A stretch of 51,449 nt of DNA from Salegentibacter tibetensis (GTDB taxonomy: Bacteria > Bacteroidota > Bacteroidia > Flavobacteriales > Flavobacteriaceae). The notes under the pieces are model-generated. The model was given only the letters and a program-made list of their open reading frames with translations, had not been told where the DNA came from and did not search any database. A program made the position numbers and the translations under genes. Numbering within the stretch: position 1 is the stretch's first letter; each line of letters starts with the position of its first letter. The stretch spans positions 1-51,449 of the forward strand of contig NZ_JAIQZA010000030.1 of NCBI RefSeq assembly GCF_020164485.1, in the 5' to 3' direction. This document shows, piece after piece, positions 1-51,449 of the stretch.

Positions 1-146
1 CATACTCAGCAACAGGTATGAAACACTATACTTATATCGGTTAACTCGTGGTTCATTATATTTACCATTAAAATTACGTCAAAATCCTACGCTAGGTAAT
101 TTTTTTACCGCAGGTCTCAGCTTGACGCAAGCATAATATTTTAAAT

Positions 147-180
147 AAAAATCCCGCCTCCAAATGGAAGCGGGATTTTA
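147..180 (-). terminator. Rho-independent terminator after groEL (possibly bidirectional)
   Basis: An 11-pair stem with one C/A mismatch (151-161 with 166-176) closes on a four-base AAAT loop. It is flanked by A-rich sequence on the left and T-rich sequence on the right, so it could work in both directions. It lies about 40 bases beyond the groEL stop and would end the groES-groEL transcript. Bases 1-146 hold no ORF or structure I can support. Confidence 0.8.
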
Positions 181-221
181 CTATTTATAACCTTGTACTT
201 TTAACTTCGTACTTTGGATTA

Positions 222-1865
<1,644 letters not shown>

Positions 1866-1950
1866 TTAATTTTGTCATTTCCGCATGAGCGGAAATTGAA
1901 TTATTAATATTTTATTTTGAAAATCTCCCCGGGATTGGGGAAAAGAAGTC

Positions 1951-2226
1951 TTATACTATTGCAAGGATATCGTCTTCTCTCATCATTAGATAGTCTGTGC
2001 CTTCAAGCTTCAACTCTGTACCGGAATACTTTCCGTAAAGTACAGTATCACCAATTTTCACAGTCATATCGTGGTCTTTATTTCCCTTACCTACAGCTAC
2101 AACTTTTCCACGTTGTGGTTTTTCTTTAGCTGTTTCGGGAATGTAAATTCCAGATGCCGTTTTAGTTTCGGCGGCTTCAGGTTCAATAAGTACCCTGTCT
2201 GAGAGCGGTTTAATGTTTAGTCCCAT
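1951..2226 (-). CDS. groES: Co-chaperonin GroES (Hsp10)
   Basis: This 91-residue protein is the heptameric lid of GroEL. The sequence begins [16 protein letters not shown], the classic Cpn10 start, contains the mobile-loop region around residues 18-32 ([11 protein letters not shown]), and ends DDILAIV. Length is typical for Bacteroidota. It is the first gene of groES-groEL and has its own candidate promoter upstream (2283-2313), downstream of the secG terminator. I see no CIRCE-type inverted repeat in the leader, so HrcA control is not supported by sequence. Confidence 0.98.
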
Positions 2227-2282
2227 TTTTTATAAATTTATTTAGGTTAATTAATCTTTAAATAAGCGACTAAGCCTATTTC

Positions 2283-2313
2283 TAAAATTATGCCACCCCG
2301 CTTTTACTGCCAA
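2283..2313 (-). promoter_or_regulatory. Candidate promoter of groES-groEL
   Basis: Read on the minus strand, a TTGGCAG element (complement of 2307-2313) is followed after about 20 bases by TAATTTTA (complement of 2283-2290). This is close to the Bacteroidota TTG-N19-TAnnTTTG consensus. It lies about 57 bases upstream of the groES ATG, between that gene and the secG terminator. Assigned by pattern only. Confidence 0.5.
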
Positions 2314-2321
2314 TTACCAAC

Positions 2322-2353
2322 AAAAAATGCCAGCTTGTCATAAGCTGGCATTT
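2322..2353 (-). terminator. Rho-independent terminator after secG
   Basis: A perfect 12-pair stem (2325-2336 with 2342-2353) has a five-base loop. On the minus strand it ends in a run of T (complement of the A run 2322-2327). It begins 25 bases past the secG stop and separates the miaB-secG transcript from groES-groEL. Confidence 0.85.
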
Positions 2354-2377
2354 GTAAATTTATAAAGAAATAAGCCT

Positions 2378-2722
2378 TTATTGATCGTTGTCAGATTGAG
2401 GTTGCTGTCCTGGCATTTGTGCCGGTGGGGTAGTGGTGTTCTCAGGCATTGCATCTTCATCAAAAACCCTTGATTCGCCGTAACCTGCATCATCCATAAT
2501 AGTTACGTTAGAAAGTAAAATAAGGACTAATAAAAGCGTAGCTAAAGTCCAGGTACTTTTATCTAAAAAGTCTCCGGTCTTTTTAACGCCACCTACTTGT
2601 TGTCCGCTACCGCCAAAAGAGGAAGATAAACCACCGCCTTTAGGATTTTGTACCATAATTACTACTACCAGTAAAAAGGCTACAATAACTATTAATGCTA
2701 AAAAAATCGTGAATGTGCTCAT
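2378..2722 (-). CDS. secG: Preprotein translocase subunit SecG
   Basis: This 114-residue inner-membrane protein is the small accessory subunit of the SecYEG channel. The first 30 residues form a membrane segment (FTIFLALIVIVAFLLVVVIM). The SecG hallmark VQNPKGGGLSSSFGG follows, then a TGDFLDKSTW loop and a second membrane segment (LATLLLVLILLSN). The C-terminal tail is rich in Pro, Gln and Asp, common in Bacteroidota SecG. Its ATG overlaps the stop of the upstream gene by four bases (ATGA), indicating translational coupling. A strong hairpin follows its stop. Confidence 0.96.
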   Translation of the reverse strand: MSTFTIFLALIVIVAFLLVVVIMVQNPKGGGLSSSFGGSGQQVGGVKKTGDFLDKSTWTLATLLLVLILLSNVTIMDDAGYGESRVFDEDAMPENTTTPPAQMPGQQPQSDNDQ

Positions 2723-3591
2723 TCTTGCTTTGTATTATTTTCTTGTAATTTTTCGATTGCCCGAATTTGGTCAGCAAAGAAACCACTTTTTTCGGGATTT
2801 TTCAAAATTAATATTTTATAAGCCTGAATGGCTTTTTTGTAATTTTTTTGCTCTAAATAAACCCTTGCTAAAGTCTCTGTCATTAACGACTCAGGCGGGG
2901 TTGTGCTCACTTCTGCCAGGTTGGATTTGTTGGTAGGCTTACCGGGTTTTATCTTCGGACTTTTGGATATAAACTTGTCTATAAGTTCAAATTTTTTATG
3001 CTGAACATCATCTTTTTGAAATTCTTCTTCTGATTCTTCCCGTTTTATAGGTTTTGCTGAAGTAAGTCGCAACCATTCTGAAAAGGAATGTGATTCTGAA
3101 GAATCGAATTCCAAAGGTTGCCCCATATTTAATCGATCTTCAGCTGAATCATCTCCTTTTTGATCTTCGGTTTCTGTAGGTTTTTCAGAAAACAACTCGG
3201 GATCCATTACCTGTTCAGATTCAGACTGCCGCATTTTAATAGCTTCGTCTATAGCCATACTTCTTTTGGCAAAAACTTCCTCAGGTTCAAAAACCGTAAT
3301 ATTGCGCAATTGCTCTTCCTGGTCCTGGATTTGTCTGGCAATTTTATTCTGATTAAATTCTTCTGAAGTAATAAAATCGAAAAGGACGCTGCGGTTGGTG
3401 GTATAAGCAGCAGTTTTTTTAAGCGCGCTGTTGTAACTGAATTCCTGGTGCTCTTTTAAACCTTTGAGCCTTACTGCACGCGCCGCCTGAAAATAGGGTG
3501 CTTTTTGAATAAGCTTTTCCAGTGCGCTGGTTTGCCCGGCAGTAATCCCGGCGGGTTCTTGCAGTAATTTTATGAATTCGTTTGCTTCCAT
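2719..3591 (-). CDS. TPR-like protein of the lptE-secG operon, function unknown
   Basis: I do not recognise a named function for this 290-residue protein. It has no signal peptide or membrane segment, so it is probably cytoplasmic. The N-terminal 70 residues are helical and contain a pattern like YFQAARAVRLKGLKE. The middle (about 110-225) is charged and low in complexity. The C-terminal 50 residues look like one tetratricopeptide unit (ARVYLEQKNYKKAIQAYKIL) with a second partial helix pair. It sits one base after lptE and overlaps secG by four bases, so it is cotranslated with envelope-biogenesis genes. A scaffold role is a guess. Confidence 0.85.
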   Translation of the reverse strand: MEANEFIKLLQEPAGITAGQTSALEKLIQKAPYFQAARAVRLKGLKEHQEFSYNSALKKTAAYTTNRSVLFDFITSEEFNQNKIARQIQDQEEQLRNITVFEPEEVFAKRSMAIDEAIKMRQSESEQVMDPELFSEKPTETEDQKGDDSAEDRLNMGQPLEFDSSESHSFSEWLRLTSAKPIKREESEEEFQKDDVQHKKFELIDKFISKSPKIKPGKPTNKSNLAEVSTTPPESLMTETLARVYLEQKNYKKAIQAYKILILKNPEKSGFFADQIRAIEKLQENNTKQE

Positions 3592-3592
3592 A

Positions 3593-4096
3593 TTACCAAT
3601 CGGTTAAAGCGGCATTAAAGATATCCTGGGTGAGGCGTGTGTAAATCTCATCTAAGGCAGTGGCCAATACATCCCCAACCAATTGCGCATTGGCAGGATA
3701 ATCGTAATAAAAAGAGAACCTTCTTTCAAAATCCTTTTCCGGTTCCAGGGTATTATAGTAACGTACGTTTACCGCGATGGTAAGTCGGTTTTCTGCAGCG
3801 GTATTTTCAGCGGTAGCAGTAATTGGGGCTACATAAAAATCGATAATTTCTCCTTCAAAAATAAGGTCGGCGTTGTTGTTTGCCAGGCTTAAACTTGTTT
3901 GGTTCTGGATGAGGTCTTGCAATTCTAAGGTAAACGTCCTGTCTATTCCTGGCTCTACCAAATCGGCCTGGTTTTGAAAGAAGTTCACCTGAAAAGAATC
4001 GGCATCACCGGTATCGGCTCCTGTAAAGGAATAAATTCCGCAGGATTGCGTACAAAGCAAAAGTACAAAGCATAAAAGAAATGCAGGTTTTTTCAT
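3593..4096 (-). CDS. lptE: LPS-assembly lipoprotein LptE
   Basis: This 167-residue outer-membrane lipoprotein would plug and support LptD, which inserts lipopolysaccharide into the outer leaflet. The first 19 residues form a lipoprotein signal with lipobox TQSC (acylated Cys19), followed by GIYSFTGA, the usual start of the Bacteroidota LptE family. The rest fits the small alpha/beta LptE fold by length and pattern. It is 17 bases downstream of the sigma54-type regulator and one base ahead of the TPR-like gene. The call rests on N-terminal motif, length and conserved neighbourhood, because LptE is poorly conserved. Confidence 0.85.
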   Translation of the reverse strand: MKKPAFLLCFVLLLCTQSCGIYSFTGADTGDADSFQVNFFQNQADLVEPGIDRTFTLELQDLIQNQTSLSLANNNADLIFEGEIIDFYVAPITATAENTAAENRLTIAVNVRYYNTLEPEKDFERRFSFYYDYPANAQLVGDVLATALDEIYTRLTQDIFNAALTDW

Positions 4097-4113
4097 AAAA
4101 TCGGGTGCTAAAA

Positions 4114-5391
4114 TTACAGGTTGTATTGTTTTATTTTTCTATAAAGCGTGCGTTCACTTATGCCCAATTCTTCAGCGGCAGCTTTGCGTTTTCCGCTGTG
4201 TCTCTCCAAAGATTTTTTAATAAGTTCCAATTCCTTGTCCTGCAAAGAAAGGGTTTCTTCTTCCTGGATTTCTTCTGCAAAATAATATTTGTCCTTTTCC
4301 CTGCTAAGATCAGATTTGGGACTGTTTTGCGGAATCTGTAAAACTTCCAGTCTTTCATCGTTTAAAGCTTCCAATTCTTCCGCATCAACGTCTTCTCCGT
4401 CATCATCGCCATAAATCTTCTCAATTAGACTTTCGTTCTCATCCTGAACTTTCTTGGTATTACCACTCTCCATAAGTTTTAAGGTGAGTTTCTTGAGATC
4501 GGTAAGGTCGCTTTTCATATCAAAAAGCACTTTATAAAGAATTTCGCGTTCATTGCTGAAATCGCTCTCCTTCTTTTTATCTGCAATTACCGCGGGTAAA
4601 TTACTACCAATATCAGGCAGGTATTCTTTTAAACGTTCGGGCCCGATGATGCGCTCCTGTTCCAGGACTGAAATTTGTTCAGCAATATTTCTTAGCTGCC
4701 TGATGTTTCCTCCCCAACGGTATTTTTGCAGTAAACCTACCGCATCATCCTGAAGTTTAATGGTGGGCATCTTATACTTTAAAGCAAAATCTGAAGCGAA
4801 TTTCCTGAATAATAAATGAATATCTTCTTTACGCTCCCGCAATGGCGGAAGGTTGATTTCTACCGTGCTCAACCTGTAATAAAGATCTTCCCGGAATCGT
4901 TCTTTTTTAATAGATTCCTGCATATTAATGTTGGTAGCCGCGATAATGCGAACATCAGATTTCTGGACTTTAGAAGAACCTACTTTTATGAATTCCCCGT
5001 TTTCTAAAACCCGAAGCAAACGCACCTGAGTAGGAAGCGGTAATTCTCCAACTTCATCTAAAAAAATGGTGCCGCCATCGGCAACTTCAAAATAACCGTT
5101 TCGGGTTTGGGTGGCCCCGGTAAAAGCGCCTTTTTCGTGACCAAAAAGTTCAGAATCTATGGTTCCTTCGGGAATTGCGCCACAGTTTACCGCGATGTAT
5201 TTTCCGTGTTTTCTATGTGATAAGGAATGGATTATTTTTGGGATACTTTCTTTCCCAACTCCACTTTCTCCGGTTACCAATATCGAAATATCTGTAGGTG
5301 CAACCTGGATTGCTTTTTCTATCGCGCGGTTAAGGCGTTGGTCGTCGCCAATTATGCCGAACCGCTGTTTTACTGCCTGAATTGATTCCAT
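4114..5391 (-). CDS. Sigma54-interacting AAA+ transcriptional regulator (no receiver domain)
   Basis: This 425-residue enhancer-binding protein would use ATP hydrolysis to open RNA polymerase-sigma54 complexes. The AAA+ domain starts almost at residue 1: Walker A GESGVGKE (41-48), the sigma54-contacting GAFTGA loop (88-93), Walker B TIFLDEVGE (108-116) and an arginine-finger region LYYRLSTVEI. A long acidic linker (about 265-385) leads to a C-terminal Fis-type helix-turn-helix (AAEELGISERTLYRKIKQY). No response-regulator or other sensory domain is present, so activity must be set by amount or by a partner. It is the second gene after miaB and precedes lptE in an arrangement common in flavobacteria. 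Confidence 0.95.
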   Translation of the reverse strand: MESIQAVKQRFGIIGDDQRLNRAIEKAIQVAPTDISILVTGESGVGKESIPKIIHSLSHRKHGKYIAVNCGAIPEGTIDSELFGHEKGAFTGATQTRNGYFEVADGGTIFLDEVGELPLPTQVRLLRVLENGEFIKVGSSKVQKSDVRIIAATNINMQESIKKERFREDLYYRLSTVEINLPPLRERKEDIHLLFRKFASDFALKYKMPTIKLQDDAVGLLQKYRWGGNIRQLRNIAEQISVLEQERIIGPERLKEYLPDIGSNLPAVIADKKKESDFSNEREILYKVLFDMKSDLTDLKKLTLKLMESGNTKKVQDENESLIEKIYGDDDGEDVDAEELEALNDERLEVLQIPQNSPKSDLSREKDKYYFAEEIQEEETLSLQDKELELIKKSLERHSGKRKAAAEELGISERTLYRKIKQYNL

Positions 5392-5458
5392 ATATGAATT
5401 CTGCTATTTCCCCGAGGATAAAATCTAATTTCTCCACGTTAAGAAATAACTACCGTTT

Positions 5459-6904
5459 TTAATTATTTTCACTATACCCAATCGCTTCTCCAATTAGAGT
5501 GGCGCTGGTACAGTCATTTACTTTTACGTTTACAAACTCTCCAATATTGTAATTTTCCTTCGGAAATACCACAACCGTATTTTGTGTTGTTCGTCCGCTC
5601 CACTGTTCGCTAGATTTTTTAGATTCCTTTTCTATCAAAACCTCTACTGTTTTGCCCAGGTATCCTTGCGTTCTAAAATGATTATGTTCCCGCTGAACTT
5701 TGACTATTTCGGCTAATCTTCGTTGTTTTACTTCTGGAGCAACATCGTCTTCCAGCTTTCGTGCAGCCATAGTGCCTGGCCTTTCAGAATAAGCGTACAT
5801 ATATCCGAAATCATATTTCACATATTCCATTAATGATAATGTGTCCTGGTGATTCTTTTCGGTTTCTGTGGGGAAGCCAACAATTAAATCCTGTGAGATC
5901 GAGCATTCCGGCATTAATTCCCTTATATAGTCTATAAGTTTAAAATACTCGTCGCGGGTGTGTAGCCTGTTCATCTCTTTCAGGATCCTGTCGCTTCCGC
6001 TTTGAACCGGTAAATGAATATGTTTACAAATATTAGGATATGCGGCCACAACCTCAATCACCTCCAACGTCATATCCTGCGGATTTGATGTTGAGAACCT
6101 AATCCTCATTTTTGGCTGTGCTTCAGCAACCAGTCTTAAAAGTGCTGAGAAATCGGTGGCCGTAGCCTTTTGCATTTCCGAAGCATTTTTAAAGTCTTTT
6201 TTGAGTCCGCCGCCGTACCATAAATAACTATCTACATTCTGGCCTAAAAGCGTAATTTCCTTAAAACCTTTGTCCCAAAGATCGTTTACTTCTTCTACAA
6301 TACTTTGTGGATCGCGGCTTCGTTCCCTTCCTCGGGTAAAAGGTACCACGCAAAAGGTACACATATTATCGCAACCACGGGTTATAGAAACAAAAGCTGA
6401 AACCCCATTAGATTGCAAACGAACGGGAGAAATATCGCCGTAAGTTTCTTCTTTAGAAAGGAGCACATTTATTGCATCCCGGCCTGCTTCAACTTCATTT
6501 ATAAGATTGGGAAGATCTTTATAGGCATCCGGGCCAACTACAAGGTCTACGATCTTTTCTTCTTCCAGGAATTTTTCCTTAAGACGTTCGGCCATACAAC
6601 CTAAAACGCCCACTTTCATTCCGGGATTTATTCTTTTTACGGCATTATATTTTTCAAGTCTTTTACGAACGGTTTGCTCGGCTTTATCCCTAATAGAACA
6701 GGTGTTTACCAAAACAAGGTCTGCTTCCTCAAGATTTTGAGTAGTATTAAAACCTTCTTTTACCAGGATAGAAGCTACAATTTCACTATCACTAAAATTC
6801 ATCGCACAACCGTAACTTTCAATAAAAAGTTTACGACTGTTTTCTGGCCTGGGCTCCATCACCAGCGTATTTCCCTGTTGTTTCTCGTCTATTGTCTTCT
6901 CCAT
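5459..6904 (-). CDS. miaB: tRNA-2-methylthio-N6-isopentenyladenosine synthase MiaB
   Basis: This 481-residue radical-SAM methylthiotransferase converts i6A37 to ms2i6A37 in tRNAs reading UNN codons. The N-terminal domain carries the three ligands of the auxiliary [4Fe-4S] cluster (C33 in YGCAMN, C69 in NTCSIR, C103 in GCMAER). The radical-SAM cluster is C178-x3-C182-x2-C185 in RGCDNMCTFC. A C-terminal TRAM region (about 415-478) should bind tRNA. The N terminus has about 25 extra residues before RKLFIESYG, usual in Bacteroidota. It is the first gene of the minus-strand operon and starts 35 bases downstream of a good promoter match. Confidence 0.98.
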   Translation of the reverse strand: MEKTIDEKQQGNTLVMEPRPENSRKLFIESYGCAMNFSDSEIVASILVKEGFNTTQNLEEADLVLVNTCSIRDKAEQTVRKRLEKYNAVKRINPGMKVGVLGCMAERLKEKFLEEEKIVDLVVGPDAYKDLPNLINEVEAGRDAINVLLSKEETYGDISPVRLQSNGVSAFVSITRGCDNMCTFCVVPFTRGRERSRDPQSIVEEVNDLWDKGFKEITLLGQNVDSYLWYGGGLKKDFKNASEMQKATATDFSALLRLVAEAQPKMRIRFSTSNPQDMTLEVIEVVAAYPNICKHIHLPVQSGSDRILKEMNRLHTRDEYFKLIDYIRELMPECSISQDLIVGFPTETEKNHQDTLSLMEYVKYDFGYMYAYSERPGTMAARKLEDDVAPEVKQRRLAEIVKVQREHNHFRTQGYLGKTVEVLIEKESKKSSEQWSGRTTQNTVVVFPKENYNIGEFVNVKVNDCTSATLIGEAIGYSENN

Positions 6905-6937
6905 ATTTCAAATCTTCCTTTTCAGGATTAAGAAATG

Positions 6938-6969
6938 CAAAGATAAGGGTAAAACGAACTTCTGACAAA
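6938..6969 (-). promoter_or_regulatory. Bacteroidota-type promoter of the miaB-secG operon
   Basis: On the minus strand TTTG (complement of 6966-6969) is followed after 20 bases by TATCTTTG (complement of 6938-6945), an exact TAnnTTTG element. The predicted start of transcription lies about 25 bases ahead of the miaB ATG. The divergent lipoprotein gene begins at 7047, so this 142-base region carries both promoters. Confidence 0.65.
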
Positions 6970-7046
6970 GTGACAGCAATTTTTTTAATTTCCCCACGCA
7001 ACCTTTTTGTATTTGCTGCATCTATATAGTAACCAACCTGATAATT

Positions 7047-8297
7047 ATGAGATTTTTCTACAGTTTAATTACGTTGCTGCTCCTGGCCTTAATGGCTTTA
7101 TTCACTTCTTGCGAGAAAGATGCTACGGAAGAAGAATTTTATAATGTTGCGGTTCCCGTTGTACAGCCTATCGAAGAATTCAGGGCTATGGTAAAGATAT
7201 CTGAACCCAGAGCTATCTCTGAAGCCGGAAAAATATATACCTATGGCGATTACGTTTTTATAAACGACGACCAGAAAGGAGTACATATTATCGATAACAG
7301 CGACCATCGCGCTCCGGTAAAAATTAAATTCCTTGAAATTCCGCAGAATACCGATATCGCGGTAAAAGATAATATGCTGTTTGCAAATTCAGCGATGGAT
7401 CTTGTGGTTTTTGATATAAGCGATATGAATAATATGAAGGAGGAAGAAAGATTGAAAAACGTTTTTCCTAATCATAACAGCCGGATCCCTGCAGGTGCTT
7501 CTTTTGTAGATAGCGATAATTTTAATGCTGAAACCGAAGTAGTAGTGGGATATGTAATGGAAACCCGAAAGATTGAAATGGCAAGTGGGCCAGATGTTTG
7601 GGATAGAGTTTCTTTTGAGAGTTCAGGTGCAAATTCAGCGGGCGGAACCGGAACCGGTGGTTCTTTAGCACGTTTTAATATTCATCAGGATTTTCTTTAT
7701 GTGGTAGATCAAAACCATTTATCCGTTTTCAATATTGCCGGACTAACAAATCCTGAATTATTAAAAACCGAATGGGTAGGTCCGGATATTGAAACTATTT
7801 TTTATATAGAAGATCATTTATACCTGGGAAGTTCTTCGGGGATGTATATCTATAGTGTAGAAGATCCTGCTTCACCACAATACAGGTCTATGTTTAGCCA
7901 CATCCTGGGCTGTGATCCCGTGGTGGTAAAAGATGATATTGCTTATGTGACCATTCGGGGCGGAAACGCCTGCGGGCAGGAATGGAGCCAGCTGGATGTA
8001 ATTGATGTAGCTGATAAATCTAATCCGAAGTTATTGGAAACTTATCCAATGGAAAATCCTTATGGACTTGGAGTAAAAGACGATTGGCTTTTTGTTTGCG
8101 ACGGTATCGCCGGTTTAAAAATATATGATACAAAAAATACCCCCAACCTGGAACTAATAGACCATTTTCAGGAAATTAACACCTATGACGTCATCCCTTT
8201 AGAAGATGTGTTGTTAATGGTTGGGGATAATACACTTTACCAATATACTTATAAAGGTAATGAGATCAATTTACTAAGCACTTTCAGTCTTAATTGA
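7047..8297 (+). CDS. LVIVD-repeat (beta-propeller) lipoprotein
   Basis: This 416-residue exported lipoprotein has a signal with lipobox FTSC (Cys22). The mature part holds repeated beta-propeller blades with the LVIVD pattern: YGDYVFINDDQKGVHIIDNSD, DNMLFANSAMDLVVFDISD, QDFLYVVDQNHLSVFNIAG, EDHLYLGSSSGMYIYSVED and DDWLFVCDGIAGLKIYDTK. The spacing, about 45-60 residues with one longer insert near 150-210, suggests a six- or seven-blade propeller on the cell surface or facing the periplasm. Ligand unknown. It stands alone between divergent miaB and topA and is closed by a strong terminator. Confidence 0.85.
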   Translation: MRFFYSLITLLLLALMALFTSCEKDATEEEFYNVAVPVVQPIEEFRAMVKISEPRAISEAGKIYTYGDYVFINDDQKGVHIIDNSDHRAPVKIKFLEIPQNTDIAVKDNMLFANSAMDLVVFDISDMNNMKEEERLKNVFPNHNSRIPAGASFVDSDNFNAETEVVVGYVMETRKIEMASGPDVWDRVSFESSGANSAGGTGTGGSLARFNIHQDFLYVVDQNHLSVFNIAGLTNPELLKTEWVGPDIETIFYIEDHLYLGSSSGMYIYSVEDPASPQYRSMFSHILGCDPVVVKDDIAYVTIRGGNACGQEWSQLDVIDVADKSNPKLLETYPMENPYGLGVKDDWLFVCDGIAGLKIYDTKNTPNLELIDHFQEINTYDVIPLEDVLLMVGDNTLYQYTYKGNEINLLSTFSLN

Positions 8298-8324
8298 TTT
8301 TATTTTGTTTGGTTTTTTAAGGGT

Positions 8325-8350
8325 GCCCCGCAACTTCGCGGGGCTTTTTT
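8325..8350 (+). terminator. Rho-independent terminator after the LVIVD lipoprotein
   Basis: A GC-rich seven-pair stem (GCCCCGC 8325-8331 with GCGGGGC 8338-8344) and six-base loop are followed by six T. It lies 27 bases beyond the lipoprotein stop and ends that transcript before topA. Confidence 0.9.
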
Positions 8351-8463
8351 ATAGGTTTTGGGTAAAATAATTTTTTCAGGCGGGAAGTCTTGAATGTGGC
8401 TGTTTTGCAAGCTATTTCAAGTTGTTTTGTGAAATCATGTAGGCTGTTAAAAAAAAATTGATA

Positions 8464-8471
8464 TACTTTTG
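8464..8471 (+). promoter_or_regulatory. Candidate -7 element of topA
   Basis: TACTTTTG matches the Bacteroidota TAnnTTTG element exactly and ends 19 bases ahead of the topA ATG at 8491. No clean TTG lies at the usual spacing upstream, so the -33 box is weak or absent. Confidence 0.45.
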
Positions 8472-8490
8472 CAGCTAGAAAAATAGAGTT

Positions 8491-11043
8491 ATGGCAAAGA
8501 ATTTAGTGATTGTAGAGTCCCCTGCCAAGGCGAAAACCATCGAAAAATTTTTAGGAAAGGATTATAAGGTGGCTTCCAGTTTTGGACATATTGCCGACCT
8601 GCCTACAAAAGAATTAGGTGTTGATACCGAAGGTAATTTCAAACCAAAATATATAGTTTCTAAAGACAAGAAAGATGTAGTTAGAAAACTCAAAGGTTTT
8701 GCAAAAAATGCAGAAATGGTATGGCTGGCAAGTGATGAAGACCGGGAAGGAGAAGCTATTGCCTGGCATCTTGCCGAAGAGCTTAACCTTAAGAGTGATA
8801 AAACCAAACGAATTGTTTTTCACGAGATCACTAAATCGGCTATTCTTAAAGCGATAGATAATCCGAGAGATATTAATTATAACCTGGTAAACGCCCAACA
8901 AGCCCGTAGGGTTTTAGATAGGTTGGTAGGTTACGAGCTTTCGCCGGTTTTATGGCGAAAAGTTAAGGGAGGTCTTTCAGCTGGTAGGGTGCAATCTGTA
9001 GCGGTTAGACTTATTGTAGAAAGGGAACGCGAAATTCAAAATTTTTCTGCGGAAGCTTCTTTTAGAATAGATGCCGAATTTACTACTGAAGATGGTAAAT
9101 CTTTTAAAGCTAAAATTCCCAAGAATTTTGATACCCGTAAAGAGGCCGAAGCATTTCTTCAGCAAAATTTGGGATCAGATTTTAAAGTTGCAGAACTTAC
9201 TACCAAACCCGCAAAGAAATCTCCGGCACCGCCATTTACCACTTCAACCTTACAACAGGAAGCCGCGAGAAAATTATATTTTTCAGTAAGTAAAACCATG
9301 ACCATGGCGCAGCGTTTATACGAAGCCGGTCATATTACTTATATGAGAACAGATTCGGTAAACCTTTCAGAAGATGCGAGAAAAGGTGCAAACGAGGAAA
9401 TTTTAAAAGCCTACGGAGATAAATATGCAAAATCCCGACAGTTTAAAGGAAAAACCAAAGGTGCGCAGGAAGCTCACGAAGCGATTAGACCAACAAATTT
9501 TGCCAGTCATTCGGTAAGGGCAGATCGTGACGAACAGCGTTTATACGAGTTGATCTGGAAACGATCAATTGCCTCACAAATGAGTGAAGCCCAATTAGAA
9601 CGTACAAACGTGAAAATTGAAGCTTCTAAACACGATAAGCAGTTTACTGCAAATGGGGAAGTGCTTAAGTTTGATGGCTTTTTAAAAGTTTATCTGGAAA
9701 GCACCGATGATGATGATGATGAGGCAGAAGAGCAAAACGGAATGTTACCGGCTTTAAAGGAAAATCAGCCTTTAAATAACAAGTATATAACCGCAACCGA
9801 AAGATTTACAAGGCCACCATATAGATATACTGAAGCTTCTTTGGTGAAAAAACTGGAGGAATTGGGAATTGGACGACCTTCTACTTATGCGCCTACAATT
9901 TCTACTATTCAGAACAGGAATTATATTGAAAAAGGATCGGTAGATGGTACAGAACGCGAGTATTTGCAGTTTGTGCTAAAAGGCGAAAACATTAAAGAGA
10001 ATAAACTAACGGAAAACGTTGGAAGTGATAAAGGGAAGTTAGTGCCAACTGCTGTGGGAATGGTAGTGAACGATTTTCTTGTGAATCATTTTTCCAATAT
10101 TCTGGATTATAATTTCACCGCGAGAGTTGAGCAAAGTTTTGATGATATCGCTGAAGGAAATGAGGAATGGACACATATGATGAAGGAATTCTATGAAGAC
10201 TTTCATCCGCAGGTAGAAGATGTTGCCAAAAATGCCGACAGGGAAGTTGGAGAAAGGATTTTGGGTGAAGATCCCGAAACCGGAAAACCGGTTAGTGTTC
10301 GTTTAGGAAAATTCGGGCCAATGGTTCAGATTGGTTCGGTAGAAGATGATGAAAAACCAAAATTCGCCAGTCTTGGACCAGACCAAACTTTAGATTCTGT
10401 TACCTACGAGGAGGCGATGGATCTTTTTCAGCTTCCGAAGGAATTGGGAGAGTATAAAGATGAAAAAGTTGAGGTAAACAACGGTCGTTTTGGTCCTTAT
10501 GTGAAATTCGGCAAGAAATATGTTTCCCTGGAAAAAGGAGAAGACCCGTTAAACGTAGATTTTGATAGGGCGATGGAGTTGATTAAGGAAAAGGAAAAGG
10601 CTGATGCGCCAATTCACCATTATGAAGATATGCCGGTTCAAAAAGGGGTAGGTCGTTTTGGGCCTTTCTTAAAATGGAATGGTATTTTCATTAACGTGAA
10701 TAAGAAATACGATTTTGATAACCTTTCTATTGAAGATATAGAAACCCTAATCGAGGATAAAAAGCGCAAAGAGCGCGAAAAATTGATCCATAACTGGGAA
10801 GAAGAAGGAATTAGAGTAGAAAAAGCACGTTGGGGAAGGTTTAATATCATTAAGGGTAAAACCAAAATTGAATTACCAAAAACCACCGATGCGGAGAGTT
10901 TGAGTTTAGAGGAAGTGAAGGAAATTCTTGAAGAGAAGTCTAAAAAGAAGAAAAAGACTACAAAAAAGAAAGCTCCTGCAAAAAAGACGGCCGCCAAGAA
11001 AAGCACTACGAAAAAGAAAACAGCTACAAAAAAGAAGAAGTAA
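8491..11043 (+). CDS. topA: DNA topoisomerase I (type IA)
   Basis: This 850-residue enzyme relaxes negatively supercoiled DNA through a transient 5'-phosphotyrosine link. The TOPRIM domain shows E9 (NLVIVESPAKAKTI) and the D82-x-D84-x-E86 metal site. The active-site tyrosine is Y284 in HITYMRTDSV. Instead of Cys4 zinc fingers the C-terminal third has repeated TOPRIM_C-type units (about 610-790; RLGKFGPMVQIG, NNGRFGPYVKFG, GVGRFGPFLKWN, RWGRFNIIKGK). It ends in a Lys/Ala/Thr-rich tail of about 35 residues, likely a nonspecific DNA-binding tail typical of this phylum. It is followed after three bases by the arginase-fold gene. Confidence 0.98.
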   Translation: MAKNLVIVESPAKAKTIEKFLGKDYKVASSFGHIADLPTKELGVDTEGNFKPKYIVSKDKKDVVRKLKGFAKNAEMVWLASDEDREGEAIAWHLAEELNLKSDKTKRIVFHEITKSAILKAIDNPRDINYNLVNAQQARRVLDRLVGYELSPVLWRKVKGGLSAGRVQSVAVRLIVEREREIQNFSAEASFRIDAEFTTEDGKSFKAKIPKNFDTRKEAEAFLQQNLGSDFKVAELTTKPAKKSPAPPFTTSTLQQEAARKLYFSVSKTMTMAQRLYEAGHITYMRTDSVNLSEDARKGANEEILKAYGDKYAKSRQFKGKTKGAQEAHEAIRPTNFASHSVRADRDEQRLYELIWKRSIASQMSEAQLERTNVKIEASKHDKQFTANGEVLKFDGFLKVYLESTDDDDDEAEEQNGMLPALKENQPLNNKYITATERFTRPPYRYTEASLVKKLEELGIGRPSTYAPTISTIQNRNYIEKGSVDGTEREYLQFVLKGENIKENKLTENVGSDKGKLVPTAVGMVVNDFLVNHFSNILDYNFTARVEQSFDDIAEGNEEWTHMMKEFYEDFHPQVEDVAKNADREVGERILGEDPETGKPVSVRLGKFGPMVQIGSVEDDEKPKFASLGPDQTLDSVTYEEAMDLFQLPKELGEYKDEKVEVNNGRFGPYVKFGKKYVSLEKGEDPLNVDFDRAMELIKEKEKADAPIHHYEDMPVQKGVGRFGPFLKWNGIFINVNKKYDFDNLSIEDIETLIEDKKRKEREKLIHNWEEEGIRVEKARWGRFNIIKGKTKIELPKTTDAESLSLEEVKEILEEKSKKKKKTTKKKAPAKKTAAKKSTTKKKTATKKKK

Positions 11044-11046
11044 TTT

Positions 11047-12207
11047 ATGGATTTAGATTTTCTGAGTCCCCTTTCTGAAGATTTGCTTAAGGAGATCACC
11101 GGTTTTGGTGAGCATTCCCTGGGAAATTCAGTAAAAAAACATACCGCCTCCCAAGGTTTGCCAGATTTAGATGGCATACAAATGGCGGTGGTTGGTGTTA
11201 AAGAAAACCGTCTGGGAGAAGAAATAGACTTTCTTGATTTTATAGATGTAAGAAAAGCATTTTATAGTCTATTCCCAGGAAACTGGCATATTAATATTGC
11301 CGATCTTGGTGATATTGAAAAAGGGGAAACGGTAGAAGATACTTATTTTGCATTACAAACACTGGTGGCTCAACTGGTGAAAAAAGATGTGATTCCGGTG
11401 CTTTTGGGCGGAAGCCAGGATTTAGTTTACGCACAATACCGGGCTTACGATACTTTAGATCAAATGGTAAATCTCGTGAATATAGATAGCCGTTTTGATC
11501 TTGGTGACGCTGAAAAACCAATTAGCAACAGGTCTTACGTTGGTAAGGTGGTTGTGAACCAGCCGTATAACTTGTTCAATTATTCTAATATCGGGTATCA
11601 GACCTATTTTAATTCGCAAGATGAAATTGAATTAATGGAGCGCATGTTCTTTGATGCTTATCGTTTAGGGGAGGTGACCAATAATATCAAATTGGTAGAA
11701 CCGGTGATGCGGGATGCAAATATGGTGGCCATAGATTTGGGGGCTTTAAGTGCGCCTTCATCGGGTTCCCGGGATATAGCTTCACCAAACGGATTTGACG
11801 GTAAAGAAATTTGCGCACTCTCAAGGTATGCCGGGATTAGCGATAAAGTGAGTTCCTTCGGAATTTATGAATATGATAATTTAAAATTCGGAAATTTGGG
11901 CGCCATGTTAATGGCCCAAATAATGTGGTATTTTGCAGAAGGTATAAATTACCGTACTAATGAAAATACTATTTCAGCAAAAAAAGAGTTTATAAAGTAT
12001 CAGGTTCCTATAGATGATGAGGTTTTGGTGTTCTATAAAAGTCCTGTGAGTGGGAGATGGTGGATAGAAATTCCGTTTCTTGCACATATAGATACTAAAT
12101 TGAAAAGGAGTACGTTATTACCTTGCAGCGAGGAAGATTACCTGGAGGCGTGTAACCAGGTGATTCCGGAAAGATGGTATAAAGCAAAAAGAAAAAACGA
12201 AGTTTAA
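11047..12207 (+). CDS. Arginase/formimidoylglutamase-fold protein with degenerate metal site
   Basis: This 386-residue protein has the arginase-deacetylase (ureohydrolase) layout and would usually be annotated formimidoylglutamase (HutG). The motifs are in order but the manganese ligands are not. The GGxHD position reads GGSQD (121-125, His to Gln). The DAHxD position reads DSRFD (147-151, His to Arg). The DxDxxDP loop reads DLGALSAP (from 230, second and third Asp lost). From known arginase chemistry I infer a non-catalytic or changed-function member. It lies three bases after topA and just upstream of gldKLMN, and no hut genes are nearby, so a histidine-degradation role is doubtful. Binding or scaffolding linked to neighbours is possible but unproven. 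Confidence 0.8.
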   Translation: MDLDFLSPLSEDLLKEITGFGEHSLGNSVKKHTASQGLPDLDGIQMAVVGVKENRLGEEIDFLDFIDVRKAFYSLFPGNWHINIADLGDIEKGETVEDTYFALQTLVAQLVKKDVIPVLLGGSQDLVYAQYRAYDTLDQMVNLVNIDSRFDLGDAEKPISNRSYVGKVVVNQPYNLFNYSNIGYQTYFNSQDEIELMERMFFDAYRLGEVTNNIKLVEPVMRDANMVAIDLGALSAPSSGSRDIASPNGFDGKEICALSRYAGISDKVSSFGIYEYDNLKFGNLGAMLMAQIMWYFAEGINYRTNENTISAKKEFIKYQVPIDDEVLVFYKSPVSGRWWIEIPFLAHIDTKLKRSTLLPCSEEDYLEACNQVIPERWYKAKRKNEV

Positions 12208-12254
12208 AATAATTTCAGGCATTCTTGGTATTTACTGTATTTTTACCTAAAATA

Positions 12255-12285
12255 TTGTTTTTTAAAAAATAATTAGATAGGTTTA
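12255..12285 (+). promoter_or_regulatory. Candidate promoter of gldKLMN
   Basis: TTG (12255-12257), 20 bases, then TAGGTTTA (12278-12285), one base off TAnnTTTG. Transcription would start around 12290. That leaves too little leader for the ATG at 12296 and supports the ATG at 12323 as the gldK start. Confidence 0.5.
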
Positions 12286-12322
12286 CTGCCGTAAATTGAG
12301 ATGTCTTAACCTAAGAGAAACT

Positions 12323-13687
12323 ATGAAGAAATTTATTTCGCTAATAGCTGTTCTAGCCTTGCTTTCAAGCTGTGGGCGTGGAGATCGTGGTCAGCTGGTT
12401 GGTGCGAAAGGTGAGAAGTGGAATCCGGAGAAACCGCTTGGGATGACATTAATTCCGGGGGGTGCGTTTATTATGGGTAAGTCTGATGATGACATCGCGG
12501 GCCAACGCAATGCACCACCTAAAACGGTGACAGTGCGTTCATTTTATATGGATGAAACTGAAATCACCAATGCCGAATATCGCCAGTTTGTCAATGATGT
12601 TAAAGATTCTATTGTTAGAACCGAATTAGCAATTATGGCCGAAAATATGGGTGAGGCTGAAGGTTCAGGCGGGATCGGTGATTATGCTTTTATGGATGCC
12701 GATGAAGGTAATATGACGCCTTATGAGGAATATATGTTGAATACTTACGGCCAGGGAGGTCCCTCAGATACCTACGAGAACCGTCGATTAAATAAAGACA
12801 TAGATATTATATGGGATACAAATGATTATCCAGATGTTTATTATGCCGAGGTGATGGATATGATGTATATCCCAATGGAAGAGGTTTATAATGGTCAACG
12901 TACCATAGATGTTGAGAAACTTAAATTTACTTACTCCTGGATGGATATGCAGGGTGCTGCAAAAAATCAGGGGAATAGAAGTGAATACATTCAAAGAGAA
13001 GAAATTCAGGTTTATCCCGACACTACAGTTTGGATAAGAGATTTTAATTATTCGTATAATGAGCCTATGCACAACGATTATTTTTGGCATAGTGCTTTTG
13101 ATGATTATCCTGTTGTAGGCGTTACCTGGAAACAGGCAAGAGCTTTTACCCAGTGGAGAACTTTATATCATAACTATTACCGAAGAGAAAAAGGAGAACA
13201 CAATGTGCCTTCTTACCGTTTGCCAACCGAGGGTGAATGGGAGTACGCTGCCCGTGGCGGTTTAGAAGGAGCTACTTATCCTTGGGGTGGGCCGTATGCC
13301 AAAAACGATCGAGGATGCTTTATGGCAAACTTTAAACCATTAAGAGGGGATTATGCAGCAGACCAGGCCTTATATACCGTTGAGGCAAAATCTTACGATC
13401 CCAATGATTACGGATTATATAATATGGCCGGAAACGTTGCAGAATGGGTAGATTCTTCTTACGATCCTGCTTCTTATGAATATATGTCTTCAATGAACCC
13501 TACTGTAAACAATCCTGATGATATGCGAAAAGTAGTTCGTGGAGGTTCCTGGAAAGATGTGGCTTATTTCCTACAGGTAAGCTCAAGAGATTATGAATAT
13601 GCAGATTCTGCGAGAAGCTATATTGGCTTTAGAACAGTTCAGGATTACCTCGGAACAGATGTTACCCTAAATCAACCAAACAGATAA
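12323..13687 (+). CDS. gldK: Gliding motility/T9SS lipoprotein GldK
   Basis: GldK is an outer-membrane lipoprotein that forms the periplasmic ring of the type IX secretion system with GldN. I chose the ATG at 12323 (454 residues) because it gives a clean lipoprotein signal (MKKFISLIAVLALLSSC, acylated Cys17). An in-frame ATG at 12296 would add nine residues that do not suit a signal. Nearly all of the mature protein is a formylglycine-generating-enzyme-like (FGE-sulfatase) domain: PGGAFIMG near the start, RLPTEGEWEYAARGG, and RGGSWKD...IGFRTV at the end. The two catalytic Cys of true FGE are missing from the last motif, as expected for a structural protein. It is the first gene of gldKLMN. 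Confidence 0.97.
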   Translation: MKKFISLIAVLALLSSCGRGDRGQLVGAKGEKWNPEKPLGMTLIPGGAFIMGKSDDDIAGQRNAPPKTVTVRSFYMDETEITNAEYRQFVNDVKDSIVRTELAIMAENMGEAEGSGGIGDYAFMDADEGNMTPYEEYMLNTYGQGGPSDTYENRRLNKDIDIIWDTNDYPDVYYAEVMDMMYIPMEEVYNGQRTIDVEKLKFTYSWMDMQGAAKNQGNRSEYIQREEIQVYPDTTVWIRDFNYSYNEPMHNDYFWHSAFDDYPVVGVTWKQARAFTQWRTLYHNYYRREKGEHNVPSYRLPTEGEWEYAARGGLEGATYPWGGPYAKNDRGCFMANFKPLRGDYAADQALYTVEAKSYDPNDYGLYNMAGNVAEWVDSSYDPASYEYMSSMNPTVNNPDDMRKVVRGGSWKDVAYFLQVSSRDYEYADSARSYIGFRTVQDYLGTDVTLNQPNR

Positions 13688-13736
13688 TTAACAAAACCTA
13701 TTTAACCAGTAGAAAATCTAAATCTATTTTATTATT

Positions 13737-14399
13737 ATGGCAAAATCAAATTCAACAAAGAGAATAACAAACATGGTGTACGGTTTAGGTGCATCAGTAG
13801 TAATATTAGGTGCGCTTTTCAAAATTATGCACTGGCCAGGTGCAAATCCAATGCTTATTGCAGGACTTGTAGTAGAGGCTCTTGTATTTGCGTACTCAGC
13901 ATTTGAACCTACAGACGATGATCTTGACTGGTCTTTGGTATATCCTGAATTGGCCGGAGGGCAGGCAAATCACCGTAGTGCCACAGTAATTGAGGATGAA
14001 AAAGAAACTAAGGGACAACTTTCTAAAAAACTTGATGAAATGCTTAAGGAAGCTAAGATAGATGCTAGTTTAATGCATAGTCTTGGAGACAGCATTCGTA
14101 ATTTTGAGGGTGCAGCTAAAGGGATTGCTCCAACCATAGATGCTATGGCTTCTCAAAAGAAATACAGCGAAGAGCTTACAACAGCTGCTACGCAAATGGA
14201 AACATTAAACAATATTTATAAGGCTCAGGTAGAATCGGCCTCACGTCAGGCAGAAATCAACCAGGAGGTTGCTGAAAATGCTGGTAAATTAAACCAGGAA
14301 ATGGGATCGCTTGCAGCGAACCTTTCCTCTTTAAACGGTGTGTATGGTGGTATGCTTACTGCTATGAACGGCACCCGTAGTAGCGTGGCGACTAATTAG
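13737..14399 (+). CDS. gldL: Gliding motility/T9SS motor protein GldL
   Basis: This 220-residue inner-membrane protein is the proton-conducting stator-like part of the GldLM motor that powers type IX secretion and gliding. Two membrane helices occupy about residues 13-31 (VYGLGASVVILGALFKI) and 38-55. The second carries a buried glutamate, E47 (GLVVEALVF), at the position known from Flavobacterium johnsoniae to be essential. K29 and H32 in KIMHWPG are also conserved. The rest is a cytoplasmic coiled-coil-like tail. It lies 49 bases after gldK and 53 bases before gldM. Confidence 0.97.
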   Translation: MAKSNSTKRITNMVYGLGASVVILGALFKIMHWPGANPMLIAGLVVEALVFAYSAFEPTDDDLDWSLVYPELAGGQANHRSATVIEDEKETKGQLSKKLDEMLKEAKIDASLMHSLGDSIRNFEGAAKGIAPTIDAMASQKKYSEELTTAATQMETLNNIYKAQVESASRQAEINQEVAENAGKLNQEMGSLAANLSSLNGVYGGMLTAMNGTRSSVATN

Positions 14400-14452
14400 T
14401 GAATGCATTATCCTGAAAACCTAAATTTTTAAAGAACAAAACTAATTAGCAC

Positions 14453-15997
14453 ATGGCGTCCGGACAACAAACACCAAGACAGAAGATGATTAACCTGATG
14501 TATCTGGTTTTCATCGCAATGATGGCACTAAATATGTCTAAAGAGGTTCTTACGGCCTTTGGTCAAATGAATGAAGATCTTGAGGAATCTAACATAACTA
14601 CATCTCAACGTAACGAAATGGCAATGGCTGGTTTGGCCGCCAAAGCTGAAGAACAACCTGCAAAATATGAAGAATTAAAAGCTAAAGCCGAGCAAATCGG
14701 GACGCTTTCTGATAATCTTTATGCAACAGTTGGTAATTTAAAGAATGAATTATTGGGAGATGTCGATGAGGAAGATAGAAGCAATTATGAAGCTATGGAC
14801 CGTTCTGATAAGCTTGATAACTTGTTTTTTGCGAGTGGAAGGGTGACTCCAAGAGGAGAAGAATTTACAACGGCTATAGATGAATATAAAAATCAGGTAC
14901 TTGCTATCCTTGGAAATGATTTTCCTGAGATTAGAAGGAAAGTAACTAAAGATTTTTCTACGGAAGAGGTAACCAATAACGAAAATGTAACCAAGCCCTG
15001 GTTAATGTACAATTATCAAGGGTTTCCATTAATAGCTTCTCTTACAAAGCTAACGCAGATACAATCGGATATTAGAACAACAGAGAATGATATCTTATCA
15101 TCAATGCTTGAAGGGCAGCTACAAAGTGATGTTTCTTTAACCAACTATCAGGCGATAGTGGTACCGGATAAAACGGCTTTTTTTAGTGGTGAAAACTTTA
15201 AGGGTAAAATTGTTTTAGGTCGAGTAGACCCTACCCTTAAATTTGAAAACGTTACTGTAAACGGTAATAAGGTGGAAAGCACACAGGCCGGTCAGGTAAT
15301 GTTGGATTTCCCTGCTGGAAATGTAGGAGAAAGAGAGATTGATGGAGAGCTTCAGTTTAAAGAAGGAGATTCAATTGTTAGGATTCCAATTAATAGTTCC
15401 TACGCGGTAATTCCAAAACCTAATTCTGCAGTTATTTCTGCCGATAAAATGAATGTACTTTATCGTGGGGTTCAAAATCCTATGACGATTTCCATTCCGG
15501 GTGTTGGAAGTATAAGTGCTCAGGCTCCGGGACTTTCTCCTGCAGGTGGTGCAGGCCAGTATATGATGAATGTTACAACATTGCAAGCTAGAGAAGTTGC
15601 TATTAATGTAAGCGGTAAACTTCCTGGTGGAGAGACTGTTTCAGATAGTAAAACATTTAGAATTAAGGATATTCCTCAACCTGTGGGAACAGTAAGGGGA
15701 GAAAATGGGTCATTGCAGATGCAACGTAATAGTTTAGAGATTTCTACTATTAGTGCCAGCCTTCCGGACTTTGACTTTAACCTTGATCTTAATGTTACAG
15801 GATTCAGTTTTAAAGTACCTGGACAACCTACGATAAGGGTTAATGGAAGTAAATTGGATAACAATGCGAAAGCCGCTTTAAGAAGAGCCGGAAGGGGAGA
15901 AACTGTTCAGATCTTCGATATACAGGCAGGTATCGCTGGTAATTCCAGTTACAAACTTAAAAAGGTGGCTCCTGTTATTGTTGAGTTGACAAACTAA
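14453..15997 (+). CDS. gldM: Gliding motility/T9SS motor protein GldM
   Basis: This 514-residue protein has one N-terminal membrane helix (MINLMYLVFIAMMALNM) that joins GldL in the inner membrane. A long periplasmic part of four domains (D1-D4 in known structures) reaches the GldKN ring. The start MASGQQTPRQKMINLMY is characteristic. Periplasmic D2-D4 motifs such as KTAFFSGENFKGKIVLGR and the C-terminal VPGQPTIRVNGSKL are visible. Length is normal. gldN begins 13 bases after its stop, so the two are cotranscribed. Confidence 0.97.
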   Translation: MASGQQTPRQKMINLMYLVFIAMMALNMSKEVLTAFGQMNEDLEESNITTSQRNEMAMAGLAAKAEEQPAKYEELKAKAEQIGTLSDNLYATVGNLKNELLGDVDEEDRSNYEAMDRSDKLDNLFFASGRVTPRGEEFTTAIDEYKNQVLAILGNDFPEIRRKVTKDFSTEEVTNNENVTKPWLMYNYQGFPLIASLTKLTQIQSDIRTTENDILSSMLEGQLQSDVSLTNYQAIVVPDKTAFFSGENFKGKIVLGRVDPTLKFENVTVNGNKVESTQAGQVMLDFPAGNVGEREIDGELQFKEGDSIVRIPINSSYAVIPKPNSAVISADKMNVLYRGVQNPMTISIPGVGSISAQAPGLSPAGGAGQYMMNVTTLQAREVAINVSGKLPGGETVSDSKTFRIKDIPQPVGTVRGENGSLQMQRNSLEISTISASLPDFDFNLDLNVTGFSFKVPGQPTIRVNGSKLDNNAKAALRRAGRGETVQIFDIQAGIAGNSSYKLKKVAPVIVELTN

Positions 15998-16010
15998 TAA
16001 AATTTAGAAG

Positions 16011-16904
16011 ATGAGTTGGAGAGGATTTTTATTGAATGCTTTGGTGCTGGTTTTTACGGTAGCATCCTACGGGCAGACAAATATTTTAAATGCCAAAGAT
16101 CCGGATGATATCGGTAAAAAGACCGAAGCCCAGATTCAAAGTGGTAAAAACGATAAGCCACTGGAATATGGATACATTGAAGATCGTGATGTGTTATGGT
16201 CTAAAAATATATGGGAAAAAATTGACCTCAATGAAAGGGTTAATTTTCCTCTGTACTACCCAATAGATAAAAATAATATTGGTAACAATCGACGTTCACT
16301 GTATGATGTTTTGGTTTCTGCCATTCAAAGCGGTGAAATCCAAAATATTTACGCCGATTCTTACTTCACTGAAAAACGTACGCTAAAAGACATTGAGGCA
16401 ACTATATCCAAGGTGGATACTACAGATCTTGGTATTGAGCAGTATAATGCAGGTGAGGAAGTAGATCAGCAATTTATTGACAGGAGAGATCTTGGTGCTG
16501 CTGATATTGCTGCATATCATATTCGTGGAATGTGGTATTTTGACAAGCGCCAGGCCGAAATGAAATATAGGTTACTTGGGATTGCTCCTGTAGCTCCTGA
16601 TGTTAATTTTATAGACTCTGGTCAAACCGATCTTGTTGAGCTTTTCTGGGTTTGGTTTCCCGACGCAAGAGGAGTTTTACACGAGAATAAAGCCTTTACT
16701 GGAAGCAGTTCTGCACAAACCGTAACTTTTGATCATCTGCTGAATTCAAGAAGATTTGATGCAATGATATACAAAGAAGACAATGTCTATGGCGATCGTG
16801 AGGTAGATGATTATATTGTAGATAATGCTTTTATGGAACTTTTAGAAGCACAACGTATAAAAGAACAAATAAGAAACTTTGAACTGGATATGTGGAATTA
16901 CTAA
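16011..16904 (+). CDS. gldN: Gliding motility/T9SS protein GldN
   Basis: This 297-residue exported protein forms the periplasmic ring with GldK. It has a Sec signal peptide ending near SYGQ (about residue 22). The mature part has the family pattern: ARDVLWSKNIWEKIDLNERVNFPLYYP-like block (about residues 58-84), YFTEKRTL, then DKRQAEMKYRLLGIAPVAPD. Length is usual. It ends the gldKLMN operon and is followed by a hairpin terminator 20-50 bases on. Confidence 0.97.
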   Translation: MSWRGFLLNALVLVFTVASYGQTNILNAKDPDDIGKKTEAQIQSGKNDKPLEYGYIEDRDVLWSKNIWEKIDLNERVNFPLYYPIDKNNIGNNRRSLYDVLVSAIQSGEIQNIYADSYFTEKRTLKDIEATISKVDTTDLGIEQYNAGEEVDQQFIDRRDLGAADIAAYHIRGMWYFDKRQAEMKYRLLGIAPVAPDVNFIDSGQTDLVELFWVWFPDARGVLHENKAFTGSSSAQTVTFDHLLNSRRFDAMIYKEDNVYGDREVDDYIVDNAFMELLEAQRIKEQIRNFELDMWNY

Positions 16905-16930
16905 AGTCCTTAAGTTTTAATAATTAAGAA

Positions 16931-16957
16931 AAAAGCGTTCCAGTAGGAGCGCTTTTT
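16931..16957 (+). terminator. Rho-independent terminator after gldN
   Basis: An 11-pair stem containing one T-G pair (16931-16941 with 16946-16956) closes an AGTA loop. A-rich and T-rich flanks make it a good terminator for gldKLMN. Confidence 0.85.
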
Positions 16958-17000
16958 CTATTTAAGACAACAGGTTAAACTATAAATTTTATTTTAAACT

Positions 17001-18056
17001 ATGTTAGATTATATAGTAGTTGGATTGGGTTTAAGCGGAATTGCAATTAGCCGGAAACTGGAAGAAAGAAATAAACAGTTCATGGTTTTTGAAGATAATT
17101 CTCAAAAGTCTTCTTTGGTTGCAGGCGGGTTATTTAATCCGGTAATTCTAAAACGTTTTACGTTAGCCTGGAACGCCAATAAGCAGATGAAAATTGCTAT
17201 TCCGTTTTATAAAAAAATGGAGGAGAAATTACAGGCTAAAATTGTACATCCCATAGAGATCTATAGAAAATTCTTTTCAGCCGAAGAGCAAAACAACTGG
17301 TTTGAAGCAGCCGATAAACCTTTGCTTTCTGAATATTTAGACACCAATCTCGTTAAAGATATCAATCCTAATATTCCGTCTGAATTCTCGTTCGGCAGGG
17401 TTCGGAAAACCGGAGTGATCAATACCGATGTTCTCATAAAAGAATACCGAAATTACCTGGAAAATGAATCTATAATTCATTTTGAAAGATTTGAGTATGA
17501 TGCTCTCCAGATTAATGAGGATTCAGTAAGTTATAATGGGGTTTCAGCAAAGCAAATCATCTTTTGTGAAGGTTTTGGAATGCAGCATAACCCTTTCTTT
17601 AATTACCTTCCGCTGCGCGGAAATAAAGGGGAATACATTACCATTTATTCTGAAGAATTACAGCTCGAGGAAGCGGTGAAGTCTTCGGTTTTTATTATTC
17701 CGTTAGGCAATAATTTATATAAAGTAGGGGCAACTTATAATAATCAGGATAAAGATCCACAACCGGGTAAAGAAGCCAGGGAAGAATTGGAAAAGAAAAT
17801 CGAAAAACTTATTAGCTGTAAGTTTGAGGTGGTAGACCAATCTGCTGGAATTAGACCGGCCAGTAAAGATCGAAAGCCTATCTTGGGAAGGCATCCTAAA
17901 TATAAAAACCTTTATTGTTGTAATGGGTTTGGAAGTCGGGGTGTTCTTATTTCCCCGATGGTTTCAGAACAATTAATCGCGTTTGTTGAAGACGATTTGC
18001 AACTTCCGCCGGAAATTGATTTACAAAGATTCAATAGGAAGCATTATCAAGCTTAA
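17001..18056 (+). CDS. FAD-dependent oxidoreductase (DAO/glycine-oxidase-like family)
   Basis: This 351-residue protein has an N-terminal Rossmann dinucleotide-binding motif (IVVGLGLSGIAIS, residues 5-17). The DAO-family layout follows: VAGGLFNPVILKRF in the first third, a substrate domain, and the C-terminal GIRPASKDRKPILGRHP with CCNGFGSRGVLISP, typical of amine or amino-acid oxidases of the glycine/D-amino-acid oxidase group. Substrate cannot be read from sequence. No signal peptide is seen. It directly follows the gldN terminator, and its stop codon overlaps by four bases that of the convergent DUF983 gene. Confidence 0.88.
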   Translation: MLDYIVVGLGLSGIAISRKLEERNKQFMVFEDNSQKSSLVAGGLFNPVILKRFTLAWNANKQMKIAIPFYKKMEEKLQAKIVHPIEIYRKFFSAEEQNNWFEAADKPLLSEYLDTNLVKDINPNIPSEFSFGRVRKTGVINTDVLIKEYRNYLENESIIHFERFEYDALQINEDSVSYNGVSAKQIIFCEGFGMQHNPFFNYLPLRGNKGEYITIYSEELQLEEAVKSSVFIIPLGNNLYKVGATYNNQDKDPQPGKEAREELEKKIEKLISCKFEVVDQSAGIRPASKDRKPILGRHPKYKNLYCCNGFGSRGVLISPMVSEQLIAFVEDDLQLPPEIDLQRFNRKHYQA

Positions 18057-18439
18057 TTTTTGCCGGCATTGGGCTTATAATGCAGGAATAAATTAATCCA
18101 GATATTTCGGGAAAGTCTTATAATAAAAGGCATAAATACAACCAGCGTTCCTATAATGGCCCAAAAAGAAGTCATTAAGCCGCCACCAAAAAAATAATAG
18201 GCGATTACAAAAGCAGCTACGGCAAATGCGATTCCCAGCGCATAACTCACATACATAGCTCCAAAAAAGAAAGATGGCTCTATTTTATACTTGGAGCCAC
18301 AGCTAGAACAATGTTCGTGCATATCAAAAATACGCCCCAATTTATAAGGATTACTTTCAAGATACATACTTTCTTCGTGACAAACTGGGCAGGTTCCTGT
18401 GAGTATGCTGTAAAGCTTGGTTCCTTTTAAAAATTTCAT
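18053..18439 (-). CDS. DUF983 membrane protein with zinc-ribbon-like head
   Basis: This 128-residue protein begins with two CxxC pairs (C17/C20 in CPVC, C44/C47 in CSSC) that could bind zinc. Two membrane helices follow (SYALGIAFAVAAFVIAYYF and FWAIIGTLVVFMPFIIRL). This matches the DUF983 family, whose function is unknown. It is convergent with the FAD oxidoreductase and divergent from the ABC-F gene. Confidence 0.85.
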   Translation of the reverse strand: MKFLKGTKLYSILTGTCPVCHEESMYLESNPYKLGRIFDMHEHCSSCGSKYKIEPSFFFGAMYVSYALGIAFAVAAFVIAYYFFGGGLMTSFWAIIGTLVVFMPFIIRLSRNIWINLFLHYKPNAGKN

Positions 18440-18546
18440 AATTGGTTGTCAGGGAGTTATAAGTTTTGCTGCGGCTTTATATTGGGAGCGAACATATTTT
18501 TTTCACGTTGTAAATTTAGGCATATTTGCAAAAATAAAATCTACAA

Positions 18547-20466
18547 ATGCTTAATATTCATAATCTCTCTGTTTCTTTTGGCGGAGAATATCTTTTTGAG
18601 GAAATAACCTTTAGACTTGGCGCCGGAGATCGCGTAGGTTTGATAGGAAAGAATGGTGCCGGAAAATCTACAATGCTGAAAATTCTTGCTGGAGAGCAGG
18701 AGTATGACGAAGGTCAGATTGCGCGTGATAAAGAACTTAATATTGGTTTTTTAAAACAGGATATTGATTTTGAGCAAGGCCGAACTGTTTTGGAAGAAGC
18801 ACAACAGGCTTTTGTTGAAATAAAGAAACTCGAAAAGCAAATCGATGAAATTAACCATCAATTAGCTACCAGAACCGATTACGAAAGTGAATCTTATACC
18901 CAGCTTATTCAGGATTTAAGCGAGATAACCCATACTTATGAAATTATAGGGGGTTATAATTATGAAGGCGATACCGAAAAGGTTTTGCTCGGTCTTGGTT
19001 TTCAGCGGGATCAATTTGATAAAATTACCGAGACTTTTTCCGGAGGTTGGAGAATGCGTATAGAACTGGCAAAACTCTTACTTCAGAATAATGATATTCT
19101 TCTTCTGGATGAGCCTACCAACCATCTTGATATAGAAAGTATCATCTGGTTAGAGAACTTCCTGAATAATTATGCCGGTTGTGTAATAATTGTTTCGCAC
19201 GATAAAATGTTCCTGGATAATGTAACGAATAGGACCATAGAAATTTCGCTTGGCCAAATTTACGATTTCAATAAACCGTATTCAAAGTATCTGGTACTTA
19301 GAGGTGAGTTAAGGGAGCAGCAACTCGCTTCGCAAAAAAATCAGCAGAAGGAAATTGAACAAACCGAAAAACTGATTGAAAAATTTCGGGCCAAAGCCTC
19401 AAAAGCTTCTATGGCGCAGTCACTTATCAAAAAACTGGATAAGATAGACCGTATTGAGGTTGATGAAGATGATAATGCCGTGATGAATGTAAGTTTCCCA
19501 ATTTCTATTCAACCGGGAAAAGTGGTGATTGAAGCAGAAGGCATTAGTAAAGCCTACGGCGATAATCAGGTGTTGAAAGATATTGACCTTTTAATAGAAC
19601 GCGGAAGTAAAATTGCCTTTGTGGGGCAGAACGGCCAGGGAAAAACCACGCTTGCAAAAATTATAATCAACGAAATTTCTTATGAAGGAAATTTAAAACT
19701 GGGCCACAACGTTCAATTAGGTTATTTTGCGCAAAATCAAGCCGATTACCTGGATGGTGAAAAAACCGTTCACGATATTATGATCGATGCCGCCAACGAA
19801 AAGAACAGAAGTAAGGTTCGTGATATGTTGGGGTCTTTCTTGTTTAGAGGCGATGAAGTTGAAAAGAAGGTGAAAGTACTCTCTGGTGGTGAAAGGAACC
19901 GCCTGGCGCTTTGTAAACTCATGTTACAGCCGTTTAATGTGCTTATTATGGATGAGCCTACCAATCACCTTGACATTAAGTCTAAGAACGTACTTAAGGA
20001 AGCCTTGAACAGATTTGAAGGGACTTTAATAATTGTTTCGCACGATAGAGATTTCCTTCAGGGACTTGGGAACAAAGTCTACGAATTTAAGGATACCAAA
20101 ATCAAAGAATACCTGGGCGATATTAATTACTTTTTAGATCAGCGTAAGCTGGAGGATATGCGTAGTGTAGAGAAAAAGGAAAAAGCGGCCAAAATTCAAA
20201 AAGATGCTGCCGGTTCCAACAACAAAAAAGCCTACAAAGATCAGAAGAAAGTAAAATCCTTAAAAAACAGGTTAAGCAATACCGAATCCAAGATCACCAA
20301 GCTGGAGAAGGACCTTGAAGCGAGTGATATGGAATTAGCAACAAATTATGATGAAGTTTCTGCCAAACCTGGTTACCTGGATAAGTATAAAACAAAAAAG
20401 AAAGAGCTGAATTCCCTGATGAAAGAATGGGAAGAAATTCAGGAAAACCTGGATGGTTTAGCATAA
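18547..20466 (+). CDS. ABC-F family ATPase (Uup/YkpA-like)
   Basis: This 639-residue soluble protein has two ATP-binding cassettes and no membrane segment, the ABC-F layout of ribosome-associated translation factors. Walker A motifs are GKNGAGKS (34-41) and GQNGQGKT (about 360). Signatures are FSGGWRMR (about 164) and LSGGERNR (about 445). Both Walker B sites are followed by DEPTNHLD. The linker between cassettes is helical and charged. The C-terminal 90 residues form a Lys/Glu-rich coiled coil, as in Uup. Family knowledge suggests a housekeeping ribosome-related role. Antibiotic resistance is possible in this superfamily but not indicated here. Confidence 0.95.
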   Translation: MLNIHNLSVSFGGEYLFEEITFRLGAGDRVGLIGKNGAGKSTMLKILAGEQEYDEGQIARDKELNIGFLKQDIDFEQGRTVLEEAQQAFVEIKKLEKQIDEINHQLATRTDYESESYTQLIQDLSEITHTYEIIGGYNYEGDTEKVLLGLGFQRDQFDKITETFSGGWRMRIELAKLLLQNNDILLLDEPTNHLDIESIIWLENFLNNYAGCVIIVSHDKMFLDNVTNRTIEISLGQIYDFNKPYSKYLVLRGELREQQLASQKNQQKEIEQTEKLIEKFRAKASKASMAQSLIKKLDKIDRIEVDEDDNAVMNVSFPISIQPGKVVIEAEGISKAYGDNQVLKDIDLLIERGSKIAFVGQNGQGKTTLAKIIINEISYEGNLKLGHNVQLGYFAQNQADYLDGEKTVHDIMIDAANEKNRSKVRDMLGSFLFRGDEVEKKVKVLSGGERNRLALCKLMLQPFNVLIMDEPTNHLDIKSKNVLKEALNRFEGTLIIVSHDRDFLQGLGNKVYEFKDTKIKEYLGDINYFLDQRKLEDMRSVEKKEKAAKIQKDAAGSNNKKAYKDQKKVKSLKNRLSNTESKITKLEKDLEASDMELATNYDEVSAKPGYLDKYKTKKKELNSLMKEWEEIQENLDGLA

Positions 20467-20526
20467 ACAATTCTTATAATTTCAACTTCAAATTAAACCA
20501 AACGGACTAATAGGTGTCCTATAGAC

Positions 20527-21669
20527 ATGGATAAACGCAAAATCATTCTTTCCATTCTGGGAGTCTTACTTATTGCTTTAGCTGTTTTTGGGGCCAAAGC
20601 AATTATTGATAGCAATGTAAAAGAGGTGCCCGAAAACACCAAAGTAATTAAAAATGTGTTTGTGAGAACCGTGGAAAACCGAAAAGTGCCCATTGTGGTT
20701 CCCGCTAATGGGAATGTTACCGCGCTTAAAAAAATGGAGCTTTTTTCTGAAGTAGAAGGAATTTTTCAGCGTAGCAGTAAAGATTTTAGACCCGGCCAGC
20801 ATTACGATAGAGGCCAGGTGCTTTTAAGTATCAATTCAGAAGAATACTCAGCAAGTGTGCGTTCGGCTAAAAGTGAATTATTCAATAATATTACTTCTAT
20901 AATGCCAGACCTTAGAATGGATTATCCAGATTCCTTTCAGAAATGGCAGGATTACCTCAATAATTTCGATGTAAACAGCACGACAAAACCATTGCCTGAG
21001 CCAGATTCAGATAAAGAGAAATATTTTATTACCGGCCGCGGAATCCAATCGGCTTATTACGAAATAAAAAACCTTGAAGAACGCCTTAGAAAATTTAATA
21101 TAATAGCGCCATTTGATGGAGTTTTAACTGAGGCTGCTGTTAATCCTGGTACATTAGTGAGACCCGGACAAAAACTTGGTGAATTTATAGATCCTTCGGT
21201 TTACGAACTGGAAGTAGCCGTTGGAAAAAAATTCTCAGATTTGCTGGAAATAGGGGAGGATGTAGCCCTTCAGGATCTTGACGGGAATCAAACTTATTCC
21301 GGTACGGTAAGCAGGATAAATGCAAGAGTAGACCGGGCTTCACAAACCATTCAGGTTTTTATTAGAATTGAAGATCCAAACATTCGGGAAGGGATGTACC
21401 TGGAGGCTAAATTAGATGCCCGCGACGAAGAAGATGCTATAGAAATTGCAAGGGAACTGTTGATAGACCGCTCAAAGGTTTACTTGGTAAGGGATAGCTT
21501 GTTGGTATTAGAAGAAATTAACCCTGTTTATTTTTCTAGTAATAAAGTGGTGATTAAGGGGCTTGAAGATGGAGATAAATTGGTTTCAGCTCCTGTGCCC
21601 GGGGCATATCCGGGAATGAAAGTGCAAATACAGCAACGAAAGGATACCGCTAAAGTCGAGGAATTTTGA
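20527..21669 (+). CDS. RND efflux periplasmic adaptor (membrane fusion protein), system 1
   Basis: This 380-residue adaptor links the RND pump to its outer-membrane channel. One N-terminal membrane anchor (IILSILGVLLIALAVFGAKA) is not followed by a lipobox. The lipoyl/barrel-sandwich parts are visible (PANGNVTALKKMELFSEVEG early and FNIIAPFDGVLTEAAVNPGTLVRPG near 200). The short hairpin between them (about 120-190) is interrupted by a PDSDKEKYF loop. A beta-barrel (VSRINARVDRASQTIQVFIRIED) follows. It is first of an adaptor-permease-channel operon, and its stop overlaps the TTG start of the permease. Confidence 0.93.
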   Translation: MDKRKIILSILGVLLIALAVFGAKAIIDSNVKEVPENTKVIKNVFVRTVENRKVPIVVPANGNVTALKKMELFSEVEGIFQRSSKDFRPGQHYDRGQVLLSINSEEYSASVRSAKSELFNNITSIMPDLRMDYPDSFQKWQDYLNNFDVNSTTKPLPEPDSDKEKYFITGRGIQSAYYEIKNLEERLRKFNIIAPFDGVLTEAAVNPGTLVRPGQKLGEFIDPSVYELEVAVGKKFSDLLEIGEDVALQDLDGNQTYSGTVSRINARVDRASQTIQVFIRIEDPNIREGMYLEAKLDARDEEDAIEIARELLIDRSKVYLVRDSLLVLEEINPVYFSSNKVVIKGLEDGDKLVSAPVPGAYPGMKVQIQQRKDTAKVEEF

Positions 21670-24600
21670 GAAAATTAATCAGTTATTTTATAAAATATGA
21701 GGTAGCCGTAAATGTGGTAATCCTCGCATTTTTAATTTTTGGCCTGGTAGGGGTATTCAGTTTAAATTCTTCATTTTTTCCGTTAGAAGATTCCCGTATC
21801 ATCAACGTCAATGTAAATTATCCCGGTTCAGCTCCTGAAGAGATTGAAGAAGGGATTATTTTAAAAATAGAAGATAACCTTAAAGGCCTGGTAGGTATAG
21901 ACCGGGTAACATCTACAGCGCGTGAAAGTGGTGGTTCAATTACTGTTGAAATAGAGCAGGGCGAAAACATAGATGTGATGCTCACCGAAGTGAAAAATGC
22001 GGTAGATCGCGTGCCCACTTTTCCCGGCGGAATGGAGCCCTTGGTGGTCTCAAAAGAGGAGAGGGTTAGGCCTTCTATCAGTTTTGCCATTAGCGGCGAA
22101 GGTGTTCCGCTGGTGACGCTGAAGCGCATTAGCGAGCAAATTGAGAACGACCTAAGGCAGCTTGACGGGATCTCACAAATCGAGATTTCCGGATTTCCTG
22201 AAGAAGAAATTGAAATAGCGGTTAGCCAGGACGATCTTTTAGCTTATAACCTAAGTTTTGAAGAAGTTGCCAGGACGGTTGGCGCAGCAAATATTTTAAG
22301 CACCGGCGGTACTATTAAAACCGAAGCCGAAGATTACCTGATTAGGGCAAATAGCAGAAGTTATTATGCCGATGCTTTAAACGATCTGGTAATAAGGTCT
22401 ACGGCTACCGGCCAAACCACCCGTTTAAGCGATGTCGCTGAAGTAAGGGATCAATTTGGGGAGACTTCCAACTCTTCCTATTTCAACGGAAATATTGCTG
22501 TTAATGTAGCAATTAGCAATACCAATAATGAAGATCTTTTATCGGCTGCGAAGACGGTAAAGGAGTACATAAAAGATTATAACTCGAAAAGCAGCAATAT
22601 TCGATTGGATGTTGTTTCAGATTCCTCCATTACATTAAGTCAGCGAACTCAGTTGCTGCTTGAAAATGGTGCGATGGGAATATTTCTTGTCTTGTTGTTC
22701 CTTTCTATCTTTCTAAATACCAGACTGGCTTTTTGGGTAGCTTTCGGGCTTCCGGTGGCATTCCTTGGGATGTTTATGTTTGCCGGGCAGTTTGGAGTAA
22801 CTATAAACGTCCTCTCGTTATTCGGGATGATTATCGTAATTGGGATCCTGGTAGATGATGGGATTGTAATTGGTGAAAATATCTATCAGCATTACGAAAT
22901 GGGGAAAACTCCCGTTCAGGCGGCGTTAGATGGTACTATGGAAGTGATTCCGCCAATTATTTCTGCTATTTTAACCACGGTTTTGGCATTTTCCACCTTC
23001 TTGTTCCTGGATAGTAGGATAGGGGAATTTTTTGGAGAGGTTTCCACGGTCGTGATACTCACATTGGTGGTTTCGCTGGTAGAAGCACTTATCATTTTGC
23101 CGGCCCACATTGCCCATTCCAAAGCTTTACAGGCTCGAAATCCTGAAGAGGATAAGAAGAAAAAAGGTCTGGCAAAGCTCTTTGTTAAAATGCGGGTGGT
23201 AAATAGAATCGGGGATCGTGTAATGACTTTCTTGAGGGATAAATTTTATAGCCCTACCCTAAAGTTTGTGCTTAGGCAACAAATGCTTGCTTTAGGTATT
23301 TTGGTAGCCGTTTTAATTCTTACTATTGGAGCTATTGGTGGCAATTGGATTAGGGTAACGCTATTCCCTAGTATTGCAAGTGATCGCGTGAGTATAGATC
23401 TTTTAATGGCGGAAGGCGTAAACCCGGAGAGAACAGATTCTATTATCTCTATGGTTGAAGATGCTGCCTGGCGTGTAAATGAAGATTTTTCCAGCCGCCA
23501 AAGTGGTAATAAGCAAGTGGTAGAAAATACTATAAAAAGAGTTGGTCCCGGTAACAACAAAGCCTCATTACAGGTAAATTTACTTCCCGGGGAAGAAAGG
23601 GATTTTGGTTCGCCAGAAATCACCAATGCCATAAGAGATGAAGTAGGCCCCGTGTATGGGGTAGAGAACCTTACTTTTGGATCTGGAGGTAATTTTGGAG
23701 GAGATCCTGTTTCGGTTTCATTGTTGGGGAATAATCTTCAGGAGCTGGAAGCGGCGAAAGAAGAATTAAAAGAGAATTTTGAAAATAATCCACTATTAAA
23801 GGATGTAAAAGATAACGATCCGCAGGGAATAAAAGAGATCAATATTAAATTGAAGGAGAGTGCTTATGCTCTTGGTCTTGATCTTAGCGAAGTGATGCGA
23901 CAGGTTAGAAACGGATTTTTTGGAACCCCGGTGCAACGTTTTCAACGTGGTCAGGATGAAATTAGAGTTTGGGTGCGCTACGATTTAAAAAACCGCTCTT
24001 CTATTAACGATTTAGACGATATGCGTTTAACAACCCCAGGTGGAGATCGCGTACCCTTTGATGAAATTGCCAACTATGAAATTGTTAGAGGAACCGAGTC
24101 TATAAGTCACTTAGACGGGCTTCGGGAAATTAGGGTAAGTGCAGATATGGAAGATCCCAACGGTAGTTCTACAGATATTCTCGCAGACATTAGAAGCGAC
24201 GTAATGCCTGATTTGCTTTCGAAATATCCTAGTCTTTCGGTTTCTTATGAAGGACAAAACAGGGAAGCCAACAAATTGACCAGTTCCGCTGAAGGTGTTT
24301 TACCCATTGTTTTATTCCTTATTTATGCGGTGATCGCTTTCACTTTTAGAAGTTATAGTCAGCCATTGTTATTAATGATTATGATTCCTTTTAGTATTAT
24401 TGGCGTTGCCTGGGGTCACTGGATCCACGATTTCCCGGTAAATGTACTTTCTGCATTGGGTATTATTGCCCTGGTGGGAATTATGGTGAATGATGGGTTG
24501 GTGCTTATTAGTAAATTTAACGGAAACCTGCGAGACGGGATGAAATTTGAAGATGCACTATACGAAGCCGGCCGGGCGAGATTCAGGGCTATTTTCCTTA

Positions 24601-24872
24601 CTTCCCTGACCACTATAGCAGGTATGGCACCCTTACTTCTGGAAAAAAGCAGGCAGGCGCAATTTTTAAAACCAATGGCAATCTCTATTTCTTACGGAAT
24701 CGCCATCGCTACGGTTTTAACATTGCTTTTATTGCCATTACTTTTATCGATCAGTAATAATATTAAAGTAGGCGGGAAATGGCTTGCAAGCGGCAACAGA
24801 GTGACTCATGAAGAAGTTGAACGAGCTATTAAAGAACAAAAAGAAGAAAAAGCGCATGGAGAGATCGGGTAA
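21666..24872 (+). CDS. RND efflux permease (AcrB/MexB superfamily), system 1
   Basis: This 1068-residue inner-membrane pump is proton-driven. I accept the TTG start at 21666, which overlaps the adaptor stop by four bases, because MRKLISYFIKYEVAVNVVIL begins the first helix and no upstream alternative exists. Twelve membrane helices can be placed in the usual 1 + 5 and 1 + 5 pattern. The fourth helix carries the proton-relay pair D397-D398 in GILVDDGIVIGENI. Two large periplasmic loops (about 35-335 and 565-870) form the porter domains. Substrate cannot be predicted. The C terminus overlaps the channel gene by 17 bases. Confidence 0.95.
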   Translation: MRKLISYFIKYEVAVNVVILAFLIFGLVGVFSLNSSFFPLEDSRIINVNVNYPGSAPEEIEEGIILKIEDNLKGLVGIDRVTSTARESGGSITVEIEQGENIDVMLTEVKNAVDRVPTFPGGMEPLVVSKEERVRPSISFAISGEGVPLVTLKRISEQIENDLRQLDGISQIEISGFPEEEIEIAVSQDDLLAYNLSFEEVARTVGAANILSTGGTIKTEAEDYLIRANSRSYYADALNDLVIRSTATGQTTRLSDVAEVRDQFGETSNSSYFNGNIAVNVAISNTNNEDLLSAAKTVKEYIKDYNSKSSNIRLDVVSDSSITLSQRTQLLLENGAMGIFLVLLFLSIFLNTRLAFWVAFGLPVAFLGMFMFAGQFGVTINVLSLFGMIIVIGILVDDGIVIGENIYQHYEMGKTPVQAALDGTMEVIPPIISAILTTVLAFSTFLFLDSRIGEFFGEVSTVVILTLVVSLVEALIILPAHIAHSKALQARNPEEDKKKKGLAKLFVKMRVVNRIGDRVMTFLRDKFYSPTLKFVLRQQMLALGILVAVLILTIGAIGGNWIRVTLFPSIASDRVSIDLLMAEGVNPERTDSIISMVEDAAWRVNEDFSSRQSGNKQVVENTIKRVGPGNNKASLQVNLLPGEERDFGSPEITNAIRDEVGPVYGVENLTFGSGGNFGGDPVSVSLLGNNLQELEAAKEELKENFENNPLLKDVKDNDPQGIKEINIKLKESAYALGLDLSEVMRQVRNGFFGTPVQRFQRGQDEIRVWVRYDLKNRSSINDLDDMRLTTPGGDRVPFDEIANYEIVRGTESISHLDGLREIRVSADMEDPNGSSTDILADIRSDVMPDLLSKYPSLSVSYEGQNREANKLTSSAEGVLPIVLFLIYAVIAFTFRSYSQPLLLMIMIPFSIIGVAWGHWIHDFPVNVLSALGIIALVGIMVNDGLVLISKFNGNLRDGMKFEDALYEAGRARFRAIFLTSLTTIAGMAPLLLEKSRQAQFLKPMAISISYGIAIATVLTLLLLPLLLSISNNIKVGGKWLASGNRVTHEEVERAIKEQKEEKAHGEIG

Positions 24873-26190
24873 TTTAATGCTTATGATCACTCTTCTTTTT
24901 ATGGGCGCTGTTGCGGCTCAGGAAAAGGAAGTTATAACGAAGGAAGAAGCTATAGCGCTGGCATTAGAGCGTAATTACGGTATAGAAATGGCTAATAATG
25001 ATGTGGAAATAGCAGAAAATAACCAGGGAATTCTTAATTCCGGTTATTTACCATCGGTTACTGGTCGTGCGGGTGCTGTTTACGATCTTAGGAATAGGTT
25101 TACAGAGCCTGAAGTAGGCGACCCTTTAGACCAGCGTGGTATAGAAAGCAATACTTATAATGCTTCAGTAAATATAGACTATACATTATTTGATGGTTTA
25201 GGAAGATTTTACAATTATAAAAGTCTTAAAGAACAATACGATCTAACTAAACTTCAGGCGAGGGAAACCATAGAAAATACCATGCTGCAATTATTGTCCG
25301 TCTATTATGAAATTGCAAGGCTTACCGAAAATGTGGAGGTACTGGAAGATGTCCTGCAAACTTCGAAAGATCGTGTGACGAGAGCGCAATATCAGTTTGA
25401 TTACGGGCAAAGCAATAACCTGGCGGTACTTAATGCCAGGGTAGATGTAAATAACGATAGTGTTACACTGCTTCAAACACGCCAGCAACTGGATAATACA
25501 AAGCGGGATTTAAATGTGTTGGTGGACCGCCAAATAACCGATAAGGACTTTGCGGTAGATACCACGGTTAATTTTATTCCGAAGTTACAACTGGAAGCCT
25601 ATATAGAAGTGGCCGAAGCCAATAATGTATCCTTGCTTCAGCTGGACAGGAACCTGGCAATTACAGATTATGACATTAAAATAAGCAAATCTGGTTATTT
25701 ACCTACAATAGACCTAAACGGATCTTATGGCTGGAATTACAACCGAAGCGCTGCCACAGCTTTCTTTCCCGGAAGTAGGCAAAATAGTGATGGTATTTCT
25801 GGAGGAGTAAGCTTAACCTGGAATCTTTTTGATGGCGGAACCACTTCTGTGCAGATTCAGAATGCTAAAATAAACCACGAAAATCAGGAGTTGCAAAAGA
25901 AACAGGTAGCGCTTGGAATTAGAAGGGATATTGCTAATGCTCTTGGAAATTATGAAAACCGATTGTATATTTTAAGGGTTCAGGAAGAGAATGTAGCTAC
26001 CAACCAGGATAATTTTGAACGTTCAAAAGAACAATTTAATCTTGGAAGAATTACCTCTATTGAATTCAGGCAGGCGCAGGTTAATCTAATAGATGCGAAA
26101 ACCAGTCTAAATCTTGCAAAATATGATGCAAAGATTGCTGAATTAGAGCTGTTGCAGCTCACTGGCCAATTGTTGAATATTCAATTATAG
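24856..26190 (+). CDS. TolC-family outer-membrane channel, system 1
   Basis: This outer-membrane efflux protein has two long OEP helical repeats. I choose the ATG at 24856 (444 residues), which gives a signal peptide (MERSGNLMLMITLLFMGAVAAQ) right away. An in-frame ATG at 24808 would add a Lys-rich stretch of 16 residues that lies inside the permease gene. The mature start KEVITKEEAIALALERNYGI is the usual TolC opening. The repeats show YNASVNIDYTLFDGLGRFYNYK and GGVSLTWNLFDGGTTSVQIQNAK, both with the family LFDGG-like turn. It closes the operon. Confidence 0.93.
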   Translation: MERSGNLMLMITLLFMGAVAAQEKEVITKEEAIALALERNYGIEMANNDVEIAENNQGILNSGYLPSVTGRAGAVYDLRNRFTEPEVGDPLDQRGIESNTYNASVNIDYTLFDGLGRFYNYKSLKEQYDLTKLQARETIENTMLQLLSVYYEIARLTENVEVLEDVLQTSKDRVTRAQYQFDYGQSNNLAVLNARVDVNNDSVTLLQTRQQLDNTKRDLNVLVDRQITDKDFAVDTTVNFIPKLQLEAYIEVAEANNVSLLQLDRNLAITDYDIKISKSGYLPTIDLNGSYGWNYNRSAATAFFPGSRQNSDGISGGVSLTWNLFDGGTTSVQIQNAKINHENQELQKKQVALGIRRDIANALGNYENRLYILRVQEENVATNQDNFERSKEQFNLGRITSIEFRQAQVNLIDAKTSLNLAKYDAKIAELELLQLTGQLLNIQL

Positions 26191-26192
26191 CT

Positions 26193-26375
26193 ATGTTTGA
26201 ACATTTTTTTCAATGCCCTTATTGCTGGGAAGAAATCTCTGTCTTGTTAGATCCCTCAGTAAGCAGGCAAACCTATATTGAGGACTGTGAGAATTGTTGT
26301 AATCCTATAGAAATAACGGTTTCATTTGAGAATGGAATATTAACTTCTTATCAAGCTGTGAATATTGAACAGTAA
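26193..26375 (+). CDS. CPXCG motif-containing cysteine-rich small protein
   Basis: This 60-residue protein is a small zinc-ribbon family member. C8-P-Y-C11 and C32-x2-C35-C36 can bind one zinc. The start FEHFFQCPYCWEEISVLLD and the middle YIEDCENCCNPIEI match the CPXCG family; here the residue after the first pair is W rather than G. Role unknown. It begins two bases after the TolC stop, so it is probably read on the efflux transcript. Confidence 0.85.
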   Translation: MFEHFFQCPYCWEEISVLLDPSVSRQTYIEDCENCCNPIEITVSFENGILTSYQAVNIEQ

Positions 26376-26456
26376 AAGAAGGCTGTATTATTCTCAATTA
26401 GCTTCAGGTTTCATTTTCTTTTTTTAACTTCGGAAACATACTAACCCATTCGTACA

Positions 26457-26810
26457 ATGGAAAAAACTTTCGAATTTTCCGAAAACGTCGTTGGATTCAT
26501 GGTCAACAAGGAAATCGGTCAAAAGAAAATGGAAGAAATTCTTTCAAAAATAAAAGCTCGTTTGCAAAAGGTGAGTCCTATTTGCCTGTACCTGGAGGAT
26601 GAATCGGATGAGGGAATATCAATTGGAGGTTTTTTGAAAGCTGTTGAATTTCATTTTTCCCATTCCAGAGACCTGGAAAAAATAGCTATCGTTACTGATG
26701 ATGAGCTGTTTAAGAAATCCATGGAGATGAAAGATTTGTTTGTTCCTGCGGAGGTAAAATCCTTTAAAAGAAAGGATCGGGTGGAGGCTATGAATTGGGT
26801 AATGATTTAA
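26457..26810 (+). CDS. SpoIIAA/STAS-like protein
   Basis: This 117-residue cytoplasmic protein resembles the SpoIIAA-like (STAS fold) family: the start VVGFMVNKEIG, an alternating beta-alpha pattern, ICLYLEDESDEGISIGGFLKAVEFHF in the middle and a C-terminal AMNWV after FKRKDRVEA. Members are often found as lone stress or membrane-associated proteins. No partner is visible nearby. It lies just upstream of the tRNA promoter. Confidence 0.7.
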   Translation: MEKTFEFSENVVGFMVNKEIGQKKMEEILSKIKARLQKVSPICLYLEDESDEGISIGGFLKAVEFHFSHSRDLEKIAIVTDDELFKKSMEMKDLFVPAEVKSFKRKDRVEAMNWVMI

Positions 26811-26822
26811 TTTAAAAAAAGC

Positions 26823-26853
26823 TTTGGAGAAATAAAAAATGACTGTATATTTG
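26823..26853 (+). promoter_or_regulatory. Promoter of the initiator tRNA gene
   Basis: TTTG (26823-26826), exactly 19 bases, then TATATTTG (26846-26853). This is a full match to the Bacteroidota consensus and the best promoter in the window. It is 10 bases upstream of the tRNA. Confidence 0.85.
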
Positions 26854-26863
26854 CAGTCGATAT

Positions 26864-26937
<74 letters not shown>

Positions 26938-26949
26938 TAGCAAAGACAA

Positions 26950-26978
26950 GGCTTCACAGAAATGTGAAGCCTTTTTTT
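26950..26978 (+). terminator. Rho-independent terminator of the initiator tRNA
   Basis: A perfect nine-pair stem (26950-26958 with 26963-26971) with a GAAA tetraloop is followed by seven T. It stands 13 bases after the tRNA. Confidence 0.92.
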
Positions 26979-26986
26979 ATGAACTG

Positions 26987-27007
26987 GGTACAACATAGGT
27001 ACAACAT
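26987..27007 (+). repeat. Two tandem copies of GGTACAACAT
   Basis: The ten-base unit occurs at 26987-26996 and 26998-27007, one base apart (11-base period, one helical turn). It lies between the tRNA terminator and an AT-rich stretch, and is followed by a TTTTGG-AAAA-CCAAAA hairpin (27008-27023). I see no gene from here to 27231. Direct repeats at a tRNA 3' side can be recombinase arm sites, but no integrase is present. Confidence 0.6.
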
Positions 27008-27231
27008 TTTTGGAAAACCAAAATTTCATAAAATTTAACGTTAATTAACATTGTTTGCCCGTGTTCTCTATTTTACTCTTTAAATAATACATTCTAACTA
27101 ATTGTAAAAATTTAAAATCCTTATAAGGGTATTAGCTCAAATTCAAACTACCCAATTCTCTAAATCTAATAGTCCTTCTTATTTTTGATCCGATATTTTT
27201 CAAGCTCATATTATTTCTCTAAGTTTGAAAT

Positions 27232-27651
27232 ATGAATAGGAATTCCTCTTCAATATTCTTTTTGATTCTCATGGTTCTTCTTATTGTTCCCTGGGAAGGA
27301 ATTTGTTCTGCCCATTTATTACATCCTGAACATCACGATAAGGATGCGGATAAGCCAAGTATCTGTGATCTTAGAAGGAACTACACTGACAAGGAAGCAG
27401 TAGTTTGGCCTCCTATGGATTGCGAAAATCAGGAATTGATAACAGGTTCTTTTGAAAAACCAACGAATGATAAGCAATCTATAAGTTCTGAAACAATTCT
27501 ATTAGCTGCGATTATTCTAAACGTGGCATACTTACCTCCGGCTCAAAAAAGTGTTGAGTCACAGGAAATCCTCTATCATAATCTAGCACCTCCCGCAGCA
27601 ATAAATCCATTACGCGGCCCACCATCTACCTTCTTCTCTCAGAAGGTTTAA
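27232..27651 (+). CDS. Small exported His-rich protein ahead of RND system 2, function unknown
   Basis: I do not recognise this 139-residue protein. Residues 1-27 form a signal peptide (SIFFLILMVLLIVPWEGICSA). Directly after it comes a His/Asp cluster (HLLHPEHHDKDADK) that could bind a metal. A second hydrophobic stretch (ILLAAIILNVAYLPPA, about 88-103) may be a membrane helix, and the end is Pro-rich (APPAAINPLRGPPS). It is 176 bases upstream of an RND permease on the same strand, so an accessory or metal-sensing role for that system is plausible but unproven. Confidence 0.6.
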   Translation: MNRNSSSIFFLILMVLLIVPWEGICSAHLLHPEHHDKDADKPSICDLRRNYTDKEAVVWPPMDCENQELITGSFEKPTNDKQSISSETILLAAIILNVAYLPPAQKSVESQEILYHNLAPPAAINPLRGPPSTFFSQKV

Positions 27652-27827
27652 TATTTTATATTTTTTTATTATGCTAATTAGAAGCTATTTCAGCACACAT
27701 TTTTTGTGATTGATAATAATTCTAATGCAGCAGTGCTTTTTAATATATTATAGTTAGACTTTCCCACTAACGAAAAGCAACCCCTTCTCGCTTTTCAAAG
27801 TATTATCCTATTTTAAAAAAATTCTAA

Positions 27828-30800
27828 ATGATCAAAAAATCATTCAGAAACCCCTATCTCATTATAGTATTTTCTATTGCTGTAATGGTATTGGCGGGGG
27901 TTTTAATTCCAAGAATGGCAGTAGATATCCTGCCACAATTTAAAAAGTCTGCTATGCAGATACTAACCTTATATCCGGGTATGCCTGCCGAAGTGGTAGA
28001 AAAGGATATAACCAGTAGAATGGAACGATGGACAGGGCAGTCTCCCGGGATAGCTAAACAGGAATCCAAGAGTATTATGGGTACCAGTATCGTCACCAAT
28101 TTTTACGATGAAGATGTTACTGCTGCAGAAGCTATGGCTAATAGTTCTTCCTACGCGATGTCTGATATGTATTATCAGCCTCCAGGGACTATGCCTCCAA
28201 TGGTACAACCATTTGACCCCACAGCCTCTAAACCATTGATGCTTCTTACAGCGAGTAGTGATGAGAAATCTGGAAAGGAATTGTATGATATTGCTTATTT
28301 AAATTTAAGACAAATGTTAAGCGGGGTTGAAGGCATTATTGCTCCTGCAGCTTATGGAGGATCTTTGCGTAGAATTTACGTTTACGTAGAACCCGATAAA
28401 CTGGAAGCGCGAGGTATTTCACAAACCCAGGTTATGGATGCCATAAAGAAGAATACCACGATGATTCCTTCCGGTATTGCTGAAATTGGAGATATTAATT
28501 ATGGTGTGGAGGCCCAGGGTTTAATTCAGGATGTTGAAGATTTTAATGACATTGTAATTACACATAAAAATGGTAATCCTATCTATATTAAAGATATAGG
28601 TGAGGTTAAAGATGCCAGTGCAATTCAAACCAATATAGCCAGGGTTTCTGGAAAAGAGCAGGTTTACCTGCCCATTTTCAAAAGACCAGGTGCAAATACC
28701 ATTGGAGCGGTAGAAGCAGTTAAAGCTGCTATTCCCAGTCTAAAGGAGCGAATGCCAGACGATGTGGAATTAAATGTGATATTCGATCAGTCTACTTATG
28801 TAAGAAATGCTATTTCTGGATTAATGAGTGCAGGAATTAGTGGACTAATTTTAGTGATTATTGTACTTATTATTTTCCTGGGAAACATTCGATCGGCCGC
28901 AGTGGTAGCGGTGAGTCTTCCACTCTCCATATTGTTTGCTTTTATAGGATTATATTTTACCGGGCAGTCTATAAATAGTATCACGCTGGGTGGAATGGCT
29001 CTGGTTCTGGGCCTTATTGTAGATAATTCTATTGTAGTGCTTGAGAATGTAGACAGACATTTAAAAATGGGAAAACCAGCCGGTACGGCTGCTCTGGATG
29101 GAGCTCAGGAAGTAGCCACCCCAGTATTGGCTTCTACTTTGGTTATTATTGTAGTGTTTTTCCCAGTATTATTCCTGTCAGGAATTGCAAAATCTCTTTT
29201 TTCTCCTCTCGCTATTACTGTAGCGATGGCAATGATTGGTTCGTACATTTTTTCATTAACGCTTATACCGGTTTTTGCTGCCTATTTATTTCGCAATAAA
29301 TTACCGGACTCTTCTCAGAGTAAACCAAAAAAGACTTTTTTTAGTCGTTTTCATAGATTTCTTGATAGCCTGCGCTTAAAATACCAACGTAGCCTTGTAA
29401 AAGCGATACGGTATCGAGCTACGGTTTTAGCAATTACAGTAGCTGCTTTTATTGGATCCTTATTTTTATTGGCAAATACTGGTTATGAACTTTACCCGAC
29501 TATTGATGTAGGCCAAATGGAAATCCAGGTACGTTTACCTTCCGGAAGTCCCTTAAAGAAAACCGAATCTGTAATTGCTGGGATGGAAGATATTATTAAT
29601 GATGAAGTGGGAGATGATGTAGAACAACTAGTATCGAATATTGGTGTTTTCTATGACCTACCGGCCGTTTATACTCCAAATTCTGGAACCCAGGATGCTT
29701 ATATGAAAGTGCAGCTGAAAGAAGGCCATGAAAAGCCGACATCAGAGTATGTTACATCCTTAAGGGATAGGTTAACTGATGCTTATCCAGGAGCAGAAGT
29801 GAGCTTTAATACCGGTGGTCTTATTACTGCTGCCCTTAATGAGGGTAAACCTTCTCCTATCGATGTTCAGGTAATTGGCAATGATTTTGAAGTTTTACAA
29901 CAAATTGCAGGTCGTCTTCGGGATACGATTAATGAGATAACAAACACCCGTGATGTAAGAGTATTACAACGTATAGACCAACCCACCAAAGAAATTCAAA
30001 TTGACAGAATTAAAGCTGCCGAATTAGGAATTGAACCTGTAGATGGAATTAAAAATATGGTATCGGCCTTGAATTCTTCGGTAACCTATGATAAAGCTTT
30101 CTGGATCGATGAAAATAACGGGAACCATTATTTTGTTGGGGTTACCTATCCGGAATCTGCTATTAATACAGAAGGAATTCTTGGGAATGTTACCGTAGCA
30201 CCAGAGGATGGGCTTCAACAAAGTATTCCGTTTAGGAATTTTTCGACTATTAAAAGAACAGAAAAGCCGGTAGAGGTAAATCATTACAATCTGCAACGAG
30301 TATTTAATGTGTATGCTAACGTTGAAGATGCTGATATTGGTTCGGTTTCCGCAGAAATCCAAAATCGAATTGATGTTATTAAAGAAGATATCCCTGAAGG
30401 TTACGAAGTAACTTTTGGAGGTGAAATTGCCACTATGAAGGAATCCCTAGGGGATCTTGGAGTTGGTTTAGGCCTGGCGGTAATTATGTCCTTTCTAATC
30501 ATTACGCCATTGTTTCGATCATTTCAGCAGCCATTAATAATTATTCTAACCTTTCCTTTGGGCATAATAGGAGTAGGGATTATTCTTTTCCTTTCTGGAG
30601 CTAACCTAAATATTCAATCGATGATGGGGATTATCATGATGGTAGGTATTGCTGTTTCTTATGGTAATATCTTGGTAGACCGAATTAATGCCCTTGCCTA
30701 TAAAGGTAATAGTATAGCCAGGGCTATTGTAATGGGTGCTGGAGATCGGTTTAGGCCGGTTTTAATGACCATGGCCACTACCGTATTAGGGCTATTACCA

Positions 30801-30938
30801 ACCGCAATTGGAATGGGTGATGGGGGAGAAGCTAATCAGCCCCTGGCATTAGCGGTGATTGGAGGTACTTTAGCAGCTACCCTGCTAACCTTTTTCATAA
30901 TACCTATACTGTATTCATTTACAACCAAAACGAAATAG
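27828..30938 (+). CDS. RND efflux permease, system 2
   Basis: This 1036-residue inner-membrane pump belongs to the RND superfamily and differs clearly from system 1. The first helix (YLIIVFSIAVMVLAGVLI) is followed by the porter domain start LPQFKKSAMQILTLYPGMPAEVVEKDI. Helix 4 reads LIVDNSIVVLENV, so only one acidic residue (D399) remains where AcrB-type pumps have a pair; N400 takes the second place. The second half repeats the layout, with GIIMMVGIAVSYGNILVDRI in helix 10. Substrate is unknown; the single Asp fits heavy-metal-type pumps or a divergent group. It leads a permease-adaptor-channel operon. Confidence 0.92.
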   Translation: MIKKSFRNPYLIIVFSIAVMVLAGVLIPRMAVDILPQFKKSAMQILTLYPGMPAEVVEKDITSRMERWTGQSPGIAKQESKSIMGTSIVTNFYDEDVTAAEAMANSSSYAMSDMYYQPPGTMPPMVQPFDPTASKPLMLLTASSDEKSGKELYDIAYLNLRQMLSGVEGIIAPAAYGGSLRRIYVYVEPDKLEARGISQTQVMDAIKKNTTMIPSGIAEIGDINYGVEAQGLIQDVEDFNDIVITHKNGNPIYIKDIGEVKDASAIQTNIARVSGKEQVYLPIFKRPGANTIGAVEAVKAAIPSLKERMPDDVELNVIFDQSTYVRNAISGLMSAGISGLILVIIVLIIFLGNIRSAAVVAVSLPLSILFAFIGLYFTGQSINSITLGGMALVLGLIVDNSIVVLENVDRHLKMGKPAGTAALDGAQEVATPVLASTLVIIVVFFPVLFLSGIAKSLFSPLAITVAMAMIGSYIFSLTLIPVFAAYLFRNKLPDSSQSKPKKTFFSRFHRFLDSLRLKYQRSLVKAIRYRATVLAITVAAFIGSLFLLANTGYELYPTIDVGQMEIQVRLPSGSPLKKTESVIAGMEDIINDEVGDDVEQLVSNIGVFYDLPAVYTPNSGTQDAYMKVQLKEGHEKPTSEYVTSLRDRLTDAYPGAEVSFNTGGLITAALNEGKPSPIDVQVIGNDFEVLQQIAGRLRDTINEITNTRDVRVLQRIDQPTKEIQIDRIKAAELGIEPVDGIKNMVSALNSSVTYDKAFWIDENNGNHYFVGVTYPESAINTEGILGNVTVAPEDGLQQSIPFRNFSTIKRTEKPVEVNHYNLQRVFNVYANVEDADIGSVSAEIQNRIDVIKEDIPEGYEVTFGGEIATMKESLGDLGVGLGLAVIMSFLIITPLFRSFQQPLIIILTFPLGIIGVGIILFLSGANLNIQSMMGIIMMVGIAVSYGNILVDRINALAYKGNSIARAIVMGAGDRFRPVLMTMATTVLGLLPTAIGMGDGGEANQPLALAVIGGTLAATLLTFFIIPILYSFTTKTK

Positions 30939-31014
30939 AAATGAACCGGCATTCTACCAGCTCTAAAGATTGGATAAAGCCAGATTATTTAATAGTGGAA
31001 ACAAAATAAAAGAT

Positions 31015-32103
31015 ATGAAACAATTTATAAGAATATTAGTAGTCATTATAGCAGGAATATTGTCTTCCTGTAACGATTCAGATAAAAATGAACAGGGAAC
31101 CAGTTCAAAAATAAAAGACGCTGAAAAAACACCTAAGGTTGAAGTGGTTACCCCCAAAGAAAGAACCTTCTTAAAAACCCTGGAAATTGTGGGTGAAGCC
31201 CGTCCCAATCAAATAGTAAAACTACGCGCACTGGAAAATGGTGCAGTGGCTAGGTTATACAAAGATATTGGCGACAAGGTAAAAGAAGGAGAAGTGTTGG
31301 CTAGCTTGAGAAACCCGGCAATCACTGGTAATTTAAACGTTTTAGAGGCCAAATTGGAAGCTACAAAATCTAAATATGAACGCTTAAACGATATTTACGA
31401 AAAAACCCCGGCGCTTACTTCCCTAAGTCAGGTTGAATCAGCGAAATCCGATTACCAGAGTACGCTTGCAGAATATAACGCCAGTAGGGAGCAAGTAGGT
31501 TTTCTCCAAATTAGAAGTCCTTTCAATGGTATTGTTACTGAACGTAATATTGATAAAGGTGCTACGGTGCAAAGTGGTATAGCGAATCCCGGCAGCACAC
31601 CATTATTTGAAGTTATGGATACAGAAATCATTAGGGTTCGGGTACCTCTGCCAGAATCTGACGTAAAATTTGTGAAGCAAGGGACAGCGGTAAGTATAAA
31701 ATTTCCCGAATTGCCTGATGAAAATTTTCAGGGTGAAGTTAGCCGTGTTTCGGGGGCTTTAGATTCCGGTTCCAAATCTATGAGCCTGGAAATTGATATA
31801 AAGAACCCAGATCTCAAAATTAAACCAGGAATGTATGCCCAAACAAATTTCGAAGTCAAAAGCACTGAAAATACACTTTCCCTTCCTAATACCGCATTAG
31901 CTGTAAGGGATGAAAAAATGCATATTTACGTGGTTTCAGAGGATAATATAGTGCAGTTAAGAGAAGTAGCTATGGGAATTCAGAACAAGGATTATTTTGA
32001 GGTGTTAAGCGACGAAATAGATACTTCTACCAAAGTAATTGTAAGTGGCAAAAGACAGGTAGACCCCGGAATGCAAGTAGAACCAATAGAAATTGAACGG
32101 TAA
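31015..32103 (+). CDS. RND efflux periplasmic adaptor lipoprotein, system 2
   Basis: This 362-residue adaptor starts at the ATG at 31015; an in-frame TTG 45 bases upstream would bury the signal. The first 19 residues are a lipoprotein signal with lipobox LSSC (Cys19). Lipoyl halves (IVGEARPNQIVKLRALENGAVARL and FLQIRSPFNGIVTERNIDKGATV) flank a short coiled-coil hairpin (about 100-155), followed by a beta-barrel with GEVSRVSGALDSGSKSMSLEID. The stop overlaps the start of the channel gene (TAATG). Confidence 0.92.
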   Translation: MKQFIRILVVIIAGILSSCNDSDKNEQGTSSKIKDAEKTPKVEVVTPKERTFLKTLEIVGEARPNQIVKLRALENGAVARLYKDIGDKVKEGEVLASLRNPAITGNLNVLEAKLEATKSKYERLNDIYEKTPALTSLSQVESAKSDYQSTLAEYNASREQVGFLQIRSPFNGIVTERNIDKGATVQSGIANPGSTPLFEVMDTEIIRVRVPLPESDVKFVKQGTAVSIKFPELPDENFQGEVSRVSGALDSGSKSMSLEIDIKNPDLKIKPGMYAQTNFEVKSTENTLSLPNTALAVRDEKMHIYVVSEDNIVQLREVAMGIQNKDYFEVLSDEIDTSTKVIVSGKRQVDPGMQVEPIEIER

Positions 32104-33473
32104 TGGAGAATTTGAAACAAAAAGAGAATAAAATTCAACAATTATGTTGGTGTTGCATATTGTTACTTTCAAGCATCTGGTTTACCAGCGCACAGGAACA
32201 AGTCGTTGAATTAGATTTACCTGCCGTACTGGAAGTGGGAGGCGCCGATAACTTAAGTATTGATCGCTATGAAAAAGAGCAAGAGCTTGCCGAGGCCAAT
32301 TATCTAAAAGCGAAATCCTGGTGGTTACCAGACCTTAGCTTAGGCGTTCGGAGTGAACATCTCTGGGGCGCTGCAATGAATGCCGATGGTGGTTTTTTCC
32401 TGGAGGTGGAAAGAAATAATCTTTGGCTGGGTCCCGAAATGAATTTAAGCTGGGATTTCGGTAAAGATATCTATAAGCTGAAAGCTGAAGAATTAAAACT
32501 CAGAGCTGCAGATTTTGAAACTCGGGAGGAAAAAAACCAGGCAATACTGCGAGGTATTGAGGTTTATTATGAATTTAAAAATGCTCAGCTTTCTCGCACG
32601 GCTTATGATCGAATGGCGGAAATTGCCGATACTGTTTCGATGCAGCTGGAAATTCAGGTTGATGCCGGTTTCCGATATCAATCTGAGGTTTTAACTTCCC
32701 AGAGCAATACGAAGCACCTCCAAATACAAAGCCTGGAATCTGAAAAAGAGTTTCTTGAAAAACAGGAAGAGTTACGGGAACTCCTTGATGTAAACGCTAC
32801 TGTAGAATTGAGAGCTGCCGACGATTTATTATTGCCTTTGGAACTTATTTCGGAAGATGAATTAATGAACATAACACCGGATAGCGCGGTGGGGCGACGG
32901 CCCGGGATTGAGGCTATAGATAATAGGATACTGGCCACCAAAGAAGAGAAAAAACAGGTCACTACAGGGCTTCTGTTGCCAAAACTCAGTATAGGAGCGT
33001 ATACTTCTTACTTTGGGGGCTTTTTTGAAACTGTTACACCTATGCGGGCGGAGCAGGAGCCCAGTCCGCAGTCTTTATATCCTACCACAGCTATACAAGC
33101 TTCCTTGATATGGGATATTCCACTTGGACAGATTTTCTATAAGGGAGAACCAAAACGCTATGATGCCGTTATTGGTTTACAGAAAAATGAACGGGAGCAG
33201 TTTGAAAATAAGGTTACGCGGGAAGTAAAATCGGCGCGAGCCAAACTTATAAACTCCAAGCGACAGCTTGAAATTGCAGAGGAGTCAGAAGAGCTTGCAA
33301 GAGAAGCACTTTCTCAAAGTATAGAAAGGCAAAAATCCGGAACCGCTGCACCCTTTGAAGTATTTCAGGCTCAGGAATATTATTTACGTAGCAGGCTGGA
33401 TTATCTTATGGTAGTTAGTCAGTATAATACTGTCCAATACCAGTTATACGTTGCACTTGGAAACGATCTTTAA
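32103..33473 (+). CDS. TolC-family outer-membrane channel, system 2
   Basis: This 456-residue outer-membrane efflux protein has a signal peptide of about 30 residues ([18 protein letters not shown]). Two OEP helical repeats follow, with long heptad-like segments at about 110-230 and 330-440 and the LGRR-type [18 protein letters not shown] between them. Similarity to the system 1 channel is low. The start overlaps the adaptor stop by one base. Three Cys inside the signal region (CWCC) are unusual but will be removed. Confidence 0.88.
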
Positions 33474-33478
33474 AAAAA

Positions 33479-35632
33479 ATGGAAATGAAAACTTTAATTA
33501 ATTTATATATAATAATCCTGGGTATTAGCCTTAGCGGCTGTGCCCAGGAAAAAGAAAAAAACCTTGTAGAAAAAGGGGTATATCAAAACAGGCTCTCTAA
33601 TGCCAGTAGTCCTTACCTCCAGGGGCATGCCGATAATCCGGTAGATTGGTATGAATGGGGAGAAGAAGCTTTAAAAAAGGCGAAGGAAGAAGATAAACCC
33701 ATAATTATTAGTATAGGTTATGCTGCCTGCCATTGGTGCCACGTTATGGAACGTGAAACATTTATGGACACCACCGTTGCAAAAATTATGAACGAAAATT
33801 TTATTTCAATTAAAATAGACCGGGAAGAAAGGCCAGATATAGACCAGGTTTATATGAATGCTGCAACCCTTATCAGTGGGCGGGGAGGTTGGCCCTTAAA
33901 TGCGTTTACACTGCCAAATGGAAAACCTTTTTATGCAGGAACTTATTTTCCGACCGAAGAATGGAAGGATATTTTAAATCAGATAGCCAATACTTATGAA
34001 AACGAACCTGAACGGTTGGTGGAAGCCGCAAATTCAGTAACCGAAGGGGTGAAGCAACAGGATATCATTGATACACCTTTGGAAAACAAAGCCTTGTTTG
34101 CTAAAGAAGATTATGTTGAATTATGGCAAACCTGGAAACCTCTTCTTGACCTTGAAAAAGGTGGTTTTAAACGTGCTCCTAAATTTCCATTGCCGATTGG
34201 ATATGATTTTCTTCTTCAATATTCCTCTATCACGGGAAATGAGGAAGCAATGGAAGCGGTGGAAAGTACCTTACGAGAAATGGCACGAGGAGGGATCTAC
34301 GATCAATTGGGTGGAGGTTTTTCCCGGTACTCTGTTGATGAAGATTGGTTTGTGCCGCATTTTGAAAAAATGTTGTACGATAATGCCCAATTGGTAAGCC
34401 TTTATTCCAAGGCTTTTAAAAAAACTAAGGATGAAGAATATGAAGAAGTGGTGAGAGAAACGCTGGAATTTATAGAAAGGGAACTCGCTGCAGAAAATGG
34501 AGGCTTCTACTCTTCACTAAATGCTGATTCTGAAGGAGAAGAAGGAAAGTTCTATATATGGCAAAAAAATGAAATAGAAGAACACTTAAGCCCGAAAGAA
34601 GCAGAAATATTTACTGAGTTCTACGGAGTAGAATCCAAAGGAAATTGGGAGGATAATAAGAATATTCTATTTAGAGAAAATATAGAACCAGTCTTCGCCC
34701 AATTAAATGATTATTGTTATTCAAGTTTTTTAGAAAAATTAAAATCTGCAGAAGGAAAGATGATGGAAGTGCGGAACAGTCGGATTAGACCTTCAACAGA
34801 CGATAAAATACTTACTTCCTGGAATTCTCTAATGATTATTGGATATCTTGACGCATATACCGCTTTAGGGGAAGAGAAATATAAATCCAAAGCAAAAGAA
34901 GCTTTGCGCTTTATAGAAAATAACCTCATCCAGGAAAACGGAGGTTTATTTAGAAATTTTAAAGATGGAAAACCCAGTATAAATGCTTTTTTGGATGATT
35001 ATGCATTTTTGGCAAGTGCCTATATGAGGATGTACGAAGTAACCTTAGACAAGAAATGGCTGGTTAAATCCAAAAAACTTGTAGATTATAGCAGGAGTAA
35101 ATTTCTTAATAAAAAATCTGGAATGTTCTATTATACTTCGGAAGCCAGCGAAGAACTAATAGCCAGAAAAATGGAAATTACAGACAATGTTATACCGGCA
35201 TCAAATTCCGAAATGGCTACGGTTTTATTTAAATTGGGAAATTATTTTCAGAAGGAAGAATATCTGGTCCATTCAGAGCAAATATTGGCACAGGTGAAAG
35301 AAAGAAGTCTGCAAGGTGGACCTTATTATGCAAATTGGACAAAATTAATGGGAATGCTAGTATTTAGTCCTTTTGAAATCGCAACAATGGGGAAGGATGC
35401 AGTAAAGGTGAATCTGGAATTACAAAAAAAATACATTCCTATTTCTTTGTTTATGGGGGGAGAGCAAGAAGACCTTCCATTATTGGAAGCTAAGTTAGTT
35501 GAAAATGAAACCTATATTTATGTATGCCGAAACCGAACCTGCAAACTGCCGGTTAAACGGGCAGATAAAGCATTTCAGCAAATAAATGATTTTTTAAAAG
35601 GAGATGAAAAATCAAAAAGCTTTTGGGAATAA
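33479..35632 (+). CDS. DUF255 thioredoxin-domain lipoprotein (YyaL/SPATA20 family)
   Basis: This 717-residue protein starts with a lipoprotein signal (lipobox LSGC, Cys21), so it is exported; most relatives are cytoplasmic. Residues about 35-200 are the DUF255 thioredoxin-like domain, with [23 protein letters not shown] and the CxxC motif at C84-H-W-C87. The remaining 500 residues follow the six-hairpin glycosidase-like barrel ([45 protein letters not shown]). The family's reaction is not established; redox-linked or sugar-linked roles have been suggested. It begins five bases after the system 2 channel and may be part of that operon. An ATG two codons in (33485) is equally good. Confidence 0.9.
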
Positions 35633-35851
35633 TTTCATTTAATTTTGAAAATGATTAAAAAGAGGCAGGTAGCTTTTCTTTTAAGTCTCTTTTGAGTAAA
35701 TCCTTAGATTTTCTATAGGTTTTTGAAAATCTCCATTGTAAGCTTTCAATTAAATTAGCGGCTAATGAAATTCAATAATTAAAAGGATATTCATTACTTT
35801 AATTTTTTCCGTTACTTGAAGTGATAAATTACCATACCCAGTTAAAGGAAG

Positions 35852-36934
35852 ATGAAAAAAAATTACCCGGGGATTAAAAAAAATCAGGCTTTCTATTTTA
35901 TTCCTGATATTAGTGGGTTTTCTCAATTTGTGGAGAATACAGCTATTGAACATAGCATTCATATCATTTCAGAGTTACTGGAGATTTTATTAGACAATAA
36001 TGTGCTGAATATGGAATTGGCAGAGGTGGAAGGCGATGCACTTTTTATGTATTCGGAAAAAGATTTATCATTTTCAGAAGTCGAAAATCAGGTAACTTCC
36101 ATGTTAAATGCTTTTAGGGAGCATCTTTATAAATATGAACATCAAAGAATTTGCAGTTGTGGAGCTTGTTCTACAGCAATTAATCTTCGAATCAAATTTT
36201 TGCTACATAAGGGAAGGTTAGATTTTATTAAAGTGAAAAATATAAAGAAGCCTTATGGACAGGATGTTAATCGTATACATCGCTTGCTTAAAAATGATGT
36301 TCCTCTTGATGAATATCTACTACTTTCAAATCCAACGTTTAATGATTTGAAACTAGAACTGGAAGTATCTGGTTTCAATAAAATGGAAAGTGCATACGAC
36401 ATTCATATTCTTCCTTATTATTATAAAGACCTAAAAACTTATAAAACTCCGGTTAAAAAGAAAGCCAGTCAAAATAGCATTCCGATAGATGAAAAATCCG
36501 ATTTTATTATAGAACGGGATATTAAGCTGCCCATTGAAAAAGCCTTCGAACTTATAAGTAATTTTAAATACAGACAACTTTGGGACAGTTCACTAACTGG
36601 GATTACTTTTGATGAAGCCCAGGTAAACAGGTCTGGGTCAAATCATACCTGCATCATTGGAAGTCGTAAAATGAAGTTTGAAACTGTGGGAATAGATAGT
36701 AAGGCAGACCTTTCTTATGGTGAAAAGACCTCTAATTTACCAATGGCTAAAAATTACAGATTTTATATTCTCTTAGATAAGTTAGATCATAATACGACCA
36801 GAATGAAAGTTCTTAACTATTTGCAATTTAATTGGATGGGGAGATTAATGAGAAAATCTGTTTACAGAAAACTGGAAACTACCTGGAATGCTAAACTGAT
36901 AAAGTTAGAAGAAGTAGGTGAGCATAATTTTTAG
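35852..36934 (+). CDS. DUF2652 cyclase-like domain fused to an SRPBCC domain
   Basis: This 360-residue cytoplasmic protein has two parts. Residues about 10-195 match DUF2652, which resembles class III nucleotide cyclases: FYFIPDISGFSQFV (D19) recalls the FxDIxGFT metal site and EVEGDALFMY (D62) the second Asp-bearing strand. A Cys cluster (C101, C103, C106) follows. Residues about 215-355 form an SRPBCC/polyketide-cyclase-type hydrophobic pocket (FIIERDIKLPIEKAFELISNF). Whether it makes a cyclic nucleotide cannot be read here. It stands alone, with 219 and 194 gene-free bases on either side. Confidence 0.8.
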   Translation: MKKNYPGIKKNQAFYFIPDISGFSQFVENTAIEHSIHIISELLEILLDNNVLNMELAEVEGDALFMYSEKDLSFSEVENQVTSMLNAFREHLYKYEHQRICSCGACSTAINLRIKFLLHKGRLDFIKVKNIKKPYGQDVNRIHRLLKNDVPLDEYLLLSNPTFNDLKLELEVSGFNKMESAYDIHILPYYYKDLKTYKTPVKKKASQNSIPIDEKSDFIIERDIKLPIEKAFELISNFKYRQLWDSSLTGITFDEAQVNRSGSNHTCIIGSRKMKFETVGIDSKADLSYGEKTSNLPMAKNYRFYILLDKLDHNTTRMKVLNYLQFNWMGRLMRKSVYRKLETTWNAKLIKLEEVGEHNF

Positions 36935-37128
36935 AAAATATCTTTAATATCTGTATTAAAAATCGGGGTTACTGTTAAATGACAATTATATTATTTTTCA
37001 GAAGAGATGGTTAATTTTATTAATCCAATTCACAAACTCTTCCTAAATTGATTGTCTAGTAGATCAATTTCAATCGGAAATTCTGCACAGAGTGTTCATT
37101 TTTAGTAAATTAGAATAAACCTTATGTT

Positions 37129-38025
37129 ATGAGCGAGAAGAAATCTGTTGAAGCGGTTATTGAGAGGCATGAAGCTTCCGGGAAATATTTTAATGTAAAC
37201 GGCCTTCAATGCTTTGGCCTTGATCAGGGTAATGGAGAAGCTGTACTTTGTCTACACGGTGTACCCACCTCCTCTTTTTTATACCGGAAAATCGTTCCGG
37301 CACTAGCCGAAAAAGGATATAGGGGAGTGGCTATTGATTTTCCGGGCTTGGGCTTTTCTGACAGACCGGAAGATTTTGATTATTCTTTTCCTTCTTTAGC
37401 CAAATTTTGCGCCGAAGTAGCTAAAAGTTTAGGTTTGGATAAATATCACCTACTAATTCATGATATTGGCGGGCCTGTAGGATTTGCGCTAGCTGCAGAA
37501 AACCGGGATAGGATTTTGTCACTTACTATTCTCAATACTTGGATAGATGTGGTAAACTTTAAAAAACCATGGCCAATGCGACCTTTTGAAAAACCTGTGT
37601 TAGGTGATATAGAACTGGCAACCCTAAAACATCTTACCTGGCAAATCATGTTTAATAAAATGGGGGTGAATGATAGTTCGGAAATTCCTAAGAATGAGAT
37701 TTACGCTTATATAGATATTTTAAAGCGTGGTGACGGAGGGGATGCATTCTTAAAACTGATGAAAAATTTTGATGATTCAGAAGAATTTAGAAGTCTATGC
37801 TATAGGGCAGTACAAAATGTACCTTATCCTGTACAGGCAGTTTGGGGCGCCGATGATCCGTTTCTTACACTTGATCACCATGGGCAGGAAATTAAAAAAG
37901 TAGCGGGACTGTCTGAAATTCATCAACTAAGTTCACGTCACTTTTTACAGGAAGAGAAACCGATGGAAATAGTGGCGAAACTTGAAGAAATTATTCAAAA
38001 ATCCAGGCAAATGCTTCCGAGATAA
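37129..38025 (+). CDS. Alpha/beta hydrolase, haloalkane-dehalogenase-like
   Basis: This 298-residue protein has the dehalogenase/epoxide-hydrolase layout: oxyanion loop HGVPTSSFLYRK (43-54), DFPGLGFSDRP (70-80), nucleophile Asp112 in HDIGG, acid Asp in VWGADDPF and catalytic His in RHFLQEEKP. The residue after the nucleophile is Ile, where classic haloalkane dehalogenases have the halide-binding Trp (HDWG). True dehalogenase activity is therefore uncertain; another ester, epoxide or lactone substrate is possible. No signal peptide. It is convergent with the glycosyltransferase gene, with 17 bases between. Confidence 0.88.
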   Translation: MSEKKSVEAVIERHEASGKYFNVNGLQCFGLDQGNGEAVLCLHGVPTSSFLYRKIVPALAEKGYRGVAIDFPGLGFSDRPEDFDYSFPSLAKFCAEVAKSLGLDKYHLLIHDIGGPVGFALAAENRDRILSLTILNTWIDVVNFKKPWPMRPFEKPVLGDIELATLKHLTWQIMFNKMGVNDSSEIPKNEIYAYIDILKRGDGGDAFLKLMKNFDDSEEFRSLCYRAVQNVPYPVQAVWGADDPFLTLDHHGQEIKKVAGLSEIHQLSSRHFLQEEKPMEIVAKLEEIIQKSRQMLPR

Positions 38026-38042
38026 GAGAGAAATTCAGAAGA

Positions 38043-38738
38043 TTAACCGTGATCGCTATAAAATCGTTTCAAATGGTTTGGATGTATAGATAGGTTGTAG
38101 AGGCACACTAAAAATACATCAAGCGCTAATTGTTTGAAAGTTCCATTTTTTTCAAATCTTCTTCCCGACGTAAGAACGTAATCTTTTACTTTTTTGAATT
38201 TGCCTCTTTTTCTAAGTCGACGTTGAATTTCAATATCTTCCATAAATGAAATTGTTTTAAAGCCGCCAATTGATTTAAATATTTCTTGTTTTACAAAAAT
38301 TGCATGATCGCCATAGGTGAAAAATTCCAGGCTAAAACGGCTACACCAGCTATACAAATTAAGTAAGGGATGTAATTTATCAATTCTTAGCCTAAAGCTA
38401 CCTCCTATATGTTTGGATTTCTCAAGCTGTTCTGTTATTAAGCTATAGGTGTTTTCCGGCAGGAACGTATCAGCGTGCAAAAACAATAAAACTTCTCCTT
38501 CAGCTTCTTTGGCGCCAAAATTCAATTGGCTGGCTCTGCCTTTTTTGGACGTAAAAATCTTTACAATTGAAAAACTCCTGGCAATACCAACCGTATTATC
38601 GCCGCTTCCGCCATCAACAACAATTATTTCAAAATTACCCTGGAGCTTTAGGCAATTTCCAATTGTTTTTTCTAAAAAACTGGCTTCATTCAAACATGGG
38701 ATGATTATACTTATTTTTATGTTTTGAACCTGTACCAT
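38043..38738 (-). CDS. TIGR04283-type glycosyltransferase (GT2 fold, arsenosugar-associated family)
   Basis: This 231-residue enzyme has a GT-A fold: ISIIIPCLNEASFLEKTI at the start, the nucleotide site IIVVDGGSGDNT (D42) and the DxD-like metal site LLFLHADTFLP (D90). GRASQLNFGA and SFMEDIEIQRRLRKRGKF are hallmarks of the family once called rSAM/selenodomain-associated transferase 2, now tied to arsenosugar biosynthesis. It is the last gene of the minus-strand run and overlaps the flavoprotein by 22 bases. Its partner family (TIGR04282) is the first gene of the same run. Confidence 0.88.
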   Translation of the reverse strand: MVQVQNIKISIIIPCLNEASFLEKTIGNCLKLQGNFEIIVVDGGSGDNTVGIARSFSIVKIFTSKKGRASQLNFGAKEAEGEVLLFLHADTFLPENTYSLITEQLEKSKHIGGSFRLRIDKLHPLLNLYSWCSRFSLEFFTYGDHAIFVKQEIFKSIGGFKTISFMEDIEIQRRLRKRGKFKKVKDYVLTSGRRFEKNGTFKQLALDVFLVCLYNLSIHPNHLKRFYSDHG

Positions 38739-40153
38739 TTTTTAATGATTGTTTTCATCCAGGGTTTTAACTGTTCTACGAGACTTTGTCTAAATAGTGA
38801 TTTATGAATGTTAGCTGCGGTAGGATAAGGATAGATTTTGTTCATAAAATCATTCAGTTTAATTCCCGCTGTGTTGGCAAGTATCAATTCTTGTATGATT
38901 TCCCCGGCATTTGGAGCAATCATACTACCCCCTAAAATTTTGGCATTCCCAAGGTTAAAGCGCTTTTTCTCTATAAATACGATTAACTGCCCATACTCGT
39001 AATCATCAGTAATAGCACGATCATCTTCCTTAAAATTGGATTCTAAACGTATGTATTTAATATTCTGCTTTTTTAATTGATTTTCATTAAAACCAAAAGT
39101 CGCTACTTCGGGATCGGTAAAAGTTACCCAGGGAAAATGTTTAAAGTCCAGCTTCTTTTTAAGTGGAGAAATAAAATTATTTATTAAAAGCATATTATGC
39201 ATCTCGGCAGCGTGGGAAAATTTAAGATTATCTGCTGCATCTCCACTTACAAAAACCCTTTTATTGGTAGTTTGGAGTTTTTTGTTAATTATTATTTTTC
39301 CTTTTTCTGTTTTTATTCCCCCTTTTTCAAGTGCGAGGGAATCAAAATTTAAAATGCGTCCCAGACCCATAAAAATAGCATCAACAGGAATGCTTTCTTC
39401 TTCACCAATACTCTTTTTGAGAATAGCATATTTTCCTTCGACTTTCGCTACTTCAGCATTGAAAAAAAATTGAATGCCTTCTTTTTTAAGTCTATTTTTA
39501 AGAATGGTGGAAATTTTGGAATCTTCCTTTTTTAAAATATGTTCTCCACGGTCTATAATGTATACTTTAGAACCTAATCTTGAAAAAGCCTGGCCTAATT
39601 CTAAACTTACTGGGCCAGCACCTATAAAGACAAAATTCTTTGGAATAAAATTGATCTCAAAAATAGAGTCGTTAGTAAATATTGGAATATCATCAGTGCC
39701 AGGAATATTAATTATTCTAGGAGAAGACCCTGTAGCAATAACAATATTTCTTCCTTTGAATATCTTATTATTAAGTTTTACTGAATTTTCCGAATTAAAT
39801 GATGCCTCACCCAAAGCTATATCCAGCCCTTTTTCTTTAAGGTAATCAATGTTTTCGTGCTCCTTTATAACATCTTGTTTTCCTTTTATGTAAGCCTTTA
39901 TTTTTTTAATATCCACTTTTCCGGAAATCTCTAAGCCCAATGCTGTAGACAGTTTTGCCTGATGCAATTGTTTTCCTAAGTGAATTAAGGCTTTACTGGG
40001 AACGCACCCGGTGTTTAAACACTCTCCACCAATACTTTTAGCGTTGCGATCTATAAGCAAAACATCCATTCCCAATTGCTGCATTCCCAATGCAGCGCCC
40101 AGACCACCTGAACCCGCTCCAATTACGATTAAATCATAGGTTTTCTCTTTCAT
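38717..40153 (-). CDS. Pyridine nucleotide-disulfide oxidoreductase (MerA/dihydrolipoamide dehydrogenase-like)
   Basis: This flavoprotein is 478 residues from the ATG at 40153, which puts YDLIVIGAGSGGLG at the very start; an upstream in-frame ATG at 40192 adds 13 residues. The redox-active disulfide is C45-LNTG-C50 in GGECLNTGCVPSKAL. A second Rossmann motif (VFIGAGPVSLELGQA) binds NAD(P)H, and VFVSGDAADN is the second FAD contact. The end reads YPYPTAANIHKSLFRQ in place of the HxHPT dyad of lipoamide dehydrogenase; the MerA C-terminal Cys pair is missing. Substrate unknown. This subgroup is often seen beside TIGR04283 transferases (recollection, not checked). Confidence 0.88.
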   Translation of the reverse strand: MKEKTYDLIVIGAGSGGLGAALGMQQLGMDVLLIDRNAKSIGGECLNTGCVPSKALIHLGKQLHQAKLSTALGLEISGKVDIKKIKAYIKGKQDVIKEHENIDYLKEKGLDIALGEASFNSENSVKLNNKIFKGRNIVIATGSSPRIINIPGTDDIPIFTNDSIFEINFIPKNFVFIGAGPVSLELGQAFSRLGSKVYIIDRGEHILKKEDSKISTILKNRLKKEGIQFFFNAEVAKVEGKYAILKKSIGEEESIPVDAIFMGLGRILNFDSLALEKGGIKTEKGKIIINKKLQTTNKRVFVSGDAADNLKFSHAAEMHNMLLINNFISPLKKKLDFKHFPWVTFTDPEVATFGFNENQLKKQNIKYIRLESNFKEDDRAITDDYEYGQLIVFIEKKRFNLGNAKILGGSMIAPNAGEIIQELILANTAGIKLNDFMNKIYPYPTAANIHKSLFRQSLVEQLKPWMKTIIKKWYRFKT

Positions 40154-40196
40154 AGGTATTGAATTTTTATTAGCGGGAAATTGCTGACGCAAAGTA

Positions 40197-41192
40197 TTAA
40201 TAATCGGCCGTGCTCAATATTTCAAATGATTGGGTTAGCAGATCTTTTCGTTTTTGTAAATTTATGGCTAAAGGTAACTGGGCTAATCCCAGAATTCTTC
40301 TAAATATCTCAATCGCCGTGAATTGCTGACACAATTCTTTATTTAGCAGAGCCTTTTCGGTGTAATATCTAAAGGCTTTACTAACAATTTCTTCAGGCTG
40401 GTTGGCCATTTTTAAGTGCGCGATAGTAACCCCAATTTCAAATTCCGGTTCTCCGAAAAAGCAGAATTCCGGATCAATAATTTTAATTCCGCCTTTTGTT
40501 TTTATCCAACTCCCCGGAAAATAATCACCGTGCAAAAGGCTGTTTCCGTCCTGTAAATAGCGTTCTCCTAATTTCTCAATTTTACCTTTAAGATCATCAT
40601 TGTTTTTATAAGGCGCTGCTATGCTCTGCAGACCTGGCAGTACGGCATCTAAATCCAGACCGTTTTCTTCTAAAAAAGGATATATGAAAATATGTTTGTG
40701 ATTTAATTCCCGCATTTTCCGGTTGGGCAGGTTAATTTCTGAATTTTCACGGGTGAGATTAGTATGTAAATCGGCAGCAAAGCTTATAATCTTAAATAAT
40801 TCATCCTCATTTAAAACCTGTCCGTTTTTATATAAAAAAGTATAGTCGGTAGCGTTACCTAGATCTTCAAGATATAAAACATAGTTCTGGTTATCAATCT
40901 TCAGGAGATTAGGCATCTGTTTTTTTAAACTGCTGTAGCCAGAAACGAGCTCGTAAAATTTAGCTTCTCTTAAAGATCGTGTAATCGGGGCTTCTACTTG
41001 CGGATATTTCTCGACATAATCCCGACTTTGTTTTATTATAAAACTTCTTCTATTGGTTTTTACGCGAAGGGTGAAATTCATATTTCCATCGCCTGGGACT
41101 TCTATTGCAGTTACTTTTTCACCTGTTTCTAACCAGGACCGAGCCTCCAGGTATTTTTCTACTGTTTTTATATTAGCTGTTAAATGGACCAT
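40197..41192 (-). CDS. APH-fold kinase resembling 5-methylthioribose kinase
   Basis: This 331-residue cytoplasmic protein has the aminoglycoside/choline kinase fold: a glycine loop GDGNMNFTLRV (34-44), ATP lysine K54 in FIIKQSRDYVEKYP, catalytic loop HGDYFPGSWI (221-230) and metal site IDPEFCFFGEPEFEIG (from 239). The K-Q-x-x-x-Y-V and IDPEFxFxGxxxFxIG forms are closer to 5-methylthioribose kinase (MtnK) than to aminoglycoside kinases. MtnK phosphorylates the C1 hydroxyl of a 5-substituted ribose. It lies 21 bases after the nucleoside hydrolase gene, which would release such a ribose. No other methionine-salvage gene is present. Substrate inferred only. Confidence 0.82.
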   Translation of the reverse strand: MVHLTANIKTVEKYLEARSWLETGEKVTAIEVPGDGNMNFTLRVKTNRRSFIIKQSRDYVEKYPQVEAPITRSLREAKFYELVSGYSSLKKQMPNLLKIDNQNYVLYLEDLGNATDYTFLYKNGQVLNEDELFKIISFAADLHTNLTRENSEINLPNRKMRELNHKHIFIYPFLEENGLDLDAVLPGLQSIAAPYKNNDDLKGKIEKLGERYLQDGNSLLHGDYFPGSWIKTKGGIKIIDPEFCFFGEPEFEIGVTIAHLKMANQPEEIVSKAFRYYTEKALLNKELCQQFTAIEIFRRILGLAQLPLAINLQKRKDLLTQSFEILSTADY

Positions 41193-41213
41193 ATTTTTTA
41201 AAAATCGAAGCTT

Positions 41214-42353
41214 TTACTGGTTATTAATTAGACTTTTCATCATCTTTTCGTGGTAGTCTTCTGCAACGTCATAACAGTATGTTACTGGAAAACCATTTTC
41301 TGAATTAATTATTAAATATTGCTTGAAATTATTTTCAGGTGTATCCAGTAGCATATCGTTTTCGTGAATCTCTAAATGAGCATTTAGCTCTTCTGAAATT
41401 ATATCTTCAGGTGCTATGAGATAATGACTTGCTAATAGATCAAAAGGGTTAAACCCATTTTCGCCAACTTTTTCCCACTGCTGTAGCCAGGGTTTAGATT
41501 TTTTTGCCAGCCAGCTTGTAGCAGAATCTCCTTTTTTCATCCTTTCTAAATCTTCACCTGTTACCCAGACTTTATTTGAAATTTCAAACGGACAAAGAAC
41601 AACTTTAACTCCGCTTTCAAACAAAATTCTAAATGCAGCGTTATCAAGGTCAAAATTAAGATCTGGCGCATGATGGGCTGTAGGTTTTCCTATTTCAAAA
41701 TAAGAAGTGTCAGTTCTTCTTCCCGCAACCAGGACAACTTCTTTAATTTGCGATTTAAGTTCTGGATAGATTAACAATAAGGTTCCAATGTTGGTCGCTG
41801 GTCCTATTGCCAGGATGGTCAATGATTCCTTCTTTAAAGCTTTCGCCAAAGCTTCAACCGCTTCGTTAGTTTCTACATTCTCCAGGTTAATTTTGTCGAT
41901 TGCTCCTTTATAAACCGGAATTTCGTAAGGAGCAAATTCGCTTACCATTTCCTTGTTTAGGCGGTAGGCATCATCAATTTTAGTATTTCCAAAAACAGCA
42001 CTTATTCCTTTTATGTTTATATTTTCTGCTTTAAAAAGTTGTAAAAGGGCGTAGGCATCATCTACATCGCTATACCCATCACGATGGTATCTTTTCATAC
42101 CCACAGCGAGGTCTGCATCTACCCAAATATTTTTTTTAGAATTTTTTGCATCATTGTTTGTTGGAAAAAAACTTTGAGGGGTTTCTTTGTAATCCAAAGC
42201 AGCGCTTTCAGTCGTCTTCCCAAAATCTTTCGTTGAAATGGTTTCCAATTTGGCAATTTTAGGCGAATCATCGTCTTCTTTTGAATCAGAGCCACACGCA
42301 GCAATTATTCCGATAAGAATTATACTTAGGAATATTTTGGTTTTATTAATCAT
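41214..42353 (-). CDS. Exported nucleoside hydrolase lipoprotein (IUNH family)
   Basis: This 379-residue protein would split a ribonucleoside into base and ribose outside the cytoplasm. A lipoprotein signal ends at Cys20 (IIAAC), followed by a 55-residue low-complexity spacer. The calcium-binding Asp motif starts IWVDADLAVG (D79, D81) and is completed by DVDDAYAL (D96, D98, D99); the stretch between is much longer than in the compact DTDPGxDD form. The C-terminal marks ILAIGPATNIGTLL and LNFDLDNAAFRILFESG are typical. The signal places it on the periplasmic side, next to SusC/SusD. It sits between a hairpin-rich gap and the ribose-kinase-like gene. Confidence 0.9.
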   Translation of the reverse strand: MINKTKIFLSIILIGIIAACGSDSKEDDDSPKIAKLETISTKDFGKTTESAALDYKETPQSFFPTNNDAKNSKKNIWVDADLAVGMKRYHRDGYSDVDDAYALLQLFKAENINIKGISAVFGNTKIDDAYRLNKEMVSEFAPYEIPVYKGAIDKINLENVETNEAVEALAKALKKESLTILAIGPATNIGTLLLIYPELKSQIKEVVLVAGRRTDTSYFEIGKPTAHHAPDLNFDLDNAAFRILFESGVKVVLCPFEISNKVWVTGEDLERMKKGDSATSWLAKKSKPWLQQWEKVGENGFNPFDLLASHYLIAPEDIISEELNAHLEIHENDMLLDTPENNFKQYLIINSENGFPVTYCYDVAEDYHEKMMKSLINNQ

Positions 42354-42398
42354 AGTTTAGCAATATTTATTTTTTTTGGATTTAGTTCGAGAACTATA

Positions 42399-42497
42399 CT
42401 CGATTATCGAGATTTAAATGCTCCGAGGCTTGCCTCGAAAATTAAACAATGGTTCTCAATGAATGCCTCGTGAGCGTGCGCCGAGGTAGTTTACCTC
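42399..42497 (-). repeat. Cluster of CGAGG-type inverted repeats between susD and the nucleoside hydrolase
   Basis: Four complementary pairs occur in 99 bases: CTCGAT/ATCGAG (42399-42411), CGAGGC/GCCTCG (42424-42437), CCTCG/CGAGG (42466-42470 with 42482-42486) and GAGGTA/TACCTC (42483-42497). The last two share bases, so they cannot form together. The 184-base gap has no ORF. It could end the susCD message, protect its 3' end or set the level of the downstream genes. Confidence 0.6.
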
Positions 42498-42537
42498 AAT
42501 TAAAAGTTCGACGCAATTTGTTAGCCTTTTGCAATTG

Positions 42538-43986
42538 TTAATCCATTTCCCACCAGTTTTTTATATTAATATTATCGCCGCCCATTCGATCCACTGCTTC
42601 CTGGTAATTGGTATTATTTACAGCTTGTTCCGATTCGGGGTAGAGGTAACGTACAGGATATTTATCGTCATTAAAGTTATCTGGCCCGGGACTTATTTCC
42701 GGAATTCCGGTACGCCTAATATTAAACCAGGCTTCGTGACCTATCATAAATAAACTTAGCCATTTTTGGGTTAGTATTTTTTCAAGATTATCCTCGCTGT
42801 TTTCGGTTAAAGCCACCGATTCCTGTGAAAAATAATCAGCAGGGATTTGTACCGAATAATAATCGAAATGCGCCTGAATAGCATTTCTATAGTAAGTATC
42901 TGCATTCCCGTTTATAAACCCTCGTTCCACTGCTTCAGCTAAAGCAAATTGTACTTCTGAATACAACATTATTTGAGCGTCAACCCCGTCAGGTATTTCT
43001 CTAAAACGATTAGACATAATGGAAAGATCATTGAGCTCAATATTTCTTTCACTAATTGTTTGGGTACTTAGTCCGTTAGGTAAACCTTTAAATTGAGGGT
43101 TTCCGGCAAGAATACTTTCTGGAGTAGGTTGGTAGAAGACACTGATTCGGGGATCTTCCCAGGTCTTTAAAATATCTTCTACAGTTTTACTCATTTTTAA
43201 GCCCCGATAAATTCCTGTAGAAGCACTAAATAAAGGAAACTGGTTCGGTGCAGCGTCTAAGTAGGGTAGTACCGCATTATCTGCATTAGACTGTATCAAA
43301 CTTCCAGAGTCTGCAAGATCCTGCAATTTGCTAAAATCTGTAATACGCTTGCTAATGCGTAAATGAAAACGAACCTGCAGGGAATTGGCAAAGCGTATCC
43401 ATTTCTCCAAATTATTACCAAACATAATATCTCCCCTTATACTTTCATTTGTATTTTCAAGTTGTGAAGCGGCACGCTCTAAATTAGCTAAAATACCGGT
43501 TTCGGGGTCGGTATAAATACTTTCCTGGGTATCATAAACAGGAGTGAAATTAAGTTCGCCAAATTGGATGGCTTCGGTATAAGGAACATCGCCCCAGATA
43601 TCGGTAAGTTGGGAAAATAGATAACTTCGCATGATTTGAGCTACGCCATCGTAGGCTTCATTGTAACCCGATAAACTTTTCATCGATTCCAGGTCGGCTA
43701 AAAGGCTATATATCAAATTCCAATAATTACTATTACTGCCTAATTCGTAACGATCTATACGTTCAAATTCTACATCGGCATTGAATTGTGCTAAATAGTT
43801 ATTTCGCCGTAAACCTTGATTATATGTATGTTCATTAAGTTCTGAAGCAATTACATTGGTCAGTAAAAATTCAGGACTTACTTCTTGAGGAGCATTAGGA
43901 TTATCATTAATTTCCTCAAAATCATTGTCGCAACCTGCTAAGTGCAGCATAACAATAATGGCAATAATGAATTGTATATTTTTCAT
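42538..43986 (-). CDS. SusD/RagB-family nutrient-binding lipoprotein (SusD-like_2)
   Basis: This 482-residue surface lipoprotein is the lid of the SusC channel. The signal ends at Cys19 (LAGC), followed by DNDFEEINDNPNAPQEVSPEFLLT, the usual start of the SusD-like_2 group. TPR-like helices carry the pattern YWNLIYSLLADLESM, GVAQIMRSYLFSQLTDIWGDVPYTEA and WIRFANSLQVRFHLRIS. The end shows WLSLFMIGHEAWFNIRRTG and GGDNINIKNWW. It follows susC by 10 bases. Ligand is not predictable from sequence; the neighbour enzymes suggest a nucleoside-like compound rather than a polysaccharide, and no glycoside hydrolase is present. Confidence 0.95.
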   Translation of the reverse strand: MKNIQFIIAIIVMLHLAGCDNDFEEINDNPNAPQEVSPEFLLTNVIASELNEHTYNQGLRRNNYLAQFNADVEFERIDRYELGSNSNYWNLIYSLLADLESMKSLSGYNEAYDGVAQIMRSYLFSQLTDIWGDVPYTEAIQFGELNFTPVYDTQESIYTDPETGILANLERAASQLENTNESIRGDIMFGNNLEKWIRFANSLQVRFHLRISKRITDFSKLQDLADSGSLIQSNADNAVLPYLDAAPNQFPLFSASTGIYRGLKMSKTVEDILKTWEDPRISVFYQPTPESILAGNPQFKGLPNGLSTQTISERNIELNDLSIMSNRFREIPDGVDAQIMLYSEVQFALAEAVERGFINGNADTYYRNAIQAHFDYYSVQIPADYFSQESVALTENSEDNLEKILTQKWLSLFMIGHEAWFNIRRTGIPEISPGPDNFNDDKYPVRYLYPESEQAVNNTNYQEAVDRMGGDNINIKNWWEMD

Positions 43987-43996
43987 TCCTGACTTC

Positions 43997-46900
43997 TTAA
44001 AAATTTGTTTTCAGACTAACACCAAAACTTCTTGTTGAGGGATAAGAAAAATCGTCTACGCCATACACAATATTACGTTCCTGGAAAGCATTCAGCTCCG
44101 GATCGAAATGCGGGTTTTCAGTAAACAACAATAAATTACTGCCTATTAACCCCAGCTTTAGATTTTCTACTCCTATATATTTTGCAGTTTTTTTCGAGAA
44201 GGTATAATAGATACTCACCTGCCTTAATTTTATATAAGAAGCATCGTATAAGGCACTTGCTTCGTTCCCACGGTCATAGTAGGCATTATTAAAAGTGCTT
44301 GCAGGCACAGGAGTAGTGTTTTGGGTATATTGAGGGTTTTCGTCGGTTCCAATGTTAACAACACCATCACCTATAATCCCGTTCCCGTCCACAAATTGCG
44401 TATTTGGTCCGCCTCCTTCACGCCCTAATAAGGTTTCTTTTAAAACTCCAGAGGTACTACCTAGAGCTTTAATTCGCGATACAATGGTACCACCCTGGCG
44501 CCAGTCAAAAAGAAAATTTAAATCAAAGTTTTTATAGGAAAAACTATTGCTGAACCCCATAGAGAAATCTGGGTTGTAATTGCCCAGCAGCCGTAAATCG
44601 CCATCTTGTACCGGTAATCCGTTGGTGTCATACAGATCCTGACCATCTACCTGGACAAAGCCCGTACCATACATATCTCCCACACGCCCATTCTCACGAG
44701 CGATATATAAAACGGTGTTAGAGCCACCATTAAAAATATTTGCCGTAGCAGTTACAAACTGGTCTACTCCCTCGGGAAGTTCGGTAACTACACTTCTAAA
44801 AGTGCTAAAGTTCACCGAAGTATTCCAGGTAAGCGCTGAAGTTTTTATTGGAGAAGCACTTAACATTAATTCCAGGCCACGAGTTCTAACTTTTCCTCCA
44901 TTTTCATTAAATCTCCCAAAACCACTGGCATTAGAAATTGGTCTGGAAATAATTTGATCCTTACTTAGATTCTGATAAACAGAAGCTTCAAACTGTATCC
45001 TTCCTTTTAAAAACCAGGCTTCAAGACCACCTTCGTAGGCGTTAAGCCGTTCTGGTTTCAAGTTTATATTTTTAAGAACATTCTCATTAGTTACTCTAAA
45101 ATTTGAACCATAATTACCATTAAATTGAAAGATTTGCCTGCTTTGAAAGGGATCGGTGTCATTACCCACTGAAGCAGCACTCAATCTGAATTTTAAAAAT
45201 GAAATGTCTTCGGGTAAGTTAAAACCATTTGAAGCCACATAACTAAAGCCTGCAGAGTAATAACCAAAAGAATTGTTCTTCTTAGGTAGGGTGCTACTCC
45301 AATCATTGCGATAAGTAAGATCTATATATAGTTCATTTTCGAAACCCAAATTTGCGGTACCATATACACTATTAATACGTTTGTTGAAATTTTCGCTGCT
45401 TCCTTTTAACGGTGCTCTAGAGTTAGCCAATGTATAAATCTCCGGTAAGGCGAGTTGAGAAGCTTCAGCAAAAGCATAGTGAATTTTTTGGTCAAAGCGG
45501 TTTGCGCCGATGGTTAATGTATAATCTAATCTCTTATTAATTTCATTTTTATAGGTTACTAAAAAGTCGGTATTCATTTCGGTAAACCTAATGTTATCTT
45601 CCCGATACGAACCAAACGGATTTGCATTTGTGCTTACCGAACGTCTAAATTCACGATCATCGTTATACATATCCATACCAGTACGCACTTTAAAACTCAA
45701 ATTTTCTGACAAATCATAGGTTACAGAAACGTTTCCTAAAACCCGGTTTTTCTCGAAACTATTGGTGTTTTCAAAAAGTGTTAAATATGGATTAGTAAGC
45801 CATAAATAATTTATGTCAAAATGTTGCCTTCCTGTTTGTCCCGCCTGCCAGTAATCCTTAAGGGCGGCAATATTGGTTTGTCGCCCTGTCCAGTTAAAAC
45901 CGTATAATACGTTCTCATAACCATACCCTAAATTAGGACGGTTCCCACTACGGGTATTAATATAGTTCACAAAAGTAGTTACCCTTAGTTTTTCGCTTAA
46001 ATTTTGATCTAAACTCACCGCAATACCATCCCTTTTTAAATCGGTGTTGGGAAGTATTCCTTCATTACGCAAGTTGCTATACGAAAGTCTAGCACTACCA
46101 CTTTCTCCACTATTGTTTATGGAGATATTGTTTTGGTAGGTGATACCGGTTTTAAAAAAATCGCGCACATTGTCTGGTCTGGAGATCCAGGGAGTAGGTG
46201 TGATTTCTGTCAAACTTCCGTCAGGTAAAGTACGTGCAATGATATCGCCACCACGCACCGGGTTTCCATTTATATCTACAGAAGGGCTATCAAATTGTGG
46301 AATCATAAAACCTGCATCAAGCTGCGGACCATAGCTGCTAATGCCACCATCATTAACTCCACCACCAACACCATTTTGAAAAGCATATTCCCCATTGGAG
46401 CCTAAACCATATTTATTTTGATATTCGGGAAGTGTAAGTAGGGTTTCTACGGTAAAATTACTGTTGATACTGACTCCAAAGCCTTTTTCTCTATCACCTC
46501 TTTTTGTGCTGATAAGAACCACGCCATTAGCTGCCCGTGCTCCATAAAGTGCAGCCGAACCAGCACCTTTTAAAATAGATATTGAAGCAATATCATCGGG
46601 GCTAATCTCTGAGCCACCATTACCAAAATCTACCTCCTGCAGTGCTCCATTATTTACTAAATCACTCGTTATCTGTTCGTTGCTTATTGGCACACCATCT
46701 ACTACAAAAAGTGGCTGGTTACTTCCACTAAGAGAATTTTCACCCCTAATAACAATGCGGGAAGAAGATCCTACCCCACTAGAGCCATTTGTAATTTGAA
46801 CTCCCGGTACCTGACCTGCTAAACTATTTATCAGGTTAGTTTGCGGAACATTAATTAATTGTTCTGCATTAACCTTGGATACCGCTGAAACTAAGGCTTG

Positions 46901-47242
46901 TTTTTCTTTTTTAATTCCCAAGGCGGTTACTACCACTTCATCCAGAGATTCAGATGAGCGTTGAACTATAATTTCTTCCGGGAAAACCCCACTAGTAATC
47001 TTTATTTCAGTAGACTCAAAACCTATAGAAGATATTCTGAGAGTAAAGTTATTTGAATTTGTCTCAAGACTAAATTCCCCATTTTTATCGGTAGTAGTAT
47101 AGTTCTCAGACCCTAGTTCCTGCACAGTAGCAAAAGCAACAGGTTGTTTTTCATTATCTATTACAGTAGAAGTATAATTTATTGTTTGGCATAGAGCCAT
47201 ACCTGCAAATAGCTGGAATGCAGCTATTATTATTATTTTCAT
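43997..47242 (-). CDS. SusC/RagA-family TonB-dependent outer-membrane transporter
   Basis: This 1081-residue protein is the energy-coupled channel of the SusCD pair. A signal peptide of about 18 residues is followed by a carboxypeptidase-regulatory-like domain (about 22-100), the SusC linker SLDEVVVTALGIKKEKQALV (TonB box region), a plug (about 115-225; NLINSLAGQVPGVQI, LFVVDGVPISN, ISILKGAGSAALYGARAANGVVLISTK) and a C-terminal 22-strand barrel ending in RSFGVSLKTNF. Length is normal. It lies 60 bases after the TIGR04282-type gene and 10 before susD. No anti-sigma/ECF sigma or hybrid two-component regulator is adjacent. Confidence 0.97.
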   Translation of the reverse strand: MKIIIIAAFQLFAGMALCQTINYTSTVIDNEKQPVAFATVQELGSENYTTTDKNGEFSLETNSNNFTLRISSIGFESTEIKITSGVFPEEIIVQRSSESLDEVVVTALGIKKEKQALVSAVSKVNAEQLINVPQTNLINSLAGQVPGVQITNGSSGVGSSSRIVIRGENSLSGSNQPLFVVDGVPISNEQITSDLVNNGALQEVDFGNGGSEISPDDIASISILKGAGSAALYGARAANGVVLISTKRGDREKGFGVSINSNFTVETLLTLPEYQNKYGLGSNGEYAFQNGVGGGVNDGGISSYGPQLDAGFMIPQFDSPSVDINGNPVRGGDIIARTLPDGSLTEITPTPWISRPDNVRDFFKTGITYQNNISINNSGESGSARLSYSNLRNEGILPNTDLKRDGIAVSLDQNLSEKLRVTTFVNYINTRSGNRPNLGYGYENVLYGFNWTGRQTNIAALKDYWQAGQTGRQHFDINYLWLTNPYLTLFENTNSFEKNRVLGNVSVTYDLSENLSFKVRTGMDMYNDDREFRRSVSTNANPFGSYREDNIRFTEMNTDFLVTYKNEINKRLDYTLTIGANRFDQKIHYAFAEASQLALPEIYTLANSRAPLKGSSENFNKRINSVYGTANLGFENELYIDLTYRNDWSSTLPKKNNSFGYYSAGFSYVASNGFNLPEDISFLKFRLSAASVGNDTDPFQSRQIFQFNGNYGSNFRVTNENVLKNINLKPERLNAYEGGLEAWFLKGRIQFEASVYQNLSKDQIISRPISNASGFGRFNENGGKVRTRGLELMLSASPIKTSALTWNTSVNFSTFRSVVTELPEGVDQFVTATANIFNGGSNTVLYIARENGRVGDMYGTGFVQVDGQDLYDTNGLPVQDGDLRLLGNYNPDFSMGFSNSFSYKNFDLNFLFDWRQGGTIVSRIKALGSTSGVLKETLLGREGGGPNTQFVDGNGIIGDGVVNIGTDENPQYTQNTTPVPASTFNNAYYDRGNEASALYDASYIKLRQVSIYYTFSKKTAKYIGVENLKLGLIGSNLLLFTENPHFDPELNAFQERNIVYGVDDFSYPSTRSFGVSLKTNF

Positions 47243-47302
47243 GATAATTTTTTAATATAAACAAAAGGTGTAATTTTCTTGAAATCTTGAGAAAATTATA
47301 GT

Positions 47303-48022
47303 TTAAGATTTAATAAGGAGAGAATAAATTTGGGGCGGTGCCCTTAAATTAAGGGGGATATATCTTAATTTTGATAAAAAAATATTGTCTAAGGTGGGGA
47401 AAACCTTGTTTAGTAAAGATTTCAGTAGGCGTATAAACTTACCTAAATAGGTGAACTTGTATTCTTTGGCAAAGACACAAACGTCCTGGCCGGAATCTAG
47501 GTCATTAAGTGTTTCTAATTTATGGAATAAAACACTTCCTAAAGCCGCCTGTTCTATTATGTTGCTATAAAGGCTTGAAGACTGCCAGGGTAAATTCAAA
47601 AATTGTTCCTGGTCAAAAATAGCACGATTTAGACCAAGTAAATAAATACCACCATCCCAAGCAGGGCCAACCACTAATTTTTTTGACTGTAATTGGGTAA
47701 TAGCATCTTGTAAAATTTCTATAGTTAGTTCCGGGCAATCATTCCCTATAGATAGTACATTTTGGTAACCTAAATCAAAAAGTTCCTGAAAAGCATTGGC
47801 AAAACGTGAGGCAAAATTGGAACCTTGTTGTTTGGTTTCGTCTACCCAAAATACTTCAACTCCACTTTTATCAGCAAGATGTTTGGTTTGTAAAATAAGT
47901 TGGCGAAAAAACGCAGAATTTTCTTTATGGTGCCTTTTACCAAAAATGTTCTTTCTATGGATTTCTTTTTCCGCAGAAAGTGAAAAAACAATTAAGGCTG
48001 TTTTATTTATGTTAGACCTCAT
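47303..48022 (-). CDS. TIGR04282-type DUF2064 transferase (arsenosugar-associated family)
   Basis: This 239-residue protein has the nucleotide-diphospho-sugar transferase-like fold of DUF2064: start TALIVFSLSAEKEI, the core SIGNDCPELTIEIL and the hallmark GPAWDGGIYLLGLN, with LPWQSSSLYSNII after it. This family was named rSAM/selenodomain-associated transferase 1 and is tied to arsenosugar biosynthesis. The last 50 residues (from about LGKFIRLLKSLL) are outside the usual domain. It is the first gene of the minus-strand run; its partner family TIGR04283 is the last, 8.6 kb away. Confidence 0.85.
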   Translation of the reverse strand: MRSNINKTALIVFSLSAEKEIHRKNIFGKRHHKENSAFFRQLILQTKHLADKSGVEVFWVDETKQQGSNFASRFANAFQELFDLGYQNVLSIGNDCPELTIEILQDAITQLQSKKLVVGPAWDGGIYLLGLNRAIFDQEQFLNLPWQSSSLYSNIIEQAALGSVLFHKLETLNDLDSGQDVCVFAKEYKFTYLGKFIRLLKSLLNKVFPTLDNIFLSKLRYIPLNLRAPPQIYSLLIKS

Positions 48023-48449
48023 TCAACAAATGTGCTAATAAATAACGTTACTGAATAATTTCTTTTATATTGTTTTACCACCTTTCAGAAAGATCATCCA
48101 TTTTTCTCAGAAAATGATTAACTAATTAAACTCGAGTTTTTATATTATTTTGATTTCACGAAATAGGAAAATTGAAAGTCAATTCAGATGTTTTACATTT
48201 TTCATACAATTTTTGTAAGAATGCTTTTGAGGTTCCTTCATGCATGGCAAAACTCGTTTTCAAAAAAACGATTCAATGGTTAAAAATAGTCTTTTTCCTT
48301 TTCTCTTGTAGCAGAGGGGTCTATTTTCTTTGATCGGACATTACTCTTCCCAAGAATATAAAAACACCGGAAAACGTCATTTTTATGACATTTAATTTTC
48401 ATTTCATTATTTAGATTTGGAAAAAATTTTATTTAAAAACATAACCATT
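48023..48449. other. Gene-free divergent control region
   Basis: These 427 bases separate the minus-strand run (TIGR04282-type gene) from the outer-membrane protein gene. I see an AT-rich stretch, a 14-base perfect palindrome-like element (GTCAT-TTTT-ATGAC, 48376-48389), a TAGATTTG element (48412-48419) and a possible 29-codon ORF (48244-48333) whose translation looks like a short lipoprotein signal. I see no RNA gene. The minus-strand promoter could not be placed with confidence. Confidence 0.6.
48376..48419 (+). promoter_or_regulatory. Candidate promoter with overlapping palindrome for the outer-membrane protein gene
   Basis: TAGATTTG (48412-48419) matches the Bacteroidota -7 element exactly and lies 30 bases before the ATG at 48450. 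No clean TTG is at -33. The palindrome GTCAT-TTTT-ATGAC (48376-48389) sits just upstream of where the -33 box would be, a position suited to an activator or repressor. Confidence 0.45.
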
Positions 48450-49343
48450 ATGAAAAATTATTTTTTTCTTTTGATCGTTTTCGCCTTTTTTAGCAGTACA
48501 TACGCGCAGGGCCCTGTAGATGGTTTCTTTAGCCCAAAAAATGAACTTTCCTTAACAGCCAGTTATACCAGTTCAAATTATGATGAATTTTACGTTGGTG
48601 AAGAAAAAATGTCGCCGGTCCCGGCCCATAACGAGGTAAAACAGAATATTTACAGTTTGTATGGTAAATACGGTTTGACTAATGATTTAACACTAATAAT
48701 GAATTTGCCTTATGTTAGTGCCCAGGGAGAAGGACAACCGGATCCTTTTAATAACACCACCGAACAAAAGGATTTTCAGGACTTGGGCTTATTCGCCAAA
48801 TACAGGCCTGCCAGTTTTGATTTGGAAAACAGTAATTTGGACATTGTTACCGCTTTGGGCTTTAATTTCCCTCTTGGGTATGAGCCAAATGGTATTCTAT
48901 CTATAGGTTCGGGGGCTTTTTCCACAGACCTTCATGCAGGGCTTCATTATCAACATAGTACAGGGTTTTTTACAAGTGCAATTTCCGGGTATAGTTTTAG
49001 GGGCGAGGCCGATGATAACCTGGATATCAATAACGGGAACAATTTTGACGTGCCCAATGCGTTTTTATTATTAGGTAAGATAGGGTACGCGTCGTCTAAA
49101 TTTTATATAGAAGGCTGGGCAGATTATCAATCTTCAGTAGACGGAATTTCAATAAATGACCCTAATTTTGCTGGTCAATTTCCAGAAACTGAGGTCGATT
49201 TCACCCGTTTAGGACTTACCGCTTATGTTCCCTTCGGAGAAGCATTTGGTGCTAGTGCCGGTTTTAGCACGGTTGTAGACGGAAAGAATATCGCCATTTC
49301 CAATAATTTTAATCTTGGTCTTACTTATAATGTTAATTTGTAA
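48450..49343 (+). CDS. Outer-membrane beta-barrel transporter-like protein (MetA phenol-degradation-like fold)
   Basis: This 297-residue protein starts at the ATG at 48450, giving a signal peptide (MKNYFFLLIVFAFFSSTYAQ); an upstream in-frame TTG at 48417 lies inside the promoter element. The mature part is a series of amphipathic strands with aromatic girdles (ELSLTASYTSSNYDEFYVG, NIYSLYGKYGLTNDLTLIMNLPYV, FQDLGLFAKYRP, ending FNLGLTYNVNL). The pattern fits the MetA/'transporter' barrel family. Function unknown; passive passage of small molecules is a guess. It is 96 bases ahead of the DUF547 gene. Confidence 0.8.
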   Translation: MKNYFFLLIVFAFFSSTYAQGPVDGFFSPKNELSLTASYTSSNYDEFYVGEEKMSPVPAHNEVKQNIYSLYGKYGLTNDLTLIMNLPYVSAQGEGQPDPFNNTTEQKDFQDLGLFAKYRPASFDLENSNLDIVTALGFNFPLGYEPNGILSIGSGAFSTDLHAGLHYQHSTGFFTSAISGYSFRGEADDNLDINNGNNFDVPNAFLLLGKIGYASSKFYIEGWADYQSSVDGISINDPNFAGQFPETEVDFTRLGLTAYVPFGEAFGASAGFSTVVDGKNIAISNNFNLGLTYNVNL

Positions 49344-49439
49344 ATAATAGATAGGAGAATCTTCTTGTTTTTGGAGAAACTCATTTTGAAAAATAGATGG
49401 GATTCTGTCATAATCTAACATACTTTTATCATTTAAAAA

Positions 49440-50246
49440 ATGACAACAAAAATGAAATATTTCGTTTTTTCTTTTCTTGGTTTAGTATTGATATTTGCTG
49501 GCTTCTTAAAATTTGGAAATTCCGGTTTGCTTGGAATGGCCGGCCTGAACGATGGCGGTTTACACTGGGATGAAAAAAGCAGTGAACTTGAAACTACGTT
49601 AGATCCTATTTTAGATCATACAAGCTGGGATAATTTATTAAAAAAATATGTAGCGGATGATGGAGATGTTAATTACAAAGGTTTTGTGAAAGAGAAAGAA
49701 GAATTAGAAAAATATCTTTCTTATTTGTCTGAAAATCGACCTCAGGAATCCTGGCCCCTTGAGGAGCAACTCGCCTATTATATTAATTTATATAATGCAG
49801 GCACTGTTTTACTAATTGTTGAAAATTATCCTGTTACAAGCATTAAAGATATTAAAAAGCCCTGGCGGCAGGATTTTATTCAAGTTGGGGATAAAAAGGT
49901 TTCCCTGGGAACTATAGAGCATAGTATTTTAAGAAAAATGGAGGAGCCACGAATTCATTTTGCGATAAATTGTGCTTCATTCTCTTGTCCAAGGTTACTT
50001 AATGAAGCTTATACAGCTGCTGAATTAGAAAAACAACTTCACAAAGTAACGGATGACTTTATTAATTCTGATAAGAACAACATCAGTAAAGAACAGGTAG
50101 AGTTGTCAAAAATTTTTGACTGGTATAAAAAAGATTTTCCAAATGGGGACTTGATTGCTTTTATTAATAATTATAGCGATGTTCAAATTGCTGAGAATAT
50201 AGATATTAATTATATGGACTATGATTGGCGTTTAAATGAGCAATAA
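49440..50246 (+). CDS. DUF547 protein, membrane-anchored
   Basis: This 268-residue protein has one N-terminal hydrophobic anchor (FVFSFLGLVLIFAGFLKF) or uncleaved signal. The DUF547 domain covers about 60-240: YVADDGDVNYKGFVKEKEEL, EEQLAYYINLYNAGTVLLI, VSLGTIEHSILRK (E160, H161) and RIHFAINCASFSCPRL (H173, C178, C183). The conserved His and Cys suggest a papain-like or other hydrolase/transferase centre, but no reaction has been proven for the family. The gene is frequent near TIGR04282/TIGR04283 transferases in marine bacteria (from memory). Confidence 0.88.
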   Translation: MTTKMKYFVFSFLGLVLIFAGFLKFGNSGLLGMAGLNDGGLHWDEKSSELETTLDPILDHTSWDNLLKKYVADDGDVNYKGFVKEKEELEKYLSYLSENRPQESWPLEEQLAYYINLYNAGTVLLIVENYPVTSIKDIKKPWRQDFIQVGDKKVSLGTIEHSILRKMEEPRIHFAINCASFSCPRLLNEAYTAAELEKQLHKVTDDFINSDKNNISKEQVELSKIFDWYKKDFPNGDLIAFINNYSDVQIAENIDINYMDYDWRLNEQ

Positions 50247-50460
50247 TCAAGTTATAAGGAATGTTATTCCTGGGTATTTAAATGCCGATTAGTTTTCTCC
50301 TCCTAAATTTTATCTCTATTTGGTACACTTAGATAATCAGAAAAAGTAGATCCTGACTAGGGGGTCTGAAAAGTTTGGAGTATTGAAATCACAGAAACTA
50401 TACCTTCAAATTTATCACAGCCATTTTAGGCGTTTGCCCAGTAAAACTTTAAAAACTATT

Positions 50461-51449
50461 TTGAATATACAAAATAAGAAACACATCGTTATTATAGGCA
50501 ACGGGATTTCAGGAATTACCTGCGCACGGCATATCAGGAAAAATGCCAATGCAAAAATTACCGTGATTTCTGCGGAAAGCGATTATTTCTTTTCCCGAAC
50601 TGCCCTGATGTATGTGTATATGGGCCACATGAAATGGGAACATCTTAAACCCTATGAAGACTGGTTTTGGGAGAAAAACCGTATCGAACTTAAAAAAGCC
50701 TGGGTTTCAAACATAGATTTTGAAGAAAAAACACTTCATTTTTCTTCGAAAGAAACTATGAATTATGATAAACTGGTTTTAGCAACGGGTTCTGTTTATA
50801 ATAAATTCGGTTGGGAAGGTCAGGATCTAAAAGGTGTGCAGGGATTGGTTTCCAAACAGGATCTGGAATTGCTGGAAGAAAATACCCAAAACTGTAAAAA
50901 AGCGGTGATTATTGGCGGCGGACTAATTGGTGTGGAACTCGCCGAAATGCTCAATACCCGAAATATTGATGTCACTTTCCTTATCCGGGAAGAAGCTTTT
51001 TGGCATAATGTTTTGCCGCTAAAGGATGCTAAACTAATTTCTCAACATGTGCGATCTCATGGGGTCACTGTGCACCATGAAACTGAACTCGTTAAAATAA
51101 TTGGAGATGAAAACGGAAGGGTAAAATCGGTAATCACCAATTCTGGAAAAGAAATTGAATGCCAACTCGTGGGGCTTTGCGCCGGGGTAAGGCCTAATAT
51201 AGATTTGCTTAAAAACTCTGCCCTGGAAACCGACAAAGGAATTTTGGTAAATGAATTTTTACAAACCAACATTAAAGATGTTTATGCCATTGGCGATTGT
51301 ACGCAGCTAAAGCAGCCTCCAGCACATCGAAAACCTATTGAAGCCGTTTGGTATGCCGGGCGAATGATGGGCGAAACCCTAGCGCAAACCTTAACCGGAA
51401 ATGAGAGGAAGTACAAACCGGGAAACTGGTTTAATTCGGCTAAATTCTT
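50461..51449 (+). CDS. FAD/NAD(P)-dependent oxidoreductase, 3' end cut by window
   Basis: About 329 residues are visible with no stop before the window edge. I infer a TTG start at 50461, because the FAD Rossmann motif HIVIIGNGISGITCARHI begins at once and no ATG precedes it; the frame stays open upstream to at least about 50350, so the start is uncertain. A second Rossmann motif (AVIIGGGLIGVELAEML) binds NAD(P)H, and DVYAIGDCTQ is the second FAD contact. The architecture is that of nitrite-reductase/rubredoxin-reductase-type flavoproteins, without a redox CxxC. It lies 214 bases after the DUF547 gene on the same strand. Confidence 0.85.
   Translation, partial: MNIQNKKHIVIIGNGISGITCARHIRKNANAKITVISAESDYFFSRTALMYVYMGHMKWEHLKPYEDWFWEKNRIELKKAWVSNIDFEEKTLHFSSKETMNYDKLVLATGSVYNKFGWEGQDLKGVQGLVSKQDLELLEENTQNCKKAVIIGGGLIGVELAEMLNTRNIDVTFLIREEAFWHNVLPLKDAKLISQHVRSHGVTVHHETELVKIIGDENGRVKSVITNSGKEIECQLVGLCAGVRPNIDLLKNSALETDKGILVNEFLQTNIKDVYAIGDCTQLKQPPAHRKPIEAVWYAGRMMGETLAQTLTGNERKYKPGNWFNSAKF

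What the first reader, a model, noticed from the sequence alone, without database searches (positions are those of the whole stretch)
38043..51449. Possible modified-ribonucleoside or arsenosugar locus built around two rSAM/selenodomain-associated transferases
The sequence shows the TIGR04282-type and TIGR04283-type transferases as first and last genes of one minus-strand run that also holds SusC/SusD, an exported nucleoside hydrolase, a methylthioribose-kinase-like enzyme and a disulfide flavoprotein, with an outer-membrane barrel, DUF547 and an FAD oxidoreductase divergent. Both transferase families are known to co-occur with ArsS, the radical-SAM enzyme that moves a deoxyadenosyl group to dimethylarsenic. 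A plausible path follows: nucleoside with a 5'-arsenic group, base removal (nucleoside hydrolase), C1 phosphorylation (kinase), transfer to an aglycone (transferase). The hydrolase/kinase pair would be an alternative to a phosphorylase. Neither arsM nor arsS is in the window, so the substrate is unproven.
Basis: partly seen in the sequence, partly recalled or inferred. Interest (0 to 1): 0.75.

Follow-up and report, generated by a model that had tools for sequence, protein, structure and literature searches.

The report
Probable arsenosugar uptake-and-salvage gene cluster
A marine bacterium carries, beside its genes for making arsenic-containing sugars, a second gene cluster that looks built to take up ready-made ones and feed them into the same pathway; related bacteria that lack the pathway's first step still keep a later step when they hold this cluster's kinase.

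Summary
The genes described are really there. The window is a whole contig (C112) of a Christiangramia/Gramella-like genome. The window run is not a copy of it. It is an import-type module: SusC/SusD, an exported nucleoside-hydrolase-fold enzyme, and a kinase with methylthioribose-kinase motifs.

Main new evidence: in 199 genomes of the family, those with TIGR04282 (158) are exactly those with arsS (148) plus those with this kinase but no arsS (10). Of 41 genomes with neither, none has TIGR04282. Three arsS-free genomes carry the module at the chromosomal site where eight relatives carry arsS. Arsenosugar arsM is missing from all 16 arsS-free kinase genomes tested, and the isomerase needed for methylthioribose or deoxyribose disposal from all 41 tested.

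Best reading: a salvage entry. An exogenous 5-substituted ribofuranoside, most likely an arsenosugar, is hydrolysed and 1-phosphorylated for TIGR04282/TIGR04283. The arsenic substrate is inferred. Across the phylum the partition is looser: 61 of 199 genomes with neither gene still have TIGR04282.

The parts
47303..48022 (-). GT82w: diverged TIGR04282/DUF2064 protein, first gene of the run, without the N-terminal GKxKTRL loop
   Evidence: TIGR04282 98 bits < 134; PF09837 77.8 bits; loop missing in this subfamily (alignment A3); best solved-structure match 3cgx
43997..47242 (-). SusC-type TonB-dependent outer-membrane transporter
   Evidence: TIGR04056 607.8 bits > 368
42538..43986 (-). SusD-like surface lipoprotein
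   Evidence: PF12771 312 bits
41214..42353 (-). Exported lipoprotein with nucleoside hydrolase fold; proposed ribofuranosidase
   Evidence: PF01156 117.6 bits; AlphaFold model matches nucleoside hydrolases; Ca-site Asp conserved, Phe in place of the group I leaving-group His; lipobox IAAC
40197..41192 (-). Methylthioribose-kinase-like sugar 1-kinase (KIN)
   Evidence: TIGR01767 105 bits, below cut-off; best solved matches 2olc (methylthioribose kinase) and 2pyw; GxGNxN, HGD, DPE and RR motifs invariant in the 24 homologs aligned, of 33 then in hand
38717..40192 (-). MerA/lipoamide-dehydrogenase-like flavoprotein disulfide reductase (role unknown)
   Evidence: NF004991 381 bits (below cut-off 620), PF07992 200.6 bits; in the same place in L036 and L037
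38043..38738 (-). TIGR04283 family glycosyltransferase, last gene of the run
   Evidence: 227 bits > 182
48417..49343 (+). Outer-membrane barrel protein (PF13557), divergent
49440..50246 (+). DUF547 protein, 50% identical to the DUF547 protein of the arsenosugar operon on contig C135
   Evidence: PF04784 93 bits; blastp
50383..51449 (+). FAD-dependent oxidoreductase, cut by the contig end; paralog 87% identical (amino acids) at the end of contig C135
   Evidence: last 127 bases of both contigs identical

Best explanation
The run is a salvage entry to the arsenosugar pathway. SusC/SusD bring an exogenous 5-substituted beta-ribofuranoside, most likely an algal arsenosugar, over the outer membrane. 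The exported nucleoside-hydrolase-fold lipoprotein frees the sugar. The kinase phosphorylates it at C1 to 5-deoxy-5-dimethylarsinoyl-ribose 1-phosphate, the same intermediate that the phosphorylase would give in de novo synthesis. A full-length TIGR04282 enzyme (on C135 in this genome) then activates it, probably as a nucleotide sugar, and a TIGR04283 enzyme transfers it to an acceptor. Shown by sequence: gene content, motifs, N-terminal signals, synteny, phylogenetic partition. Inferred: arsenic in the substrate, direction of transport, each reaction.
For: 1) 199 family genomes (198 genera): TIGR04282 over cut-off = arsS over cut-off (148) plus kinase without arsS (10), no exception; within arsS-free genomes 10 of 10 against 0 of 41, Fisher p = 8e-11, uncorrected for kinship. 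On the tree of 46 kinases the arsS label needs 15 changes, 11 of them forced by well-supported branches, no fewer than shuffled labels need, so this is not one event on that tree. Over all kinase genomes gathered, 24 of 25 arsS-free ones have TIGR04282. 2) A full-length TIGR04282 gene lies in the same fetched stretch, within about 10 kb, in 14 of 46 kinase loci, in each with a phosphorylase, mostly with TIGR04283, DUF547 and rhodanese, and in 7 with AsSugarArsM. 3) Site swap: three arsS-free genomes hold this module, between the same flanking genes, where eight relatives hold arsS. 4) Relatives of the window's GT82w, SusC and SusD sit in one same-strand run with arsS in 2 of 20 arsS loci fetched (L071, L085). 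5) A hydrolase of nucleoside-hydrolase or ADP-ribosylglycohydrolase type is within two genes of the kinase in 39 of 46 loci; these look exported except in the five loci with an ABC transporter. 6) AsSugarArsM is absent from 16 of 16 arsS-free kinase genomes. 7) MTR-1-phosphate isomerase is absent from 41 of 41 kinase genomes, so the two known fates of such a 1-phosphate are closed.
Against: Across the phylum the rule is not strict: 61 of 199 genomes without arsS and kinase still have TIGR04282, three arsS genomes lack it, and one kinase genome (G449) lacks both arsS and TIGR04282 at the cut used. 21 of 46 kinase loci have neither SusC/SusD nor full-length TIGR04282 in the stretch read, some of them short contigs. 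6 of 18 arsS-positive kinase genomes have no AsSugarArsM. No gene in the window is arsenic-specific. The phosphorylase is kept in 8 of the 10 arsS-free kinase genomes whose TIGR04282 cluster was read, where it has no obvious job. Seven of 46 loci lack a recognised hydrolase. No inner-membrane transporter for the free sugar was recognised in the run. The window's own TIGR04282 copy has lost the loop expected for nucleotide binding.
Confidence: 0.6

Rival explanations
1. Same pathway logic, but the sugar carries no arsenic: hydrolase and kinase turn ordinary or 5-deoxy ribonucleosides into a ribose-type 1-phosphate that TIGR04282/TIGR04283 use to make a ribosylated lipid or cap; arsenic is only one variant.
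For: TIGR04282 occurs without arsS and without the kinase in 61 of 199 phylum genomes; neighbouring hydrolases are of nucleosidase type, and the NH2 subfamily has the Trp-Asp pair described for purine-specific enzymes.
Against: Within the family sample the partition with arsS is exact, and AsSugarArsM lies in kinase clusters only in genomes that have arsS. A C1 kinase of MTR type is what a sugar blocked at C5 needs (inference).
Confidence: 0.2
2. Methylthioribose or 5-deoxyribose disposal (methionine salvage or drd pathway).
For: Kinase is most like MTR kinase; 5-deoxyribose kinases are MTR-kinase paralogs (PMC6079011, passages read).
Against: The isomerase family TIGR00512 is absent from 41 of 41 kinase genomes at E 1e-10, while the control search rings in 9 of 14 known genomes.
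Confidence: 0.04
3. De novo branch as first proposed: the hydrolase and kinase replace the phosphorylase on the cell's own dimethylarsinoyl-adenosine.
For: Chemistry fits; hydrolase plus kinase gives the same 1-phosphate; the kinase lies near full-length TIGR04282 and a phosphorylase in 13 of 22 family loci.
Against: Hydrolase looks exported unless an ABC importer is present; ten family genomes have the kinase but no arsS; the own genome and those 13 clusters already have a phosphorylase.
Confidence: 0.08
4. Ordinary nucleoside-scavenging SusC/SusD locus that happens to lie next to transferase genes.
For: SusC/SusD plus nucleoside hydrolase is a plausible nucleoside utilisation set; nothing in the run itself names arsenic; 21 of 46 kinase loci have neither SusC/SusD nor TIGR04282 nearby.
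Against: Exact TIGR04282 partition in the family, site swap with arsS, and GT82w-SusC-SusD in one run with arsS in two genomes.
Confidence: 0.08

Closest known systems
Arsenosugar biosynthesis operon (arsM-arsS-TIGR04282-phosphorylase-TIGR04283)
   Same: TIGR04282/TIGR04283 relatives, DUF547 and FAD oxidoreductase paralogs in both loci of this genome; same proposed 1-phosphate intermediate
   Different: No arsM, arsS or phosphorylase here; SusC/SusD, exported hydrolase and kinase instead; such modules also occur in genomes without arsS
Methylthioribose kinase MtnK (TIGR01767; 2olc)
   Same: GxGNxN, HGD, DPE and twin-Arg motifs invariant in the homologs aligned
   Different: 105 bits against a cut-off of 275; the 41 kinase genomes tested lack the MtnA isomerase; linked to TIGR04282 genes instead
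5-deoxyribose disposal (drdK-drdI-drdA)
   Same: C1 phosphorylation of a 5-modified ribose by an MTR-kinase paralog; some drd clusters hold sugar transporter genes
   Different: No TIGR00512 isomerase in any of 41 kinase genomes tested; product appears to go to a glycosyl-transfer route
Nucleoside hydrolases (RihA, YeiK, IAG-NH; PF01156)
   Same: Fold and Ca-site Asp residues
   Different: Long insert in the DxD..DD loop; Phe (this type) or Trp (NH2 type) where group I has the leaving-group His; exported
Polysaccharide utilisation loci (SusC/SusD pairs)
   Same: SusC/SusD plus a surface or periplasmic hydrolase in one run
   Different: Hydrolase is of nucleosidase type; a kinase and a pathway transferase follow; likely small-molecule rather than polysaccharide substrate (inference)

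Membership tests
Arsenosugar biosynthesis operon | arsS (TIGR04167 over cut-off) in the locus | tested here: not met
   Not in the window; in the genome on contig C135, 440.8 bits > 300
Arsenosugar biosynthesis operon | AsSugarArsM (NF038099 over cut-off) in the locus | tested here: not met
   One match in the genome, on C135, 562 bits > 400
TIGR04282 | Score over the curated cut-off, full length | tested here: not met
   98 bits < 134, residues 60-180 only; N-terminal loop missing
TIGR04283 | Score over the curated cut-off, full length | tested here: met
   227 bits > 182, profile 1-221 of 221
Methylthioribose kinase (MtnK) | Score over the TIGR01767 cut-off | tested here: not met
   105 bits < 275
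Methylthioribose kinase (MtnK) | GxGNxN loop, HGD, DxE and twin-Arg motifs | tested here: met
   Invariant in the 24 homologs aligned; G-loop, HGD and RR motifs from PMC2194712 passages; DxE is recalled
Methylthioribose kinase (MtnK) | Methionine salvage isomerase MtnA in the genome | tested here: not met
   0 of 41 kinase genomes
Nucleoside hydrolase (PF01156) | Fold and Ca-binding Asp residues | tested here: met
Nucleoside hydrolase (PF01156) | Leaving-group residue before the last Ca-site Asp (His in group I, Trp in group II; some members have neither) | tested here: not met
   Phe in 13 of 13 rows of this subfamily (12 genomes) and in three related sequences; Trp in the ten NH2 rows; groups and exceptions from PMC8910321 passages
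Arsenosugar salvage (proposed) | Action on an arsenic-containing riboside | not testable with these tools
   Needs enzyme assays or HPLC-ICP-MS

The most novel reading that the evidence does not exclude
Marine Bacteroidota scavenge ready-made arsenosugars from algae with a dedicated SusC/SusD, hydrolase and C1-kinase set and rebuild them into their own glycoconjugates. Lineages without arsS and arsenosugar arsM depend on this route, so the arsenic sugar is a wanted molecule and not only a detoxification product.
Probability: 0.42. Interest if true: 0.87.

Novelty: new variant of a known kind. Interest (0 to 1): 0.74.

Why it matters
Seaweed holds its arsenic primarily as arsenosugars (PMC5478658, start of abstract in a search listing), yet why they are made and how cells take them up or reuse them is open; a 2025 review calls the uptake mechanisms of small organoarsenic species, arsenosugars included, largely unknown (PMC12608789, passage read). 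A defined salvage module, with arsS-free strains that still keep later pathway genes, makes both questions testable with a handful of enzymes and cultivable bacteria such as Cellulophaga. It also gives a first substrate hypothesis for a kinase family and a nucleoside-hydrolase subfamily that the family libraries searched here match only through distant relatives.

Tried and rejected
Kinase as a partner of arsS: rejected as a genome-level rule; 12 of 22 kinase genomes have arsS against 136 of 177 without the kinase (p = 0.04, negative direction). Methionine salvage or 5-deoxyribose disposal: isomerase absent in 41 of 41. Housekeeping neighbours (type III pantothenate kinase, TPR, LptC-like, hemolysin-like, PpiD-like; names by eye) flank many kinase loci of the L050 type and were not counted as part of the system. 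A Bacteroidota-type promoter pattern, recalled and scanned by script, gave no site in front of the run; it matches 14 times in the 51 kb, so it says little either way. Phe in place of the leaving-group His was first taken as a sign of a non-nucleobase leaving group; the review passages show that aromatic residues there also serve purine nucleosidases, so I do not use it as an argument. The phylum sample was run to replicate the family result and only partly does.

Literature: nine searches of the held library. (arsenosugar with ArsS or radical SAM, and glycosyltransferase) gave no paper. In the listings (20 of 28 papers listed; 12 of 1,143; 15 of 649; 6 of 6; 10 of 4,636) no title or abstract start describes arsenosugar uptake or salvage genes; the unlisted papers were not seen. 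Searches were for the enzyme families. Passages only were read of PMC8801600, PMC8552651, PMC12159101, PMC2194712, PMC12608789, PMC6079011 and PMC8910321. Xue 2019 is not held; Cheng 2021 was not looked up; both are known to me from citing passages and recall.
Full report
What is in the window. The window is the complete contig C112 of a 4.2-Mb, 187-contig genome; the best named matches of its kinase are in Gramella sp. AN32 (79%) and a Christiangramia MAG (78%). The minus-strand run from 48022 to 38043 holds a diverged TIGR04282 protein (called GT82w here), SusC, SusD, a nucleoside-hydrolase-fold lipoprotein (NH), a methylthioribose-kinase-like protein (KIN), a MerA-like flavoprotein and a TIGR04283 glycosyltransferase; an outer-membrane barrel, DUF547 and an FAD oxidoreductase are divergent. 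TIGR04283 is over its cut-off; the GT82w and MTR-kinase scores are under theirs.

The genome has arsenosugar genes. Contig C135 (L004) carries a CMD-family gene (PF02627), arsS (440.8 bits, cut-off 300), TIGR04282 (211 bits, cut-off 134), a purine-nucleoside-phosphorylase-like gene (by likeness to that of L053, which is over the NF006054 cut-off), AsSugarArsM (562 bits, cut-off 400), DUF547, TIGR04283 (236.8 bits, cut-off 182) and an FAD oxidoreductase. Both C112 and C135 stop inside paralogous FAD-oxidoreductase genes, and their last 127 bases are identical, so the assembly probably broke at a repeat. The DUF547 proteins of the two loci are 50% identical, the TIGR04283 proteins 41%. A third piece, contig C138 (L129), holds another GT82w, SusC and SusD followed by a symporter-like protein and a metallophosphoesterase; the C138 symporter-like protein had no Pfam hit itself, and its likeness to the L085 protein, which does match the sodium:solute symporter family, was judged by eye. 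A second DUF2652 - alpha/beta-hydrolase - TIGR04283 block lies on C106 (L130).

Neighbourhoods of the kinase. I read 46 kinase loci (22 of the family sample including the window, 12 named, and 12 of the 15 in the phylum sample after dropping G000 and G001, already counted, and G271, the same genome as L041). In 12 of 46, as in the window, SusC and SusD are in the stretch with the kinase, and ten of these twelve also have GT82w (for G129 in the neighbouring stretch L123; L036 and L037 lack it). In 14 of 46 a full-length TIGR04282 gene is in the stretch; in the usual form KIN is followed by an ADP-ribosylglycohydrolase-like lipoprotein, a rhodanese (NF045521, 200 bits, cut-off 145, in L053), TIGR04282, phosphorylase, in 7 loci AsSugarArsM, then DUF547 and TIGR04283. 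One locus (L038) has both sets; 21 of 46 have neither in the stretch read, some on short contigs. With about one full-length TIGR04282 copy per 4-Mb genome and 20-kb stretches, fewer than one such neighbour would be expected by chance (my estimate). A hydrolase of NH, NH2 or ADP-ribosylglycohydrolase type is within two genes of the kinase in 39 of 46; the seven without are L058, L046, L118, L112, L116, L120 and L121.

Where the hydrolase works. The hydrolases next to the kinase begin with a hydrophobic or lipoprotein-type N-terminus, judged by a simple hydropathy and lipobox script and by eye and not by a signal-peptide program, except in five loci (L039, L041, L048, L110, L111; L109 is the same genome as L041). 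Those five are exactly the ones that carry a four-gene ABC transporter. Two doubtful cases: L043 holds only a fragment, and L045 was called exported on a twin-Arg-like start by eye. Periplasmic or surface hydrolysis without an importer, and cytoplasmic hydrolysis with one, is what a substrate coming from outside would give.

Phylogenetic partition. In 199 family genomes the kinase is in 22 (single-protein query, E 1e-10), arsS in 148 and TIGR04282 over cut-off in 158. The 158 are the 148 plus ten others; all ten have the kinase; none of the 41 genomes without arsS and kinase has TIGR04282. Among the 12 named kinase genomes, 6 lack arsS and all 6 have TIGR04282; one arsS genome (MAG G206) lacks TIGR04282. 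In 345 phylum genomes (TIGR04282 at E 1e-35, 202 of the 203 over cut-off) the kinase is in 15; of 11 without arsS 10 have TIGR04282, against 61 of 199 with neither gene (p = 1e-4), and three arsS genomes lack TIGR04282, so there the link holds but is not exclusive. Among the phylum-sample rows marked as same family or class, ten have TIGR04282 without arsS; eight of them have the kinase, G253 and G330 do not. On the kinase tree (46 rows) the arsS label needs 15 changes, 11 forced by well-supported branches (shuffled labels: mean 15.5), so arsS must have come or gone many times relative to the kinase while TIGR04282 stayed. The Fisher values ignore kinship, and the kinase tree need not be the species tree. 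AsSugarArsM is in 12 of 18 arsS-positive and 0 of 16 arsS-free kinase genomes among the 34 tested, and in 0 of 16 control genomes with neither gene.

Site swap. In Cellulophaga baltica (L040), C. omnivescoria (L047) and G129 (L048 and L123) the module stands between a TetR gene with its conserved upstream block and a patatin-like and a reductase-like (FNR) gene with their downstream block; none of the three has arsS. In L068, L070, L072, L073, L075, L077, L078 and L086 the same TetR side is followed by arsS and CMD, with GT82w next to them in five (L070, L073, L075, L078, L086); L072 lacks the downstream flank in the fetched stretch. Seven of these eight genomes (all but L086) have the kinase elsewhere. 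L074 has arsS at the site without TetR, and L071 has arsS in one run with GT82w, SusC, SusD, the symporter-like protein and the phosphoesterase next to the downstream flank only. The 20 arsS loci fetched were 11 from kinase genomes and 9 from others; GT82w is near arsS in 7 of 20, and SusC/SusD relatives of the window's in 2 of 20.

Enzyme evidence. The kinase profile finds, among solved structures, MTR kinase 2olc and 2pyw (labelled uncharacterized) and, much more weakly, 4-hydroxytryptamine kinases. The GxGNxN, HGD, DPE and RR motifs are invariant in the 24 homologs aligned; in plant MTR kinase the HGD Asp contacts O1 and O2 and the first Arg O2 and O3 of the sugar (PMC2194712, passages). 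Two rivals, methionine salvage and 5-deoxyribose disposal (PMC6079011, passages), need an isomerase that 0 of 41 kinase genomes have. The hydrolase model (mean pLDDT 76; residues 1-70 below 50) matches nucleoside hydrolases. Its Ca-site Asp residues are kept, the loop between them is longer, and Phe stands where group I has His. A nucleoside hydrolase is reported to cleave the O-riboside 4-nitrophenyl riboside well (PMC8910321, passage), so an O-riboside such as an arsenosugar is chemically possible.

Reading and limits. The simplest account is a salvage branch: import, release of the free sugar, C1 phosphorylation, then the TIGR04282/TIGR04283 steps shared with de novo synthesis. That TIGR04282 makes a nucleotide sugar is inferred from its CofC-like family and is not shown. 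That the substrate is an arsenosugar follows only from the genetic links. The phosphorylase kept in 8 of 10 arsS-free kinase genomes whose cluster was read (L050, L051, L057, L061, L038, L124, L125, L126; not L127, L128), the role of GT82w, of the flavoprotein and of DUF547, and the 61 phylum genomes with TIGR04282 alone are unexplained.

Noticed in passing
window:51323-51449 and L004:16219-16345: Contigs C112 and C135 end with an identical 127-base stretch inside paralogous FAD oxidoreductase genes; over 972 bases the genes are 85% identical in DNA, suggesting recent homogenisation at the end and explaining the contig break.
   Followed up: yes
L129 (G000:C138):5361-13082: Third module in the same genome: GT82w, SusC, SusD, symporter-like protein, metallophosphoesterase; a set of the same make-up is found in one run with arsS in L085 and L071.
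   Followed up: partly
window:35852-38738 and L130:7149-10104: DUF2652-type, alpha/beta hydrolase and TIGR04283 genes occur twice in the genome as a block (C112 and C106).
   Followed up: no
L039:11002-11982: In Membranihabitans maritimus an unassigned radical SAM protein (weak NirJ/AhbD-like hits) directly follows the kinase.
   Followed up: no
L066:10531-13716: In a 1.8-Mb genome the NH2-kinase pair is followed by what look by eye like a GH4-type enzyme and a sodium:solute symporter, another uptake-like setting.
   Followed up: no
L127 and L128: Two arsS-free kinase genomes (G183, G158) have TIGR04282, DUF547 and TIGR04283 together without an adjacent phosphorylase, as a kinase-only route would allow; absence from the whole genome was not tested.
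   Followed up: partly
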